From Nostoc linckia FACHB-104 (lineage in GTDB: Bacteria; Cyanobacteriota; Cyanobacteriia; Cyanobacteriales; Nostocaceae), in assembly GCF_014696615.1 (NCBI RefSeq), contig NZ_JACJQJ010000012.1, positions 1-64,000 on the forward strand: DNA of 64,000 nt, written 5' to 3'. The translations under genes were made by a program, and so were the position numbers. The notes below the pieces were generated by a model. It was not told the DNA's origin and did not search any database. It worked only from the letters and a program-made list of their open reading frames with translations. The stretch's first letter is position 1. Every line of letters begins with the position of its first letter. This document shows positions 1 through 64,000 of this stretch, one piece after another.

Positions 1-41
1 CGCATCGGCGGCGCGCAGGGCGAGCGCGGACCGGCCGTATG
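1..41. other. GC-rich left edge unlike the rest
   Basis: The first 41 bases are almost entirely G and C, while the next 90 bases are strongly AT-rich like the rest of the window. The block has no open frame linked to the downstream gene and no resemblance to the small cyanobacterial repeats seen elsewhere. It may be a contig-end artefact, residual adapter or foreign sequence, or less likely a short GC-rich insertion. Confidence 0.5.
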
Positions 42-129
42 TTAAGTCATATTTTTATACATTTATTGATTAGTTTTAACTTAAATAACTAATTATTTAG
101 CATAACAAGTCCTGAAGAACCAAAAAGAA

Positions 130-1512
130 TTGCTAGCAGTTGTTACTCACGAACTAGATAAAATCCACAATTCTTTTGAGCGGCTGCAATATGACACTCT
201 TGTTCCTTGTAATTGCAACCAATGTGAAGGCAGCCCAACACCTTATGCCTATCCATTAGAAAATTTGTATAAGCGATTAAAAGCTGGTCGCTATCAAATT
301 GAATGCGAAAACAGCTATGAAATGGTCGATGTCCGCAGGCTAATTGATGATGTTAATTTGCCACCTGTGGATGCAGAACAGAAATTTAATCCCCAAATTG
401 CACCACTACAAAAAGAATTATCTAAAGCAAAAGATGAATCATTCCAAAATCAGGTCATGATTAATTACCATGATTTCCAAATATTAGTTACAGCAGACCG
501 TAAAATTCGTGCTTCCTCAGAACAAGGCGACGAATGGGGCGAATTGCGATTAGAAATGAATAAAATTAAGCTGTCATTAAAACTAATTGAGTCTCGCCAA
601 ACAGATAGCGATTTGCTCAAAGCATTAGGCGGCGAACTCTACCAAGCGCTTTTCCCAACAAAAATTCACGGAAGATTACAAGCGACAATCGCAGGCGCAC
701 AGGCGAATAATTACGAGGTACGCTTACGCCTTGTGTTTGAATCTCCAGAACTAGCCGCCCTTCCTTGGGAATTTCTCTATGATGAGGCTACTAACACATT
801 CCTGGCAAACAATACTCAAACTGTTCTTTCGCGTTATGTTGACGTTCCCCTACAAAAGCGCGAACTCAAAGCCGCAAGTCAACCGCTTAAAGTCCTGCTA
901 GTCATCTCCAGCCCAAGTAACTTAGATAAATTAGATGTTGCTGAAGAAGAAAGCCTCATCCGTAATGCGCTGGTAAAACACATAGACTCCGGCAAAATTG
1001 AGTTAGATGTGCTACCAGAAGCTACCATCCGCAATATCAATCAAAAGCTGCGCGAAAAGCCTTACGATGTTTTACACTTCATCGGTCACGGTAAATTTGA
1101 GAACAATAAAGGCTATATTGCCCTAGTAGATACCGATGGCAAATATAAATTATTAGATGATGAGGGTTTTGCCAACTTCTTCTTAGGTAACAGTAGCTTG
1201 GGTTTAGCCGTGCTAAATTCCTGTCAAGGTGCTACCGTGTCGTCCAATCAAGCATTTGCAGGTATCGCACCCAACTTAGTGCGTCGGGGAATCCCTGCTG
1301 TAGTCGCTATGCAATACGAAATTCTCGACACCACCGCCAAGCTGTTTGCAGATGAATTTTACCGCACCCTCGCCCTTGGCTGGCCTGTAGATGCAGCGAT
1401 ACAAACCACCCGCAACGCTATTTCAATGGAAGTCGGCTTAGATAAACCAGACTTTGCGACACCAGTACTTTATATGCGCGCCACAGATGGAATGAAGATA
1501 TCTCATCTCTAA
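130..1512 (+). CDS. CHAT-domain caspase-like protein with a COR-domain tail at its N-terminus (5' end probably lost)
   Basis: The C-terminal two thirds (about residues 110-460) are a CHAT domain, a caspase-like peptidase fold. The expected catalytic dyad is visible: His320 in DVLHFIGHG and Cys365 in LAVLNSCQGA. Residues 1-75 carry a Cys-rich stretch (VPCNCNQCEG) and a segment ending in EMVDVRRLIDDV. That resembles the end of the COR domain of cyanobacterial Roco/LRR GTPases, so the N-terminus looks like the tail of a larger signalling protein. The TTG start is weak. The frame stays open back only to a TAA at 103-105, and the codons between (QVLKNQKEL) still look like protein. A 5'-truncated gene or a broken assembly edge is therefore likely. 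It converges with the next gene and overlaps it by 4 bases. CHAT proteins commonly act in death or defence signalling; that role is inferred here. Confidence 0.75.
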   Translation: MLAVVTHELDKIHNSFERLQYDTLVPCNCNQCEGSPTPYAYPLENLYKRLKAGRYQIECENSYEMVDVRRLIDDVNLPPVDAEQKFNPQIAPLQKELSKAKDESFQNQVMINYHDFQILVTADRKIRASSEQGDEWGELRLEMNKIKLSLKLIESRQTDSDLLKALGGELYQALFPTKIHGRLQATIAGAQANNYEVRLRLVFESPELAALPWEFLYDEATNTFLANNTQTVLSRYVDVPLQKRELKAASQPLKVLLVISSPSNLDKLDVAEEESLIRNALVKHIDSGKIELDVLPEATIRNINQKLREKPYDVLHFIGHGKFENNKGYIALVDTDGKYKLLDDEGFANFFLGNSSLGLAVLNSCQGATVSSNQAFAGIAPNLVRRGIPAVVAMQYEILDTTAKLFADEFYRTLALGWPVDAAIQTTRNAISMEVGLDKPDFATPVLYMRATDGMKISHL

Positions 1513-1898
1513 TAACGCTGACAATCAACCACTAAACTACCATCCTGAGCAATTGCAATATCTACTCTGTATTCTGCTGGGCAAGTTTCTACAGAATTAC
1601 CTTGAATAATTTTCATTTCTTCGGAAAGCTGGCAACTTTTTAACTGTCCTTTGTCATCAAAAAAGATGTAACTTTTGGCTTTACAAGAAAAATTTGATCC
1701 GCCTGTGCGAGAATTGGAGATTTGTAAATTTATATCGTGGCTCAGGATACAAGTTGCCAATGAACCATTAGAGTAATTATTAATAGTACCTATTTCACAA
1801 ACGATCGCCGCTTTAGCAGGCAGAGATATGACAAAACTGAGCGTAAATAAACCCAAAGAAGATGTGAAAATTCCCAACTTTGAAGAGAATGATTTCAT
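1509..1898 (-). CDS. Small secreted cysteine-containing protein, function unknown
   Basis: The 129-residue product begins with a clear signal peptide: MKSFSSKLG, a hydrophobic stretch, then cleavage after LPAKA near residue 30. The mature part is about 100 residues with six cysteines (CEIG, CILS, CKAK, CQLS, ETCPA, DCQRY), which suggests disulphide bonds in the periplasm or outside the cell. I do not recognise the family. A small structured RNA with its own terminator lies immediately upstream on the same strand and could act as its leader. Confidence 0.65.
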   Translation of the reverse strand: MKSFSSKLGIFTSSLGLFTLSFVISLPAKAAIVCEIGTINNYSNGSLATCILSHDINLQISNSRTGGSNFSCKAKSYIFFDDKGQLKSCQLSEEMKIIQGNSVETCPAEYRVDIAIAQDGSLVVDCQRY

Positions 1899-1960
1899 GT
1901 AAAAATCCTGAGTTTTTTTAATGCAATATTCTTGATAATTTGATGAGTAAGAAAATATAT

Positions 1961-1987
1961 AAAAAAGGGCATCTGCAAGAGATGCCC
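1961..1987 (-). terminator. Intrinsic terminator
   Basis: On the minus strand a perfect 8-bp stem (GGGCATCT / AGATGCCC) with a 5-base loop is followed at once by six U residues. This is the strongest intrinsic terminator in the left half of the window. Confidence 0.75.
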
Positions 1988-2085
1988 GTCATGCAGGAAA
2001 ACCCGCAATAGGGTTGTCCTTACACCTTCCCAACAATCAGCAACAGTGACTAACTTTAATTAGCCACACTCACAGACGTGAATAT
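1961..2085 (-). ncRNA. Probable small RNA or attenuated leader on the minus strand
   Basis: Read on the minus strand, this segment holds two stacked hairpins and ends in a textbook terminator. The first stem pairs GGACAACCC with GGGTTTTCC around TATTGC, with one internal mismatch. The second is the terminator at 1961-1987. The span is noncoding and directly upstream of the minus gene starting at 1898. It is either a free-standing small RNA or a leader whose terminator gates that gene. The 5' end near 2085 is a guess from AT-rich promoter-like sequence. I could not match it to a named family such as Yfr1 or Yfr2. Confidence 0.5.
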
Positions 2086-2098
2086 GTTTATAGTATTA

Positions 2099-2476
2099 AA
2101 TACAACTGATAAGTGACTGCGGTGTATACACGGAAAATATGTAAGTTTTGATATATAACAATCCTATTTATTTATAAATTCATTTATGAAGATAGAAAAC
2201 AGGTAACCAAAAGGAAAAAAGCAAAAGAAAAAGGGTGAAATGACATGATTGAGGAAATTGCCAAATTTCAAAACTTAAATCCAAGTTTCCTCAAACCCTG
2301 TGATGCGATCGCCTACGAGGGGCTTGAGCCTAGCAGGGTGAAACCCAGTATAGCTTTCAACTTTTACCTCTATTCTTAAAAATCAGAAATTTCGGCAATG
2401 ACTCAAGCAAAATCTGTGCAGGGGCGTAAAGCTTTACGTCTTTAAAGATATTTGAATATAAATCAATGATGCTCCA
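2099..2476. other. Intergenic, no gene seen
   Basis: AT-rich spacer with one HIP1 site (2305-2312). I see no open frame, repeat family member or convincing promoter. Confidence 0.5.
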
Positions 2477-3442
2477 ATGACACATCACATTTTAAAAGCA
2501 ACTAAAGATACAGTTCATCTCGGTGGTTTTTCTCATTTACTAGCGCCAGTACTGACTATTAATTCAGGTGACACGATTGAGGTAGAAACTTACAGTGGCT
2601 ATTATGTGTATGACAAAGCGCCACCTGAATTTCTCACTGCAGAATTTCTCGATATCTGTCAAAATTTAGCTGCTGAACGTAAAATTGCTGGCGGGCCGCA
2701 TTTACTGACAGGGCCAATTTATGTGCGTGATGCTGAACCAGGAGACGTTTTGGAAGTAGAATTAAGTGCGATCGCACCCAGTTTACCTGTAGGCTTCAAT
2801 GCCATTCGTTCAGGTTGGGGTGCTTTACCAGAAATATTTCCTCAGCCTGCTTTAAGATTTATTCCCCTTGATTTAGAAAACAATATTGCGGAATTTCCTA
2901 CAAATAGTGGCATTAAAATTCCCCTCAAACCATTTTTTGGTATCCTTGGTGTCGCAACTCCGGAAACATCTCGAATTTCTATTCCACCAGGTGATTACGG
3001 CGGTAATATTGATAACCGGGAACTGCAAGCGGGTTCTCGGTTATTTTTGCCAATTTTTGTTCCAGGTGCTTTATTTTCTATTGGTGATGGTCATGCAGCC
3101 CAAGGAGATGGTGAAGTTAATGTTACTGCCATCGAAACTTCCATGAACGGTAAAATTAAGCTGACGTTACGTAAAGATTTGCATTTCACAACACCAATCG
3201 GAGAAACTCCTACTGATATCATCACAATGGGTTTTGGTCAAAGCTTAGATGAAGCCTTGGAAGTAGCCTTAAAAAATATGATTGATTTCTTGGAACGCTT
3301 GACAAATTTATCGCCTGAAGATGCGTATGTATTATGTAGTTTAGCAGTAAATTTTCGTATTACCCAAGTTGTCAATAGTCCCCAAAAAGGCGTGCATGGA
3401 ATGCTACCGAAAGCAATTTTTTCTCATAAAATCAATTGGTAA
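2477..3442 (+). CDS. Acetamidase/formamidase family protein
   Basis: The 321-residue product matches the FmdA/AmdA family, which hydrolyses short-chain amides such as formamide or acetamide to ammonia and the acid. Conserved features include the early GDTIEVET strand, the central PGDYGGNIDNREL metal-site region (near residue 172), and GDGHAAQGDGE (near residue 202). No signal peptide is present, so it should be cytoplasmic. The ATG is preceded by only a weak ribosome site. The TauE/SafE carrier downstream is separated by a small palindromic element, so an operon is unlikely. The exact substrate cannot be told from sequence. Confidence 0.85.
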   Translation: MTHHILKATKDTVHLGGFSHLLAPVLTINSGDTIEVETYSGYYVYDKAPPEFLTAEFLDICQNLAAERKIAGGPHLLTGPIYVRDAEPGDVLEVELSAIAPSLPVGFNAIRSGWGALPEIFPQPALRFIPLDLENNIAEFPTNSGIKIPLKPFFGILGVATPETSRISIPPGDYGGNIDNRELQAGSRLFLPIFVPGALFSIGDGHAAQGDGEVNVTAIETSMNGKIKLTLRKDLHFTTPIGETPTDIITMGFGQSLDEALEVALKNMIDFLERLTNLSPEDAYVLCSLAVNFRITQVVNSPQKGVHGMLPKAIFSHKINW

Positions 3443-3453
3443 GTAATTACCAT

Positions 3454-3565
3454 ATAGCAATCCTAAATTATTTGTGAAATTTTACGACTGTTGACTGTCA
3501 ACAGTCAACAGTCAACAGTCAACAGCTAAAACCGATATTTTTTACAACTGAAATAGGATTGCTAT
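3454..3565. repeat. MITE-like inverted repeat enclosing GTCAACA heptamers
   Basis: A 112-bp noncoding element is bounded by perfect 12-bp terminal inverted repeats: ATAGCAATCCTA on the left and TAGGATTGCTAT on the right. Its centre (about 3486-3526) is an array of the heptamer GTCAACA and its complement, a short tandem repeat type known from heterocystous cyanobacteria. No transposase is nearby. Confidence 0.7.
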
Positions 3566-3682
3566 AGCTACTGTCTAAATATTTGCCCAAAACCCAGAAA
3601 TTTCCAATGGTGGGCAGTGCTAGAAAAATTGCCTACCAATGATAGATGACAGATTGCAATTAAAATTCAAAGACCATTGATT

Positions 3683-4054
3683 ATGTCTAATATTCTCATT
3701 CAACTGTTGCTAATTGGTTTAGTTGCTGGCTTGGCTGGCGGGATGTTTGGAATTGGTGGTGGGGCAATTATGGTACCAGCAATGGTATTACTCATAGGAT
3801 TGGATCAAAAATTTGCCACAGGTACTTCCATTGCTGCACAAATTTTACCAATTGGAATTTTAGGAGCAGCAGTTTACTATCGCAATGGTCAACTAAATAT
3901 TAAATATGCTGTGATTATTGCAGTTGGCTTAGTAATCGGCAATTTATTTGGGGCATTGTTTGCCAATCAGCCATTTATTAGTAGTGAGACAATGAAGAAA
4001 CTGTATGGCATATTTTTGCTACTTTTAGGCGCTCGTTATTTATGGAATAACTGA
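3683..4054 (+). CDS. Half-length TauE/SafE family membrane protein
   Basis: The product (123 residues from the ATG) has four hydrophobic segments. It starts with the characteristic GLVAGLAGGMFGIGGG glycine-rich first helix and PAMV motif of the TauE/SafE sulfite/anion exporter family. Canonical members have about 250 residues with two such halves. This one contains a single half and would need to dimerise. I prefer the ATG at 3683 over a TTG two codons upstream. The C-terminus LYGIFLLLLGARYLWNN is an intact family ending, so this looks like a natural short form and not a truncated gene. The substrate is unknown. Confidence 0.8.
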   Translation: MSNILIQLLLIGLVAGLAGGMFGIGGGAIMVPAMVLLIGLDQKFATGTSIAAQILPIGILGAAVYYRNGQLNIKYAVIIAVGLVIGNLFGALFANQPFISSETMKKLYGIFLLLLGARYLWNN

Positions 4055-4260
4055 AGAGTTAGGCTGATATAGCAAGTTGCTAGTTATCTAGATATAGTGT
4101 TTGAATTTGGTAATTGGTAATTGTAAAAAAATATTACCCATTACCCATTACCAATACTGAAATAGACAACTATCAACCCACGTTAATACAGCAAGTGCGA
4201 TCGCATAGTCGCCTAGGTAATTGCTATCATCAGTAAATCACGGTGCAAGGCTGCTTCTAT

Positions 4261-4326
4261 GTTATCCGTCAGCAGATAACTCTTGACTATTGAATGCCTG
4301 TAGGGTAAGCCACTAATCTGGCTACC
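4261..4326 (+). promoter_or_regulatory. Structured 5' leader with two hairpins
   Basis: Two consecutive stem-loops precede the substrate-binding protein gene. One is GTTATC/GATAAC (4261-4280). The other is GGTAAGCC/GGCTACC with one bulged base (4304-4326). They could be part of a riboswitch-like leader, but I do not recognise a class. Confidence 0.3.
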
Positions 4327-4358
4327 TTTGACTCTGGTTGAATTTTCAATTACCTACA

Positions 4359-5489
4359 ATGGATCGTCGGAATTTTCTCAAGTATGCAACTTTAACAGGA
4401 TCTAGCTTTGCCTTGACTAGCTGTATTCAAGGTAGAAGAAATTCTCAATTGCAAAGCGATGTCACCCCAACAGCCTCACCTGTAGTAGTCAGCGAACCGC
4501 TAAAGGTGGGGTTTGTTTATTTAGGGCCTGTGGGAGATTTTGGCTGGACTTATGCTCACGATTTAGGTCGCAGAGAAATGGAAGCTAATCTTCAAGACAA
4601 GGTGAAAACTACTTTTATTGAAAATGTTAGTGAAGCTGATGCAGAAAGTGTTATTCGCCAACTAGCAGTAGATGGTAGCAAATTAATTTTTACAACTTCC
4701 TTTAGCTACATGAACGCCACAATGAAAGTAGCCAAGGAATTTCCCAAAGTGATATTTGAGCATTGTACAGGTTCTCAACTGGCTGCCAATGTTGGCACTT
4801 ATTCCGGACGCTTTGAAGAACCGCGCTACTTAACCGGTATGATTGCTGGCAAAATGACAAAATCAAATATTATTGGTTTTATTGGCGCATACCCCATTCC
4901 CGAAGTCATTCGTGGAATCAATGCGTTCACTCTAGGACTGCGAACCACCAATCCTCAAGCAAAAGTTAGAGTACTATGGGTGCAAAATTGGTATGACCCT
5001 GCTAAAGAAAGGGAAACAGCCCAAGCTTTGATTAATTTAGGCGCAGATGTACTGACACAGCATACTGACTCGACTGCTGCTATGCAATTAGCAGCAGCAA
5101 AAGGTATTTATGCTTTCGGCTATAACAGCGATATGAGTAGGTTTGGTGCGAAAGCACACCTAACATCAGCAATTAATAAATGGGGAAAATTTTATATAGA
5201 TACAGCTTTAGCTGTCATGAATAATACATGGAAGCCGCAAGAGACTTGGAGTGGGATTGCTCAAGGTATGGTAGATATTTCCCCCATGAATCAAGCGATT
5301 CCTAGTGATGTTCAGCAATTAATCAATGTCAAGCGAGAACAGTTTATTCAAGGTACAGCCCGTCCTTTTGATGGCCCAGTAAAAGACCAAAAGGGGGTTG
5401 TACGCGTACCTAAAGGCAAAGCGCTTGACGATCCGCTACAAGAGAAAATGAATTGGTATGTTCAGGGCATTGAAGGGTCAATTCCTTAA
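4359..5489 (+). CDS. BMP-family ABC transporter substrate-binding lipoprotein
   Basis: The protein belongs to the basic membrane protein/PnrA-like (Med) periplasmic binding proteins, which usually bind nucleosides or related compounds for ABC import. The ATG at 4359 gives MDRRNFLKYATL, a twin-arginine type signal, followed by a lipobox (LTSC), so the mature protein should be lipid-anchored and exported by Tat. Family hallmarks include KVGFVYLGPVGDFGWTYAHD near the start, LIFTTSFSYMNA, GFIGAYPIPEVIRGINAF and GADVLTQHTDSTA. No permease or ATPase gene is adjacent, so its transporter is encoded elsewhere or it works as an orphan. A TTG 21 bases upstream is an alternative start but would bury the Tat motif. 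Confidence 0.85.
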   Translation: MDRRNFLKYATLTGSSFALTSCIQGRRNSQLQSDVTPTASPVVVSEPLKVGFVYLGPVGDFGWTYAHDLGRREMEANLQDKVKTTFIENVSEADAESVIRQLAVDGSKLIFTTSFSYMNATMKVAKEFPKVIFEHCTGSQLAANVGTYSGRFEEPRYLTGMIAGKMTKSNIIGFIGAYPIPEVIRGINAFTLGLRTTNPQAKVRVLWVQNWYDPAKERETAQALINLGADVLTQHTDSTAAMQLAAAKGIYAFGYNSDMSRFGAKAHLTSAINKWGKFYIDTALAVMNNTWKPQETWSGIAQGMVDISPMNQAIPSDVQQLINVKREQFIQGTARPFDGPVKDQKGVVRVPKGKALDDPLQEKMNWYVQGIEGSIP

Positions 5490-5611
5490 GGATTCTAACT
5501 AAAAAATATACTATCGCTGTGTAGTTATACCATTTCTCTAAATCCCAGCTACAGATAATTATCCCCCTGCCCCTTGCTCTCCTGCTGTCTATGGGTTAAT
5601 ACGGTTCAGTG

Positions 5612-5751
5612 AAGCTCATTAGGGATTGATTTGTCACTGATTAAAAAAGCCAGATCAATTGGGGGATTCTCCCCCAAACCCCCGATTGGGTGACGGTTGC
5701 GTCCCCCAAACCCCCTCCAAAATTATTTTTCTGTTTTTTTGTTGAGTAATA
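5612..5751. repeat. Dispersed 140-bp noncoding repeat, copy 1
   Basis: The segment starts AAGCTCATTAG, holds C-rich palindromic blocks (GGGGGATTCTCCCCC and CCCCCGATTGGGTGACGG), and ends TTTTTTTGTTGAGTAAT. A second copy in the same orientation lies at 56289-56430 and differs at only a few positions. The spacer 5490-5891 contains this repeat and the next one, and no gene. Confidence 0.8.
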
Positions 5752-5760
5752 AGCTATTCG

Positions 5761-5856
5761 GCTTTTAAGTTGCACAATCCATTGTGAGGGCTGTTGACCG
5801 TTAACCGTTAACCGTTAACAGTCAACAGTCAACAGTTAACAGTTAACAGTCCTTAT
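5761..5856. repeat. Dispersed repeat with heptamer array, copy 1
   Basis: A 29-bp unique-looking head (GCTTTTAAGTTGCACAATCC, then ATTGTGAGG) is followed by a heptamer array mixing GTTAACC, GTTAACA and GTCAACA units. The same head and array occur inverted at 9027-9102 with fewer heptamers, so the two copies differ by array length. Confidence 0.75.
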
Positions 5857-5891
5857 GAGTAGTTATGCAATTTTCGCCCGTATTAGCTTAT

Positions 5892-7244
5892 TTACCTTCC
5901 CAACTTATTAGAAATACCCTCACAACCACCAGGAATTGTACTTCGAGATTGTTCACCACACCAAGCACAGCAATAATAACGTGCTGATTCAGAAAGACGC
6001 TGCACATCTGTGAAATCAGCATTTTCTACGACAGCGCCAGTATGTTCGCCAGTGTGATAATTTGGGGGTTCGGTGCGGCTGCGGGGTGATGCTTTTTCTA
6101 CTGAACCATAAAACAGACGTATTCCGTTTAAGTCGGCGTTGCGGAGTTTGGCATCATATAAAATGGTGCGGGAAAGGTTGGCTTTGACTAAATCACAACC
6201 GCTGAGGTCGGCGCGGACAAGGTTAGCTTCGCTGAGATCAGTCCAGCGCAAATCTGTACCAGCTAAGTCTGCGCCAGCTAGCATTACGCCTAAATCAATG
6301 ACACGCACACCTTCCAAGCGGTCTTCAGCATATCCACCAATACCGTTAAGAATAGCTCTTCCCAAACGGCGATCGCGTTTTAGGGGTGTGAGTAATTTAG
6401 AACGGGACAGAAAGCGGAGAATCTTTGCTTTTCCGCTACCATCAACACTACTAAAAATGGCGGCTGTGCGTCCTTCTGCAATTGACCTTTCTTGCGGCCA
6501 ATCTTCTAATAGTCCTTCTTCATCTAAGACTAAATCGGAAATCCCTTGAAAATATGAATCGATTGTTTGTTGCTGGGTAATGATATTTTGTTGCACTGTC
6601 AGCAGGTTTTGCTGAATCGTCAAGTCTTTGGAAATGACGTATTGTCGCCAAGCTACGTAAACAGCAATGATGGCGATGAGAATTTGTCCCAAAGCGCCGA
6701 ACCACTCCGCCAAAGTCCCGGAAGCTTCCCAATTAATTTTGCGTCCCGTAGCTAATAAGCGATCGCCTAACCCTGAATATCTCACTAAGCCAATGAGCGC
6801 TACAATTAGTCCGATAAACGCAATTAACAGCGTTCTATCTTGGGGTGTAAACCATTCTTTAAGAAGATTTTGCACCCAAGGCCAGAGCATTGCCAGGGAT
6901 AATATTAAGGTGAGTAGTGTTCCCGAAGCGCCAACTATCCAGTTATTGAGGATGAGTCCCAAGATAGTGATGGCGATCGCTACTAAAGTAATTAGTAATG
7001 CTCTGGGTTTGACAGAAAATTGATTGCTCTTAGATGGCTGGAAAAAAGAACGAGCTTGTTTTAGCGCTGCGGTATTTTGTGGCGATTGCAAAGCAGAAAT
7101 TGCAGCTAAAGCCTGTTGTGTAGCCAGTCCCTCTGGTGTCAGGTTGTTATCACCTGTACCACTATCAAAATCATCTGGTTGTAAATCATCTTCTGAGAAG
7201 GGTTCTGGGGTTGGGATATCGGAAGAGTTGGAATCATTCGTCAT
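5892..7244 (-). CDS. Membrane protein with pentapeptide repeats and a C-terminal Cys cluster
   Basis: The 450-residue protein has a low-complexity acidic N-terminus and then about four transmembrane segments (roughly residues 83-215). A short Gln-rich coil (IQQNLLTVQQNIITQQQ) follows. About residues 315-375 hold a short pentapeptide repeat stretch of the A(D/N)LXX type (LAGADLAGTDLRWTDLSEAN). The C-terminus contains YYCCAWCGEQ plus a further Cys, which may bind metal or form a disulphide. Pentapeptide repeats fold as a right-handed beta helix used for protein contacts. The function of this membrane-anchored form is not known. It is transcribed away from its downstream repeat region. Confidence 0.8.
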   Translation of the reverse strand: MTNDSNSSDIPTPEPFSEDDLQPDDFDSGTGDNNLTPEGLATQQALAAISALQSPQNTAALKQARSFFQPSKSNQFSVKPRALLITLVAIAITILGLILNNWIVGASGTLLTLILSLAMLWPWVQNLLKEWFTPQDRTLLIAFIGLIVALIGLVRYSGLGDRLLATGRKINWEASGTLAEWFGALGQILIAIIAVYVAWRQYVISKDLTIQQNLLTVQQNIITQQQTIDSYFQGISDLVLDEEGLLEDWPQERSIAEGRTAAIFSSVDGSGKAKILRFLSRSKLLTPLKRDRRLGRAILNGIGGYAEDRLEGVRVIDLGVMLAGADLAGTDLRWTDLSEANLVRADLSGCDLVKANLSRTILYDAKLRNADLNGIRLFYGSVEKASPRSRTEPPNYHTGEHTGAVVENADFTDVQRLSESARYYCCAWCGEQSRSTIPGGCEGISNKLGR

Positions 7245-7410
7245 TCTTTCTATTGTGCCCCACCATACTCAGTTCAACGATGCGCGTCTAGACAAATATT
7301 TTCTCGTTAGGCTTGTCCACGGTCAAGAGTCAAAAGTCAAAAACTACACCCGTGAGTTGATCAACGAATACTATAGGATTGCAAATGAGGTTCTGAGGTT
7401 CATTTTTAAG

Positions 7411-7443
7411 GTAGTGGTGTGTCTCGTCTAGACACACCACTAC
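7411..7443. repeat. Perfect hairpin (14-bp stem)
   Basis: GTAGTGGTGTGTCT and its exact complement are separated by five bases in the spacer between two minus-strand genes. It lacks a U tract on either strand, so it is more likely a dispersed palindrome or mRNA stabiliser than an intrinsic terminator. Confidence 0.6.
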
Positions 7444-7468
7444 AATTGCTTTACTTTGTAAATCATCC

Positions 7469-8053
7469 CTAACCGCGGTTACGTTCTAGTAGTAGCATCA
7501 TCATTAAACTTAGCAAAACTTGTTCCTGTTCGCGATCGCTCATTTGATCGACAGCTTTAATCGTAAATTTGCGGGAAAGGAAAGAGGGGATTTTCTCTAA
7601 ACGCATCACAACCGTACCATCAGCCCGACTCACTAAATAGACTGGGTTAAATACATAACCCGTAAACATCCCCACAATTGGAATTTCTGCAAATAGCGTA
7701 TCTGCAACCTTTACCCAAGGATTTTTCTCCTGAATGTTGAGATTGCTAGTCTCACCATCAAATATGTCATAACGCGCCCGCCAAAGCGATCGCAATCCTC
7801 GCCGTTTTACCCCTCCTATATCTCTACCAGTGCTATCTGTAAAGTTATAACGTGCCGAAAAATCAATAATTCGGTCAGCTTTGATGTAATAAAGCGGTCG
7901 GGTACATTCTACGTCAGCAAAAATTGTAATTGCTTCCTTTAGCTTAAAGAGTTTCTGTTTGACGTAGTAAACCAAATTTCCTTGATGATCAACAATCGAT
8001 ATTTGCGGCGCTAAAGCCCAGAATTTGAAGGTAAGTTCTAAAGGGTACTGCAT
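7469..8053 (-). CDS. LURP-one-related (tubby/scramblase-like fold) protein
   Basis: The 194-residue protein resembles LURP-one-related proteins, a beta-barrel fold shared with tubby C-terminal domains and phospholipid scramblases. Recognisable blocks are YYVKQKLFKLKEAITIF, PLYYIKADRIIDFSARY, GGVKRRGLRSLWRARYDI and VYLVSRADGTVVMRLEK. No signal peptide is present. A Met/Leu-rich C-terminal helix (VLLSLMMMLLLERNRG) may contact the membrane. Bacterial members are poorly characterised, so only the fold is assigned. The gene stands alone on the minus strand. Confidence 0.7.
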   Translation of the reverse strand: MQYPLELTFKFWALAPQISIVDHQGNLVYYVKQKLFKLKEAITIFADVECTRPLYYIKADRIIDFSARYNFTDSTGRDIGGVKRRGLRSLWRARYDIFDGETSNLNIQEKNPWVKVADTLFAEIPIVGMFTGYVFNPVYLVSRADGTVVMRLEKIPSFLSRKFTIKAVDQMSDREQEQVLLSLMMMLLLERNRG

Positions 8054-8137
8054 GGTTCAGTAAAAACATTAAGATTACTCACCTTATTTATCCCAGTTTT
8101 TGCAGTTAATCAATTGGGTTTGGGTCAAAATTCAAAG

Positions 8138-8157
8138 AGACGCGATTAATCGCGTCT
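8138..8157. repeat. Perfect 20-bp palindrome
   Basis: AGACGCGATT followed by its complement, in the spacer 8054-8339. Palindromes of this type recur in cyanobacterial spacers. The rest of the spacer shows only low-complexity C-rich sequence. Confidence 0.5.
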
Positions 8158-8339
8158 GTACAAGAGTCAAAAGTCATTCAATTATTTCCCCTTGTCACCC
8201 AGTCCCCATTACCCCTAATCCCCAATCCCCAAAAAAAATTTCCGACAGGGTGCATAAACTAATCAAGGTCAACCTATTGAGTAAGTGAAGGGGTTAAAGC
8301 CCAATACAAACAAGCACTGAAAATTTTAGGAGAATGACT

Positions 8340-8996
8340 ATGAAATTTCGTAACTTAACTGGTTCTTTGCTAACAGCTACCGCACTTTTGACCGCTACAC
8401 TACCAGCTTTCGCTGGGCCTTTTGATGCACAGCCATCTGGTATTTTTAAACCTGGTGTTCTCACTCCTGGAGTAAGTGTTGGTAATGGTACTCCTAACAA
8501 TTCTGCTCCTAGCACACCTAGCAATCCAGTAGGAAATAGTGAAATTCAAGGATTGGGCGACCATCAATCTTGGGTTGACCCGAAAACTCTAGCAAATGAC
8601 CCGCGTGCTTTGTGTAGTGATGTAGGTTTAGGAAACAACACTCGCAACAGTGCTAGCAAAGTAGCGATCGCAAACTCTAGCAGCACACGTTCTAGTTCTT
8701 CTCGCAGTCACAATGATGGCGGTGGCGGTGGTGTTAGTTTCTTGGGTATTGGCGTGAGTGGTAGCGGTGCTAGCCAAGGTAGTCAAAATAACAGCGATTC
8801 TAAAGATATTCGCAATAACCGCAACGAAGAAAATAGCAGCAGTTCTTCTACAGTAGTTCAAGGTAAGAATTGCGATGCTTTTGTTAACTCTGCTGCGGCT
8901 CGAGATATGAACTACCAAGACAACCTGACTCGCCGTTATGAAATTAAAACAGGTCGCCGAGGACAGCAGGTTAATCAACTGTTAGACAACAAATAA
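8340..8996 (+). CDS. Secreted Ser/Asn-rich protein, function unknown
   Basis: I chose the ATG at 8340 because AGGAG lies 7 bases before it, whereas an in-frame ATG at 8334 would sit on top of that site. The product (218 residues) starts with a signal peptide (MKFRNLTGSLLTATALL, cleavage after PAFA). The mature chain is rich in Ser, Asn and Gly, with low-complexity runs (SSSTRSSSSRS, GGGGGVSF). It has two cysteines (ALCSDVG and KNCDAF) and an ordered-looking end (ARDMNYQDNLTRRYEIKTGRR). I do not recognise the family. The composition fits a flexible cell-surface or periplasmic protein. Confidence 0.65.
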   Translation: MKFRNLTGSLLTATALLTATLPAFAGPFDAQPSGIFKPGVLTPGVSVGNGTPNNSAPSTPSNPVGNSEIQGLGDHQSWVDPKTLANDPRALCSDVGLGNNTRNSASKVAIANSSSTRSSSSRSHNDGGGGGVSFLGIGVSGSGASQGSQNNSDSKDIRNNRNEENSSSSSTVVQGKNCDAFVNSAAARDMNYQDNLTRRYEIKTGRRGQQVNQLLDNK

Positions 8997-9026
8997 GCTA
9001 ATGCGCGTCTAAATTGCATAAATACT

Positions 9027-9102
9027 AATAAGGGCTGTTGACTGTTAACTGTTAACGGTCAACTGTCAACAGGCCTCACGATGGATTGTGCAACTTAAAA
9101 GC
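9027..9102. repeat. Dispersed repeat with heptamer array, copy 2 (inverted)
   Basis: On the minus strand this reads as the same head (GCTTTTAAGTTGCACAATCC) and heptamer array seen at 5761-5856, with one base change in the head region and fewer heptamer units. Confidence 0.75.
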
Positions 9103-9192
9103 AGAAATCAACTCGTAATTCGTAATTTTGAATTGATTCTCAGCCGGGGTTAGCACCCTGGCGATTTCTATATTAATTTCTCAGGAGAAATT

Positions 9193-9594
9193 ATGAAAAG
9201 TCCGCCTGGAGCCAAAATTATGACTTTAACTACAACTTTGCTGTTGTCCATATCATCTTTAGCCAGCGCTCAAACTCCTACAATTCGAGACTCGCAAATT
9301 CTGCCTTATATTTTGGATAACCCTAATGACAATTCTTTGGTGAAAGTGCGCTGTGTTCCTAATTATAGACAGGAAGGTGAGAGGAATCGACGTATGATTA
9401 GAGATACTCTCTTGCGACCTACTCAGAGCGAGCAAACAGTAACAATTGAAATTGAAGGGAGTTGTCGCAATGTGAGAATTAGCGTTCCTGAAAATGCACA
9501 ATTTTTCGATTTTCCTGTAAATAATTTCGATTTAGACAACTCTTGGCTAACTCGTCCCGGTTCTGGATGGTATTGGTTCCATCATCAGCGATAA
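9193..9594 (+). CDS. Small secreted protein, function unknown
   Basis: A good ribosome site (AGGAGAAATT) precedes the ATG. The 133-residue product has a signal peptide (hydrophobic TLTTTLLLSISSLA, likely cleavage after ASA near residue 26). The mature domain contains two cysteines (VRCVPN, GSCRN), which could pair, and ends in an aromatic cluster (GSGWYWFHH). I do not recognise the family. It follows another secreted-protein gene in the same direction, but a repeat and its own ribosome site separate them. Confidence 0.65.
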   Translation: MKSPPGAKIMTLTTTLLLSISSLASAQTPTIRDSQILPYILDNPNDNSLVKVRCVPNYRQEGERNRRMIRDTLLRPTQSEQTVTIEIEGSCRNVRISVPENAQFFDFPVNNFDLDNSWLTRPGSGWYWFHHQR

Positions 9595-9718
9595 TTCTTT
9601 AGATAATTAAGGGGAAAGGGAGTGAATTAATGAGGAATTTACTTTTTAGTTAACTCAAAATATCCAGCAGCAGAGTAAGGGAGAATAATTGATGGCTTGA
9701 ATTGAGAAAATTTATCTT

Positions 9719-10546
9719 ATGTCAGATTCATCTCGGCTTTCTGATGAAGCGTTAAGCCATTATGAGATTGGTGTAGAGCAAGAACGCTTATCACAAGGTA
9801 CAGGTTTACTGGAATTTGTTCGCACCCAAGAAATTATTAGCCGCTATCTACCTCCTGCACCCGCAGTCATTTTCGATGTTGGCGGTGGTGCTGGTGTCTA
9901 TGCTTATTGGCTGGCTCAACAAGGTTATGAAGTGCATTTAATTGATGCAGTTCCTTTGCATATCGAGCAAGCACAACGCTTTGCAGAAGCGCAACCCAAT
10001 TATCCTTTAGCTAGTTTAAATGTTGGGGATGCACGGCAATTAAATCGGGCTGATCATAGCGTTGATGCTGTGCTACTACTTGGGCCTTTATATCACTTAA
10101 TTGATCGCACAGAGCGGATATTAGCTTTGCGGGAAGCTTATCGCATTTTAAAACCAGGAGGTTTTGTTTTTGCGGCGGGAATTTCTCGTTTTGCTTCTAC
10201 TTTAGATGGATTATTTCAGGGATATTTGGCAGATCCAGAATTTGTCAAAATTGTGCAACAGGATTTAATTGATGGTCAACATCGTAATCCAAACAATCAT
10301 CCAGCTTATTTTACAACCGCTTTCTTACATCATCCTGATGAACTGCAAGCTGAAATAGAAGCAGCTGGTTTTGATTATGAAATCACTTTAGCTATTGAAG
10401 GGCCTGGCTGGCTATTACAAAACTTTGATGAACATTGGCATGATTTAAGCCGTCGTCAACAACTTTTACAAGCTATCCGCTGGTTAGAGGCTGAAGCTTC
10501 TACCTTGGGTATGAGCGCTCATATTATAGCGATCGCCCGCAAATAA
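9719..10546 (+). CDS. Class I SAM-dependent methyltransferase
   Basis: The 275-residue protein shows the Rossmann methyltransferase motifs. Motif I is VIFDVGGGAGVYAYWLA (about residues 55-71), the acidic end of strand 2 is VHLIDAVP, motif II/III is GDARQLNRADHSVDAVLLLGPLYHL, and the post-motif helix is ALREAYRILKPGGFVFAAG. It resembles the Methyltransf_11/UbiE-like group. The substrate cannot be predicted. It is cytoplasmic, without signal or membrane segments, and stands alone. Confidence 0.8.
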   Translation: MSDSSRLSDEALSHYEIGVEQERLSQGTGLLEFVRTQEIISRYLPPAPAVIFDVGGGAGVYAYWLAQQGYEVHLIDAVPLHIEQAQRFAEAQPNYPLASLNVGDARQLNRADHSVDAVLLLGPLYHLIDRTERILALREAYRILKPGGFVFAAGISRFASTLDGLFQGYLADPEFVKIVQQDLIDGQHRNPNNHPAYFTTAFLHHPDELQAEIEAAGFDYEITLAIEGPGWLLQNFDEHWHDLSRRQQLLQAIRWLEAEASTLGMSAHIIAIARK

Positions 10547-10673
10547 TTGTAGACGCAACTAATAGAGTCGGGATTGTGCGATTAGCAAAGGTCAGGACTT
10601 TAGACAATTTACATTTTGTTATATAGTGAGGTTGATTGTTGCCTCACTACATAATTCACATTTCATTATCCTG

Positions 10674-11135
10674 ATGAATATCACACAATTATTTAACGTC
10701 GTGAATCTTTTTGTTTTGCCTTTTTGGGCGTTGATGATTCTCCTACCCAATTGGAAAGTTACACGGCGAATTATGGAATCGTATTTACCCTTTGTACCTT
10801 TATCAGGAGCATATTTATATTTATTTATCACTAGCATTACACCAGAAAATGCTCAAGCTTTAGCCAATCCGCAATTAGCTGATATTGCGAGATTTTTTGC
10901 TGATGAAAAAGCTGCTGCTATAGGTTGGATTCACTTTTTGGTAATGGATTTATTTGTGGGACGTTGGATATATTGGGAAGGGCAAAAAACCGGAATTTGG
11001 ACAATTCATTCTCTAGCACTTTGTTTATTTGCAGGCCCTTTGGGTGTGCTGTCTCATATTCTCACTGCTTGGATAACAAAAGCATTTCCTTCTAGTTCCA
11101 CTACTGAAACAGCCACATCTTCTAGTAGTACATGA
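10674..11135 (+). CDS. ABA4-like (DUF4281) membrane protein
   Basis: The product (153 residues from the ATG at 10674) has four hydrophobic segments. It carries family landmarks: NLFVLPFWALMILLPNW at the start, ADEKAAAIGWIHFLVMDLFVGRW in the middle and GPLGVLSHIL near the end. It belongs to the ABA DEFICIENT 4-like family. The plant member is needed for neoxanthin synthesis, and the cyanobacterial role is not established. A stem-loop (TAGTGAGG/CCTCACTA, 10624-10649) lies in the presumed 5' untranslated region, so longer starts at 10626 would run through it. The C-terminal tail is Ser/Thr-rich. Confidence 0.75.
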   Translation: MNITQLFNVVNLFVLPFWALMILLPNWKVTRRIMESYLPFVPLSGAYLYLFITSITPENAQALANPQLADIARFFADEKAAAIGWIHFLVMDLFVGRWIYWEGQKTGIWTIHSLALCLFAGPLGVLSHILTAWITKAFPSSSTTETATSSSST

Positions 11136-11220
11136 AAATTACTGATTCCTGACTTAAAAATACTGTTTGTATCTGTGTATATGCAAGCAGTATGAGGTTT
11201 CATATTTGATTTTTGAAATA

Positions 11221-11255
11221 GTAGGATGGGTTACGGATTCCGTAACCCATCCTAC
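11221..11255. repeat. Perfect palindrome of the GTAGGATG-GTTA family
   Basis: Seventeen bases (GTAGGATGGGTTACGGA) are followed after one base by their exact complement. Related palindromes occur at 20487, 57123 and 61080. It lies downstream of two convergent genes and may help end transcription, although it has no clear U tract. Confidence 0.7.
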
Positions 11256-11265
11256 AAATAAACTG

Positions 11266-11478
11266 TTATCTAGCTTTTCTATAGTTAGCATCTAACCAAC
11301 AGCGTGGTAAAGTTTCACCAGAAGGAAAAACCAACTCCTCTTTTTTAAAGATATCAGTTTCTTGTTCTTCTTGACCTTCTTGATCTTGTCCATGAATAGT
11401 ATCATTATTGGGGTCAATTAATTCTTGTAAATCAACTATTTTGACTAAATCGCCAGTATCTTTGAGTTGTAAAAACAT
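11266..11478 (-). CDS. Small acidic conserved hypothetical protein
   Basis: The 70-residue protein is preceded by a strong ribosome site on the minus strand (GAGGAGTAACGAAT before ATG). It contains an acidic Gln/Glu-rich middle (HGQDQEGQEEQETD) and a structured-looking C-terminal part (FPSGETLPRCWLDANYR). The domain composition and clean start support a real gene. I do not recognise its function. Confidence 0.55.
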   Translation of the reverse strand: MFLQLKDTGDLVKIVDLQELIDPNNDTIHGQDQEGQEEQETDIFKKEELVFPSGETLPRCWLDANYRKAR

Positions 11479-12012
11479 ATTCGTTACTCCTCAAGCAATT
11501 GCTAAGTAAATCTATCGTATGAGACAAAATTGCCTCACCTATTTTTATCACTAATAATGGGTGGTGGAAAACTCTCTCTTGGCAGAAAAGACAGTTATAA
11601 ATCTATTCCTTTTATCTGAATAGAAAAGATATAGGATATGAAATTGAGCTTTGCTTTCCTCGCCATATTGAGAAGAGTTAGAGACACTTTGCTCTTTAAA
11701 TTAATCTGTTCACTCCGCACCAGTGAATAAAAGATTTGGGCAAATTTATAATTCTCTGCCAATGTCAATAAAAGTAGCTATCTTCTACCCTGAGAATTGC
11801 TCACCTTTACTGCGTTGATTTTCTAATGACATGGCCACGGGATTGTTATCCAATATTATTTTCTCAGGATTTTCTATTTCTTAACTGCTTGTTTAACAAA
11901 ACTTAGGTATTTTCAGCATGAAAAGATGATCTTTACACTTCTGATTAATTCCTAGTCAATGCCAATCTCAAACTGAGGATTTATTGCCATCAACAGTATG
12001 TACCTGTATTAA
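11479..12012. other. Intergenic, no gene seen
   Basis: More than 500 AT-rich bases with stops in all frames. I find no RNA gene, repeat or clear terminator here. It would contain the promoter of the small acidic protein gene. Confidence 0.5.
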
Positions 12013-12132
12013 TACTGCTCGGTTAAGGATTTTCAACTCTTAATTTGGTTTTGGAAAAAGGTGAAAGGGTAAGGGTTCAAGGTTTTTTCTTGCCCCTTTT
12101 CCCCTTCCCCTTTTGCCCTTAACCGAAAAGTA
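12013..12132. repeat. Purine/pyrimidine inverted-repeat element, copy 1
   Basis: The element begins TACTGCTCGGTTAAGG and ends CCCTTAACCGAAAAGTA, so its ends are inverted repeats (CGGTTAAGG/CCTTAACCG). Its inner arms are a G/A-rich strand followed by a C/T-rich strand that can fold back. A second copy in the same orientation is at 15246-15408 and a shorter relative is at 17704-17777. Confidence 0.7.
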
Positions 12133-12180
12133 TTGGTACCTGTGTTACCTATGGCTTGTTATAGAAGACACTAAACAAAA

Positions 12181-12259
12181 AGTGCTGAGTTAAAAGTTAT
12201 AAGTGCTGGGTGAGTGGCCCTACTCAATCCTCAGTACTCCAGACTCTTAACTCAGCACT
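12181..12259. repeat. Long imperfect hairpin
   Basis: The outer arms are an exact 13-bp match (AGTGCTGAGTTAA/TTAACTCAGCACT) and the inner arms are partly complementary. It lies about 45 bases beyond the stop of the minus-strand gene at 12304 and could protect or end that transcript. Confidence 0.55.
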
Positions 12260-12303
12260 GCTGACAAAGGAACAAGAAACATAGCTACTGGTCGAGAAGA
12301 AAG

Positions 12304-12612
12304 TTAAATTTCTCGTTGATATTTCTCTAAAATATCTACTAAGTTAACCTGGCATTGCAGCGGGAGTAAATCGATTAAAGGAATTTCCTTTCTACCACCA
12401 CCAATTTTGACAGGTATTGATTCTAATACTGCTGTTACACGGTTTTCGTTAACACTATTAGAAGTAATTAAAGGATAAAGCTGTTCGGCAACAACGGTAT
12501 GTAGTTTGGCGTTCGATAAATAAAGATGCCACTTAGCAATATCCATGTAAACATTTTCACCTATTTCTGCTGCTAGGGCTTCTAGCAGTTCTGTGGTGTT
12601 AGTCTTAGCCAT
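12304..12612 (-). CDS. DUF3181 family protein
   Basis: The protein (about 102 residues) matches the small cyanobacterial DUF3181 family in pattern. It has an N-terminal NTTELLEALAAEIGENVYMDIAKWHLYLSNA-type helix region (only parts quoted), then IPVKIGGGRKEIPL and LLPLQCQVNLVDIL. I took the ATG at 12612, where GGGGTG sits at ribosome-site distance, over a GTG three codons upstream. It is soluble, with no known function. Family members are widespread in cyanobacteria. Confidence 0.7.
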   Translation of the reverse strand: MAKTNTTELLEALAAEIGENVYMDIAKWHLYLSNAKLHTVVAEQLYPLITSNSVNENRVTAVLESIPVKIGGGRKEIPLIDLLPLQCQVNLVDILEKYQREI

Positions 12613-12732
12613 ATAAATCACCCCATATCAACAAAGAGCGTTAACTCTTAGGCTATTTCTCATTATCGCTCAATTGGCTAGACTAACTCTACAGTCACAG
12701 GTTACAATCGCCCCAGCATTAGCAGTCTGTCT

Positions 12733-12990
12733 TCAGGTGGATTTTGGTGGCGTATCGGAATAGTTAGCGATCGCACTGATATAAAGCAGATGCACCGACA
12801 ATACCACAATCCAACTGACTGTTAACCAAGGCAGCCATTCCCAGTTAGTTGTTTTGAGATTGTGGACAAACCACAACCCAGAATTAATCGTAGCTGCGAT
12901 CGCTACGTGAACGGCGAAATTCATTCTGTCATCAATTTTGCGGTAGGCTGGGTCTTTGCGATCGGGTTTGGTAGGCCAACGAGGAGGCAT
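12733..12990 (-). CDS. 2TM domain-containing small membrane protein
   Basis: The 85-residue protein has a basic, Pro-rich N-terminus (MPPRWPTKPDRKDPAYRKID). It is followed by two hydrophobic helices (FAVHVAIAATINSGLWFVH and WLPWLTVSWIVVLSVHLLYI), the layout of the 2TM domain family. The His residue in the first helix and the RKIDDRMNFAVH junction fit that family. Function is unknown. It is divergently placed from nothing and appears monocistronic. Confidence 0.7.
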   Translation of the reverse strand: MPPRWPTKPDRKDPAYRKIDDRMNFAVHVAIAATINSGLWFVHNLKTTNWEWLPWLTVSWIVVLSVHLLYISAIANYSDTPPKST

Positions 12991-13239
12991 AAATATTTGT
13001 TACAGATTTTGACACACCTAATTATTCTAAAGGTGTTCGGGGTGCAGTTGCTATTAGAGTGAGAAAATGGGCATAGGGCATGGGGCATTGGGCATAGATA
13101 GGAAAGAAATATTATCTTGATTGTGGCAAAACCTGGTATTAATGACTTTCTTGAAAAAAGCAAATAGGGAACACAGAAATATATATTTTTATATTCTAGT
13201 TTGAGGCGTGGGGGTTGAAGCTTCGAGTTAGCCCTACTT

Positions 13240-13623
13240 TTAGGATGGCGAATTTTCGTAAGCAGATTCTATAGTTGTGAGCAGTTTTGTAATGTCATAG
13301 GGTTTATTGACAAAATAAGAAATACCCAAAGATGAAGCTAATTCATCGATTTGGTTATAAGCAGTCACTAATACAACGGCTAAGTTAATTCCTCTAGCCT
13401 GGAGATTTTGATAAACCTCAGCGCCGGTAAGTTCTGGCATTCTATTATCTAAAATTAATAAATCTGGTTGTTGGGCCAGCACTTGTTCTAAGGCTTCTTT
13501 ACCATCCTTTGCTTCCCTTACCTCCCACCCTTCTTGCTCAAGTAAAAAAGCGAGCATGGTTCTACTGTCTGTGTCATCGTCTGCAATTACTAATTTGCGC
13601 TTTGCTAAACTTTGAAGGCTCAT
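13240..13623 (-). CDS. CheY-like single-domain response regulator
   Basis: The protein is a lone receiver domain. It has the acidic pair DDD near residue 17, the phospho-acceptor Asp in LLILDNRMPELTG, the conserved Thr in VVLVTAYN and the Lys in VNKPYD. There is no output domain, so it must act by protein contact. The start is set by an ATGA overlap with the upstream gene: ATG at 13623-13621 and TGA at 13622-13620. This implies translational coupling to the GAF sensor protein, its likely partner. Confidence 0.85.
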   Translation of the reverse strand: MSLQSLAKRKLVIADDDTDSRTMLAFLLEQEGWEVREAKDGKEALEQVLAQQPDLLILDNRMPELTGAEVYQNLQARGINLAVVLVTAYNQIDELASSLGISYFVNKPYDITKLLTTIESAYENSPS

Positions 13624-14819
13624 AACTTGGTTTTGGCTATGGATAAGCAAAGACTATACGGAGTTAATTCTAAATGGTCAATATTTACTGCGGGAATTGC
13701 CATAAAATTTACTTGTGCAAATTGAGCATTTTGCACTTTGTTGATTGATACTTCTACTGTCCCGTTTTGGCCTGCACGCTCAAAAGCTTGGAGAAAACAA
13801 CGCAATATATTACGTAATAGAATTTGAGGATCGGCAAGAACTGTAATTTCCTCTTGCCAGTTGGTAACAACTTCAACTTTACGAATAGCAACTTCTGTAG
13901 ATAAAATGTCAATCACATCATTGATACTCTCGATGAGAGACAGAGATTGCACGCTACCAGTCTCTAATGATGCCAAATTGCGCCAAATATCAGAGCGACG
14001 GCGAAAGATTTCAATTGATTGTTCTGCTTGTTTGAGTAATTGCGCTGCATACTCCCAGCGATGAACAGCCACCATGCGCGAGATTACCTCAAGTTTTAAG
14101 CGTGCGGCTTGATGCACTTGAATGAGATCCTGGCGTAGTTCTTCTAAAGGCTCATATTCATCTGGTTGCGAAGCTATTACCCTATGAACATCTTTTTCTA
14201 AATTAGCGATCGCAAATTCTGCTTCAATAGCATGGGAAGCACATCGCAATATTTCTTTGAGGCGTTGTCTCGCATCTGCACGCCGCAAAGAAATACTCAA
14301 CACACCAACAATGTCTTGTTTGTCGTTTCGCAGCGGTATCCCTTGACAAGTAAAAGGATGAAATCCTTCAATAAAATGCTCTGCAGAAATAATTTCTATA
14401 TAATTTTCTTCTGCTAAAGTTGTGCCAATACCATTAGCACCAGCTACAGCTTCCGATAGGAGAGAACCTGGTTGTGGAAAAGGTTCCGGCCCGTTGACAG
14501 TCTGCTCATCACCAATCACATCTAATAGGATAGCTTGGCGATCGCCTAACATGATGGCATGGCGTTCTTGCCCTGCCGCTTGTGATAGCATTCGGAAATA
14601 GGGACGCACCACATCTATTAAATAATTATGTTGCTGTAGCAGACGTTCTGTATCTCGACTCGATAGTTGTTCTGCTTGCAAAGCCAGAGGGTTAGCTCCT
14701 TGCAGGTGGGATCTTTCCCAAGCACGATATACTGGCGATCGCAATTTATTAGAGGCAATTTTACCAGTAGCTCTGTATAAACGTCCTGCTTCGATGGCAT
14801 CGCTCTCTACATATGGCAT
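13620..14819 (-). CDS. GAF-domain sensor with a degenerate kinase-like C-terminus
   Basis: Residues about 50-185 resemble the GAF-type sensor region found in AcoR-like sigma-54 activators (SSRDTERLLQQHNYLIDVVRP, GANGIGTTLAEENYIEI, HPFTCQGIPLRNDKQDIVGV). However, no AAA+ or DNA-binding domain follows. The next part (about residues 215-290) is a long helical region like a dimerisation domain. The last 110 residues look like a decayed histidine-kinase ATPase: an N-box-like helix (ILLRNILRCFLQAFERAG) is visible but the DxGxG box is absent. It therefore probably does not use ATP and may be a scaffold or sensor for the coupled receiver protein. No signal peptide or membrane helix is seen. Confidence 0.7.
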   Translation of the reverse strand: MPYVESDAIEAGRLYRATGKIASNKLRSPVYRAWERSHLQGANPLALQAEQLSSRDTERLLQQHNYLIDVVRPYFRMLSQAAGQERHAIMLGDRQAILLDVIGDEQTVNGPEPFPQPGSLLSEAVAGANGIGTTLAEENYIEIISAEHFIEGFHPFTCQGIPLRNDKQDIVGVLSISLRRADARQRLKEILRCASHAIEAEFAIANLEKDVHRVIASQPDEYEPLEELRQDLIQVHQAARLKLEVISRMVAVHRWEYAAQLLKQAEQSIEIFRRRSDIWRNLASLETGSVQSLSLIESINDVIDILSTEVAIRKVEVVTNWQEEITVLADPQILLRNILRCFLQAFERAGQNGTVEVSINKVQNAQFAQVNFMAIPAVNIDHLELTPYSLCLSIAKTKL

Positions 14820-15245
14820 AAATTTAGGATTTAGTGATGTGTAATATTGCTTTCGTATTTTAATTTTGTAATTTGGATTTCTAATTTTGGTTGCTAATAT
14901 TTATCGACAATTTTCAGTTACTAATAATCAAACCTGCTGCTTTGAATTTTCAATTGTTGTTCAATATGATGTATTTCCATGTTTTTATTCTAAATTTTTG
15001 TACAGCAAACTCTTCAGAAGATATCATGAATAATAATTGATGTTCCGCTAGAATTTGTCAAGGTGTATTAAATCACATATTGACTTAATATTGATGCTTT
15101 TGATTACAAATCGCCAGTTATTAGTTATGATTTTTAACAGAATTTTCTTTTCTCTAGATTGAATTAAAATTTCAATTGTTAAAAGTAATTCCTCTTTTTA
15201 GTAACCGATGTCAGCGAGGATTTAGGCTAACTAGAGTAGTTTCAA
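14820..15245. other. Intergenic, no gene seen
   Basis: Strongly AT-rich upstream region of the GAF sensor gene. Stops occur in all frames and no repeat or RNA gene is recognisable. Confidence 0.5.
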
Positions 15246-15408
15246 TACTGCTCGGTTAAGGATTTTCAACTCTTAATTTGGTTTGGGGAAAAGGTTTACC
15301 CCTGCGGGGAAGCAAGCTACGCGTAGCGTCTCCGCAGGAGAAAGGGTAAGGGTTAAAGGTTTTTTATTGCCCTTTTCCCCTTCCCCTTTTGCCCTTAACC
15401 GAAAAGTA
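15246..15408. repeat. Purine/pyrimidine inverted-repeat element, copy 2, interrupted by a nested palindrome
   Basis: The sequence matches the element at 12013-12132 end to end. Within the left arm, about 45 bases (15296-15340) replace a single base of copy 1. The insert has outer arms CCTGCGG/CCGCAGG around a perfect 12-bp palindrome (GCTACGCGTAGC). It is thus one small mobile-looking palindrome inside another. Confidence 0.75.
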
Positions 15409-15567
15409 TAGGGAGTAGTTTATATTGCTAGTGAGCAATAATCCAATAGTTTTCGGTTCCAGGGGAAAGGTTTGAATTTATCCCTTATACCAATTCTCCA
15501 AAAGTCAGCAATATATCCAAACTCAAAAACCCTTGCTAAATATGGTTTTCTTAATTTTGAATTTTGC

Positions 15568-15610
15568 GGAAAGTTGCGTGCGGGGGTTCCCCCCGTTGAG
15601 CAAACTTTCC
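15568..15610. repeat. Hairpin element with GGAAAGTT ends
   Basis: GGAAAGTT and AACTTTCC bracket a GC-rich core (GTGCGGGGGTTCCCCCCG) in an AT-rich spacer. On both sides are near copies of TTTTGAATTTT, so it looks like a small palindromic insert in simple sequence. Confidence 0.55.
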
Positions 15611-15691
15611 AAGAGAGAATTTTGAATTTTGAATTGGTATTACCCCTTCCCCTTTACCCTTTTCCCAAACCACCACAGAAATTTTTGGCAC

Positions 15692-16201
15692 TTAGCCACT
15701 AATTATTGGAGAATAATCGCCTGATTTTCCGCCAGTTTTGCTAATTAAGCGAATTGATTCAATTTGAATCGATTTTTCTAAAGCTTTTGCCATATCGTAT
15801 AAAGTTAAAGCCGCCACAGAAACAGCAGTTAAAGCTTCCATCTCCACGCCAGTTTCGGCTTTGGTTTTGACAGTAGCCTGAATTTGATAGCCGGGGAGTT
15901 GGGAATCTGGTATCACTTCGACTTCGACTTTCTGCAACGGCAATGGATGACATAGAGGAATTAAATTAGCTGTTTGTTTCGCAGCCATAATTCCCGCTAT
16001 CCTCGCAGTACCTAGAACATCGCCTTTGGGAGCATTCCCAGCTTGAATGGCGGCAAAAGTTTCAGGTAGCATTCGCACCTGAGCAGCAGCTACAGCTTGG
16101 CGCACAGTAGGTGCTTTCGCAGATACATCTACCATCTGTGCCTGTCCTTGTTGGTCGAGATGAGTGAGGTTGGCAAAATTAGCAGAGAAATTGTCTTGCA
16201 T
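15692..16201 (-). CDS. moaC: Cyclic pyranopterin monophosphate synthase MoaC
   Basis: MoaC completes the first step of molybdenum cofactor synthesis by making cyclic pyranopterin monophosphate from the MoaA product. The 169-residue length is typical. Hallmarks are [17 protein letters not shown] near the start, [18 protein letters not shown], the [10 protein letters not shown] active-site block, [14 protein letters not shown], and the closing [11 protein letters not shown]. It is cytoplasmic. It is divergent from the tRNA-Arg gene with only 37 bases between. No other molybdopterin genes are in the window. Confidence 0.95.
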
Positions 16202-16222
16202 GATTTTGAAAGAACGTGTTAA

Positions 16223-16228
16223 TATAAT
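16223..16228 (+). promoter_or_regulatory. -10 box of the tRNA-Arg gene
   Basis: A perfect TATAAT lies 11 bases before the first base of the tRNA, which would place the start just upstream of the mature end. No -35 element at normal spacing is obvious. Confidence 0.5.
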
Positions 16229-16238
16229 TTTCTGACAG

Positions 16239-16312
16239 GGGCGTGTAGCTCAGTGGACTAGAGCACGTGGCTACGGACCACGGTGTCGGGGGTTCGAATC
16301 CCTCCTCGCCCG
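16239..16312 (+). tRNA. trnR: tRNA-Arg (anticodon ACG)
   Basis: The 74-base sequence folds into a cloverleaf. The acceptor GGGCGTG pairs with CTCGCCC with one T-T mismatch at pair 6-67. The D arm is TAGCTCAGTGG. The anticodon stem CGTGG/CCACG closes the loop CTACGGA with anticodon ACG. The T arm GGGGG/CCCTC closes TTCGAAT, and the discriminator is G. The ACG anticodon is normally edited to ICG to read CGU, CGC and CGA. No CCA is encoded. A terminator follows. Confidence 0.95.
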
Positions 16313-16320
16313 TTAAAAGA

Positions 16321-16353
16321 AAGAAGCGCAATCAATGATTGCGCTTCTTTTTT
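16321..16353. terminator. Bidirectional intrinsic terminator
   Basis: AAGAAGCGCAAT and ATTGCGCTTCTT form a perfect 12-bp stem with a 5-base loop. It is followed by a U tract on the plus strand and by UUUCUUUU on the minus strand. It serves both the tRNA gene and the convergent MFS gene, whose stop codon touches it. Confidence 0.85.
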
Positions 16354-17584
16354 ATGATTGATTCAGGGAATAAGCATCTTTACCTCTACCTAAGGCAAAA
16401 CGCAGGGAATCAGCAAGGTTTCTATTGCCTTGAGTTAGGAAAATCAACAACGCTAGCACAGTTAAGCCAGCGCAAAAACTAAACATATTGCGGTAGCCAA
16501 CTTGTTCCGCAACCGAACCGAAAATCGGGCCTGCGATCGCAATGCCAAAATCTAACCCCATAATACAAAGTGAAAATACCCTTCCCCGTTCTTGCGGCAG
16601 AGAGCGATCGGCAATTACTGTAGAAATCATGGGCATGAGGATACCAGAACCAGCACCCTCCAAAGTTCCCGCGATTAAGAAGACATTAGCGGTGGTAGCC
16701 AAAGCTAGTATGAGCATCGAAATTGCATACACAACCAAACTAAGGGTAATAAATAAACCTCTACCATAGCGATCGCTAGCTTTACCAGTAAAAAAGCGGA
16801 CGCTAAAACTAGCAAGTGCGCCAAATGTATAGAATAAGCCTGGGTTTAAATCTACTCGCGCGGCTTTGATAAATAAAGGTACAAAGGTGTGCAAAGCCCC
16901 AAACGCCAAGCCAATCATTAGCATAATGCTGGCTAAGACTCTCACTCTGGGACTAAATAACAAACGCCAAAATTTGCCATGATGACTATCCGATTTATTT
17001 TGCTTGTGGATTGGGGGATTAACAATCGGAACAAGACACAATAAACCCATCCCCGCCAATCCTGTAGATAGCAAAAATAACTGCGTGTAACCACTCGCCG
17101 CTTGTAAATAACCTCCCAAAGCGGGGCCGATAGCTGCACCAATGGGAGTTACCAAACTCATGTAGCCCATGATTTCACCACGATTTTTTTCTGGTGCTAA
17201 ATCTGCTACCAATGCTAAGTAAGCTGTGGTAAAGGCGGCGATACTTAGCCCATGAAACGCCCGTACCGCCATTAACCCGGGAATGGATTGCACTAATATG
17301 TAACCCAGAGGTGCGATCGCATTCACTAACATCCCAATTAGTAAGACTATTTTCCGCCCCTTTTGGTCTGCTAAACGCCCAAAAACGGAGCGAAAGAGTA
17401 ACATTCCTATAGCAAAACAACCAAGCACAATACCTATTTGTTGCTTAGTTGCCCCTAAATCTTCCATATATAATGGTAGCGTTGGTAACAAAGCAGCCAA
17501 GCTAGACCAGAATAATAAACCTGCTGCAAATAACGACAGCAGGTTACGTTGTAGTTGGGACTGAAGAATCTCAAAAACTTTCAA
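16352..17584 (-). CDS. MFS transporter (drug:H+ antiporter-1 type)
   Basis: The 410-residue protein has 12 predicted hydrophobic helices. It has the MFS signature between helices 2 and 3 (FGRLADQKGRKIVLLIGM) and its echo in the second half (GKASDRYGRGLFITLS). The motif PIGAAIGPALGGYL in helix 5 matches drug-antiporter motif C. The start is a TTG at 17584, and no ATG fits before the first helix. The substrate is unknown. The gene ends directly at the shared terminator. Confidence 0.8.
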   Translation of the reverse strand: MKVFEILQSQLQRNLLSLFAAGLLFWSSLAALLPTLPLYMEDLGATKQQIGIVLGCFAIGMLLFRSVFGRLADQKGRKIVLLIGMLVNAIAPLGYILVQSIPGLMAVRAFHGLSIAAFTTAYLALVADLAPEKNRGEIMGYMSLVTPIGAAIGPALGGYLQAASGYTQLFLLSTGLAGMGLLCLVPIVNPPIHKQNKSDSHHGKFWRLLFSPRVRVLASIMLMIGLAFGALHTFVPLFIKAARVDLNPGLFYTFGALASFSVRFFTGKASDRYGRGLFITLSLVVYAISMLILALATTANVFLIAGTLEGAGSGILMPMISTVIADRSLPQERGRVFSLCIMGLDFGIAIAGPIFGSVAEQVGYRNMFSFCAGLTVLALLIFLTQGNRNLADSLRFALGRGKDAYSLNQS

Positions 17585-17640
17585 GGTAGATGCAGTTAAG
17601 TATTAAATGTGTTTTTATCTTATTGTTACGTTAGTTAACA

Positions 17641-17704
17641 TTTTTTGCTATTACTTCTCGTACCCGATATATAGGTTTACCTTGAGATTCGTGTTAGGTA
17701 CGCA
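17641..17704 (-). pseudogene. Remnant of the 3' end of a family 2 glycosyltransferase gene
   Basis: These 64 bases match the last codons of the neighbouring glycosyltransferase gene (17788-17851) at 58 of 64 positions. Of six changes, four are synonymous, one is Arg to Lys, and one makes a stop (TAC to TAA). That pattern points to a formerly coding paralogue of which only the tail remains. A small inverted-repeat element separates it from the intact gene. Confidence 0.65.
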
Positions 17705-17777
17705 ATACTTTTCGGTTAAGGGGAAAAAGGGGAATGGGAAAAGGGAAAAAAATAACCTTTCACCCTTAACCGTTTTG
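17704..17777. repeat. Purine/pyrimidine inverted-repeat element, short relative
   Basis: It begins TACTTTTCGGTTAAGG and ends CCCTTAACCG, with a G/A-rich inner strand. It matches the ends of the elements at 12013 and 15246 in opposite orientation. It sits exactly between the glycosyltransferase gene and the copy of its tail. Confidence 0.6.
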
Positions 17778-17780
17778 CTG

Positions 17781-18791
17781 TCACTGATTTTTTGCTATTA
17801 CTTCCCGCACTCGATATATAGGTCTACCTTGTGATTCGTGGTAGGTACGCATCAACAATTCTGCTAACAAACCAAAAGAAAATAATTGCACCCCTGTTAC
17901 TAATAACAGCACCGCTAAAATCAGCAATGGGCGATTCCCAATCATCTCACCCCAAGCTAATTTGATAAAAGTTAAGTAAATCCCCAAAATTGAACCCAAA
18001 ACCATTGATAATAAACCTAACAAGCCAAAAACATGCATAGGCTTTGTTAGGAACTTTTTCATAAAAGAAATTGTTAACAAATCCATCATCACTCGGAAAG
18101 TTCGCGATAATCCATACTTACTGCGACCAAAGCGGCGGGGATGGTGACGTACAGGAATTTCGGTAATTCTTGCGCCTTCAATGTAAGCTAAGGCAGGTAA
18201 AAAGCGATGCAGTTCACCGTAAAGGTTCATATCTGCCAAAACTTCGGCACGATAAGCTTTAAGAGAACAACCATAGTCATGTAATTTCACGCCAGTAATA
18301 CTACCAATTAACCAGTTGGCAATTTTAGAAGGAAGTAACCGTGATAAAGCCGCATCTTGGCGTTTATGTCGCCAACCACTGACCAAATCGTAACCTTCCT
18401 CTAACTTGGCTAATAATATAGGTATGTCAGCTGGGTCATTTTGCAAATCAGCATCTAAAGTGACAATCACTTTACCTAAAGCATAGTTAAACCCCGCCGC
18501 CATCGCCGCAGTTTGTCCGTAGTTACGCCGCAGAATCACCGCTTTTAAATCATTACGGACTTGTGCTATTTGCTTTAGTAATTCGGCGGAACCATCAGTT
18601 GAACCATCGTCAACACAAATGATTTCGTAGGTTAACTGATTGTCACTGAATGCAGATGCGATCGCCTCTAATAATAATGGCAAACTTTCCACTTCATCAC
18701 GTACTGGCACTACCACCGAAATATCAGGGACAATCGCCAAGCTTGTGCCATTTTCCCCTTCTGTTCTCTCTGAAACCCAGCCAGTCCTCAT
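17781..18791 (-). CDS. Family 2 glycosyltransferase (DPM1/GtrB-like), membrane-anchored
   Basis: The 336-residue enzyme has a GT2 catalytic domain (residues about 20-245). Visible motifs are ISVVVPVRDEVESLPLLL, ICVDDGSTDGS, the metal-binding DxD in TLDADLQNDP, and HHPRRFGRSKYGLSRT. Two C-terminal membrane helices follow (about 250-275 and 285-312). This layout is that of polyprenyl-phosphate sugar transferases, which load a sugar from a nucleotide donor onto a lipid carrier at the inner membrane face. An AGGGA ribosome site precedes the ATG. It starts 14 bases after the NlpC/P60 gene and so is probably in one operon with it. Confidence 0.85.
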   Translation of the reverse strand: MRTGWVSERTEGENGTSLAIVPDISVVVPVRDEVESLPLLLEAIASAFSDNQLTYEIICVDDGSTDGSAELLKQIAQVRNDLKAVILRRNYGQTAAMAAGFNYALGKVIVTLDADLQNDPADIPILLAKLEEGYDLVSGWRHKRQDAALSRLLPSKIANWLIGSITGVKLHDYGCSLKAYRAEVLADMNLYGELHRFLPALAYIEGARITEIPVRHHPRRFGRSKYGLSRTFRVMMDLLTISFMKKFLTKPMHVFGLLGLLSMVLGSILGIYLTFIKLAWGEMIGNRPLLILAVLLLVTGVQLFSFGLLAELLMRTYHESQGRPIYRVREVIAKNQ

Positions 18792-18805
18792 ATTTTTCCC
18801 TGTCC

Positions 18806-19510
18806 TCAGCTTCCCTGTGGTTCGTAACTCTTGACAACTCTGCCAGCACCGCGCAGTTGTTGATAATATGACCGACTAACAGCATCTCCCTGTTCCGAGA
18901 GTTGGTCAATGCCAATACCATTGCGTCCTTGGTCTTTCCCGGAACTATGGATATAGCGACCATCTCCTAAATAAAGTCCCACATGAGTTGCTTTTTGAGG
19001 AGTGCCAAAAAATATCAAATCTCCGGGTGCTAATTCTGCAATTGTAATTGCTTGGGTAAAAGCTTCTTGCTGGTAAGCATCTCGCGGTAACCATATCCCC
19101 ACAGACACAAAAGCCCCTTGCATCAACCCAGAACAATCATAATTCGGCCCCACCGTACCGCCCCAAAGGTAATAATTTGATTGTTGCATGGCTTTGTGCG
19201 TAAAAGCGATCGCCCCTGGTAGCAGTTTTTTAATTTCTGCTTCCGTTAATTTTGCTGCCTGATAAGGTAAAGTAGCTCTTTGTAATAAACCCACATCAGC
19301 AAGAGATACCCACCCTGGATAGTCATCTTCACATAAACAAACTTCAACAGCGGCATCCTGATGATTTGATGTTACCCGCAGATGTCGCCCGGCTGCGGCT
19401 TGAGTCGCCAAGCGCGTACATTCAGGAGAATCATATAAGTTGAGGTCAGCGAGACAATTGTACTCAGCTGCATTGAGATTTTGGATTGGAGATTTTAAAT
19501 TAATGACCAT
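18806..19510 (-). CDS. NlpC/P60 cell-wall peptidase with SH3 domain
   Basis: The 234-residue protein has an SH3-like domain (about residues 15-85) followed by a C40 catalytic domain. The catalytic Cys is in GPNYDCSGLMQ and the His is in KATHVGLYLGDG, with a further His in YIHSSGK. The architecture matches the structurally known Anabaena/Nostoc gamma-D-glutamyl-L-diamino acid endopeptidases, which cut peptidoglycan stem peptides with a free N-terminus and so favour recycling intermediates. There is no signal peptide, also as in those proteins. It is followed closely by the glycosyltransferase and diverges from the serine hydrolase gene. Confidence 0.85.
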   Translation of the reverse strand: MVINLKSPIQNLNAAEYNCLADLNLYDSPECTRLATQAAAGRHLRVTSNHQDAAVEVCLCEDDYPGWVSLADVGLLQRATLPYQAAKLTEAEIKKLLPGAIAFTHKAMQQSNYYLWGGTVGPNYDCSGLMQGAFVSVGIWLPRDAYQQEAFTQAITIAELAPGDLIFFGTPQKATHVGLYLGDGRYIHSSGKDQGRNGIGIDQLSEQGDAVSRSYYQQLRGAGRVVKSYEPQGS

Positions 19511-19532
19511 TCTGTAAGGTTAATAACTAAAT

Positions 19533-20471
19533 ATGATTTTCTTCCGAAAAGACGAACAACTCGAGAATCTCGGATTAAGTATTTTAGAAGCAACTTGGGC
19601 AGCATTTCCCACATTAGCGCGGAATCAAATTGCTTTGACTTGGATTGTCTACGATCCCCCAGTTCTCGTAAATACTGGTGGCGCTTTAACTCCTGATGCT
19701 TTTTGGAACCATAGCGTACGTGGTTTTACTTATCGCGGAGTAGAGCGCATTTACCCAGCCAGTGTGGTGAAATTGTTTTATCTAGTAGCCGTTCACGAAT
19801 GGTTAGAAAAAGTCATGGTGCAACCTTCCAAGGATTTGGAAAAAGCCATGCGCGATATGATTGTTGATTCCAGCAATGATGCTACTAGCTTAGTTGTAGA
19901 TGTTTTAACTGGCACAACTTCCGGCCCCGAATTACCCCCCGGCCCCTTTGAAACCTGGAAATCCCAGCGTAATTTTGTCAACCGTTATTACCAATCTTTA
20001 GGCTGGGAAGAAATGGAGACAATTAACGTCTGCCAAAAAACCTGGGGTGATGGCCCTTATGGTAGAGAAAGGGCATTTTATGGAGAAATGCTAGAAAATC
20101 GCAATATGCTAACCACAAGTGCGATCGCCCGATTGTTACATAGTATCGTTGGCGGAGTCGCAGTTTCCAGCGCGCGATCGCAAGCAATGATGGCTTTATT
20201 AAAACGCAGCCTCAAACCCGAAGATTTACCTACCGATGTCGATGAAGACCAAGTTACAGGCTTTTTAGGCGGTGGACTTCCCCAAGATGCTCAACTTTGG
20301 TCAAAAGCCGGCTGGACAAGCCAAGTCCGCCATGATGCAGCATATATCGAAATTCCCGAACGCCGTCCCTACCTGTTAGTAGTATTCACTGAAGGCAAAG
20401 CTAACGCCAGAAGCAGAGCAATTTTACCTTATATATCCAAGCTAGTTGGTGAAGCGATCGCTAGTTTGTAA
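19533..20471 (+). CDS. Class A beta-lactamase-like serine hydrolase
   Basis: The 312-residue protein carries the SxxK tetrad of penicillin-recognising hydrolases (YPASVVKLFYL), an SxN-type motif (VDSSNDATS), and WSKAGWTS where KTG is usual, so the third box is KAG. No signal peptide is visible, unusual for a secreted lactamase. A cytoplasmic or non-classical peptidase/amidase role is possible. Its start is 22 bases from the divergent NlpC/P60 gene, so the two share a control region. A beta-lactam resistance role cannot be concluded. Confidence 0.75.
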   Translation: MIFFRKDEQLENLGLSILEATWAAFPTLARNQIALTWIVYDPPVLVNTGGALTPDAFWNHSVRGFTYRGVERIYPASVVKLFYLVAVHEWLEKVMVQPSKDLEKAMRDMIVDSSNDATSLVVDVLTGTTSGPELPPGPFETWKSQRNFVNRYYQSLGWEEMETINVCQKTWGDGPYGRERAFYGEMLENRNMLTTSAIARLLHSIVGGVAVSSARSQAMMALLKRSLKPEDLPTDVDEDQVTGFLGGGLPQDAQLWSKAGWTSQVRHDAAYIEIPERRPYLLVVFTEGKANARSRAILPYISKLVGEAIASL

Positions 20472-20486
20472 ACGTAGTAAACGTAG

Positions 20487-20514
20487 GGTGCGTTGTCGCA
20501 CAGCGCAACGCACC
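20487..20514. repeat. Hairpin between convergent genes
   Basis: GGTGCGTTG and CAACGCACC flank a 10-base loop, preceded by GTAG. It belongs loosely to the GTAGG-TGCGTT palindrome family and sits between the ends of two convergent genes, where it could help terminate both. Confidence 0.55.
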
Positions 20515-20530
20515 TTATTAATTTATTCAT

Positions 20531-21244
20531 TTAGCTGAAAGGATATCCTGATAGTTGTTGTACTATGGCATCAGTTATATCTTCTACAGATGCTGAGTAT
20601 TTCGGTTCGTCCCTGATAATAGAAAAGCGAGATAGATGTGGGAGCCCTAACATCAATACATTGTGACTATCATGGCGAAGATATGTTTTCTTATATGTTG
20701 TATCTCCCCAACCAGTTAATTGGGAAATGCTTTTTTGTTCAACAGCACCGATTTGTAATAACAAATTTCTAAATTCTTTAAAAGTCTTATCAGTTAAACA
20801 GATAAAAACTGAAGAATAAATATTTTTAAGTATATTAAACCAGAGTTTTCGTGAAAATTCCTCTGAAAATTTACGGTTTGGCAATGATTTCCAGTCACTG
20901 GAACGGAACGGGCAGAAGTTTGTAACTAGTGAATTATCCATTAAAGTATCTCTATTGACAGTCTCAAGTTTGTTAGCAATTTTTTCATATAGCAAACACA
21001 CCTGCTGCTGTAATTTATTATGATGACCATCTTTCCAAGTTTCTACACGATAAGCATTGCCTTCTTCCACACTTGCTTTTGGCGCTTCATACAAATTACC
21101 ACCAGGATTAAGTCCTGCAAAGAAGATAGGAATGTTACTTGTAAGTGTGCGAGATGGAGAATATAAGAAGCGCCAACCCAATTGATGATTTAGCCCAACA
21201 TAAGTATCTTCTATCTGTGCAACTGCATCGGTAAATAAATTCAT
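20531..21244 (-). CDS. Putative uracil-DNA glycosylase-superfamily protein
   Basis: The 237-residue protein shows a motif like UDG motif A (IPIFFAGLNPGGNLYEAP, near residue 40). Near the C-terminus it has a histidine loop (MLGLPHLSRFSI) where UDG enzymes carry their HPS-type motif. The middle contains NFCPFRSSDW, also seen in UDG-like folds. The catalytic Asp or Asn cannot be placed with certainty. It could be a DNA-repair glycosylase or a superfamily member with another role. The gene stands alone, with no signal peptide. Confidence 0.5.
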   Translation of the reverse strand: MNLFTDAVAQIEDTYVGLNHQLGWRFLYSPSRTLTSNIPIFFAGLNPGGNLYEAPKASVEEGNAYRVETWKDGHHNKLQQQVCLLYEKIANKLETVNRDTLMDNSLVTNFCPFRSSDWKSLPNRKFSEEFSRKLWFNILKNIYSSVFICLTDKTFKEFRNLLLQIGAVEQKSISQLTGWGDTTYKKTYLRHDSHNVLMLGLPHLSRFSIIRDEPKYSASVEDITDAIVQQLSGYPFS

Positions 21245-21361
21245 TTATCAAAGCCAAACTATGACTATAGATTAGGTTGCCCATAAAGAAGCAACGTTTA
21301 CGGTTATAGTCATAAGTAAAGTAGCAGAAATTAGAGATCGCACTTTAAAAGGCTACAATAA

Positions 21362-22306
21362 CTATGATTTCAACTGATAAGCCAAAGCCAGCCATTCATC
21401 TTGGCGTTCACAATCTGCATATTCAAATCCTGCATTTGTGAATGCTACCGCCAAATCTTCCTCATAATCGACGGTAAAACCAGCTAATACGACTAATCCT
21501 GAGGAATGCAGCGCTTGATAATAATCAGCAGACAAAGCAATATGCATTCTCGCTGGGATATTTGCCACAATCAGGTCAAATTCCGCTTTTGCTTTTACTG
21601 TAGGCACATTGTTAATAGAATCTCCACCTAACCAATGTCCTAACTCGCTACCACATCCCAGACTACCTTCTTTGACTGTAACTTGCTGTTCTACGCCATT
21701 ACGCAATACAGCATCTTGAGTTGCTTCTACAGCAATCATGTCATTATCTAAAGCTAAAACACTTGCGCCCAGTTTTGCGATCGCCACACTCAAAATACCA
21801 GAACCAGACCCCAAATCCAGAACATTCATTGCAGGGGTAATATGACGTTCCAATAGTTTGAGGCTGAGTATGGTTGCAGGATGTAAACCACTACCAAAAG
21901 CCAAGCTAGGTTTAAGTCTTAAGGTGATTTCCTCTGCTGATTCCGAACTATATGGCGTATCATCTGAGAGAACAACAAACTTTTGCCCAATTCGCCGTAT
22001 AAAAGGACTTGTTAGCTGTGATAGTACTGGTTTTTCATCAACTACAGCCATCTGGAGTCCCGTAGAAAGTCCTGTGCGTTCTAATGATGAAAGCAAATTG
22101 GCAATTTCTGTCCCACGGCTATTTGCATAAACATCATTAGGTAAGTACAAGTTGATGCTTAAATCCCATGCTGGAGATGCACTTAAATCTGGTTCACTAT
22201 ATTTTGTAATCCGAATGTCATCACTATAGTTATTTTTAGCAAGTAGCGTACAAACCCAATCAACCGCCTCATTTGTAGTGTCGAGGCTTAATTCCATCCA
22301 TGACAT
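21362..22306 (-). CDS. PrmA-like methyltransferase
   Basis: The protein resembles ribosomal protein L11 methyltransferase. It has LAFGSGLHPATILSLKLLE before the SAM site, motif I VLDLGSGSGILSVAIAKLGA, the acidic ALDNDMIAVEAT and the catalytic-region block DLIVANIPARMH. PrmA normally reads NI near there with HP(T/S)T upstream; both are recognisable but divergent. I chose the ATG at 22306, preceded by GGAAGGGAAT, over a TTG 54 bases upstream. It may be a second, specialised PrmA homologue, since cyanobacteria usually have a closer match elsewhere. The target is therefore uncertain. Confidence 0.7.
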   Translation of the reverse strand: MSWMELSLDTTNEAVDWVCTLLAKNNYSDDIRITKYSEPDLSASPAWDLSINLYLPNDVYANSRGTEIANLLSSLERTGLSTGLQMAVVDEKPVLSQLTSPFIRRIGQKFVVLSDDTPYSSESAEEITLRLKPSLAFGSGLHPATILSLKLLERHITPAMNVLDLGSGSGILSVAIAKLGASVLALDNDMIAVEATQDAVLRNGVEQQVTVKEGSLGCGSELGHWLGGDSINNVPTVKAKAEFDLIVANIPARMHIALSADYYQALHSSGLVVLAGFTVDYEEDLAVAFTNAGFEYADCERQDEWLALAYQLKS

Positions 22307-22481
22307 ATCAATTCCCTTCCGGCCTAGCCGCATAGGTGTAGAAAAAATATCACCGAACAACAGTGCTGACCGGCGGCAAATCCTATTTTAGCGGATTGGG
22401 GAGATAGGGAAAAAGCAAGGGGTAGGGGGGAAATAACTAATACCAAACCCCAAATGCTAACTATTTAGCCGACAAATTCTT

Positions 22482-22625
22482 AGGACTTACGCAAGTGTTA
22501 TATTTTTTTCGTAGAGGCTGTCCAGAGTCAAAAGTCAAAAGTCCAAAAAACCTTGATTTTTGACCCTTGACCCTTGACTATTGACTCTTATATCAGAAGA
22601 TAGTTGTGCCAGTGGCGTAAGTCCT
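22482..22625. repeat. MITE-like element with AGGACTTACGCAA ends, copy 1
   Basis: The 144-bp noncoding element begins AGGACTTACGCAAGTG and ends GGCGTAAGTCCT. It contains GAGTCAAAAGTC units followed by TGACCCTTGACCCTTGACT. Copy 2 at 39927-40063 matches throughout. It occupies most of the spacer 22307-22654, which holds no gene. Confidence 0.8.
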
Positions 22626-22654
22626 GATTATTTTGAATTTTGAATTGTTTATCC

Positions 22655-23425
22655 CTACTCAACCGTCAATTGACTATTGACTTTTGCAGACACAGGTATA
22701 AATAAAGGTGTTTTGCTAGATAACGTAATTTCTGAGTTATCCAAGGTTTGCAAACTCGTAAAAGCTGCATTACGAACTACAGATTCCTCTTCCTTTGTAA
22801 GTAACAATTGCAAACATTCAACAACATTTTGTTGTAAAGAAGCATCCACCCGCTTGCGAGTAATCAATTTAGTGAGTTGTCGCACAGCATTCAAACGCTT
22901 TAACGGATCTGCTTCCGTTAAGTTGTTCAACAGCTGATCGAGATAGTCTTCGTCTGTAGTTCCATAAAAATTGACGATTTGGCAGACTAACAAAACTAGA
23001 GTTAACACCGTTCCTATACCTTGGGTAATTACACCCGCAGCAATCCAAGGACTATGGGAGTCAAACCAGATTGCAGCTGCTATATAAGTACTAAAGGTGG
23101 CGATCCCACCACTACTGACGGCCAATAGTAAGCGACGGTTGGGGCCAGTGAAAAACCTCTGCATTTGTGACCAGCGTTGTTGCCAGTCCCACTTTTGCAT
23201 GGAGTAGACTGATAACATGATCCCAATGCCAATACTCAAGGCTAACAGCAGCTTCCAGTTCCACAACAGCATAGCAACGACGATTGTCAGGAATCCTAGA
23301 AGGCCTCCAGGCCCAGAGAAACGCTGAAAATTTCGCTGCTTTGTGGCTCCTGTCTTAAGATCTGGAAGCGACCAGGGGGAAAGCTGGTTGAGAAATTGCT
23401 GCCACGAAGACGAAGCCTGTGCCAC
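22655..23425 (-). CDS. Membrane protein with C-terminal armadillo/HEAT-like helices
   Basis: The 256-residue protein has four hydrophobic segments (roughly residues 43-75 as two close helices, 100-120 and 130-152). A helical domain follows (about 160-235) with HEAT/armadillo-like repeats (DPLKRLNAVRQLTKLI, ESVVRNAAFTSLQTL). It is probably an inner- or thylakoid-membrane protein with a cytoplasmic helical domain for protein contact. I recognise the pattern as common in cyanobacteria but do not know the function. Confidence 0.65.
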   Translation of the reverse strand: MAQASSSWQQFLNQLSPWSLPDLKTGATKQRNFQRFSGPGGLLGFLTIVVAMLLWNWKLLLALSIGIGIMLSVYSMQKWDWQQRWSQMQRFFTGPNRRLLLAVSSGGIATFSTYIAAAIWFDSHSPWIAAGVITQGIGTVLTLVLLVCQIVNFYGTTDEDYLDQLLNNLTEADPLKRLNAVRQLTKLITRKRVDASLQQNVVECLQLLLTKEEESVVRNAAFTSLQTLDNSEITLSSKTPLFIPVSAKVNSQLTVE

Positions 23426-23753
23426 GGTGTTTACCTACTAAAATTACAAGATAGTTTAGTTTATAAGTTGTACCCCAAATCAGGGAAGGATGCAGGCACC
23501 CAATCTCTTTGCGGCATACCTATTAGTTAAGTTTATAGTTTGATAAACCTCAAAGCTAATGCCAAAAGTTTGGGTTTTCCCAGGTTAAGGACTGACCAAA
23601 AACTCAAATAAAGGCTGAAATTATATACTTCGCCTTTGATGAGCGATCGCTTTCCATTTACCTGAGTCTGAATTGACAATCAATAATACCCTATTAAGAA
23701 TACCTGAACTTCGGTAAAGCAGAGCAATTTCGTTATGGAGTTTTGAGACTGGT
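23426..23753. other. Intergenic, no gene seen
   Basis: AT-rich spacer with a single HIP1 site near 23644. No gene, repeat copy or terminator is recognisable. Confidence 0.45.
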
Positions 23754-24335
23754 TTAAATACAAAAACGAAAGTTATCCAGAGTGAATAAGCCGTTAAATG
23801 CGCTGAAGGTTACCGAATGAATATCATTCGCGGCTACTGATAATTGGGCGTTGGGGGTGATAGCGGAGTCAGAATTAGCTAGATTCGCAACTGGTAGTAC
23901 TGTTTGAGCCAACAATTGGCGATCGCATCCGTAAGCCGAAAGTACTAGCCGCTGTGAACTTGTTACCAAGGCGCTTACTAAATTCACAGGACGCACAAAA
24001 GTTACTTCTAACAATTCAGTCTGAGGCGATCCCATCAATACTATTGAGCCTTGGGTGGGAAAGGCTGGATTTGATGGTTGAATTGCTAGACATTCATGAA
24101 AAATTACGCCCAAGGACTCATAGTGGCGATCTACGGGTTCAAAACATTTCAAATCTTCAAAGTTTAAACAGATACAGTTGCGTGTATTTTCTTGGGTATT
24201 ATTTTCTACTGCTTGTACCTGACCCTGCCACTCTGAAGCTATGACTTGGTTGTGAAGATGAAAGTTCTCCAGACCAAATCCTGCATCTTTAAACCTCGAT
24301 ATTATATCTGATTGAAGAATAGCCTCCTTGATCAT
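23754..24335 (-). CDS. Conserved hypothetical protein, beta-rich
   Basis: The 193-residue protein has no signal peptide or membrane helix. Its predicted pattern is mostly beta strand. Blocks such as ESLGVIFHECLAIQPSNPAF, GSIVLMGSPQTEL, SQRLVLSAYGCDRQLL and a closing VTFSAFNGLFTLDNFRF resemble PEP-CTERM-associated or carbohydrate-binding-like beta-sandwich domains, without any sorting signal. I do not assign a function. Confidence 0.55.
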   Translation of the reverse strand: MIKEAILQSDIISRFKDAGFGLENFHLHNQVIASEWQGQVQAVENNTQENTRNCICLNFEDLKCFEPVDRHYESLGVIFHECLAIQPSNPAFPTQGSIVLMGSPQTELLEVTFVRPVNLVSALVTSSQRLVLSAYGCDRQLLAQTVLPVANLANSDSAITPNAQLSVAANDIHSVTFSAFNGLFTLDNFRFCI

Positions 24336-24906
24336 AACTCCCCACTTTACAGTTACTTATAGAAAATTAATTTAGTAATTTCATCAACATCTATTCTTTC
24401 TAAGTACAAAACTAGAATTAATAGTGGTTTCTGATGAGCGTTTTGATGCTAATCTTGACGCTCTCATTTATCCGTAATCTTTCTGATAGATTACCATACA
24501 AAACTCTTACGAGAATTAGGATCTCAGTTATCCTTACTACTGACTCAAATCCTGATGGGACGGTAAATACAAGGAAAAATCATGCAATACTTGTGTAAAA
24601 AAAACACAATATCTTTACAGACAATACAGCAATTTTACATCTACTTAATCTGGCGTTAGTAAGAAGCCTCAGAATAGTAGTTTCACTGATAATAGTAGGT
24701 AGTTTACAGCCAGTAGGTAAAACAAAGTTGCGCTCTGAGATAGTCATTAGGGGATCAAGGAATCAGAAAGAAATGAACAGAAGAATTTAAGTTCACTACA
24801 TATCGATTTATTGATGCTATCTATGAACACAACTTAGTATAAATACTCTATAGTGACATGGCTGTCATCTAGACCAAGCAAACGCAACCGTAAAGAAAAT
24901 ATACTT
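24336..24906. other. Intergenic, no gene seen
   Basis: A 570-bp AT-rich region between divergent genes. It would hold both promoters, but no clear operator, RNA or repeat is visible. A GTG-initiated extension of the next gene back to 24853 is possible but not favoured. Confidence 0.5.
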
Positions 24907-25800
24907 ATGTTTCAACCACTAGGATTTGAGCAACGTTCAATTATTACCTCACTCGGTAGGATAGTGTACTATACAAACACTAGTGCTCTTTGGCAGGATG
25001 ATTTAGCTGCAAAAGATGAAAAAGAAACTTTGGTGTTTCTACATGGCTTTGGTGGTGGATCTTCTGCTTATGAGTGGTCGAAAGTTTATCCGGCTTTTGC
25101 TAGTGAGTATCGCGTGATTGCACCAGACTTGCTTGGCTGGGGTAGATCTGAACATTTAGCACGGAATTATCAGATTGGAGATTATTTAAACACTATTCAA
25201 GAGTTTGTCCAGCAGACTTGTACGGGCCCTGTCACAGTGATCGCATCTTCCCTCACAGCAGCGATGACAATTCGTGTAGCGATCGCTCATCCTGATTTAT
25301 TCAAGTCGCTGATTCTCACAACTCCCGCCGGACTGGCTGATTTTGGTGAAGACTACTCTCGGAGTTTCTTTGCTCAGTTAGTTAGTATTCCTGTGGTTGA
25401 CCGCTTGTTGTACAGTACAGGAGTGGCTACCAGTAACGGTATTCGCAGTTTTTTAGAACAAAGACAATTTGCCCAACCTAACCGGGTATATCAAGAAATA
25501 GTTGATGCTTATTTGCAATCTGCACAGCAACCTAATGCTGAATATGCAGCATTATCTTTTGTCCGTGGTGATCTATGCTTTGATTTATCACTGTTTATTG
25601 AGCAGTTAACTACCCCGACAGCAATTATTTGGGGGCAAAAATCGCAATTCACTGGGCCAGAAATTGGCCGTCGTCTCGCTGAAATCAACCCTCAAGCAAT
25701 CAAATTTTTTCAACAACTAGAGGATGTGGGATTAACACCACAGTTAGAACTACCAGCCGTTACCATTGGGTTGATTCGCCGCTTTTTGGCTTTGTTGTAA
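24907..25800 (+). CDS. Alpha/beta-hydrolase fold protein lacking most catalytic residues
   Basis: The fold is clear: an oxyanion-type HGFGGGSSAYEW, then VIAPDLLGWGRSEH, a nucleophile elbow and a C-terminal cap. The elbow reads ASSLT (residues 113-117) in place of GxSxG. The acid position reads WGQKSQF instead of WGxxD, and the usual His block reads GLTPQLELP, with Leu where His is expected. A serine remains, but the triad looks broken. It may be a non-catalytic binding protein or use a different mechanism. The ATG at 24907 matches the typical family start (MFQPLGFEQR). Confidence 0.75.
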   Translation: MFQPLGFEQRSIITSLGRIVYYTNTSALWQDDLAAKDEKETLVFLHGFGGGSSAYEWSKVYPAFASEYRVIAPDLLGWGRSEHLARNYQIGDYLNTIQEFVQQTCTGPVTVIASSLTAAMTIRVAIAHPDLFKSLILTTPAGLADFGEDYSRSFFAQLVSIPVVDRLLYSTGVATSNGIRSFLEQRQFAQPNRVYQEIVDAYLQSAQQPNAEYAALSFVRGDLCFDLSLFIEQLTTPTAIIWGQKSQFTGPEIGRRLAEINPQAIKFFQQLEDVGLTPQLELPAVTIGLIRRFLALL

Positions 25801-26702
25801 TTAATTACATCTCAGGGGTAAAAGTCAACAGCCAACTAGAAAGAAGCTGATGATTTAGTAACTCTTACTAAATCTCAACTTCACATCAATAAAGAGGTCG
25901 TCCGACACAATTATCTAACTACGATTAAAGAAAAATTTGCCAAAACTTTATAAAGAATTAATTCTTTCTTTAAAATGGTGTGCTGTTGAATAGCAATATT
26001 CCTTCTAGAAGCTAGCGAGACATTGCAGCCAAGACTAGAGACTTAATGTATAAATTTTTTGTTTTTACTAAAAAAAGTAAATTAACAAAACAACTTATTA
26101 ATTTTTGGATAATTATCATTTGGATCGTTGATGCTAAAACCAGGATAGTTCTATGATGAAAATCAGAATTGCATTGATAACTATGTAATTAGGAAGTGCT
26201 AAAAAACAAATTACTGAAAATATTAGTCAGCAATTGCATCTTACCTAATTAGAGTAAGTATCTAATTTATCTAGATTACTAACTAATTCAAAAAATAAAA
26301 CATTGTTATTGATTAGAAATATCGGATATTTCTTCCTTGAAAATCAAAAACATCAGTTATATTACGTTTTCTTAATAGGGGAAATTTCGACGATCACAAT
26401 TCTTTGAAAGCTAAGGGTAGTAACGCCAAGAGTATGTTGGTAAATTCTCAAAAATGACTATTAATAAGTATTCTGGGCAAAAATAAAGACAATTGCAGCA
26501 CAGTGCTATCATTAAATCAATCCCCTCAAAGAGAGAGAGTTTATCTAAATAGCTGTGATTCCATCTCTTTTTTTGACATGCGAACACAATATATTTAGTA
26601 GTAGATTAAACTTAAGCAAAGGCAATCACCAAAAAATGCCAGGGTGATCTTTATGTTTGTTATGTATCTCGCTCAAAAAACAATCTATCCCAACAATCAA
26701 CT
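25801..26702. other. Long intergenic region, no gene seen
   Basis: About 900 AT-rich bases before era. Stops are frequent in all frames and I see no tRNA, member of the local repeat families or strong terminator. Confidence 0.5.
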
Positions 26703-27677
26703 ATGACGGTGGAGCTAAAGGTGACTAGTATTGATAATCACATCTTCTCTTTTTCAGGAGAAGTATCGATTCCCCAAGCTCCTCCTGAATTTAAATCGGG
26801 CTTCATCGGCATTATCGGTCGCCCTAATGTCGGTAAATCTACTTTAATGAATCAGTTAGTAGGACAAAAAGTTGCCATTACATCTCCAGTAGCGCAAACC
26901 ACAAGAAATCGGTTAAGAGGGATTTTAACCACCCCAGAAGCACAGCTCATTTTTGTAGACACACCAGGAATTCATAAACCCCATCATCAATTGGGAGAAG
27001 TACTGGTGCAAAATGCCAAAATAGCAATTGAGTCTGTGGATGTAGTGCTATTTGTAGTAGATGCATCTGTGGCTTGTGGCGCAGGCGATCGCTTTATTGC
27101 TGAGTTGCTAAGTCGCAGTCAAACCCCAGTAATTTTAGGTTTGAATAAAATCGACCAGCAAGCCACAGATTCCCAGTTGATAGATGATAGTTATACACAC
27201 TTGGCTGAGTCTTATAAATGGCAAACAGTGAAATTTTCTGCCAAGACTAGCGAGGGATTGCCACAACTGCAAAACTTATTAATCGACCATTTAGAGGAAG
27301 GGCCATATTATTATCCCCCTGACTTGGTAACTGACCAACCAGAACGCTTTATTATGGGCGAATTAATCCGCGAGCAAATTTTGTTATTAACTCGTGAGGA
27401 AGTTCCCCATTCAGTAGCGATCGCCATTGACTTGGTAGAAGAAACTCCCAGTATTACCCGTGTACTCGCCACCATCAATGTCGAAAGAGATTCTCAAAAA
27501 GGAATTCTCATTGGCAAAGGTGGATCAATGCTCAAAGCAATTGGTAGCGCAGCTCGCGAACAAATTCAAAAATTAATTTCTGGGAAAGTTTACCTAGAAC
27601 TGTTCGTCAAAGTGCAACCAAAATGGCGGCAGTCTCGCGTCAGTTTAGCAGAGTTAGGATATCGCGTGGAAGAGTAA
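26703..27677 (+). CDS. era: GTPase Era
   Basis: Era binds the 3' end of 16S rRNA and checks small-subunit assembly. The 324-residue product has a 30-residue N-terminal extension and then the GTPase domain. G1 is GRPNVGKS (39-46), G2 lies around TTRNR, G3 is DTPG, G4 is NKID and G5 is SAK. The C-terminal KH domain carries GILIGKGGSMLKAIG for RNA contact. The extension is common in cyanobacterial Era. No operon partner is evident; rnc or ybeY are not here. Confidence 0.95.
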   Translation: MTVELKVTSIDNHIFSFSGEVSIPQAPPEFKSGFIGIIGRPNVGKSTLMNQLVGQKVAITSPVAQTTRNRLRGILTTPEAQLIFVDTPGIHKPHHQLGEVLVQNAKIAIESVDVVLFVVDASVACGAGDRFIAELLSRSQTPVILGLNKIDQQATDSQLIDDSYTHLAESYKWQTVKFSAKTSEGLPQLQNLLIDHLEEGPYYYPPDLVTDQPERFIMGELIREQILLLTREEVPHSVAIAIDLVEETPSITRVLATINVERDSQKGILIGKGGSMLKAIGSAAREQIQKLISGKVYLELFVKVQPKWRQSRVSLAELGYRVEE

Positions 27678-27873
27678 GGGACTTCCAATATACTATCGCT
27701 TTCTGGGCAGGGGGCAGGGAGCAGGGGAGAACTAACAAATACCCATTCCCCATTCCCCATTCTCCCTTTCCCCTCTTGGAATCAATAAGTGGTAATACCA
27801 AATTTGAAAAATGATTGTTACAGATGGTTTCACACCAAAAAATCTCAAATCCAAAATGGTATGAGCGATCGCA

Positions 27874-28551
27874 ATGTCTCCAGATAATGGCTTTTTCTTA
27901 AATCTACCAACCGATGCGCCACCGTTGCGGGTATTGATTGTTGAAGATGATCCCATGATGCAACTAGGATTAGAACAGTCATTGATGGTTCATCCCCAAT
28001 TGGAGATTGTTGGACAAGCAGAAGATGGCTATTTAGGCGTACAAGCAGCGCTCAAACTCAAACCAGATTTGGTAGTCATGGATATTGGCTTACCGCGATT
28101 AGATGGGATTGCGGCGACACAGCAAATCAAAGCCTCATTACCGGATACTCATGTAGTCATGCTGACATCCCATCAAACAGAGACAGAAATTATTGCAGCG
28201 CTGTCTAGTGGTGCCGATGCCTATTGTATCAAAGGTGCCAGTGTAGAAAGATTACTGAGTGCGATCGCAGCTGCTGTTGATGGCGCAACTTATCTCGATC
28301 CACAAATTGCGCGGCGAGTCATTGAACATCTTCGTCCCCCCGCAGTTAAGGGAAACGCCGCTAATCTGTCTGGAAGAGAGTTAGAAGTATTAAAACTCAT
28401 GGTTGAAGGATTGAGTAACCCAGAAATTGCCGAAAAACTTTATCTCAGTCCCAATACTGTAAAAACTCACGTCCGGGGGATTATGAATAAATTAGCAGTA
28501 GACGATCGCGTGCAAGCTGCGGTTGTAGCGCTGCGTTCCGGCTTAGTTTAG
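27874..28551 (+). CDS. NarL/FixJ-family response regulator
   Basis: The 225-residue protein has a receiver domain (about residues 18-135), with acidic EDD, phospho-Asp in LVVMDIGLPRLDG, Thr in VVMLTSHQT and Lys in YCIKGAS. A LuxR-type DNA-binding domain follows (about 160-222; LSGRELEVLKLMVEGLSNPE, SPNTVKTHV). It is a transcription factor controlled by phosphorylation. No kinase is adjacent. Its stop overlaps the stop of the convergent downstream gene by four bases. The spacer upstream (27678-27873) is rich in G-runs and CCCATTC repeats. Confidence 0.85.
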   Translation: MSPDNGFFLNLPTDAPPLRVLIVEDDPMMQLGLEQSLMVHPQLEIVGQAEDGYLGVQAALKLKPDLVVMDIGLPRLDGIAATQQIKASLPDTHVVMLTSHQTETEIIAALSSGADAYCIKGASVERLLSAIAAAVDGATYLDPQIARRVIEHLRPPAVKGNAANLSGRELEVLKLMVEGLSNPEIAEKLYLSPNTVKTHVRGIMNKLAVDDRVQAAVVALRSGLV

Positions 28552-29174
28552 GAATGTGAGATTACTTCTAGCCAATGAGGGTAAGCGTAAGAATTGGCGA
28601 TCGCTAAGGGGAAATTGCGATCGGTATGAAATACCCATTTAGCTGTAGCTTGCAGATTTTCCCTAATACAGCCATCTTCGCCAAAAGCTTCAAAAGCAAT
28701 ACTCCACCAAGCATTTTCTGCAACTACCAAATTAGTAATTTCTACAGTACAACCATTATCCAGACGTTCTTTAGTAGCAACAGGTTGTATGGCATAATCG
28801 GCAAAGACTCGAAAAAGTTGTGAATAGCGTACTTTCTTGACACTCACCCATACTGGATTACCTAACACCATTGCTGGTTGAAAACTTTCCGCATTTGCAT
28901 CTTCACACAGCCATTTACCCCATTTTTCAGCCTTACCTGTAATTAAATCTCCAAAAGACATCACACCAAGTTTTGCTTGTCGCCATTTCACCTCCAGCCT
29001 TCCCTGACGCAATTTAATTCCTAAATAATCACATCCTGGGGAATAAAGATAGACATCTTCCCTTGCTTCTGGTGGCTGTGATGGATTTAGCAAACAAGCT
29101 TGTTGAAACCATAGCTTCATATTTTCTGGAAGGTTACCAGGATAAAACCAGCGCAATTCGTTACTGATGAACAT
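28548..29174 (-). CDS. Conserved hypothetical protein (CYTH-like in places)
   Basis: From the ATG at 29174 the product has 209 residues. It has no signal or membrane segment. The order ELRWFYPGNLP, YLGIKLRQGRLEVKWRQ, WVSVKKVRY and VEITNLVVAENAWWSIAFEAFG suggests a beta-barrel of the CYTH/tunnel type, whose strands carry alternating charged residues, but the EXEXK signature is absent. I do not assign a reaction. An upstream in-frame start at 29252 would add 26 residues; GAGG upstream of 29174 supports the shorter form. Confidence 0.5.
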   Translation of the reverse strand: MFISNELRWFYPGNLPENMKLWFQQACLLNPSQPPEAREDVYLYSPGCDYLGIKLRQGRLEVKWRQAKLGVMSFGDLITGKAEKWGKWLCEDANAESFQPAMVLGNPVWVSVKKVRYSQLFRVFADYAIQPVATKERLDNGCTVEITNLVVAENAWWSIAFEAFGEDGCIRENLQATAKWVFHTDRNFPLAIANSYAYPHWLEVISHS

Positions 29175-29360
29175 AGATTCTTTGACCTCATACAAGTATA
29201 AAGGATGAAACAAGAAGTTATAACCGATAGGTGGGATAACTTCAGACTTCACACTTCAGACTTCACCAAGTTGTGTATTGCCCTAAGCGTCCCTGTTGAT
29301 GGGACAATGAGAAATTGTGCTTGGCTTATTTTGCTGCCAGGCCAAAGGAATTTATAAAAA

Positions 29361-29906
29361 ATGTGGAAACGAATTGCATTCATTTTGCTATTGGTATTAA
29401 CCTTCAGCCTGAATAATCCTGATGTAGCTGCTGCTGCGGGAGTCAAAAGCTTTGTAAATACTTCTAATGGCTATGAGTTCTCATATCCTAACGGCTGGGT
29501 GCAAGTTAAAGTAGCCAACGGCCCTGATGTGGTATTTCATGATTTGATTGAATTCAGTGAAAATGTCTCAGTAGTGATAAGTCCTGTTCCCGAGGGCAAA
29601 TCTTTAGTAGAACTAGGAACACCCACAGAAGTAGGATATAAATTGGGTAAAGCTGCTCTTGCACCTGCTAACTCTGGTCGTACTGCTGAATTAGTCAATG
29701 CTTTTGAGAAAGAATCTGACGGTAAGACATATTACATTTTAGAATATGAGGTGAAATTGCCCAATAAGCAAGAACGGCATAACATTGCCAGTGTCGCCGT
29801 CAGCCGAGGTAAGCTTTTCACTTTTAACGCCTCGATTCCTGAAAAACGCTGGACAAAAGTCAAATCTGCTATGGAAGAAGTTGTCAATTCTTTCTTAGTT
29901 TATTAA
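29361..29906 (+). CDS. PsbP-family protein (CyanoP-type)
   Basis: The 181-residue protein has a cleavable signal (MWKRIAFILLLVLTFSL, cleavage after AAA near residue 26) and the PsbP fold blocks SNGYEFSYPNGWVQV, FHDLIEFSENVSVVISPV and EYEVKLPN. CyanoP binds early photosystem II assembly intermediates at the lumenal face of the thylakoid. Many CyanoP proteins are lipoproteins, but here the region before the mature start (DVAAAAGVK) has no cysteine, so it should be a soluble lumenal form. It is followed 114 bases later by maf in the same direction. Confidence 0.85.
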   Translation: MWKRIAFILLLVLTFSLNNPDVAAAAGVKSFVNTSNGYEFSYPNGWVQVKVANGPDVVFHDLIEFSENVSVVISPVPEGKSLVELGTPTEVGYKLGKAALAPANSGRTAELVNAFEKESDGKTYYILEYEVKLPNKQERHNIASVAVSRGKLFTFNASIPEKRWTKVKSAMEEVVNSFLVY

Positions 29907-30020
29907 GCTGTTACGCATTTATATATTTCGCCATAATTTGAGAGTCCAGAGTTAAAGACTAGCTTGGACTTTGGACTCTTAATTTTGGACAACCCTAATA
30001 TTCATAATTCATAAGTCTCT

Positions 30021-30617
30021 ATGACAATTCCGCAATTTGTACTGGCTTCTGCTTCACCAGCGCGACGGCGTTTGCTGCAAACTGTTGGGATTGAACCAAT
30101 AGTTTCCCCTAGCGATTTTGATGAATCGCAAATCCAGCTAAACGATCCCAATCAATTGGTGCAAACTCTGTCTCTGCGGAAGGCGGAAACAGTAGTTCCA
30201 CAGTTTGAATCAGCTTTGATTATGGGTTGTGATTCAATATTGGCTTTGAATGGAGAGATTCATGGTAAACCAGCCAATGTTGACGAAGCGATCGCACGCT
30301 GGAAAATTATGCAAGGTAGCTTTGGTGATTTGTATACTGGCCATACTTTGATTGATTTAACTCAAAACCGCACCGTCGTTAAATGCCAAGTAACTAGAGT
30401 TTATTTTGGTAAAATGAGCGATCGCGATATTCAAGCTTATGTTGCTACAGGTGAACCACTCAAATGTGCTGGTGCTTTTGCAATAGAAGGTTTTGGTAGC
30501 TTCTTTGTGGAAAAAATTGAAGGTTGTCACAGCAACGTCATCGGCCTGAGTTTACCCTTGCTGCGCCATATGCTAGCCGAACTGGGATACAACGTTGTTG
30601 ATTTTTGGTCAGCGTGA
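30021..30617 (+). CDS. maf: Maf-family nucleotide pyrophosphatase
   Basis: The 198-residue protein has the Maf start [17 protein letters not shown], catalytic-region SDFDES, the [15 protein letters not shown] block and [19 protein letters not shown] near the end. Maf proteins hydrolyse non-canonical or modified nucleoside triphosphates (dTTP/UTP or methylated forms, depending on subgroup) and so sanitise the nucleotide pool. The length is normal. A strong intrinsic terminator follows 70 bases downstream. Confidence 0.9.
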
Positions 30618-30690
30618 GAAAACCCTTATCTGCAACCATGCAGCAAGGGGAGTAAATAATAACTGAAGTGATGAACACTAATCTTTAGGT

Positions 30691-30724
30691 AAAGCCAATG
30701 ATCGATATACCATTGGCTTTTTTT
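30691..30724 (+). terminator. Intrinsic terminator after maf
   Basis: A 10-bp stem AAAGCCAATG/CATTGGCTTT with a 10-base loop runs into a run of seven U residues. Confidence 0.85.
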
Positions 30725-30914
30725 AAATAACCGAAACATTAGAGGGTAGAAGCGCTGACAACTGGTTTTAGATTAGCATTAAAAAATACTCTCTAATCAG
30801 GGTAATAACACTGATTTCAGATTTCATGAAATCATCAAATCTTCAAACCAGAATCTATTTCAATCCTTACCTATCATTAGCCAAGAAAAAGCTGGGGTTA
30901 GCTCAAGTTGATAG

Positions 30915-31823
30915 TTAATTGTGGATAGCTAATATTCCCTGCTCAGCATCTAAAGTTACCAAGGCACCAACTGGCAAAGCCGCATTACAACTATCGTGAC
31001 CAAAGGGTAAGTCAGCCACAATCGGAATCCCCAAATCACCTAAGCGATCGCGCAATACTTCCTCAACGCTAAAACTCGGTACATTTGCTGGAGGTTCGCA
31101 ACCTGTAAAATTACCCAAGGCAATTCCCTTAACTTTTGATAAAGCACCGCTTAACCGCCACTGCGTCAACATCCGATCAATGCGATAAGGTGCTTCCGAA
31201 ACATCCTCAAATCCCAAAATAACACCGTCGAAATCTGGTTTTAAGTAAGTAGTAAAAAGATGAGTGGCTACCGTAAGATTACCAGGTAGCAAAATCCCCG
31301 TAGCTATCCCGCCACCCCAACCATTACCCTTGAGTGGTTCCAGGGGACGACCTTCCACCAAATTGAAAAATCGCTCAATTGACCAATCTGGTTCCTTGGC
31401 GAGAGTGGTTAAGACAGGGCCGTGAACGCTAGAAATCCCTTCGTTATAAAGGCTCCATAACAGCGCGGTAATATCCGAAAAGCCAATTAACCACTTAGGA
31501 TTTTGCAGAGGCGATAATTTAGCTTGCCAATGCCAATCTTCTAAAACCCGGGTGCTACCAAAACCGCCTCTAGCGCAGAGAATACCTCGACAATTGGGGT
31601 CTTCCCATGCATCTGCCAGTTGAGTGCGACGTTGATCGTCTTTTCCTGCTAGATAACCCCATTTATCGCCTATTGTTGAGGGTACTTCCACTTGATAGCC
31701 ACGCGATCGCCAAATTTCGATACTCTGGTTGAACGCCTCAAATTCTCGCAAAGCACCACTAGGAGCAATAACACGCAGTAAATCACCTGGTTTGAGAGGC
31801 GGGGGTAAAATTTTTGCTTGCAT
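30915..31823 (-). CDS. LD-carboxypeptidase (family S66)
   Basis: The 302-residue protein matches LdcA/microcin-resistance MccF-type peptidases, which remove the terminal D-Ala from murein tetrapeptides during recycling. Key blocks are LRVIAPSGALREFE, GILCARGGFGSTRVL and the Ser in LIGFSDITALLW. The Glu appears in LGFEDVSEAPYRIDRML, and the His in LPFGHDSCNAALPVG. There is no signal peptide, as expected for a cytoplasmic recycling enzyme. It stands alone, although other murein-related genes lie within 10 kb on either side. Confidence 0.88.
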   Translation of the reverse strand: MQAKILPPPLKPGDLLRVIAPSGALREFEAFNQSIEIWRSRGYQVEVPSTIGDKWGYLAGKDDQRRTQLADAWEDPNCRGILCARGGFGSTRVLEDWHWQAKLSPLQNPKWLIGFSDITALLWSLYNEGISSVHGPVLTTLAKEPDWSIERFFNLVEGRPLEPLKGNGWGGGIATGILLPGNLTVATHLFTTYLKPDFDGVILGFEDVSEAPYRIDRMLTQWRLSGALSKVKGIALGNFTGCEPPANVPSFSVEEVLRDRLGDLGIPIVADLPFGHDSCNAALPVGALVTLDAEQGILAIHN

Positions 31824-31886
31824 AAATAACTTATCTACTAGTAATAAAAATTACTACCTTTGTAGAAATAACAAGGTAATCTAAAG

Positions 31887-32378
31887 ATGAGACTTTTATT
31901 TGTTTTCGCCAGAAATAATTTTATGCTCAAAGGAATGAAAGTGAGTATGCTGCTTTTAGCAGTAGTGGGAAATTTAGCTTGGTCTTTCAGCGCCAGAGCC
32001 AATTTCAACGGCAATCTGACAGTAGAAATTGATGGCTTAAAAAATAAACAAGGACAAGTTTGCGCCAGTATTTTTGCCAATAGTCAAGGATTTCCCAATC
32101 AACGCGATCGCGTCATTCAAAAGCAGTGTACCAATATTACCGAAGTTCCTGTAAAGCTGACCTTTGAAAACCTCAAAGCAGGTAGTTACGCCGTTGCAGT
32201 CATGCACGATCAAAATAAGGACTTAATTTTGAATCGCAACAGCTTGGGAATGCCAACTGAAGGCTTTGGTTTTTCCAAAAATCCTGAAGTTAGCACCAGG
32301 GCCCCTAAATTTGGCGATGCAGCAATTGTTTTAGCAGGCCCCAACACCGACATCAAAATAAATTTGAAATATTTATAG
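31887..32378 (+). CDS. DUF2141 secreted protein
   Basis: The protein has an exported DUF2141 domain: NLTVEIDGLKNKQGQVCASI, then KLTFENLKAGSYAVAVMHDQNKD and the closing GFGFSKNPEV and KINLKYL blocks. The signal peptide ends after FSARA. Three starts are possible: ATG at 31887, 31923 or 31938. The one at 31923 (MLKGMKVSMLLLAV) gives the most normal signal length, and the longest is listed. The domain is a small beta-sandwich of unknown role. Confidence 0.75.
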   Translation: MRLLFVFARNNFMLKGMKVSMLLLAVVGNLAWSFSARANFNGNLTVEIDGLKNKQGQVCASIFANSQGFPNQRDRVIQKQCTNITEVPVKLTFENLKAGSYAVAVMHDQNKDLILNRNSLGMPTEGFGFSKNPEVSTRAPKFGDAAIVLAGPNTDIKINLKYL

Positions 32379-32380
32379 GC

Positions 32381-32420
32381 GGGGTAATGGGTAATGGGTA
32401 ATGGGTAAGGGGTAATGGGA
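32381..32420. repeat. Heptamer tandem repeat GGGTAAT
   Basis: Five or six units of GGGTAAT with minor changes follow the DUF2141 stop, then a C-rich simple run. It is a typical short tandem repeat of filamentous cyanobacteria. Confidence 0.65.
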
Positions 32421-32452
32421 ATTTCTCCCCCTCATCCCCAATCCCCAGTCCC

Positions 32453-33589
32453 CTAAGCATCCTTCTCCCTCTGTTCCGGTAAGCTTTCCTGCTCTGATAA
32501 AACACGGATGCGATTTAGTTGGTTCAGTGCATACCTTGCTGTTGACTGAACTTCTGGATCGGTATCTTCCAAGGCGTGGCGTAGGATGGGGGTAATTTGA
32601 GACATCATGTCATACACGCGAGTTAAGTCACGGATGGCATTTTGACGTACTTGGGGATTTTGATTTTGCATTGAGATTGCTAAAGCACGGTTGATAGGTT
32701 TGAAGGTGCGAATAGCTATTTCCCCTAAGGCTGACAAAATTAAGCTGTGTTGTTGAGAATCTGCATCGATGATCAAGTCTACTAATGGCTCAATTGCTCT
32801 TGAATCTCCCTGCTGACCTAAATCCCAAATAGCTTTGTGCCGTTTTGCTGGGTCAGCACTGTATAAATCGTTAATCAATTCGTCAACTATACTAAATTTC
32901 GCTAAACGAGAAGTTGTTTCTGCTGGCAATAATTTAGGTGTGGATGTTGTGACAGATGGCGAATTAGATGCAGATACTGGATTGTTGGTTGATTCTGGTA
33001 ACTGCGGTATGCTTCTGTGTCTGTCTGCTTCAGGTTTGATATTACTAGTTGCAGCCTGAGATTCTTGCATTTGTTTGACTTGATGCAACCATTTCAGACA
33101 GTAAATTACTGCTACAAGATTTCCTAAAGTCCCTAATCCTAATACAGACCACCAAATCAGATTTTTTTTACTAGGCTGAGGTTCAACAACGGGTTTGGAA
33201 GTAGGTACAGGAGCGGCAATTATTGGTTGTTTGGCAGCAATTGCTGCTTGCAGCTTTTTCCAAGTTGTAATGCCAACAATACCGTCTGCTAGCAAACCCT
33301 GTGTTGTTTGAAATTGAGATACAGCGATTTTTGTAGGTTCTGTGAACTGACCATCAACCGCACCATTGTAATATCCCAACTCTTTTAATTGGGTTTGTAA
33401 AGTCTGCACATCCGGGCCTGTACTACCGGGTTTGAGTAGGGGTGCTGGGTCAACTTTTGGGGCACTGGTTTGTGCCAATATTAAGATTTCGGGGTTTAAA
33501 TCAGGTATCGCAGGCTGCGCGGGACTCTGGTACAAACCCAGACATATACAAAAGGTAAATATAGAGATTGAGGGGTAGCATAGCCTCAT
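32453..33589 (-). CDS. Peptidoglycan-binding domain joined across the membrane to HEAT repeats
   Basis: From the ATG at 33589 the product has 378 residues. In order it has a signal-like N-terminal helix, a PG-binding-1 domain (about residues 55-118; LKPGSTGPDVQTLQTQLKEL, VDGQFTEPT, DGIVGITTW) and a Pro-rich linker. A membrane helix follows (WWSVLGLGTLGNLVAVIYCL), then a Ser/Thr-rich linker, and HEAT-like repeats (about 240-365; DPAKRHKAIWDLGQQGDSRA, PQVRQNAIRDL, DPEVQSTARYAL). The wall-binding part would lie outside and the HEAT part inside. It may link wall state to a cytoplasmic partner; this is inference. Confidence 0.75.
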   Translation of the reverse strand: MRLCYPSISIFTFCICLGLYQSPAQPAIPDLNPEILILAQTSAPKVDPAPLLKPGSTGPDVQTLQTQLKELGYYNGAVDGQFTEPTKIAVSQFQTTQGLLADGIVGITTWKKLQAAIAAKQPIIAAPVPTSKPVVEPQPSKKNLIWWSVLGLGTLGNLVAVIYCLKWLHQVKQMQESQAATSNIKPEADRHRSIPQLPESTNNPVSASNSPSVTTSTPKLLPAETTSRLAKFSIVDELINDLYSADPAKRHKAIWDLGQQGDSRAIEPLVDLIIDADSQQHSLILSALGEIAIRTFKPINRALAISMQNQNPQVRQNAIRDLTRVYDMMSQITPILRHALEDTDPEVQSTARYALNQLNRIRVLSEQESLPEQREKDA

Positions 33590-33966
33590 ATTAATAATTT
33601 TAGGCAATAGTTGCTTTTAATTTATTCGATACCACGATAACGTCAACTAGTCTAAAAGTTAACTTTTCCTGTAAGAAATAATTGCCTTCCCATCTTCAGC
33701 CTGTTAGCAGCAGAAATTAATAGCCTAGCGTCCCCATTTAAAACTTGTAGTATTTATTCACAAATATCTTCTAAATCAGTATCTATCCCAGTGACATCAG
33801 ACATTTCTCGGCTGATACTTGGGTTATTAGATACCTGATTATAGGTTTCCAGGTTCGTCATCTGGGCAGCTATTTAGGGATGGGTGATTCGCAGCCAGCG
33901 TGTTATCTATCCCTTTTACTAATATCACCAGACGATCTCATAGCAATTTTGGATTTTAGATTACAG
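33590..33966. other. Intergenic, no gene seen
   Basis: Spacer with stops in all frames. No repeat family or terminator is clear. Confidence 0.45.
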
Positions 33967-35637
33967 TTATACCGCTTCACGAACTTTTTGTTTAATGGGG
34001 ATCTGAATCACGAACTCGGTTCCTTGACCGATGGTAGAAAAACACTTGAGCTTACCACCGTGTTTTTCCTTGATAATTTGATAACTGATAGACATCCCCA
34101 TACCTGTTCCTTTACCAACAGGCTTGGTTGTAAAGAATGGATCGAAGATGCGTTGTTGAATATGTTCGGCAATACCAACACCGTTGTCAGCGATCGCAAT
34201 TTCTATCCATCGAGCATCAATAGTTGATGTGCGAATCTTAATTTGGCTGGGTTGGGCTTGAATCTCCGCCGCTGTTCGCTTAGTATTATTTTCTTCTAGT
34301 GCATCAATGGCATTAGACAAAATATTCATAAAAACTTGATTGAGTTGCCCAGCATAACACTCGACCGGGGGCAAGCTGCTATAGTCCTTAATCACTTCAA
34401 TGGCGGGATAATTTGATTGGGCTTTGAGGCGATGTTGCAAAATCAGCAGCGTACTGTCGATGCCTTCATGAATATCCACAGTCTTAAAATCGGCTTCATC
34501 CATACGTGAGAAATTACGTAGCGACAACACAATCCGCCGAATGCGATCGGTTCCCAACTTCATAGAATCAACAAGCTTAATCAAATCTTGCTGTAAAAAG
34601 TCTAGGTCAATTTCATCCGCTTCCGCTTCAAGTTCTGGTGGAGCCTTGGGATAAAACTTTTGGTACAGCCGGATAAAGGCGAGAAGATTATGGGAATACT
34701 CATGCAGATGAGTTAGGTTACCGTGAATGAAATTGACTGGGTTATTAATTTCGTGAGCAACCCCAGCCACCAGTTCTCCCAAACTCGACATTTTTTCACT
34801 TTGTACTAATTGCATCTGAGCTTTTTGGAGATTATTTAGGGTCAGTTGCAACTCCTCGGTTTGTTTCTGTAAAAGAGTTTTGGCTTGCTGTAGTTCTGCA
34901 ATAGACTCTTCTTTCTCTAGGGCATCTGATTTCATTTTTTGGGCTAGTTTATGCCCATACAATGTAATGCTACCGACTATGAAAAACATAGCAACTGCGA
35001 TCGCCACCTCATAGTGTCGAAATACACTAGCGGCTATTTGTTGTTGTTGTAAGAGTTGTTGCTGAATCTGGCTCACATTCCAGCGAAATTTCGCCAGCGC
35101 CTTATTAACTTGGTGATATTTCCGATCCATCGTTGCCATGCGTTTGCCAGCCATTTCCGGCTGATTCTGGCGGAAATAAGAAAAAATTAGTTTTGCCTCC
35201 GCAACCATTTCTGCTGTTGCTGTTTGCACTGCATCTAAGTCTTTGAGCAAATGTGTAGACTGTGCTGGATCTACCTGCGTTTGTAGCTCTTGTCTAACTA
35301 AGTTAAACTTTTTCTCAAAGATATCCTGGGCAGATGCTAATCTCCTTGACTCTAGGTTGACATTGTGAGAATCGAAAACATCATTACCAGGAGCATTAAC
35401 CTCAGCTAAAAGTTGACCCAGCTCAGAATAGGTTTCCAGCCGCGTCGCCCACTCATGATTTACCTCAATGGACTGAGTATAAATGTCCATAATCTTGTGG
35501 TTGAGGTACAGACTGCTGGAGATAGTGAGTAAATCAAAGGCTGCTAAAGCATAATAAACATACTGCCACTTGGCGATTGATAACCATTTAACAAAAGTCG
35601 GAAACCTTGTTTGCAGAAATATTGCGAATCTTTGCAT
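33967..35637 (-). CDS. Membrane sensor histidine kinase
   Basis: The 556-residue protein has a membrane helix near residues 27-48, an extracytoplasmic helical sensor region (about 50-205) and a second membrane helix (about 210-230). A coiled coil rich in Gln and Leu follows, then the kinase core. The phospho-acceptor is His295 in GVAHEINNPVNF. The N box is QVFMNILSNAIDAL, and the ATP lid region is ADNGVGIAEHIQ with GKGTGMGMSIS. This is the cyanobacterial class of kinases with an elongated dimerisation region. No receiver domain is fused and no response regulator is adjacent, so its partner is unknown. Confidence 0.9.
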   Translation of the reverse strand: MQRFAIFLQTRFPTFVKWLSIAKWQYVYYALAAFDLLTISSSLYLNHKIMDIYTQSIEVNHEWATRLETYSELGQLLAEVNAPGNDVFDSHNVNLESRRLASAQDIFEKKFNLVRQELQTQVDPAQSTHLLKDLDAVQTATAEMVAEAKLIFSYFRQNQPEMAGKRMATMDRKYHQVNKALAKFRWNVSQIQQQLLQQQQIAASVFRHYEVAIAVAMFFIVGSITLYGHKLAQKMKSDALEKEESIAELQQAKTLLQKQTEELQLTLNNLQKAQMQLVQSEKMSSLGELVAGVAHEINNPVNFIHGNLTHLHEYSHNLLAFIRLYQKFYPKAPPELEAEADEIDLDFLQQDLIKLVDSMKLGTDRIRRIVLSLRNFSRMDEADFKTVDIHEGIDSTLLILQHRLKAQSNYPAIEVIKDYSSLPPVECYAGQLNQVFMNILSNAIDALEENNTKRTAAEIQAQPSQIKIRTSTIDARWIEIAIADNGVGIAEHIQQRIFDPFFTTKPVGKGTGMGMSISYQIIKEKHGGKLKCFSTIGQGTEFVIQIPIKQKVREAV

Positions 35638-35850
35638 GGAGATTGTGAGCGCACCTAGCTAGTGAAGAGTAGTCATCAGTAATTGCACATAATTACCGTC
35701 ATCAGGGTTGAAAGCCTTGATTTTGCTTATTTATATGCGTGCAATTATGCTTAAATACTGATAATGTAAGTCTTCCCCAACTAAACATGATATGAACATG
35801 AGTGCGATCGCCATTGTCATTTCATTATTTGTTCTTTGCAGTTAGTTAAA

Positions 35851-36032
35851 TTACTTCCCTGCTAATCTCTGCAATGCCAATAAACCAGCACCATACGCAG
35901 GCTCATGCTTGGGAAAAATCACTTTTACTTCCGGAAACTGCTGCATCATAGATGCGGTAAACTTCTCATGCATTTTGGATTTCCCTTGCCACACACTTCC
36001 GGTAGTCACCACTTCTAAAATTGAGCGATCGC
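35851..36032 (-). pseudogene. 3'-terminal fragment of a BadF/NagK-type kinase gene
   Basis: This piece encodes the last 60 or so residues of the sugar kinase found intact at 38891-39862 (ILEVVTTGSVWQGKSKMHEK and onward). Bases 35871-36032 match 38917-39078 at 159 of 162 positions. The final codons differ: this copy ends LQRLAGK and the intact gene ends LHKLGKSSL. Upstream the fragment stops at a small palindromic element and has no start of its own. It marks the far boundary of the inserted McrBC pair. Confidence 0.85.
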
Positions 36033-36038
36033 AAAGTG

Positions 36039-36138
36039 ATACCAATTCAAATAATGTCTGTGATACATCAATATATTCTAGAGGGCAAGGCAATGCCTTT
36101 CCCCTACAATTTGTCGCATTATTTTTTCAAATTGGTAT
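36039..36138. repeat. MITE-like element with ATACCAATT ends
   Basis: About 100 bp bounded by ATACCAATTCAAATAATG and its near complement (ATTATTTTTTCAAATTGGTAT, positions 36118-36138). It abuts the kinase gene fragment and lies just after the mcrC stop. Confidence 0.65.
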
Positions 36139-36208
36139 GAATTATTGAATCATTTAACTGTGTAATTTTTATAGTAGTTGTAATTTCGTATTCGAGCTTT
36201 ATAAGAAC

Positions 36209-37414
36209 TCACTTTACAAGCGTGGAGAATAATCTTTTTAAAAAAGTTTTACCCGCACGCTCCAGGTTATCATCTAAGGAAAAAGTAAGACTGCATACAT
36301 TAATATCATGACTTTGAATATTTAGTTCGTGTTTCAAATCTATTGGATATACTAAGAAAGCCTGGTTACAATTTGTTGTGTTAGCGTAGCTAATCATTTG
36401 ATGAATATCGCTATTTGTAGCTTTTTCCGGAGATTTATATTTAGTATCTAAAACTGCTAATGCTTTGCCAGTAGCAGCATCACAAAGTAAGATATCTAAA
36501 ATAAATCGCCGATTTTGTCCAACTTCTATTTGATGCTGCTGTTTAAAAATATAGCCTGGAGGTGCATTTTTCTTCAGCCATTCGGCAACAAAAAGTTCGT
36601 ATAAACGTGCCATATCAACGAGGAAAGGCAAAGTTTGATGATTTCTCATCTCATGACTTGGACTACTGTTATCTAAAAAAAATCGGCAGAGAATATGTAA
36701 TATTTGATAGTCTTCATTGAGGCGATTGTACTGTCTACCAATACAATCTTCTGCACGATAAAGTTTTGGTGTTACTAATCCTTGGAGAGCGTGATAAGAT
36801 TTTCTTATTGTTGGTGATACTCTGTCTGAACAAAAACCACTGTGACCAATAATATAAAGTGTCCAAGCAAGAATTTGGTTTTCTGCAATATCAGCAGTAT
36901 GTTCTTCGTAGTGGCATTTGAGTGTAACATCCCAAGGCTTTTGAATTAACTGTTGCATATTCAGCCGCCCTCTTACATAGGCAAGTTGCTCTGTTTTAGG
37001 CAAGTAAGTACGATATAATCCCTTACGACATCGTTCTATAATTTTCTGTGCTAGTAAATGAGCCAGATAATTATAAAAGTCTTGCAGAGATTCACAATTC
37101 ATCAGCCCATCAAGAAAACGAAAATTATTAAATTTATAGACATATTCCAGCATTCCCAAGAGGTTTTTGATAGGAACTTTGGGATTTATTTTTAAACCAA
37201 ATTCAGGATTTATAGGAATATAACCAACCCATCCTTTAGATTTTAGCCGCCACTGATTTCTTGTTTTGTAGCTAGGAAATTCTATCTCTATTTGCGTTTG
37301 ATAGTTATCATATAATTCTTGTCCTACTGAGTCTGGTATCTCTTGATGGGTAAATAGCTTATCTTGATATTCGGTTATTTCAATAATTTTTGGTAGTATT
37401 GAGTTTATCTCCAT
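36209..37414 (-). CDS. mcrC: McrC-like restriction system nuclease subunit
   Basis: The 401-residue protein matches the McrC family, the nuclease partner of McrB in modification-dependent restriction. The PD-(D/E)xK core is visible in the C-terminal half: an Asp in RRFILDILLCD (near residue 305) and the D-T-K triad in LAVLDTKYKSP (near 325). A conserved Gln helix (DIHQMISYA) follows. The N-terminal half has WVGYIPINPEFGLKINPKVP and AYVRGRLNMQQL, both typical. The start overlaps the end of the mcrB-like gene by 10 bases, so the two are translated together. Confidence 0.88.
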   Translation of the reverse strand: MEINSILPKIIEITEYQDKLFTHQEIPDSVGQELYDNYQTQIEIEFPSYKTRNQWRLKSKGWVGYIPINPEFGLKINPKVPIKNLLGMLEYVYKFNNFRFLDGLMNCESLQDFYNYLAHLLAQKIIERCRKGLYRTYLPKTEQLAYVRGRLNMQQLIQKPWDVTLKCHYEEHTADIAENQILAWTLYIIGHSGFCSDRVSPTIRKSYHALQGLVTPKLYRAEDCIGRQYNRLNEDYQILHILCRFFLDNSSPSHEMRNHQTLPFLVDMARLYELFVAEWLKKNAPPGYIFKQQHQIEVGQNRRFILDILLCDAATGKALAVLDTKYKSPEKATNSDIHQMISYANTTNCNQAFLVYPIDLKHELNIQSHDINVCSLTFSLDDNLERAGKTFLKRLFSTLVK

Positions 37415-38850
37415 AAATTTTGCTTTATATTATCCCAGCGAAAATTTTCTACCTTTTCTAGTTGGTTAAAGAAGTATTCTTCTAAATAAGGTTCAATTTC
37501 CATACACCAGATATCTTCAATATCCTCCCGTAGGTTATCTGTTAAAAAGAAGGAAATACCAATTTCGTAATTTTTATCGGCAATAGCTTGATTTAATTGC
37601 TGAATAACCTTAATTAATCCCTCTACTACAAGACCTGTTTTTTGGTGATAACGTTGCAATACATCATAATTTGGACGAAGTTCAATGAATGCAAATCTAC
37701 GACGTAATGCATGATCTATGAGGGCAATAGACCTATCTGCTGTATTCATTGTGCCAATAATGCGGACATTTGTTGGTATGCGAAAACTGTTTCCACCAGC
37801 TAAAGGAATTTCTTTATCACGATACTCTAGTAAGTACATCAATTCGCCAAAAACTTGAGCTAAATTTGCACGGTTTATCTCGTCTATTATCAAAACGCAA
37901 GTGTCTTGGCAAAACTCTGCTTTTTTGCAAAATTCTAAAAAGCGTCCGGGTACAAGCGGATATGTTAATTTTCCGTCTTCACTTTGGGGACGAATACCTT
38001 GAATAAAGTCTTCATAAGTGTAAGCTGGATGGAATTGTACAAGTTCTAAAAAACCATCACCACCACCTATTAGATGTTTGGCAAGATGTTCAGCAATGTA
38101 AGTTTTTCCGCTTCCAGGTGAACCATATAGCACTACTTGCTTTTTCCGATTAATTGCGCGTAACCAGCGTTCTAGATCTTTTACATTAATACCAGTTTCG
38201 TCTGAACATTGGTTCAAAATATAATTTGGATTTCGATGTAGCAAATATTGACGAATAGCAGGTTTAGGATCATCAGATACAGCAAGTAAGAATAAGGGAA
38301 GATACCATTGAGACCACTGTTTAAACTGGCCAATTAAAGCCTCATTTGCTGTCTTTAAAATGACATCTTTGCTATAAAACAGAAGATCTCTTTCCTCATC
38401 AACAAAGATATATGGCTCTTTAGCTACTATTTGTGCCATAACTATTGGATTTCTGTCAGCAATCTTTTCAGCTAGAAAAGAATAGGCATTTTCGCTAATA
38501 CCTATAGTTATACCTCTTTGCGTAATCTGTATGTATAGTAGTGAAAATAAATCCAGGTATTTTTGTAAGCCGAATTCACGGTTAGGATAGAATAAGTATT
38601 GAACCATTACTTTATCTAAAAAAGAGCTATCTAGTTCATAAAAACTTTTATTAGACACCTGTAAAGGTAATGTTTGATATATTAATTTGCAAAAATCAAT
38701 AAATGGTTTTTGTACACATAATAGAAAATTAAGATTCTCTTGTTGGTTAAAAAAATAATTTTCGTATTTTTGGTTGTTTATATTCCACTGTTCAAGTAGC
38801 TCAAAAGTATATGGTGAAAAAAGATTTTGGACTTTTTGCTGATCAGTCAT
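37405..38850 (-). CDS. mcrB: McrB-like AAA+ GTPase subunit
   Basis: The 481-residue protein has an N-terminal domain of about 230 residues that I do not recognise, which probably reads the target DNA. An McrB-type AAA+ motor follows: Walker A YGSPGSGKTYIAEHL (near 241-248), HPAYTYEDFIQGIRP, Walker B VLIIDEINRANLAQVFGEL, and the McrB signature GTMNTADRSIALID (near 368). Arg finger HALRRRF is present. McrB translocates DNA with GTP and activates McrC. The methylation pattern recognised cannot be predicted. It lies 40 bases downstream of the kinase gene on the same strand. Confidence 0.88.
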   Translation of the reverse strand: MTDQQKVQNLFSPYTFELLEQWNINNQKYENYFFNQQENLNFLLCVQKPFIDFCKLIYQTLPLQVSNKSFYELDSSFLDKVMVQYLFYPNREFGLQKYLDLFSLLYIQITQRGITIGISENAYSFLAEKIADRNPIVMAQIVAKEPYIFVDEERDLLFYSKDVILKTANEALIGQFKQWSQWYLPLFLLAVSDDPKPAIRQYLLHRNPNYILNQCSDETGINVKDLERWLRAINRKKQVVLYGSPGSGKTYIAEHLAKHLIGGGDGFLELVQFHPAYTYEDFIQGIRPQSEDGKLTYPLVPGRFLEFCKKAEFCQDTCVLIIDEINRANLAQVFGELMYLLEYRDKEIPLAGGNSFRIPTNVRIIGTMNTADRSIALIDHALRRRFAFIELRPNYDVLQRYHQKTGLVVEGLIKVIQQLNQAIADKNYEIGISFFLTDNLREDIEDIWCMEIEPYLEEYFFNQLEKVENFRWDNIKQNLWR

Positions 38851-38890
38851 TGCTTAAAATATAGAGTAATATCTGTTTCAGTTATCTTCT

Positions 38891-39862
38891 TTATAAACTA
38901 CTTTTACCTAACTTATGCAATGCCAATAAACCAGCACCATACGCAGGCTCATGCTTGGGAAAAATCACTTTTACTTCCGGAAACTGCTGTATCATAGATG
39001 CGGTAAACTTCTCATGCATTTTGGATTTACCTTGCCACACACTTCCGGTAGTCACCACTTCTAAAATTGGGCGATCGCTAAAAATTTGCTCAATTACTGT
39101 CGCAGTAGCTTTGACAAAATATTGCACCGCATCATCAATAATCTGATTTGCCACTTTATCGCCTAAAGCTGCAGCTAAATCTACAATTTCTGCTAAAGCT
39201 GCTATTTCTGCAACTCCCCATCCCCGCCGATAAATTAATTCTACTAAAGCTTCTAAATTAGGCAATTCTAAATACGCTTTAAAAATATCTACCAAACTCG
39301 TTGGTATTCCAGTACCATCATAAGCTTTTAATGCTGCCTGTACACCTGCGATCGCAATTTTATAAGCGCTACCTTCATCACCTAAAATATAGCCCCAGCC
39401 ACCGACGCGCTTGGTAAATCCCTGATGATTACGTCCAAAAACTATCGAACCTGTACCTGCGGCTGCAACAATTCCCACATGATTACCAATTCCCCCTACT
39501 AACGCAATTAAAGCATCATGACAAATCACAATCTTTGATGCAGGTAATGCCCAGTTAATTGGCAGTAATTCACTATTTTGTAATACTTGTACTAAACTTC
39601 TTACTATTTCAATATCCTCTGCACGTCCTACACCTGCTAAACCTAAACAAATCGCCGTAATTTTAATTGGCTTAGTAATATTTACTGCTTGATCTGTCGC
39701 CGCCATAATTGCAAATTCAATTGATTGTCGCGCCGCATCTACACCTATACTTTGATAATTAGATGCGCCAGCTTTTCCACGACTGATAACTTGGCGCGTT
39801 TCGTCCATTAATACGCAAACAGTCTTACTACCGCCGCCATCAATCCCTAAAACATAATTCAT
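38891..39862 (-). CDS. BadF/BadG/BcrA/BcrD-family sugar kinase (NagK/MurK-like)
   Basis: The 323-residue protein has the ASKHA ATPase fold. Phosphate loop 1 is LGIDGGGSKTVCVLMDE, SNYQSIG follows, then LGLAGVGR, phosphate loop 2 GIVAAAGTGSIVFGRN and the adjacent RVGGWGYILGDEGSAYKIA. This is the N-acetylglucosamine/muramic acid kinase branch of the family. With the AmpG-like transporter next upstream it could phosphorylate imported murein amino sugars; that is inferred. Its last 162 bases before the tail are duplicated at 35871-36032, and its C-terminus (LHKLGKSSL) may have been supplied by the inserted cassette. Confidence 0.85.
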   Translation of the reverse strand: MNYVLGIDGGGSKTVCVLMDETRQVISRGKAGASNYQSIGVDAARQSIEFAIMAATDQAVNITKPIKITAICLGLAGVGRAEDIEIVRSLVQVLQNSELLPINWALPASKIVICHDALIALVGGIGNHVGIVAAAGTGSIVFGRNHQGFTKRVGGWGYILGDEGSAYKIAIAGVQAALKAYDGTGIPTSLVDIFKAYLELPNLEALVELIYRRGWGVAEIAALAEIVDLAAALGDKVANQIIDDAVQYFVKATATVIEQIFSDRPILEVVTTGSVWQGKSKMHEKFTASMIQQFPEVKVIFPKHEPAYGAGLLALHKLGKSSL

Positions 39863-39926
39863 GGATAAATTGAAAACTCGCTATTTTATACATTAATATA
39901 TGTATGGATTTACAGGTTATCAAATT

Positions 39927-40063
39927 AGGACTTACGCAAGTGTCACATTTTTTTCGTTGAGGCTGTCAAGAGTCAAGAGTCCAAAAAACCTGAATTTTTG
40001 ACCCTTGACCCTTGACTGTTGACTCTTAAACCAAAAGATTGGTGTACCAGTTGCGTAAGTCCT
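39927..40063. repeat. MITE-like element with AGGACTTACGCAA ends, copy 2
   Basis: The 137-bp element begins AGGACTTACGCAAGTG and ends TTGCGTAAGTCCT, a perfect 13-bp terminal inverted repeat. It matches the element at 22482-22625 in the same orientation. It fills the upstream region of the kinase gene. Confidence 0.8.
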
Positions 40064-40097
40064 ACAAATCTCAAATTTTTCAGCATTTAAAAAATAA

Positions 40098-40162
40098 AGG
40101 TGGGTAAAGACGCATTCTATATAAGCAGTAAAATCATCAATTTTACCGCGCCTAACCCACCT
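40098..40162. repeat. Stem-loop downstream of the AmpG-like gene
   Basis: AGGTGGGT pairs with ACCCACCT across about 50 bases, with a partly paired interior. It lies 33 bases after the stop of the minus-strand transporter gene, without a U tract. Confidence 0.45.
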
Positions 40163-40195
40163 AAGATAATTGCAGAATTTATTTCTGAATAATTC

Positions 40196-41464
40196 CTAAC
40201 TAGTAGGCGGCTTAACTGGTTCTTTCAAAGGAATGAAGAATATAGTAATCATCCCCGGAATAGTTAGTAAACAAACCAATACGAAAAATAATGGATATCC
40301 TATCGCTTGTTGAATTGTACCGCTAATTGCTCCTGGCAACATCAAACCTAAAGCCATCAGTCCAGTAGATATGGCGTAATGAGAGGTTTTATATTCACCT
40401 TGGCAAATATACATTAAATACACGCTAAAAGCAGTAAAGCCAAGTCCATAGCCAAATTGTTCTAAAGAAACTAGGGGATAAACTAATGTTAGTGATGGTT
40501 TAGCATAAGCGAGATAAACATAAAATAAGTCAGGTAAATTCAAAGCTAAAGCCATAGGTAGCAGGCATTTTTTCAAGCCATAGCGGGAAATTATCATTCC
40601 GCCTAAAATCCCACCAATAATTAGGGAAAGTACGCCAAATGTTCCGTAAATTAAGCCAAATTGTTCTGTTGAAACAGCTAATCCGCCCTTTTCTAGTTTG
40701 TCTAAAAGAAATAATGAAGCTACCTTTAACAGCATGGCCTCACCTAATCGATAAAGCAAAATAAATGCTAAAATTGCGCCTATTTTTTCTTGGCGAAAAT
40801 AGCTTTGAATAATATCTACAAAAGGAATTTTTTCGCCTTGGGCTTGTGTTTGCCGAGGAATATCTAATTCCGGTAACGGTAAAATGAAGCGATGAAAAAT
40901 AAACAGAATGACAAAAATAACGGCGGAAAATCCTAAGGATATTGTCCAACTTAAAGGAATATTGTTGAGTGTGGTTTCTAAGCGCCCAGCTAATACCACT
41001 AATAATCCGCTACCAAATAATACAGCAATGCGATAGAAGAGCGAACGAATCCCCACAAAGAAAGCTTGTTGTTCGGGATTTAATGCCAACATATAAAAGC
41101 CATCGGTGGCGATATCATAAGTAGCAGAAATAAATGCTCCGACTGTTAAGGCTGCTAAGGAGACGAAAAAGAAGTTTGGGAGTTGTAAAGATAAAGCTAC
41201 TAAACTCAAGCAACAGAACATGGCAAATTGAGTTACTAATATCCATGTTCTTTTTGTGGCGTAAATATCTACAACTGGCCCCCAAAACATTTTAATCACC
41301 CAAGGGAGGTAGAGAAAACTCGTCCAAGCGGTGATTTGGTCGTTGTCGATTCCGAGTTTTTTGTAGAAGATGACGGAAACGCTGCTGATGATGACGTTGG
41401 GGACACCTTCTGCGAAGTAGAGGGTGGGGATGTATGTCCAGGGGGAAGGAGAACGGGTTTTCAT
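40196..41464 (-). CDS. AmpG-like MFS transporter
   Basis: The 422-residue protein has 12 hydrophobic helices. It starts with the AmpG-type block PTLYFAEGVPNVIISSVSV, then TSFLYLPWVIKMFWGPVVD, closely resembling muropeptide permease relatives. AmpG takes up GlcNAc-anhydroMurNAc from the periplasm. In cyanobacteria the substrate of such proteins is not proven. The sugar kinase 330 bases downstream on the same strand supports an amino-sugar recycling role. A copy of the AGGACTTACGCAA element lies between them, so co-transcription is uncertain. Confidence 0.8.
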   Translation of the reverse strand: MKTRSPSPWTYIPTLYFAEGVPNVIISSVSVIFYKKLGIDNDQITAWTSFLYLPWVIKMFWGPVVDIYATKRTWILVTQFAMFCCLSLVALSLQLPNFFFVSLAALTVGAFISATYDIATDGFYMLALNPEQQAFFVGIRSLFYRIAVLFGSGLLVVLAGRLETTLNNIPLSWTISLGFSAVIFVILFIFHRFILPLPELDIPRQTQAQGEKIPFVDIIQSYFRQEKIGAILAFILLYRLGEAMLLKVASLFLLDKLEKGGLAVSTEQFGLIYGTFGVLSLIIGGILGGMIISRYGLKKCLLPMALALNLPDLFYVYLAYAKPSLTLVYPLVSLEQFGYGLGFTAFSVYLMYICQGEYKTSHYAISTGLMALGLMLPGAISGTIQQAIGYPLFFVLVCLLTIPGMITIFFIPLKEPVKPPTS

Positions 41465-41505
41465 GAATTATCGAACCGCAGAGACACGGAGGACACAGAG
41501 AGGAG

Positions 41506-41874
41506 TTAAGAAGATAGAATAATGCGTTTGATGCCTTTTGTGAGGAGAGGAACGTTAAAGTTTATCAGGAGAGCGAGAGGATAGTTAGTAATTTTCAGGT
41601 ATGAGAGGACTTGTGCTTCATGGATTGGGGCTAGATTATGTACAGCTTTCAATTCCAAAATTAGACAGTTAGCAACCAAAAAATCTCATCTTCCTTTACC
41701 GACTTCACATCCTTTGTAATTGACTGTGACCCACTTCTCACATTCATGAGGTATTCCACGGTTCAAAAATTCTACCATCAATGCTTCCTTATACACCTCC
41801 TCCAGAAACCCTGGGCCTAATACCCGATGTACCTCAATCGCCGCCCCAATTACTTCACCAGTCAGCCAATTCAT
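41506..41874 (-). pseudogene. GxxExxY-family nuclease-like gene with an in-frame stop
   Basis: From ATG 41874 the frame shows [20 protein letters not shown], the GxxExxY signature, and reaches a TGA at 41688-41686. In the same frame without any shift it goes on for 60 codons as DFLVANCLILELKAVHNL, HEAQVLSYLK and NVPLLTKGIKRI before TAA at 41506. The TGA replaces a residue (usually Leu) just before the Asp of the PDDEXK-like site (D...ELK). So a single point change disables the gene, unless the stop is read through. The gene is bracketed by inverted CGCAGAG-type simple repeats (41475-41500 and 41895-41920). Confidence 0.8.
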
Positions 41875-42019
41875 CCTTTTTCCTAACTCTCTTCCCTCTG
41901 TGTTCTCTGCGCCTCTGAGGTACCCTTCGGGAAGCCACTTCGTGTCTACATCTCCATAACTCCCCCTCCAACCCTGTGGCAAAATTTATTAGAGTCCTTC
42001 CAAACTTAGTTTTCCCCGC

Positions 42020-45000
42020 ATGACCGCAACTATACCTAATCTCCCTAGTCTCTACGAACCATTTTCCACAGAAGCCAAATGGCAAAAATTCTGGGAAGAA
42101 AACCAAGTTTATAAAGCCGACCCCAATCACGGCGGCGAACCTTACTGTGTGGTTATCCCGCCACCAAACGTCACCGGTAGTTTACACATGGGTCACGCCT
42201 TTGAAAGCGCGTTGATTGATGTACTAGTGCGCTACCACAGGATGCGGGGGCGTAATACTTTGTGGCTACCCGGAACTGACCACGCCAGCATTGCTGTTCA
42301 CACTATGCTAGAAAAGCAACTCAAGAAAGAGGGTAAAACTCGCTATGAGTTGGGGCGTGAACAATTCCTAGAACGCGCTAAACAGTGGAAAGCGGAATCT
42401 GGTGGCTTTATTGTCAATCAGCTTCGCCGCTTGGGTGTTTCGGTGGACTGGACACGGGAAAGATTTACCCTAGATGAGGGTTTATCACAAGCTGTAATTG
42501 AAGCGTTTACTCGCTTGTATGAGGAAGGTCTAATTTATCGCGGTGAGTATTTAGTTAACTGGTGTCCTGCTACCCAGTCGGCGGTGTCTGACGTAGAGGT
42601 AGAAAATCAAGAGGTTAATGGTAACCTTTGGCACTTCCGTTATCCCCTCAGTGATGGTTCTGGTTATGTGGAAGTAGCCACAACTCGCCCAGAAACGATG
42701 CTGGGTGATACAGGAGTAGCTGTTAACCCCAATGATGAGAGATACAAGCACCTAATTGGTAAAACAGTCACTCTGCCAATTATGCAACGGGAAATTCCCA
42801 TTGTTGGCGATGAATTTGTAGACCCAACTTTTGGTACTGGTTGCGTGAAGGTGACTCCAGCCCATGACCCCAATGATTTTGAAATGGGTAAGCGTCACAA
42901 TCTGCCCTTTATTAACATTCTCAATAAAGATGGCACTCTTAACGCTAATGCTGGGGAATTTCAAGGACAAGACCGCTTTGTAGCCAGAAAAAATGTGGTT
43001 GCCCGCCTTGAGGCAGATGGGTTTTTGGTGAAGATAGAAGATTATAAGCATACCGTTCCTTATAGCGATCGCGGTAAAGTCCCCATTGAACCTTTGCTAT
43101 CTACTCAGTGGTTTGTGAAAATTCGCCCCTTAGCAGACCAGGCGCTAGAATTCCTTGACCAGCAAAATTCGCCGGAGTTTGTCCCTCAACGCTGGACTAA
43201 GGTTTATCGTGATTGGTTAGTGAAACTCAAGGATTGGTGTATCTCCCGTCAATTGTGGTGGGGTCACCAAATTCCGGCTTGGTATGCTGTCAGTGAAACG
43301 GGCGGACAAATAACAGATACTACCCCCTTTGTAGTCGCCAAATCCTCAGATGAAGCTTGGGAGAAAGCCAAAGCACAATTTGGCGAAAATGTCCAGTTAG
43401 AACAAGACCCAGATGTTTTGGATACCTGGTTTTCTGCAGGATTATGGCCGTTTTCCACTTTAGGCTGGCCCCAAGAAACTCAGGATTTAGCAACTTACTA
43501 CCCCACCACGACCTTAGTAACTGGCTTTGATATTATCTTTTTCTGGGTAGCCAGAATGACGATGATGGCAGGTCATTTTACGGGGAAAATACCATTTCAT
43601 GATGTTTACATCCACGGGTTAGTGCTGGATGAAAAAGGTCAAAAGATGTCGAAAACCAAAGGGAATGGCATTGATCCGCTATTATTAATTGATAAATATG
43701 GCACTGATGCTTTGCGTTATACCTTGGTTAAGGAAGTGGTAGGCGCAGGTCAAGATATCCGCTTGGAATATGACCGCAAAAAAGATGAGTCGCCATCGGT
43801 GGAAGCTTCTCGCAACTTTGCGAATAAGTTGTGGAACGCCGCCCGGTTTGTAATGATGAATCTGGATGGACAAACACCGCAACAATTAGGTCAACCACTC
43901 CCCACAGAATTAAGCGATCGCTGGATTCTTTCGCGCTACCATCAAGTTGTTAAACAGACTATTAATTACATCGATAATTATGGTTTAGGTGAAGCTGCAA
44001 AAGGATTATATGAATTTATCTGGGGAGACTTCTGTGACTGGTATATTGAACTGGTGAAGTCTCGTCTCCAACAAAATGCTGATCCAGCATCGCGGCGAGT
44101 AGCACAACAAATTCTGGCTCATATCCTGGAAGGGATTTTAAAACTACTCCATCCTTTTATGCCCCATATTACTGAGGAGATTTGGCAAACTCTCACTCAA
44201 CAACCAGCAGATTCTCGACAAACTTTATCTTTACAACCCTATCCCCAACCGGATAGTAACCTGATTAATCCAGAGATTGAGACAGAATTTGAACTGTTAA
44301 TTGAGACTATCCGCACTATTAGGAATTTACGTGCCGAGGCGGATATTAAACCTGGGGCAAAAGTGACGGCTAATTTGCAAAGTGAAAACGCCAGAGAACG
44401 GCAAATTATTAACTCTGGACAAGTTTATATTAAAGATTTGGCCAAGGTTGAGACTTTAACTATTAATGACAAGGAAAATAAACAAGCAGTTGTAGAAAAA
44501 ACACCTTTAAAAGGGTTAAAAACTATTGGCTTGATTATTGTGGCAATTGTCTTTACTAGGTTGGCTTTTTCTGTTGGCTATGCAATTGATCAAGTTCCTC
44601 TATTTGGAACTTTCTTTGAACTCATTGGTTTTATTTACTCAACTTGGTTTATTAGTCGCTATTTATTGGTGGCTGAAGCTAGACAACAGTTTTGGGCGAA
44701 GTTTTTCCCACCGACAAAAGATGATAAGCATATACTGCCAACTGAATCACAGCCTGAAGCATCAGAAAACGCCATTGCTGGGGTTGTGGGGACAGTGCAA
44801 GTAGTCATTCCTCTCAAGGGTGTGGTAGATATTGAAGTGCTGCGAGCCAAGCTAGAGAAAAGCCTCAGTAAAGCAGAAGCAGAAGCCCAATCTCTCAGAG
44901 GAAGGTTAAGCAACGCTAAATTTGTTGATAAAGCACCAACAGATGTAGTAAAGGGTGCGCGAGATGCTTTAGCAGAGGCTGAAAAACAAGCGGAAATTTT

Positions 45001-45028
45001 ACGCGAGCGCCTGCGTGGTTTAGCATAA
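42020..45028 (+). CDS. valS: Valyl-tRNA synthetase with membrane CAAD domain
   Basis: This class Ia synthetase charges tRNA-Val. It has HIGH-type [16 protein letters not shown] (near residue 50), the editing domain ([32 protein letters not shown]), [12 protein letters not shown] (near 545) and an anticodon-binding domain. About residues 825-905 form an inserted domain with two hydrophobic helices ([20 protein letters not shown] and [17 protein letters not shown]). It matches the cyanobacterial CAAD domain that tethers some synthetases to thylakoid membranes. The usual C-terminal coiled-coil arm follows ([20 protein letters not shown]). The length of 1002 residues fits a CAAD-bearing ValRS. 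Confidence 0.95.
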
Positions 45029-45037
45029 CTGCAATAA

Positions 45038-45072
45038 AGTAATGGGTAATTTTTTTCAACTTACCCATTACT
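45038..45072 (+). repeat. Hairpin after valS
   Basis: AGTAATGGGTAA and TTACCCATTACT form a perfect 12-bp stem with a T-rich loop. There is no U tract behind it, so it may protect the 3' end more than terminate. Heptamers of AAAATCA follow at about 45090-45120. Confidence 0.5.
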
Positions 45073-45158
45073 ATTGAAACAACCCCATAACATCAAAAAT
45101 CAAAAATCAAAAATCAAAAATTAATTTTGAGTTTTTGAATTGGAGCCAAGCGACAGTC

Positions 45159-45602
45159 ATGCGATATCTAGCCCAGGTAAATAAAAACGAATTTTTAGAA
45201 CAGTATCAGTTGCGCTTATTGGCCCGTCAAGAAGCCGAAAATCTTTGGGCAATTATTCCCGAAGAGGCGGTGATTCTTTTAGGAAAGGGAAACGCTATGA
45301 GCGAGAAATTGCTAGTGTTGGTGGAACTTTCATCTACAGGCGATATTGAAAGATTAGAAGATGCCACTAGCTGGGTACTATATTTGGTACAAGCTTACCT
45401 TTCTACTGGTGTGACTCCAGATTTTTTGCAGCAGGAAACCGAACGCGCAGAACATTGGCGACAAGCCCTAACCTTGCAAAATCAAGATTTAGCACGTCGT
45501 TCGTTAGAATTGGAAGCCCGCCGCGAACAAATTCAAGCTTTAGAAGAAAGCATTAAAAAAGACAGGAATGGCTCTCATAAAGAAGAGCAGGGTGATTCTT
45601 AG
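45159..45602 (+). CDS. Conserved hypothetical helical protein
   Basis: From the ATG at 45159 (GGAG about 14 bases before) the product has 147 residues. The first part (MRYLAQVNKNEFLEQYQLRL, NLWAIIPEEAVILLGKG) is a compact domain. The last 55 residues form a charged coiled coil (QQETERAEHWRQALTLQNQD, ELEARREQIQALEESIKK). It is soluble. I recognise it only as a cyanobacterial conserved type. It lies 130 bases downstream of valS on the same strand. Confidence 0.6.
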   Translation: MRYLAQVNKNEFLEQYQLRLLARQEAENLWAIIPEEAVILLGKGNAMSEKLLVLVELSSTGDIERLEDATSWVLYLVQAYLSTGVTPDFLQQETERAEHWRQALTLQNQDLARRSLELEARREQIQALEESIKKDRNGSHKEEQGDS

Positions 45603-45941
45603 ATTACCTAAATTAATCACAAGAGTGACAGAGCGATGTCTACGATTGGCTACGCCTATGCACTTTAATTAAGTTGCGATTTGTGAACTATCTCTTAACT
45701 TAATTACTATGCATTCCAGGCAGAGTTTGACAGATAAGTAAATACTTCACAAAGCTTTAGCAAATGTAGTTTGATGGGTTTAGGAAAATCCGAAAAATAA
45801 ATTATCCAATTTCACCAAATCAAAAGCACTTTCACCTTGCCCCTGCTCCTCCACCATCAACTTGATGGGAGATTTTTTATTGAAAATTCCCCTATGGGGA
45901 ACGCATTAAGAACCTATACTTGTAAGCCACTCCACTTGTCG
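45603..45941. other. Intergenic with a degenerate small repeat
   Basis: No gene is visible. Bases 45632-45662 (GCGATGTCTACG, GGCTACGCCTATGC) look like a decayed copy of a GCGATG-CTACG-GGCTACGCC repeat common in Nostoc spacers; the rest is plain AT-rich sequence. Confidence 0.45.
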
Positions 45942-47840
45942 TTAAAACGTAAAAGTAGTACGCAGTACACCTACAGTTGTAGTTTCATTTCTGCTATTAC
46001 CCTCTGGATTAAATAGAACAAATGCACCAGGGGTAATGCTAATATTATCACTAACTTTAAAGCGATAATATGCTTCTAAATGGTAGGGCGTAGCTCGATT
46101 TTCGCCTGTTGGGGTAAGTAGAGCAGCACCACTAGCATCAGCACGAAAAAGTGGCTGTCCAAAAATAATACCCGCAGTATTTCCGGCATTGAATAAATCT
46201 TTAAAATGAACTCCCACCATCCAGCTGGTAAAAGTAGTAGCAGCATTGACGCTATTAGATGAATCATCGACAAATAGTGCCGCGCCGTAGCCAGAGAAGG
46301 CTATCTTGGGAGAAAATTGCCATGTTACTGTACCCCCCACAGAGTTGAGCGTGACTGGTGTTCCCGCCGCCACACCAGCTAAAGCGCCAATGTCACCACT
46401 AATTAATCCAGTACCTAAAATATTGATTTCGTGATAGCTGTGAGAGTAGTTTAAGCCAATGTCTAAATTACGACTAGGCTTGAAAGTTAACTGTGCCGCT
46501 ATGACATTACTACCACTAAACAAACCAGAACCCAAAGGTGTAGTAGAAACGCCTGGAAGCGCCTCAGCAGCAGATTTTGCAGGTAAGTTGGCGTTGACGC
46601 TACCGTATAAAGCTCTGAAATCCAGATTGGGGGAAATATTAAAAATAAATCCCGCCGCTGATGCTAAACCAGAACCCGAAGTTCCACCAGAGACACGTAA
46701 CACCGGATTCAGGCTAGCAAACCGAGAAATTGACTCTTGTCCCTCACCATAGAAAGGCGTAATAGTGGGAAAAGCATCAGATGTTTCCGCAGCAGTTCCC
46801 GCAAATAAAGTTAATTTATTGCTGACGGGAAAAATATACAGCAATTTATAAAGCTGTAAACTGTTCGCGCTAACACTCGACAAGTCTTTAACGTTCAGCC
46901 CAGGAAACTGCGGTTCAAAACTGGTACGCGCACTACTAGAACTCAATATCGGTGAAGCTAACCCCAAGCTGCTTTGCAAACTTCCTTCACCAGTAGCTCC
47001 ACCTAAAAAATTATGAGCTTGCAAACCTGTAATTAATAAATCTTTACCTGTAAAGCTAGTAGTCAGGTTTAACCGCACCCTGTTGACTAACATAATATTC
47101 GGGTCACTCCTACCAGGAGCGCCACCGCTAGCCCCCACAGCAGCGATAATAGCCTCACCATTGAGTTTGGTAGTAGTAGAAAACTGATTAGCTTCCAGTT
47201 CTGCTGTGCGCGTTTCTAGAGCATCAACTCGACCGCGCAATGTTGCCAATTCCGCAGAAAATTGTTCTTGCAGCTTTTGCAAGGTGGCTAAATCTTCTTT
47301 TTTGACCAAATCAGTAGTTGCAGTAGCGATTAGTTCGTTGACTCGTTCTAAACAAGCATTTAAGCCAGCTGCAAATTCATAGCGAGTCATCGCTCGATTA
47401 CCGCGATAGGTGCTATTGGGATAACCTGCAATACAACCATAACGCTCAACCAAAGATTGTAGTGCTTGAAATGCCCAATCAGTTGGTTGCACATCAGACA
47501 GTTGGGATACAGATGTTACTTGAGCAAGCGCGTTTGATGGTTGAGATAAATTTTGCGATTGTGCTGTGATTGATGGTGAAGAATTAGCAGCAGAATCATT
47601 GCCTACATTTTCATTGGTTTGGTTTTGATTAGTAGCATCAGCTATTATCAACCTACTAGCAACATTATTGGCGAAACTACTATCATGAACATCAGTTTCT
47701 TGATAGCTACTACCATCCGCTTCCGGGGCTAAATTTGTATCTGTGCGCTCTAAAGTACTCAGCGCTTTGACGGGTAATAAACCGCAAAATACCCATAGCA
47801 GACCTGCTCCACCAGCAGAAGCTAGTAGATATCTTTTCAT
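45942..47840 (-). CDS. Outer-membrane porin with SLH domain (OprB/iron-uptake porin type)
   Basis: The 632-residue protein has a signal peptide, a low-complexity linker and then an SLH domain (about residues 112-170; VSQLSDVQPTDWAFQALQSL, GCIAGYPNSTYRGNRAMTRY). A short coiled coil follows (ATLQKLQEQFSAELATLRGR), then a beta-barrel from about residue 215 ending in an aromatic terminal strand (TTVGVLRTTFTF). This is the major cyanobacterial outer-membrane porin layout. The SLH part holds the outer membrane to peptidoglycan-linked polymer. Members carry small solutes, inorganic ions or iron. The substrate here is unknown. Confidence 0.9.
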   Translation of the reverse strand: MKRYLLASAGGAGLLWVFCGLLPVKALSTLERTDTNLAPEADGSSYQETDVHDSSFANNVASRLIIADATNQNQTNENVGNDSAANSSPSITAQSQNLSQPSNALAQVTSVSQLSDVQPTDWAFQALQSLVERYGCIAGYPNSTYRGNRAMTRYEFAAGLNACLERVNELIATATTDLVKKEDLATLQKLQEQFSAELATLRGRVDALETRTAELEANQFSTTTKLNGEAIIAAVGASGGAPGRSDPNIMLVNRVRLNLTTSFTGKDLLITGLQAHNFLGGATGEGSLQSSLGLASPILSSSSARTSFEPQFPGLNVKDLSSVSANSLQLYKLLYIFPVSNKLTLFAGTAAETSDAFPTITPFYGEGQESISRFASLNPVLRVSGGTSGSGLASAAGFIFNISPNLDFRALYGSVNANLPAKSAAEALPGVSTTPLGSGLFSGSNVIAAQLTFKPSRNLDIGLNYSHSYHEINILGTGLISGDIGALAGVAAGTPVTLNSVGGTVTWQFSPKIAFSGYGAALFVDDSSNSVNAATTFTSWMVGVHFKDLFNAGNTAGIIFGQPLFRADASGAALLTPTGENRATPYHLEAYYRFKVSDNISITPGAFVLFNPEGNSRNETTTVGVLRTTFTF

Positions 47841-48392
47841 GATAAGCTCCCAATATATATGAAGTATGAAAAACTTAATTGCGATGTATTAATGCTATTG
47901 ATAAGTAAATTTAAACTAACAAATACGGTTTGCTAAATCTAAATTTTTTCAGTTCATATTTTGACTGAATTGACTTACCAAAGCAGAACTTTAATCGCAA
48001 GTATTAAATTATAGTAAATCCTATTTTTTGAAATAATTAGCAGTCAATACTATTGATAATTTTAATAATTGCTATTGATGGAATAATATTACAAAAGTGT
48101 AGTTCTGTGGTAATGCTTGGGGATTTCAATGGTTTATTCGGGTTGATAATAAACCGTTTAGCTGAGAGTACAGCAATTCTGGCAAGGCTTTTCTGTGTCA
48201 CTGCTTACACCTGACACAAGTTAAATCTTACTGAGAGTCTTCAACTCCAAATTATTCATACATCCTGGTGTATATCTCTAACTTGTGATGTTAGGAAACT
48301 TAGATAAACAACTCCGGTTTATCCATCGGCATAGTGGCTAATTAAGAAAAAATTAAGTATACTTTTCTTAACGGTTATTTAGTGTTTCTGTT
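47841..48392. other. Intergenic between divergent genes
   Basis: A 550-bp AT-rich region that must hold the porin promoter and, at its right end, the promoter of the cupin gene. No gene or repeat family is recognised. Confidence 0.5.
48342..48371 (+). promoter_or_regulatory. Inverted repeat overlapping a -10 box
   Basis: TTAAGAAAA and TTTTCTTAA are separated by 12 bases that include most of a TATACT box (48358-48363), about 30 bases before the ATG of the dioxygenase gene. It could be an operator. Confidence 0.35.
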
Positions 48393-48947
48393 ATGGCTAC
48401 TCTATTGCTTGATGACGGTACAATCGAGGGTGATTTAGATGAGATAGTCCGAGAACTTTTTCCACTGGGAATTTACTTGAAACACTATGATCCGGGCACA
48501 TCGTTGCTTTTTCCACATTTAATCGAACAAGATACGATCACAGATTCGGAGAAACGCTACATTTTAGAACTTCATAATAGTGTCTTTGAGTTTCTCCAAC
48601 AGGAAAACGGCTATCTCTGGTGTGATTTGCTGAATGTGCATCCAGGTTCGCCTCATCTTGAGACATTAATTGCAACTTACAACCGTTATCACACCCATAG
48701 TGCTACTGAACCCATCTATGTTTTGGCGGGAGAGATGATTTTTGGCTTTGTCAAACCAGATGGAAGCCAGATACAGCTTTTAATTGAGTCTCAAGATTAT
48801 CTGGTGATTCCCGCTGGTGTTGAGCATTGGTGTAGCCCAAATGCTGCTTTGAATTTTAAGGCAATTCGCTATTTTACAACCGCAGAAGGTTGGTTACCTA
48901 CTTACACAGGTACTCAATTAAGCGATTCGATGAACAAGCCGCGCTAA
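48393..48947 (+). CDS. mtnD: Acireductone dioxygenase (cupin)
   Basis: The 184-residue cupin has the metal motif of acireductone dioxygenase: YHTHSATEPIYVLAGE (His-x-His-x3-Glu) and the distant His in LVIPAGVEHWC. In the methionine salvage pathway, the iron form converts the acireductone to formate and 2-keto-4-methylthiobutyrate. The N-terminal part (ELFPLGIYLKHYDPG) is consistent with the family. No other salvage genes are adjacent. Confidence 0.8.
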   Translation: MATLLLDDGTIEGDLDEIVRELFPLGIYLKHYDPGTSLLFPHLIEQDTITDSEKRYILELHNSVFEFLQQENGYLWCDLLNVHPGSPHLETLIATYNRYHTHSATEPIYVLAGEMIFGFVKPDGSQIQLLIESQDYLVIPAGVEHWCSPNAALNFKAIRYFTTAEGWLPTYTGTQLSDSMNKPR

Positions 48948-49110
48948 ATTATTTGTTACAAATTTAACTTACTGAAAGTAAGTAGATGCGATTAAACTGA
49001 ACTATGCAAGGTTTCTAAGGGAAAAGGTGAAAAGGCAATAGAAAACACCTTTACCCCTTTCCCTTTGTCCTGCTTAAGATAGTTATGTTGAGTCGCTGCG
49101 ATCGCTTGTC

Positions 49111-50208
49111 ATGAAAAGAATTATAGTTGAACAAAGAAGCATTCTAATTGGCTTGGCTGGTAGCCACGGCTATGGATTGAATCGTCCTGATTCTGACTTT
49201 GATTATCGGGGTGTGTTTATCGCACCTAAAAGATATTATCTAGGATTTGATCGCATAGAACAAAAAGAAAATGGTTGGGATGAACCAGGAATATTTTCTT
49301 TTTTGGACAATAATAAAGATACTGTTATCTACGAATTACGTAAAATCCTACAGTTATTAGCTGGAGCTAATCCCAATGTTTTAGAATTGCTGTGGTTAGG
49401 TAACTATCCTGTACTAACTCCTGTTGGCGAACATTTAATTAAACACAAACAACTATTTTTATCTAAAAAAGTAAAACACACATATTCTGGTTACGCTTTT
49501 GCCCAAATTAAAAAGATGGAAACCCATCGCAAGTGGTTGTTAAATCCGCCGCAAAAGAAACCACTACCATCTGATTTTGGCATAGAAGATGAATTACCGT
49601 TAGTGAAAGATGATTTAAATGCTTTTTTGGAATATCTCTATCTATTAATTCGAGGCAGAATTGAATTTTTAGAAGAAGCGGAACAGTTATACCAATTGTT
49701 GACAGCAGATATTGATTTTAAAGGAATGCTGAAACAGTATACTTTACCTGATGAAACTCTAGAGTATACACAAAAGCTAACCAATAGCCGCAAAGATTTT
49801 ATTCGCTTGCTGCAAAAAAGCCAAAATTATCAAATTGCTTTAAGAGAATGGAAAGCATACTTATCATGGCAAGAAAATAGAAATCCAGCTAGAGCCGAAA
49901 TGGAAAGAAAGTCTGGTTTCGACTTGAAGCATGGTATGCACTGCATTAGGTTGCTACGCAGTGGCTTAGAAATTTTGCAGCAAGGAGAAATAATTGTCGA
50001 TAGAAGGATAGCGGGTGATGTTGATGATTTAAAAGCTATTCTGCACGGCGATTATTCTTATGAACAGGTGATGAAAATGGCAGAGGAATTGGTGGCGAAG
50101 ATGGAAACTGCTTATACTCAATCAACTCTACCCCATAAACCTGATTTGAAAAGAATTAATGAATTATGTATGGAATTAGTAGAAATGCAAGGATGGAGTG
50201 AGGAGTGA
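49111..50208 (+). CDS. RlaP/YcgL-type nucleotidyltransferase-fold protein
   Basis: The 365-residue protein starts with a polymerase-beta-like nucleotidyltransferase motif. GLAGSHGYGLNRPDSDFDYR gives the GS and the DxD pair (near residues 18-35), followed by GVFIAPKRYYLG. The long helical C-terminal part with NPNVLELLWLG, GYAFAQIKKMETHRKWL and FDLKHGMHCIRLLRSG matches the RlaP family (PF10127/COG3541). Family members are linked to RNA repair clusters and phage genomes. No ligase or kinase is nearby here, so the substrate is unknown. Confidence 0.8.
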   Translation: MKRIIVEQRSILIGLAGSHGYGLNRPDSDFDYRGVFIAPKRYYLGFDRIEQKENGWDEPGIFSFLDNNKDTVIYELRKILQLLAGANPNVLELLWLGNYPVLTPVGEHLIKHKQLFLSKKVKHTYSGYAFAQIKKMETHRKWLLNPPQKKPLPSDFGIEDELPLVKDDLNAFLEYLYLLIRGRIEFLEEAEQLYQLLTADIDFKGMLKQYTLPDETLEYTQKLTNSRKDFIRLLQKSQNYQIALREWKAYLSWQENRNPARAEMERKSGFDLKHGMHCIRLLRSGLEILQQGEIIVDRRIAGDVDDLKAILHGDYSYEQVMKMAEELVAKMETAYTQSTLPHKPDLKRINELCMELVEMQGWSEE

Positions 50209-50424
50209 AGAAATTTTAGGTTTTGAATGGTATAAAGACATAAGATTGTTGTGACCCTAGCTGTATAAGTAATTTATGTAAAAATGCTGTATTAGCCTAA
50301 GCTTAAGTCTCTCAGGCTTTATGTATCAATGCAAAACTACGCTTTTAGAAGTATAGGGTGATTAAATGTTATATTATCCTCGGACTATAAGTAATAATCC
50401 AGAGTAGTGAGGAATATTCCTGCA

Positions 50425-51894
50425 ATGTCTGCTAACAAGACAGGCGTAATCTTGAATTGGTTGATAGTTATTACAGTTATATTTGCTCTCTTATTGAGTT
50501 TAATTATCTTTGTATTGTCCCAAATTAGAGAATTGTCTGTTCCACAACAAATAGAATATACAATTCAAGCATTAGCTACTACCGCAATTATTTTCCTAGG
50601 AATAGGATTAATCATTAATGCTTATTATGGCGCAAAGCGTGCCCAAGCTTTACAGAAAAGTGCGATCGCCGCAGAAAAAAGCGTTGAACTTGGCATTCAA
50701 AATGCCAAACTAAGTCAAGATAGGCTAATTGCAGAACGCTTTATGACGGCAATTGCACAGTTGGGACATCAAAAAACGGAAACTCGTACAGGTGCAATTT
50801 ATGCTTTAGAAAGAGTCGCGCAGGAATTTCCGACAGAACATTGGACAATTATGGAAATCCTAACGGCTTTTATCCGCGAGAATGCTCCCATCGGTGAGGG
50901 AGAGCAACCAAGGGAAGAAGATACAGCAGTTCTAAATTATGAACAGCAAAAGCGAGAAAGCTATCGTACGCAGCAATTTGTCCCCAACCACCATGATGAG
51001 TTACCAAAAATTCGCACAGATATACAAGTGGCGTTGACAGTCATTGGTAGACGTAATTATTTAGAAGACAAAGTTAATCAAACACTAGATTTACGCAACA
51101 CAGATGTTAGACGTGCAGACTTACTAGGAGCGAATTTAGAAAGAGTAGATTTGCGTGGAGCTAATTTATCTAATGCAGATTTGCGCGGAGCTAATTTAGC
51201 CAATGCTAACTTGAGTAGTGCAAAACTCTCAAGATCTATCCTTTATGAAGCTAATTTGTTCAAAGCTAACCTACGTGGAGCTAACCTTTCTTGGGTAAAC
51301 CTCAATCGCGCCAACTTAGCTGGAGCTAATCTACGCGGAGCTAACCTTACAGGTGCTAGTCTACGCGCTGCTAACTTGCAAGGCGCAAATCTTTATAAAG
51401 CTAACTTACAACAAGCAACCTTAAAAGTCGCTAACCTGGCTGGAGCTAAGTTATTTTTAGCTAACTTGCAAGGCGCAAAGCTTGGTAAAGCTAACCTGCA
51501 ATTGACAGGGTTAATTGGAGCGAATCTGCATGGAGCCAACTTAAATGGAGCCAATCTCTGTGGCGCTAACCTCAATGCAGCTAAACTCCAGCAGACAGAA
51601 ATATTTTTTGCCAATCTTTCAGAAGCTAGTTTAGCGGAAGCTGACCTCTATCAAGCGAACCTGATAGGAGCTAACCTTGCTAAAGCAATGCTCTATGAAG
51701 CCAATCTGCACGGCGCAAATCTTATGGGAGCTAACTTTTTGGACGCAAATCTCTGTGATGTCAATTTAGAAGGTGCAATTTTGACAGGTGCAAAAAACTT
51801 AGAATTACAACAAATTACAATGGCAGTTGGCGATCGCACAACTCGCTTGCCAGATTATGTGGAAGCTCCAACACATTGGCGACAATCCGGTTAA
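50425..51894 (+). CDS. Membrane-anchored pentapeptide repeat protein (paralogue 1)
   Basis: From the ATG at 50425 the protein has 489 residues. Two membrane helices (about residues 10-35 and 55-75) precede a helical domain with TRTGAIYALERVAQEFPTEH and WTIMEILTAFIRENAP. Next is a linker with VALTVIGRRNY. A long pentapeptide array (about residues 222-465) is built from A(N/D)LxG units. The array should form a right-handed quadrilateral beta helix over 40 repeats long. A short tail (TMAVGDRTTRLPDYVEAPTH) ends the protein. The next gene is a clear paralogue. The helical domain may sense or bind a partner; function is unknown. Confidence 0.85.
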   Translation: MSANKTGVILNWLIVITVIFALLLSLIIFVLSQIRELSVPQQIEYTIQALATTAIIFLGIGLIINAYYGAKRAQALQKSAIAAEKSVELGIQNAKLSQDRLIAERFMTAIAQLGHQKTETRTGAIYALERVAQEFPTEHWTIMEILTAFIRENAPIGEGEQPREEDTAVLNYEQQKRESYRTQQFVPNHHDELPKIRTDIQVALTVIGRRNYLEDKVNQTLDLRNTDVRRADLLGANLERVDLRGANLSNADLRGANLANANLSSAKLSRSILYEANLFKANLRGANLSWVNLNRANLAGANLRGANLTGASLRAANLQGANLYKANLQQATLKVANLAGAKLFLANLQGAKLGKANLQLTGLIGANLHGANLNGANLCGANLNAAKLQQTEIFFANLSEASLAEADLYQANLIGANLAKAMLYEANLHGANLMGANFLDANLCDVNLEGAILTGAKNLELQQITMAVGDRTTRLPDYVEAPTHWRQSG

Positions 51895-52221
51895 GTTCAC
51901 CTGCTATTAATTGGTTATCTTGGCATATCTTACTATTTTAAGATTAAGCAAAACAATTTTTACTGCAGTTAATTACAGAAGTTTTTCTAAAATTTCATCA
52001 ATAAATTGAGAGGCTTTAAACCCCATATTAGAAAGTTTTATCTTCTATTACCTGTTCGCTGCTACTGACTTGCTGTTGCTAACCTCAAGAGCATTGTCAG
52101 TAAATATATAGAGATTTTTTTAACCCCAGATTTATTGATTAATTAAGTCCGTGTTTTTACTGTATTAAAAGGTAATAACAAATAATAGTATGGATAAGCT
52201 AAATTCCACAAGGAGTCAGAG
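51895..52221. other. Intergenic, no gene seen
   Basis: AT-rich spacer between the two pentapeptide genes, with no repeat or terminator recognised. An AAGGAG ribosome site ends it. Confidence 0.45.
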
Positions 52222-53586
52222 ATGAAGACTAATGAGATGTCTTTGATCAAGACTAATGGACTCACTAGTTTGGTGCTATCTATCACACTTATATTTATTC
52301 TCTCATTAATTTTAATTCTTTTATTCTTTTTTAGTCTTCATGGGCTGCCAACTGAGGAAAAAATAGCAGCAGTAACTCAGGTGATGGCTATTATTGCTAT
52401 ATTTGCTTGGGCAATGGCAATTACCATGAATGCTTATAATACCTCAAGGCTATCTCTCGGGATTGATCAGAGTACATTAGGACAAATACTTTCAGGAATA
52501 ATGGCGTGGGAGAAAAAGGTAGAAATGGGTATTAATTACACCCAAACAAATGTCCAAGAATTAGATACAGAAAGATTCTATCAAGCTATTAAACATTTAG
52601 GTAATGAAAAAATAGAAACTAGATTTGCAGCGATATATGAGTTAGAAAGAATTGCTCGCGATTTCCCTAAAAACCATTGGACAATTATGGAAATACTCGC
52701 TGCATTTATTCGAGAAAATGCTCCTGCACGTCGAGATCTTGAGAATAATTTACCAGACAAGCTGCCTACAGATATTCAAATAGCACTTACCGTTATTGGT
52801 AGGCGGAATGCACAACATGATTTAGCCAATAAAAAACTAGATTTACGCGATATAGATATTAGTAATGCTGACTTAATGGAAGCTAATCTTTCTGGAGTCA
52901 TCTTAATTGGGGCTAATTTGCAATGGGTAAATTTGATAGGAGCCAATTTATCTGGAGCTAACTTAACTGAGGCTAATCTCTGTGGCGCAGTGCTTTATGA
53001 AGCCAATTTGCATAAGGCGATACTTCCAGAAGCTAATCTCCAAGAAGCTGTGTTGAGAAAAGTTAACTTAGCCAAAGCAGTACTCTATGAAGCTGATTTG
53101 CAAGGAGCAATGCTGTATGATGCCAACTTGCAAGGTGCTGTTCTTTATAACGCTAATTTGGAAGAAGCTATCCTTTGCGACACAAATTTAGAAGGAGCAA
53201 ATTTAGAAGGATGTAACCTTTTGGGAGCCAACCTGATCGGTAGTAATTTACAAGGTGCAAAATTGATTGGTGCTAACTTAGAAGGTGTATTATTAAGTAC
53301 CGCTAATCTTCAAGAAGCTAATCTTTATGAAGCTAATTTAGAAGACGCAAACTTTTATGAAGCTAACCTCAAATACGCTACCCTCACTGGAGCTAACCTC
53401 AACCAAGCAATCTTTCAAAAAGCCAAGATGTTTGGCGCTGACTTGAGTAAATGCGAAAATCTAGATTCAGAACAATTGGAACTAGCGCTAGGCGATCGCA
53501 CAACTATTCTGCCCGAAAATTTTGAAATTCCTATACATTGGTGTCAAAATTTGGTTGACTGTTCTGTCTTTGAGTCTGAAACTTGA
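52222..53586 (+). CDS. Membrane-anchored pentapeptide repeat protein (paralogue 2)
   Basis: The 454-residue protein follows a strong ribosome site (AAGGAGTCAGAG). It repeats the layout of its neighbour: two membrane helices, a helical domain (FYQAIKHLGNEKIETRFAAI, WTIMEILAAFIRENAPA), IALTVIGRRNAQHD, a pentapeptide array (about residues 215-425) and the same tail (ALGDRTTILPENFEIPIHW). The array has more A(V/I)LYEA-type units than paralogue 1. The tandem pair points to local duplication followed by divergence. The function is unknown. Confidence 0.85.
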   Translation: MKTNEMSLIKTNGLTSLVLSITLIFILSLILILLFFFSLHGLPTEEKIAAVTQVMAIIAIFAWAMAITMNAYNTSRLSLGIDQSTLGQILSGIMAWEKKVEMGINYTQTNVQELDTERFYQAIKHLGNEKIETRFAAIYELERIARDFPKNHWTIMEILAAFIRENAPARRDLENNLPDKLPTDIQIALTVIGRRNAQHDLANKKLDLRDIDISNADLMEANLSGVILIGANLQWVNLIGANLSGANLTEANLCGAVLYEANLHKAILPEANLQEAVLRKVNLAKAVLYEADLQGAMLYDANLQGAVLYNANLEEAILCDTNLEGANLEGCNLLGANLIGSNLQGAKLIGANLEGVLLSTANLQEANLYEANLEDANFYEANLKYATLTGANLNQAIFQKAKMFGADLSKCENLDSEQLELALGDRTTILPENFEIPIHWCQNLVDCSVFESET

Positions 53587-53636
53587 AGTATAAGAATTAG
53601 GGTTGAAAGCTCATAATACTAGTAGTTGGCTGACGT

Positions 53637-53906
53637 TTAAAATAAGGGATCGTGTTGATAATCCCAACATTTTTGATAACGCCATATCCTCTCACTATTT
53701 TCACATTGCGATTGATTATCGATATTTGGAATAGAAGTTGGATATCTTTTATTAAAAATTGAGGTTACATCTAGGTTACATAGTAATAATAGAGTAGTGG
53801 AATAACCACAAGTCACAAGGATAATGGCAAACACAATCGCTATCATTGTTCTGGGTAAATTTTGATTGTAAAATTTACCTTTTTCAGTATCTTGTGGCTC
53901 ATACAT
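53637..53906 (-). CDS. Small membrane protein, hypothetical
   Basis: The 89-residue frame has one strong hydrophobic helix (MIAIVFAIILVTCGYSTTLLL) after a polar N-terminus, and a Cys-containing, aromatic C-terminal part (QCENSERIWRYQKCWDYQHD). The start ATG has no clear ribosome site. It could be a real single-pass protein or a chance frame. I have no family match. Confidence 0.4.
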   Translation of the reverse strand: MYEPQDTEKGKFYNQNLPRTMIAIVFAIILVTCGYSTTLLLLCNLDVTSIFNKRYPTSIPNIDNQSQCENSERIWRYQKCWDYQHDPLF

Positions 53907-54062
53907 AATAAGTTTTGAATTTTTAATTAAATGATTGTCTTATAAAAATAATTTTCAGACTAATCAATATCGAAGACAATTTGTTATCAGTTAAATGTTT
54001 TCTGTAGCTATTTTCCCACGTATTCGCCTATCAGTATTATAAAATTATCTTTATATTAACCA

Positions 54063-54230
54063 GAACTTACGCAAACCAAATTTGTCATTACGACTGGAAC
54101 GCAGTGTAGGGAAGCAATCCCAGAATATCAGGCGATTACGTCGCTTCTCTTCTCTTCAAGAGGCTTCGCCAACGAGACACGAACACTTTACGCTCGTAAT
54201 GACGTAATTCCGTGACTTTTGCGTAATTCC
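54063..54230. repeat. MITE-like element with nested inverted repeats
   Basis: The outer ends TTACGCAAA/TTTGCGTAA (54067-54075, 54218-54226) and the inner pair GTCATTACGA/TCGTAATGAC (54084-54093, 54194-54203) are exact. The inside has GAACGCAGTG, GAAGCAATCC and GCTTCTCTTCTCTTCAAGAGG. It is related at its tips to the AGGACTTACGCAA family but has a different interior. The rest of the spacer 53907-54608 contains no gene. Confidence 0.7.
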
Positions 54231-54485
54231 CATTAAAGATTATTTTTCGACTTTTGATACCAATTTTATAAATCGTAAGTAATATAGATATGATTTATGT
54301 CTCTTTGAGAGCCTATCCGTGTTTCCTACCTTGATTTGTATTTGATTGCTTCTCGAATAATTTATTTTTTGCTACTCCCTTAGTCCGGAAATACCTGACA
54401 AACGGCCGTAGAAAGAGCTGTTTGTCTTGATATATGTAGCACGAAATACAAAGTATTCCTAATCTCAGCCCTAAGATTTATGGAA

Positions 54486-54504
54486 CCTAGATTGTCAATC
54501 TAGG
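54486..54504 (+). repeat. Hairpin upstream of the caspase-GUN4 gene
   Basis: CCTAGATT and AATCTAGG with a 3-base loop lie about 105 bases before the start codon and may fall in the 5' untranslated region. Confidence 0.4.
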
Positions 54505-54608
54505 ATTTTGAATGACTGGCGGGGGTTCAAGCACTCTCAGGATTTTTCCTGAAGTACGAGGTTAGGAGCAATCAAACTCTACTTGCAGTGGCAACAATAT
54601 AAAGTGAG

Positions 54609-56159
54609 ATGGTAAAAAACTGGGCGTTGGTTATTGGTATTAATCATTACGACTTCTTGCAACCCCTCAAATATGCGAAGCGGGATGCAGAGTTGATGCA
54701 GAATTTGCTCCACAATGAAGCAGGTTTCGAGCGAGTATTTTTATTTACGGATGACTCACCCAGTATTGGTGGTGAACTAACTCGTCCCGATCGCACTAAC
54801 TTATTCCGATTCTTACAGCAGTTATTTGAGCGTCCCTTCCTACAGCCAGAAGATAATTTCTGGTTTTTCTTTAATGGTCATGGGATGAACTATGGTGAGC
54901 AAGATTACCTCTTAGCTGCTGATGGGAATCCAGAAGACATCGAAAATACAGGAATTTCCCTGAGTTACCTGACTGAGTGTCTCCGCAATTCAGGCTCAGA
55001 TAATATTGTTTTGATGTTGGATGCTAATCACCATCAGCATCAAGGACATGGCTTAGGAATTGGGCGACAAACACAAAATTTGGCGCGGCAAACTGGGGTC
55101 ATCAGTATATTATCATGTACTGCTAATCAATCCTCTGCTGAAATTGATGCCTTGCAACAAGGTGCTTTTACCCATGCACTTCTAGAAGGTTTAGGAAGTC
55201 AGGGACAATGCGCCACTGTGAAACGGTTACACCAATATGTTAGTTTCCGAGTTCCAGAACTTTTAGCGCATTACAAGTATCCTCTGCAAACACCTGTGAT
55301 CAATGCAGAGCCAGTTGCTAAGTCACAGCGAGTTGTTATACAAAAATATGCAAACTTACATGATATTGCTAAAAATCAGAGAAATGGCCTGCCCACAGAA
55401 GTAAACTCCAATAGGGAGTTTGTACAATTAGAAGAGTTATGGTCAAGAACTAATACAGTCAATCCTAGTGTAGAAAAGCATACAGTTAAAGACATCTCAA
55501 GAATCGCTCAATATGCAGGTAGCAGTGAGAATTTTACTCCTAATCCCGCCGTTTGCGCTTCACCTGTGCAAGTGATGTCTCACGACAAGACGCACAATAT
55601 CTACACTCAAGCGCATACATCAACGCTAACTATCCCACAACCAGCAATTGATGACCTCACTTCCGAACGGGGAATAGATTATCAGCGATTATCAGAATTA
55701 CTAGCAGCTGGTGATTGGAAAGCCGCAGATCGGGAAACTTGCAACTTAATGCTTAAAGTAGCAGCCAGAGAGGAAGCTGGCTGGCTGGATATTCCAGCAA
55801 TCAATAAATTCCCCTATACCGACCTTTGCACAATTGACCGACTTTGGGTCAAATATAGCAAAGGTCGTTTTGGTTTTACTGTGCAAAAGCAGATTTGGGA
55901 AAGCGTAGGTGGTGAACCTGATGCTGATTATGAAACATGGTGCAAATTTGGCGATCGCATCGGTTGGCGCGTCAATGATGCTTGGCTATTCTACTCTGAC
56001 CTAAATTTTGTGGATGATGCACCAATAGGTCATTTTCCTGCTGCGGCGGCTATTGATCTATTAACTGTACGCCAAGGTTGGGTAGTGGGTTTATTTGGTT
56101 GTTTGGTAGGGTTTTCGGCTCTTTCTTCACGATTAGCTCAATCTTCAGTGATGCAATAA
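54609..56159 (+). CDS. Caspase-like (C14/orthocaspase) domain fused to GUN4, expected catalytic Cys missing
   Basis: Residues 1-230 form a p20-like caspase fold: KNWALVIGINHYDFLQPLKY, a His in FFFNGHGMNYGEQDYLL (His91) and the strand before the catalytic loop. Where the family has DAC, this protein has LMLDANHHQ, so the cysteine is Asn140. Protease activity is unlikely. After a linker of about 120 residues comes a GUN4 domain (about 357-490; SELLAAGDWKAADRETCNLM, FPYTDLCTIDRLWVKYS, GRFGFTVQKQIW). GUN4 binds porphyrins and stimulates magnesium chelatase. A hydrophobic C-terminal segment (GWVVGLFGCLVGFSALSS) may touch the membrane. Together these suggest a regulatory, tetrapyrrole-linked pseudo-caspase. 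Confidence 0.88.
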   Translation: MVKNWALVIGINHYDFLQPLKYAKRDAELMQNLLHNEAGFERVFLFTDDSPSIGGELTRPDRTNLFRFLQQLFERPFLQPEDNFWFFFNGHGMNYGEQDYLLAADGNPEDIENTGISLSYLTECLRNSGSDNIVLMLDANHHQHQGHGLGIGRQTQNLARQTGVISILSCTANQSSAEIDALQQGAFTHALLEGLGSQGQCATVKRLHQYVSFRVPELLAHYKYPLQTPVINAEPVAKSQRVVIQKYANLHDIAKNQRNGLPTEVNSNREFVQLEELWSRTNTVNPSVEKHTVKDISRIAQYAGSSENFTPNPAVCASPVQVMSHDKTHNIYTQAHTSTLTIPQPAIDDLTSERGIDYQRLSELLAAGDWKAADRETCNLMLKVAAREEAGWLDIPAINKFPYTDLCTIDRLWVKYSKGRFGFTVQKQIWESVGGEPDADYETWCKFGDRIGWRVNDAWLFYSDLNFVDDAPIGHFPAAAAIDLLTVRQGWVVGLFGCLVGFSALSSRLAQSSVMQ

Positions 56160-56164
56160 AGGCA

Positions 56165-56221
56165 AAAGAGAAAAGGGAAACGGAAAAAGGTTTTTAGCCT
56201 CTTTTCCTTTTCCATTTTTTC
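56165..56221 (+). terminator. Weak terminator after the caspase-GUN4 gene
   Basis: A purine-rich arm (GGGAAACGGAAAAAGG) can pair imperfectly with CCTCTTTTCCTTTTCC and is followed by a T tract. Confidence 0.4.
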
Positions 56222-56288
56222 AGTCCAAACCTAGTAATTTGGGTTTGGCGCACCACTGTTAGTTTCCATAAAGCAATACGCTTGGGTT

Positions 56289-56430
56289 AAGCTCATTAGT
56301 GATTGATTTGTCACTTAATTACAAAAGCCAGAAGAATTGGGGGATTCTCCCCCAAACCCCCGATTGGGTGACGGTTGCGTCCCCCAAACCCCCTCCAAAA
56401 TTATTGTTCGATTTTTTTGTTGAGTAATTA
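56289..56430. repeat. Dispersed 140-bp noncoding repeat, copy 2
   Basis: Same orientation and nearly the same sequence as 5612-5751, including the blocks GGGGGATTCTCCCCC and CCCCCGATTGGGTGACGG and the end TTTTTTTGTTGAGTAATTA. It fills most of the spacer 56160-56476. Confidence 0.8.
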
Positions 56431-56476
56431 GTTTTTTGGTTTTGTTAATTAATTTTCTTAACTGAACCATATTGGT

Positions 56477-56998
56477 CTATAAAGAACGCCGCCAGCCTAA
56501 TTGATTTTGAGAAGATAGTTTGATACTGCATAAAGGCTGACTATTATTAAAATTACAAGTATAAGTTGCTAAAAGTTCTTCCTGATAATTAAATACTCGG
56601 AGATTATAATTATCCTTCCTGGCGGCTGTACCTAAACGATTAACAAAGTCGTAGCGTTCTAGATAATCTAATAAACTCCAAATTTGCTGATTCACAACTA
56701 AATCTACTCTTGCTGCTTCTTTTTGAGAAGGTGGATATGCTATCCAGTTGTCTAAAAGCTTGTTCTCAGAGCTTACCTTTGCCCACCATAATCTAGGAAT
56801 AGTTAAGTTACCTTGGTTAATGGTATTCCCGGTGATTACATAACCTTTTGGCTTTGTTAACAAGCTGAGTTCCAATGGTGCATTAGAAGCTTGCGGCACA
56901 GTAATAGTTTCTGCTTGTAAAGGTCGGATGGGTACGAGAGAAATAGTGGCTAGGCTAATACTTAGTAATATTGGGAGTGATGTGTGGCGAGGAGGCAT
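56477..56998 (-). CDS. Secreted or periplasmic protein, conserved hypothetical
   Basis: The 173-residue protein has a signal peptide (MPPRHTSLPILLSISLATIS, cleavage after LQA near residue 29). The mature part has IPRLWWAKVSSENKLLDNWI and WSLLDYLERYDFVNRLGTAA, followed by a Cys pair (YTCNF, PLCSIKL). I know the pattern only as a cyanobacterial exported protein, with no function assigned. It is expressed toward the repeat at 56289. Confidence 0.65.
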   Translation of the reverse strand: MPPRHTSLPILLSISLATISLVPIRPLQAETITVPQASNAPLELSLLTKPKGYVITGNTINQGNLTIPRLWWAKVSSENKLLDNWIAYPPSQKEAARVDLVVNQQIWSLLDYLERYDFVNRLGTAARKDNYNLRVFNYQEELLATYTCNFNNSQPLCSIKLSSQNQLGWRRSL

Positions 56999-57122
56999 AT
57001 TGATATATATATAGCAGTTATTAATTTAGATTATAAATTGATTTTTTATTGATATCAATTTTTAAATATAGGAATCCGATTTGATTCCTGAAAAAATCTC
57101 AGCACGAAAAGCTTGAAAACTA

Positions 57123-57152
57123 ATGCGTTACGCTATCGCTAACGCATCCTAC
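57123..57152. repeat. Palindrome of the GTAGGATGCGTTA family
   Basis: ATGCGTTA/TAACGCAT stem with a 9-base centre followed by CCTAC. Read on the minus strand it starts GTAGGATGCGTTAGCG, as at 61143 and close to 11221. It sits 30 bases past the end of cheR and may end the che transcript. Confidence 0.6.
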
Positions 57153-57180
57153 TAACTAACATTTATTTGAATTTTTAAAA

Positions 57181-58014
57181 CTATTGTTGTAATCGATAAC
57201 AGATACTTTTCTCTAATTGCAAACGCTCGAATGATGTATCTAGGTTAATGGTAGTTTCAGCATTACCGAGAAATAAATAGCCATCTGAACTTAATTGCTG
57301 CTTAATTTTTTTGAGTAAGGCTTTTTTAGTTGGGATATCAAAGTAAATTAAAACATTACGTAAAAATATCACATCACTTTTGGGGAGAGATGGCCAAGGT
57401 TTGACAAGATTGATTTGGTGAAAATCCACCATCTTGATGATTTCATCGTGAATTTGCCAATCATTATCTAGTTTGTGAAAATAGCGATCGCGCAAATTTT
57501 GTGGTAATCCTCGATGAATTTCTAGCTGGTTATAACGTCCTTGACGCGCCTTGGTTAAAGCTTTGCTGGAAAAGTCGCTTGCAATCAGCTTTACAGGCCA
57601 ATTGGCTAATAGGGGAAAATGTTCGCGAATCAACATCGCAATGCTATAAGGTTCCTGTCCATGAGAACAAGCTGCACACCAAATATTCAGCGATCGCCCG
57701 ATCGCGCGTTTTTTGATTAACTCTGGTAAAACAAATTTTTGCAGCGCTTCAAAGGGGTAGATATCACGGAAGAAAGATGTTTCATTGGTAACTAAAGCTT
57801 CAATTACCTGGGTGTGAGTCACGCTAAATGGCTGATTCCGCAAATAATTCACCAAATCGCCAATCGTTGCCAATCCTAACGAGGCTGTAATTGGCTGTAA
57901 ATATAATTCCGCTAAATAGGTTTTATCAGCAGATAACACGACTGCCGAATGACGATAAACTAAATCTCGGAGAAAATCAAAATCAGTGGCACTTACACTC
58001 ATTGTCTGTTTCAT
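57181..58014 (-). CDS. cheR: Chemotaxis methyltransferase CheR
   Basis: CheR methylates glutamates of chemoreceptors with SAM. The 277-residue protein has the N-terminal helical domain (VNYLRNQPFSVTHTQVIEAL, LVTNETSFFRDIYPFEAL with the TNET/FFR motif). The SAM domain follows (NIWCAACSHGQEPYSIAMLI, LIASDFSSKALTKARQGRY, DVIFLRNVLIYFD). The start ATG shares one base with the cheB stop (TAATG), indicating coupled translation. It is the last gene of the che operon. Confidence 0.95.
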   Translation of the reverse strand: MKQTMSVSATDFDFLRDLVYRHSAVVLSADKTYLAELYLQPITASLGLATIGDLVNYLRNQPFSVTHTQVIEALVTNETSFFRDIYPFEALQKFVLPELIKKRAIGRSLNIWCAACSHGQEPYSIAMLIREHFPLLANWPVKLIASDFSSKALTKARQGRYNQLEIHRGLPQNLRDRYFHKLDNDWQIHDEIIKMVDFHQINLVKPWPSLPKSDVIFLRNVLIYFDIPTKKALLKKIKQQLSSDGYLFLGNAETTINLDTSFERLQLEKSICYRLQQ

Positions 58015-59087
58015 TACAGACCCAAAATCGGAACTTGATTGTAACGAACTCGGTGCATAATTTCACCTGCCATTTGCTCAAGGGGTACAATTTTATCGGC
58101 TAGCCCAGCGTTAGCAACAAAACCAGGCATCCCCCACACTACGCTACTAGCTTTGTCTTGAGCTAATATTTGACCGCCAACTTCTCGGATATACTGACAG
58201 CCTTGTAATCCATCTTGCCCCATCCCTGTCAGTATCAGGGTAAGCGATCGCTCTCCATAGACTTCTGCAACCGAGCGTAACAGAACATCAACAGAAGGGC
58301 GACAGGAATTTTCTGGTGGTGCTTTATGAGTATCAATTCTCACTATATTCCCCTGCCGTTGTACAACCAAGTGGAAATCTCCAGGTGCAATCCAAGCTTT
58401 TCCAGGTTCTAATACTGCGCCGGGAATCGCTTCTTCGACTGCGATTTGACATTTAGAAGCTAATCTTTCAGCTAACAGTTTCGTAAACATTGGGGGCATA
58501 TGTTGCACAATCAGGATGGGAACTGCTAAATCGCCAGGAAGCGCAGGAAGTATTTGCGCTAAAGCATTCGGCCCTCCTGTAGACACACCAATTGCAATAA
58601 CATCCACTCTGTCTATTTTTGGAGTGAGGGGAGGAGAATTTGCCGGATTAATTGTAATTTGTGGAGTCAATACATTAATTCCAGCACCAAAGAGCTTAAT
58701 TTTCGGAATTAATTCTTCACGGATGTGTTGGGTAGTTGCCTCCATACTTCCTAAGTTACTAGGTTTGGTGGCATAATCTGAAGCACCCAAAGATAGAGCT
58801 TCCAGAGTTGCAGTTGCTCCTATGCGCGTGGAAGTGCTGAACATGATTACGGGTAACTGTGGATAAATTTGGCGAATAGCCGCCAGAGTTTCCAAACCAT
58901 TGAGATCTGGCATTTCCACATCCAAAATAATCACATCAGGATTCACATAGGGAATCTTCGCCAGTGCAATACGTCCATTAGCCGCTACATCCACCACCTC
59001 TAATTCAGGATCGCTGGACAGAATCTTACTGACACGACTCCGAACTACAACAGCGTCATCAACTACGAGTACCCGGATTTTGGGCAT
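58014..59087 (-). CDS. cheB: Chemotaxis methylesterase CheB
   Basis: CheB removes methyl groups from receptors when its receiver is phosphorylated. The 357-residue protein has a receiver domain (LVVDDAVVVRSR, phospho-Asp in VIILDVEMPDLNG, VIMFSTST) and the methylesterase domain. Its triad sits in IAIGVSTGGPNAL (Ser), LIVQHMPPMFTK (His) and ILTGMGQDGLQG (Asp). I set the start at ATG 59087 (MPKIRVLVVDD), the normal family start. The open frame continues 61 codons upstream, but only through simple tandem repeats. Confidence 0.93.
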   Translation of the reverse strand: MPKIRVLVVDDAVVVRSRVSKILSSDPELEVVDVAANGRIALAKIPYVNPDVIILDVEMPDLNGLETLAAIRQIYPQLPVIMFSTSTRIGATATLEALSLGASDYATKPSNLGSMEATTQHIREELIPKIKLFGAGINVLTPQITINPANSPPLTPKIDRVDVIAIGVSTGGPNALAQILPALPGDLAVPILIVQHMPPMFTKLLAERLASKCQIAVEEAIPGAVLEPGKAWIAPGDFHLVVQRQGNIVRIDTHKAPPENSCRPSVDVLLRSVAEVYGERSLTLILTGMGQDGLQGCQYIREVGGQILAQDKASSVVWGMPGFVANAGLADKIVPLEQMAGEIMHRVRYNQVPILGL

Positions 59088-59148
59088 AGGGGTTGGGGGT
59101 TGGGGATTGGGGATTGGGGATTGGGTATTGGGGATTGGGGATTGGGGA
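59088..59148. repeat. Heptamer-type G-rich tandem repeat
   Basis: About eight units of GGGGATT or GGGGGTT directly before cheB. The G-rich strand is the plus strand, so the mRNA would be C-rich. Confidence 0.7.
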
Positions 59149-59156
59149 CAAACACC

Positions 59157-59268
59157 AAATGACGAATGACAAATGACGAATGACAAATGACGAATGACAA
59201 ATGACGAATGACAAATGACGAATGACAAATGACGAATGACAAATGACGAATGACAAATGACGAATGCC
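59157..59268. repeat. Tandem array of a 14-bp unit (8 copies)
   Basis: Eight consecutive copies of AAATGACGAATGAC, with one mismatch in the last, fill the spacer between the receptor gene and cheB. The array touches the receptor stop codon. Confidence 0.9.
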
Positions 59269-59270
59269 AA

Positions 59271-60569
59271 TTAATATTGAAACTGACTGACGACTTTTTG
59301 CAAGTCTATTGCCATTCGAGATAGTTCGGTGGCGGCTTGTGAGGTGTTGCTGGCTCCTATTGTGGTGGTTTGGGCGTTGAGGGCGACAATGCCGATGTTT
59401 TTGGCAATCCCAGAGGTTCCGGTGGCTGCTTCGGCGATGTTGCGGGCGATTTCGTTGGTGGTTGCGGTTTGTTCTTCTACGGCACTGGCGATCGCACTTT
59501 GTAAGTCGTTAATCTGGTTAATGATCTCAGTAATTTGGGCGATCGCGTTAACTGCACCTTTGGTATCTGTTTGAATCGCTTCAATGCGCTGGCTAATATC
59601 TTCGGTGGCGTTGGCTGTTTGTTTGGCTAGTTCCTTGACTTCGTTTGCAACTACAGCAAATCCTCTGCCAGCATCTCCGGCTCTCGCTGCTTCAATCGTA
59701 GCATTTAAGGCGAGTAAGTTTGTTTGTTGGGCAATGGAGGTAATCACTTTGATAACTTTGCCAATTTCCACGCTGCTTTGACCAAGTTTACCAATGGTTT
59801 CGTTGGTGCGATCGGCTGTTTTTACAGCCTCTACTGCTACTTTTGCACCTTGGGAAACTGTCTTGGCAATTTCGCGAATACTAACATTCATCTCTTCCAC
59901 CGCTGTCACCACTGTTGTAGTATTTTGATTCACTTGTTCGGCGGAGGCGGAAGCAGAGGTGGCTTGTTCTGAGGTTTGTTCGGCATTTGCAGTCATTTCT
60001 TGACTGACGGCGGTTAATTCTTCTGCAGAAGATGCAACGGCTGTGGCTACTTCTGCCATTTGTTGAATTGAAGATTTCAGGCTACCAATCATTTGATTGG
60101 TATTATCGGTAAGCTGTTTGAAGTCGCCAGCATTGCTTACTTTAATTTGTCTGGATAAGTCGCCACCAGTAACAGCCAGTGTCACATCATTAATACTTGT
60201 AATCTGCTGTTTAAGGTTAATTGACATTTGATTTAAATTATCAATTACTTCTTGCCAAGCACCTGTAACACCGGGAACATCAGCTTGGGAACCGAGTTTA
60301 CCTTTTTTGCCAATCTCGGATGCGAAGTGATTCACTTCCTTGGTGAAAGCTTGGTTAACACTCACCAATTCATTAAAAACTGTGGCAATTTCAGCTAGTC
60401 CATTATTCTCCACTGATAAGCGTACTGAAAAATCACCATTTTTGGCGGCTATCAATGCATTTAGTAAAGGTTGCAGTTGTGGATCTGTGGGAGTGCGATC
60501 GCTCTCGACAGCATTTATAGTATTTTCTGATGGAGTTTTGGCTGTTTTCCCACTCCGACTTGTAGCCAT
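59271..60569 (-). CDS. Soluble methyl-accepting chemotaxis protein
   Basis: The 432-residue receptor has no membrane helix. Residues about 30-170 contain two HAMP-like segments ([20 protein letters not shown] and [18 protein letters not shown]). The rest is the signalling coiled coil. The hairpin tip that contacts CheA and CheW is intact ([35 protein letters not shown]). Glu/Gln-rich methylation helices flank it. This double-HAMP cytoplasmic type, placed between cheW and cheB, is typical of cyanobacterial motility clusters of the pil/tax kind. The ligand is unknown. Confidence 0.9.
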
Positions 60570-60581
60570 TGCAAGCGCTCC

Positions 60582-61025
60582 TCAATTGGCAGCTAAAATT
60601 TTTTTAGTGTCTAGAACTAGCAGCAAACCTCCTGCATATGGATAAGCTCCAGCTAGCATCTGATGCATTCTACCTTTTAAAGTTGCTGGTGCGGGTTGAA
60701 ATGTGTTTTGTGTGAATTCTAAGACATCACCAACATCATCAACCAGCAAGCTAACTACCTCATCGTTAGTAGAAACAACTATATTAAATCCTTGGGCTTC
60801 ATCTTGTGGTGTTGTGGTGCGGATTGCTGATTTACCCATTTCTAATCGTTGCTGTAAATCAATGACTGTGAGAATTTGTCCCCGCAGATTAATTAATCCA
60901 CAAATATCTGGGGGAGCCAAGGGTACAGGTGTCGTAACTTGGGGACGAATCACTTCTTGAACGTGCTGTACGTCAATCCCAAAAAAAATGCCGTCGAGGA
61001 AAAAGGTACATAGTTGTTCAGTCAT
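60582..61025 (-). CDS. cheW: CheW coupling protein
   Basis: CheW links CheA to receptors. The 147-residue protein has the full fold: LCTFFLDGIFFGIDVQHVQE, PLAPPDICGLINLRGQILTV, SLLVDDVGDVLEF and AYPYAGGLLLVLD. It is 12 bases upstream of the receptor gene in the same operon. Confidence 0.93.
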   Translation of the reverse strand: MTEQLCTFFLDGIFFGIDVQHVQEVIRPQVTTPVPLAPPDICGLINLRGQILTVIDLQQRLEMGKSAIRTTTPQDEAQGFNIVVSTNDEVVSLLVDDVGDVLEFTQNTFQPAPATLKGRMHQMLAGAYPYAGGLLLVLDTKKILAAN

Positions 61026-61079
61026 GATGGTTAGGGTGGAGAAGGAAACGCCAATCAGTAACGCACCGCCGCATAGATG

Positions 61080-61143
61080 ATGCGTTAGGCGCTAGGATAG
61101 TTCTTTTGTGACAAATGATATTGGAAACCAACGCCTAACGCAT
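61080..61143. repeat. Inverted repeat of the GTAGGATGCGTTAGGCG family
   Basis: ATGCGTTAGGCG (61080-61091) and CGCCTAACGCAT (61132-61143) are exact complements around 40 bases, with CCTAC following. It lies between cheW and the 21-bp tandem array. Confidence 0.65.
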
Positions 61144-61197
61144 CCTACAATAATTTTATTTTTACTTTATAAATAACCTCTTAATGCAACGATTCGC

Positions 61198-61400
61198 ATT
61201 GCCAATGTATCGGTTGACATTGCCAATGTATCGGTTGACATTGCTAATGTATCGGTTGACATTGCTAATGTATCGGTTGACATTGCTAATGTATCGGTTG
61301 ACATTGCCAATGTATTGGTTGACATTGCCAATGTATCGGTTGACATTGTTAATGTATCGGTTGACATTGCCAATGTATTGGTTGACATTGTTAATGTCAG
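61198..61400. repeat. Tandem array of a 21-bp unit (9.6 copies)
   Basis: Nine full and one partial copies of ATTGCCAATGTATCGGTTGAC occur in the cheA-cheW spacer. Variants differ at GCC/GCT/GTT and TCGG/TTGG. As 21 is a multiple of three, frames stay open on both strands. One minus-strand frame (61460-61167) even overlaps the cheA stop by ATGA, but the sequence before the array is a common spacer repeat, so I do not call a gene. Confidence 0.9.
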
Positions 61401-61456
61401 TAAGTCGGTGGAAATCAACCAAAAGTCAGTTATTCTTTGCGCCTCTGCGTGAGAAA

Positions 61457-63589
61457 TCATCGAGAATTTGCTAGTTGCAACAAATAAGGATTTGTCTTCC
61501 GAATTATCGCTTCCATATCCAGAATTTCTGTGATTTTACCTTGAATCACAGTGGAGAAGAGAATGCCTTCTCTACTAGGTATACCTTTGATTGTCAGTGG
61601 TTCTTCGACAATATCGAGAATGTGATCAACCACTAGCGCCACGCTGACTGTTGGGTAGGGAGAGACAATGATAATTGCTAATGTCTCTGTTTCCATTGCT
61701 AGATCATCAAAGTTGCGATCGCCAATTCCAAAGATGCTGTGCAAATCAATTAGCGGCAAAATTTGATTGTCATACTGCATAACAGGCTGATTAGCGACTG
61801 ATTCCACCGCAGTTGGGGGAATCTCCGCCAGTCGAGATGCGATCGCTAGGGGAATACCCATGCGTGCGCTTTGGGGGCCTGTAAAGAGTAAGATAGTTTG
61901 GCGATCGTCTGGAATATTTAAATCTGTAGCATTCGCCAACTGCTGGTATGTGCTGCTAACACCAGCTTGCTTGGCTAAACCGACGACATCAACAATTAAT
62001 CCGACTTTCCCATCTCCTAAAATTGTGGCTCCTGCAAATAAAGAGACATTCTTTAATTGCTTTCCTAAAGGTTTGACAACAATCTCTTGAATATCTTCAA
62101 TGCTATCTACTACCAAACCAAAGCGATAGTTTTCAGCTTGAATAATGGCTATACTCAGCAGTTCGCTGTTAGTAGAACTAACTTGTAATATTTGATGGAG
62201 GTAAATTAAAGGTATAAGTTCACCCCGCAAGCGATACACAGGAACATCATAAAATATTTCAATATTCTTTAATCCTTGCTCCATTTCTAGGCGCACTAGT
62301 TCTTGGAGATTCCCTTGAGGAATAGCATAAAAATCACCGCCACTGCTGATAATTAATGCGGAAATAATCGCTAATGTCAGGGGAATTTTCAGTTTAAATG
62401 TTGTTCCCTGTCCTAACTGGCTATCAATTTCGATACTACCGTTAATTTTTTCGATATTGTCCTTGACGATATCCATTCCTACCCCTCTTCCTGAGAGGTT
62501 GGTGATTTGTTCGGCGGTAGAAAAGCCGCGTAAAAAAATTAAGTTCATCGCTTCTGAGTCACTCATCGCCGCTGCTTGAGTGGCGCTGACTAATCCCAGT
62601 TGTTGCGATCGCGCTTTGAGTCGTTCGAGGTTGAGTCCTCTACCATCATCGCCAATTTCTAGATTGACTTTACCGCTTTCGTAAGCAGCTTTGAGAAATA
62701 ACCTACCAACAGCAGGCTTACCCTTAGCTGTGCGTTCGGCGGGAAACTCAATCCCATGATCTACACAGTTGCGGATTAAATGAGTTAAGGGATCTTTGAT
62801 GGCTTCAATAATACTTTTATCTAGTTCCGTATCTATCCCCACCATTTCCACTGCAACTTGTTTACCAGAAGCGATCGCTAAATCGCGAACTACCCGGGGG
62901 AATTTTTGCCAGATACTATTAATTGGTTGTAGGCGCGTTTTCATTACCTGTTCTTGCAACTCGCCTGTAATTCCGTTTAAGCGTTGGCAAGCTGCAATCA
63001 AGTTGCTATCTTTGAGCTTGGTAGATAGTCTCATGACTTGGTTACGCGCTAACACCAGTTCACCTACCAAATTCATTACCTGATCTAACAACCCCACATT
63101 AACGCGAATATGAGATTCTGAGCTTGTCAGGCTTAAATCTTCTAAATCGCTATCCAGTAATTCAATAGTTGGCGGTGCTGGGGAAGTTGCTGCTGGCTGA
63201 GTCTGTTGTAATGCGGCGATTTTCTCAATCAGTTCTGCATAATCGCGATCGCCTTCTTTTCTTGTAGCTGCAATTACAGACAACATTTGTCTGATACTGT
63301 CAATTGTTTGGAGTAACGTACTAACGATTTCAGGGGTGATGGCTAAGGTGCTTTCGCGCAAACTTGACAACAAACTTTCCGCCGCGTGAGCCAACGCTTC
63401 TAACTTGGGAAACGGTAAAAATCCACAATTGCCTTTCAGGGTATGCAGCGAGCGATAAATCCTCGCTAACTCTTCACCATTTCCAGACTCTTTCTCCAGC
63501 TCAATAATGTCACGTTCAATTTGATCGAGATTCTCGTAGCTTTCAACGAGAAATGCTTCTATGTCGTCATCTATTTCTGTTAACTCCAT
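61457..63589 (-). CDS. cheA: Chemotaxis histidine kinase CheA
   Basis: From ATG 63589 the kinase has 710 residues. It has an HPt domain (phospho-His in LHTLKGNCGFL, near residue 50) and no obvious P2 domain. A dimerisation helix region follows (VGLLDQVMNLVGELVLARNQ), then the ATPase domain (LTHLIRNCVDHGIE, EIGDDGRGLN, GRGVGMDIV) and two CheW-like domains in the last third. There is no fused receiver, unlike many cyanobacterial CheA proteins. It is the first gene of the cheA-cheW-mcp-cheB-cheR operon. No cheY lies in the cluster. An ATG 48 bases upstream is less likely. Confidence 0.94.
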   Translation of the reverse strand: MELTEIDDDIEAFLVESYENLDQIERDIIELEKESGNGEELARIYRSLHTLKGNCGFLPFPKLEALAHAAESLLSSLRESTLAITPEIVSTLLQTIDSIRQMLSVIAATRKEGDRDYAELIEKIAALQQTQPAATSPAPPTIELLDSDLEDLSLTSSESHIRVNVGLLDQVMNLVGELVLARNQVMRLSTKLKDSNLIAACQRLNGITGELQEQVMKTRLQPINSIWQKFPRVVRDLAIASGKQVAVEMVGIDTELDKSIIEAIKDPLTHLIRNCVDHGIEFPAERTAKGKPAVGRLFLKAAYESGKVNLEIGDDGRGLNLERLKARSQQLGLVSATQAAAMSDSEAMNLIFLRGFSTAEQITNLSGRGVGMDIVKDNIEKINGSIEIDSQLGQGTTFKLKIPLTLAIISALIISSGGDFYAIPQGNLQELVRLEMEQGLKNIEIFYDVPVYRLRGELIPLIYLHQILQVSSTNSELLSIAIIQAENYRFGLVVDSIEDIQEIVVKPLGKQLKNVSLFAGATILGDGKVGLIVDVVGLAKQAGVSSTYQQLANATDLNIPDDRQTILLFTGPQSARMGIPLAIASRLAEIPPTAVESVANQPVMQYDNQILPLIDLHSIFGIGDRNFDDLAMETETLAIIIVSPYPTVSVALVVDHILDIVEEPLTIKGIPSREGILFSTVIQGKITEILDMEAIIRKTNPYLLQLANSR

Positions 63590-64000
63590 TGTGTTAATAA
63601 ATTGCAAATTTGCTATTTTAATACTAATAACCTGCAAAAATCAATATATATATCTCTCTCATGAGAGATGTATAGTGTCATAAATGCTGAAAACATAATG
63701 CTACACTTAAAAACGAAAGTAAAGAAATGCAATACCCGCCTTTGCTATGCAAATCCCAATCTTCAAAAAGGTCAGTGTCAAACTAGACAATATTGAAAGT
63801 ATTAACGCTGCAATCGTCAATTTTTATAATTTTATCAAACTTGGGGCTACTTAAATTATATCAATAAAGTGTGTTTGACCATAGCATTTTCATGGCATAA
63901 ATGTGGAATCAATTTTGTAAACAACTAAATATGCCATCAAAGAATTTTATCTGGAGTGCAAAAAGCTAAAATGAAAATCAATTAACTGTGCAAACAATAG
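63590..64000. other. Intergenic upstream of cheA
   Basis: AT-rich sequence to the end of the window. No gene is seen; it probably carries the che operon promoter. No clear operator is recognisable. Confidence 0.5.

Follow-up and report, generated by a model that had tools for sequence, protein, structure and literature searches.

An apparently integrase-free defence slot behind a BadF/BcrAD-family kinase gene of Nostocaceae carries McrBC with an exchanged recognition module

Results

The window analysed here comprises 64,000 nucleotides from Nostoc linckia FACHB-104 (contig NZ_JACJQJ010000012.1, positions 1 to 64,000), in which an McrBC gene pair lies between an intact kinase gene and a second copy of that gene's 3' end; all genes named below for the window are on the minus strand. 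The kinase gene (38891–39862), the left flank of the locus, is a complete open reading frame of 323 amino acids that matches PF01869 (BcrAD_BadFG, 1.6e-40) and falls far below the cut-off of the NCBIfam N-acetylglucosamine kinase model (102 against 370 bits): judged by these matches it is a kinase of the BadF/BcrAD family, N-acetylglucosamine being no more than a possible substrate. Upstream of it there is a 22-nt inverted repeat (39926–39947/40043–40064) with arms that are 86% complementary and 95 nt apart. The original prediction had described a direct repeat with the intact kinase on one side and only its tail on the other, which alignment confirmed: the copy within the kinase (38917–39078, minus strand) and the copy behind McrC (35871–36032) are identical at 159 of 162 positions (spacing 3046; mismatches at 35944, 35983 and 36024), and the ungapped match reaches 35862–36035 and 38908–39081 (174 nt, 96%), far beyond chance. 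The displaced tail (35851–36032, minus strand) stays in the kinase frame up to its stop at 35851, and after the repeat the two reading frames end as had been claimed, the kinase in LHKLGKSSL and the tail in LQRLAGK. Copies of the HIP1 octamer GCGATCGC bound the repeat on its outer side in the kinase (39071–39078) and open the displaced tail (36025–36032), and the right neighbour of the locus is a histidine kinase gene (33967–35637). An assembly artefact is unlikely, since the independently sequenced genome of Nostoc carneum NIES-2107 (G007; 8.35-Mb contig) has the same arrangement.

Both genes between the repeat copies match the solved McrBC of E. coli in a PDB search. The GTPase half of McrB (37405–38199; AAA_5; PDB 6hz4, 6.4e-46) exhibits the Walker A motif GSPGSGKT and an NxxD signature (NTAD), whilst its partner McrC (36209–37414) belongs to the McrBC nuclease-subunit family (PF10117, 7.2e-45 over 57–357; PDB 6hz4 chain M, 4.3e-8). 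The N-terminal module of McrB (residues 1–217; 38200–38850), delimited as the exchanged part by the identity profile and module types discussed below and bordered on the left by the kinase end, matched no Pfam family at E 0.001, including the ADAM/DUF3578 domain of the K-12 type, which is not required of every McrB; a PDB search using the N-module profile also gave no match, and the AlphaFold model of McrB was poor (mean pLDDT 53, four sequences). According to the accessible text of the McrBC census (PMC11090510), the CoCoNuT branch is marked by an NxD motif replacing NxxD; NTAD is NxxD. Read from its sequence, the pair would be an ordinary McrBC at an unusual address. A literature search that combined McrBC, cyanobacteria, Nostoc and defence found no paper. 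At least two matches to C5-cytosine methyltransferases (PF00145) are present in all eight genomes of our genus sample, and an m5C enzyme for CGATCG is reported from Anabaena PCC 7120 in the available part of PMC4390886. If HIP1 were methylated as m5C, a K-12-like McrBC specificity could harm its hosts, and the lack of an ADAM match would fit this. One inspected stretch of 4.1 kb encodes a C5-cytosine methyltransferase (L147:1351–2676) and no second large nuclease-type gene.

This genus sample of eight genomes includes the window's own (G000). McrBC lies behind the kinase in five of them (G000, G007, G002, G001 and G004), whereas searches of G003 (Calothrix membranacea FACHB-236), G005 and G006 gave no match to McrC. 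The uninterrupted kinase that had been proposed as a check exists in G003 and G005: the kinase ends in LQ[RK]LAGK (LQRLAGK or LQKLAGK), and directly behind it come the sequence that the window has at 35850 and then the histidine kinase gene. When the window's flanks were joined by script, the product aligned without a break over its whole 1216 bp to G003 (91%) and G005 (89%), while the unjoined locus matched both genomes in two pieces overlapping in the repeat; because the match of the joined flanks is unbroken, the tail at 35851–36032 represents the original kinase end. In G007 the order of kinase, McrBC and tail is that of the window, as are the spacer behind McrC and the start of the tail at the same TTTGCGATCGC. 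G001 and G004 carry McrBC at this position with no tail copy. Neither of the outcomes that would have spoken against the original prediction was found, namely the same arrangement in all relatives with diverged repeats or a tail fragment existing independently of McrBC: among 83 regions behind the kinase (see below) a long tail copy occurs only in G000 and G007, and none is present in the three genus genomes without McrBC (G003, G005, G006).

The sequence between McrC and the displaced tail includes a spacer (36138–36208, minus strand), which alignment shows to be common to G007 and G002, and a 98-bp MITE (36040–36137) with TACCAATT-type ends, flanked by TGA repeats (36037–36039 and 36138–36140). 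A search of the genome with 35800–36150 gave at least 41 matches: one is the query, one the kinase copy, and the other 39 are MITE matches at other places, this last count being a lower bound as 40 of 212 candidates were scored. The MITE can be ruled out as the cause of the duplication, since G007 has the identical junction without it. In G002 the MITE is found at the same place, and the tail-opening HIP1 octamer runs straight into the sequence past the next HIP1 downstream (35804–35811 in the window), the sequence between both octamers being missing; this is the arrangement that a deletion between two HIP1 octamers would leave. The McrBC copy of G002 has an in-frame stop in the N-terminal part of McrB and one TAG in McrC (L041) and is for this reason probably decaying; its histidine kinase is present as a fragment only. 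There are 61 HIP1 octamers in the window, and positions within 3 nt of an octamer edge make up 1.3% of it.

The two copies of the repeat differ at 3 of 162 positions in the window and at 13 of 162 in G007. When all four copies are compared, seven sites pair the copies by genome, none by position and two are crossed, and three changes are private to both window copies relative to the genus copies compared. This pattern indicates that the window's two tails have been homogenised in their own genome, which entails recombination between the repeats; it is also due to this homogenisation that the copies look young. A crossover between the tails would remove McrBC and leave the arrangement seen in G003 and G005.

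Comparison of 19 McrB proteins revealed that their GTPase halves are 66–93% identical, whereas their N-terminal parts sort into three types that do not match one another at E 1e-3 (of 20 McrB, G190, missed by the Walker pattern used, was outside this comparison and was typed on the McrC tree). On the McrC tree, which contains 31 rows of which 29 are typed (G034 from a 60-residue match only; G099 and G011b bear no label), the N-types need nine changes, the minimum possible being two; shuffled types need 13.6 changes on average and as few as nine in 1 of 200 shuffles. The types are thus clustered on the McrC tree but not simply vertical, and because of this clustering the module pattern is vertical in part. 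In genus pairs with different modules, DNA identity drops where the kinase ends and is regained ahead of Walker A. G001 and G002 share their module: here the kinases are 76–90% identical per 100-nt bin, and identity rises to 93–96% at the kinase end and stays there across the noncoding spacer; the switch occurs within the final codons of the kinase. The N-module of the window is closest to that of G108, a member of another genus (61%; 11 of 388 genomes of the order gave a match), and only 27% identical to that of G007. As the window and G007 share the junction yet differ in N-module, several events overlap at this locus. In all seven type-3 loci, and in none of the 12 others, genes for PDC-M11A and PDC-M11B (PADLOC labels only) lie between kinase and McrB, with PDC-M11A being short in G131; at L072:6108–8703, PDC-M11A has a GNAT-like N-terminus and PDC-M11B an ASCH domain, just upstream of a type-3 McrB. 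Together with McrB and McrC they possibly form one four-gene system, and a literature search on the PADLOC candidate names found no paper with PDC-M11. The N-module would decide which modified DNA McrBC cuts.

We searched 217 Nostocaceae genomes at E 1e-20 and obtained kinase matches in 143 and McrC matches in 55. Of 59 McrC matches, 26 are located on the kinase's strand, 1.5–10.3 kb behind it. A further 20 McrC-centred stretches were fetched, of which G011 was already among the 26, leaving 19 (and 14 matches uninspected): five adjoin the FGGY kinase found downstream of the slot (G174, G180, G034, G086 and G027), their BadF/BcrAD-family kinase being absent or on another contig, and 14 do not adjoin that FGGY kinase. 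Trees of kinase and McrC from 23 loci both contain the genus groups g1, g6 and g39 and differ in the order inside g6 and in the placing of the groups. Mojavia still has roughly 36 bp of the McrC end together with the spacer behind it, and since these remain it lost McrBC by deletion. McrBC at this slot is thus a long-standing resident and not a fresh arrival. A plasmid home for the cassette was rejected: of 72,556 plasmid records only 9 matched at all, each over less than 80% of the query. The best of these matches are diverged McrBC genes (64–72%), which come from Calothrix PCC 6303, Leptolyngbya and Nostoc CENA543; one of the nine is a MITE copy.

The suspicion that this might be a reusable insertion site is borne out at the level of the family. 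We compared 83 regions between the kinase and the FGGY kinase, chosen among the kinase matches and not at random (about 82 distinct loci: L064 and L086, both 317442 in length, probably come from one contig, and G011 gave two regions). The slot contains McrBC, PDC-M11A/B with McrBC, other genes or nothing. In G039, G182, G175 and G165 it encodes a PDC-M26A-like protein together with one of the DUF2357/PDDEXK_7 kind (families determined on G175 and in part on G182, and assigned by clustering for G039 and G165); at L107:2631–6318, as well as in L052, L095 and L116, a TPR-AAA_5 protein (PDC-M26A) and a DUF2357/PDDEXK_7 protein form an alternative, McrBC-like cassette. The slot of G132 encodes a 1281-aa protein with sub-threshold NACHT similarity. 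In L044 and L092 the slot is followed by a gene (c11) that reads as aminoacyl-tRNA synthetase-like, with remnants in L127 and L128. G006 and a Tolypothrix locus (L066) are devoid of both McrBC and a tail copy. In group g6 a dienelactone-hydrolase-family gene lies directly behind the kinase on the opposite strand (L067:8241–8981), and the g6 kinase mostly ends in LQTTQN, not in an LQRL-type sequence. When each kinase tail was compared with its own downstream DNA, besides the long copies in G000 and G007, copies of 79–80 bp were found in G175 and G165, and matches of 20–23 bp in 3 of the 83 regions (G183, G130 and G170). The flank of the tail copy in G175 and G165 matches the stretch between kinase and M26A gene of G039 (277 alignment columns, 73–74%), and G182 has a shorter relic of the same flank; in these two genomes the displaced kinase tail would have arrived with another cassette, in another genus. 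Their kinase homology begins slightly after HIP1 and not at HIP1. Thus, different cargo occupies one address between conserved genes, and recombination is visible in a flanking gene (the switch between G001 and G002; the homogenised tails of G000), for a single gene pair.

Discussion

The slot is real and reusable, is apparently free of an integrase and exhibits exchange of the recognition module. We consider it probable that the region behind the kinase is a long-standing defence slot of Nostocaceae that is maintained by recombination in its flanks and not by an integrase, that its recognition module is exchanged and that the repeat in the window is the footprint of a joining of two alleles. 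The GTPase half of McrB and McrC would stay at the address, following the genus groups of the kinase, while the recognition half and the accessory genes between kinase and McrB would be replaced by crossovers with their left end at the kinase 3' end and their right end just before the Walker A motif of McrB; whole cassettes would also be lost and later regained. In the window, an allele composed of kinase, McrBC and spacer may have been joined, at the HIP1 octamer within the kinase tail, to an empty allele composed of kinase tail and histidine kinase gene, with the kinase keeping a complete end and the tail of the other allele being left behind McrC. The direction could be either way, McrBC entering an empty allele or a fragment of the empty allele entering an occupied one, and the MITE would have landed near the junction in a later step. 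As the occupied parent allele was not found, there being no occupied allele without the tail in the G000/G007 clade, we infer the joining step, and likewise the route by which the DNA entered and the removal of McrBC by recombination between the tails.

HIP1 may have promoted the joining: in the available part of PMC4390886 there is some evidence for site-specific or illegitimate recombination at HIP1 and none for homologous recombination. A bolder version, in which the kinase 3' end and HIP1 act as a de facto attachment site, and in which joins from HIP1 to HIP1 together with homologous recombination of tails repeatedly move cassettes and modules between genera without an integrase, resulting in a type IV enzyme at a fixed address with exchangeable specificity, is tentative and in our judgement rather improbable.

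Slightly less credible still is a purely vertical history: here McrBC would be ancestral, a single duplication of the tail would have arisen by slippage or unequal exchange, and recombination between the tails would have removed McrBC from G003 and G005. That McrC follows the genus groups, that Mojavia represents a loss with the McrC end and spacer kept, and that the homogenised tails support recombination between them are all in accordance with such a history; however, it leaves the exchange of N-modules, the switch between G001 and G002 at the kinase end and the other cassettes unexplained, and G006 and the Tolypothrix locus are also without McrBC and have no tail copy. We regard as very unlikely that an integrase, later lost, inserted an McrBC island at the kinase 3' end with the 162-bp repeat as att sites. 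The displaced gene end and the matching clean empty site that characterise a gene-end island are present, with an intact gene on one side and a displaced tail on the other, and to this extent the original idea of 3'-end integration with restoration of the target is supported; the discrete integrated element is not, as McrBC is an old resident of the slot, the left and right ends vary between genomes and McrBC occupies the slot with no tail copy in G001 and G004. Furthermore, the open reading frames between the copies are McrB, McrC and frames of 78–80 amino acids, with no integrase visible among them, as had been noted at the outset. A repeat of 162 bp is also long for an att core. The other origin that had been suggested, recombination of tandem kinase paralogues trapping a defence pair, can be practically dismissed in spite of the partial second kinase copy, as the genome gave one full kinase plus a tail, no second long kinase match was found in the eight genus genomes and the tail corresponds to the end that this very gene has at the empty sites.

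Returning to the flank-recombination history that we favour, filamentous cyanobacteria look as if they keep, lose and re-equip anti-phage genes at this slot, with the recognition half swapped whilst the cutting machinery stays. Nature provides here a series of alleles (empty, occupied, rejoined and deleted) from which gain, loss and re-targeting of defence can be read stepwise. Two questions thereby become testable: one is whether changes in McrB specificity arise chiefly through exchange of modules while the gene keeps its address, the other whether HIP1, an octamer that is very abundant and so far without explanation, has a part in rearranging genomes.

With McrBC type IV restriction, as known from E. 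coli K-12 and from the accessible part of the census (PMC11090510), the slot shares a McrB GTPase with NxxD followed by McrC and modular N-terminal specificity domains; it differs in that the N-module has no ADAM/DUF3578 match and in that three unrelated module types are found at one chromosomal address. As in the exchange of target recognition domains in restriction-modification genes (PMC3077401, available part), the recognition part changes and the rest stays, although the enzyme here is of type IV with no methyltransferase partner and the left crossover lies in a neighbouring housekeeping-type gene. The HIP1-associated recombination in reports cited in the available text of PMC4390886 has in common with the slot the joins at GCGATCGC, namely the tail start in G000 and G007 and the stretch absent from G002; plasmids and cloned sequences are the subject of those reports, whereas the joins at the slot come from natural genomes and a defence locus, with the part of HIP1 conjectural. 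The slot also resembles in organisation the hotspots without mobile elements described in 2017 (PMC5635113, as far as its accessible text extends), which also combine changing cargo and recombination in flanking genes with no visible integrase. In contrast to these, the catalytic core of the slot (GTPase half of McrB and McrC) persists at its address across genera under a changing recognition module, and the joins have left their record in displaced tails of the flanking gene.
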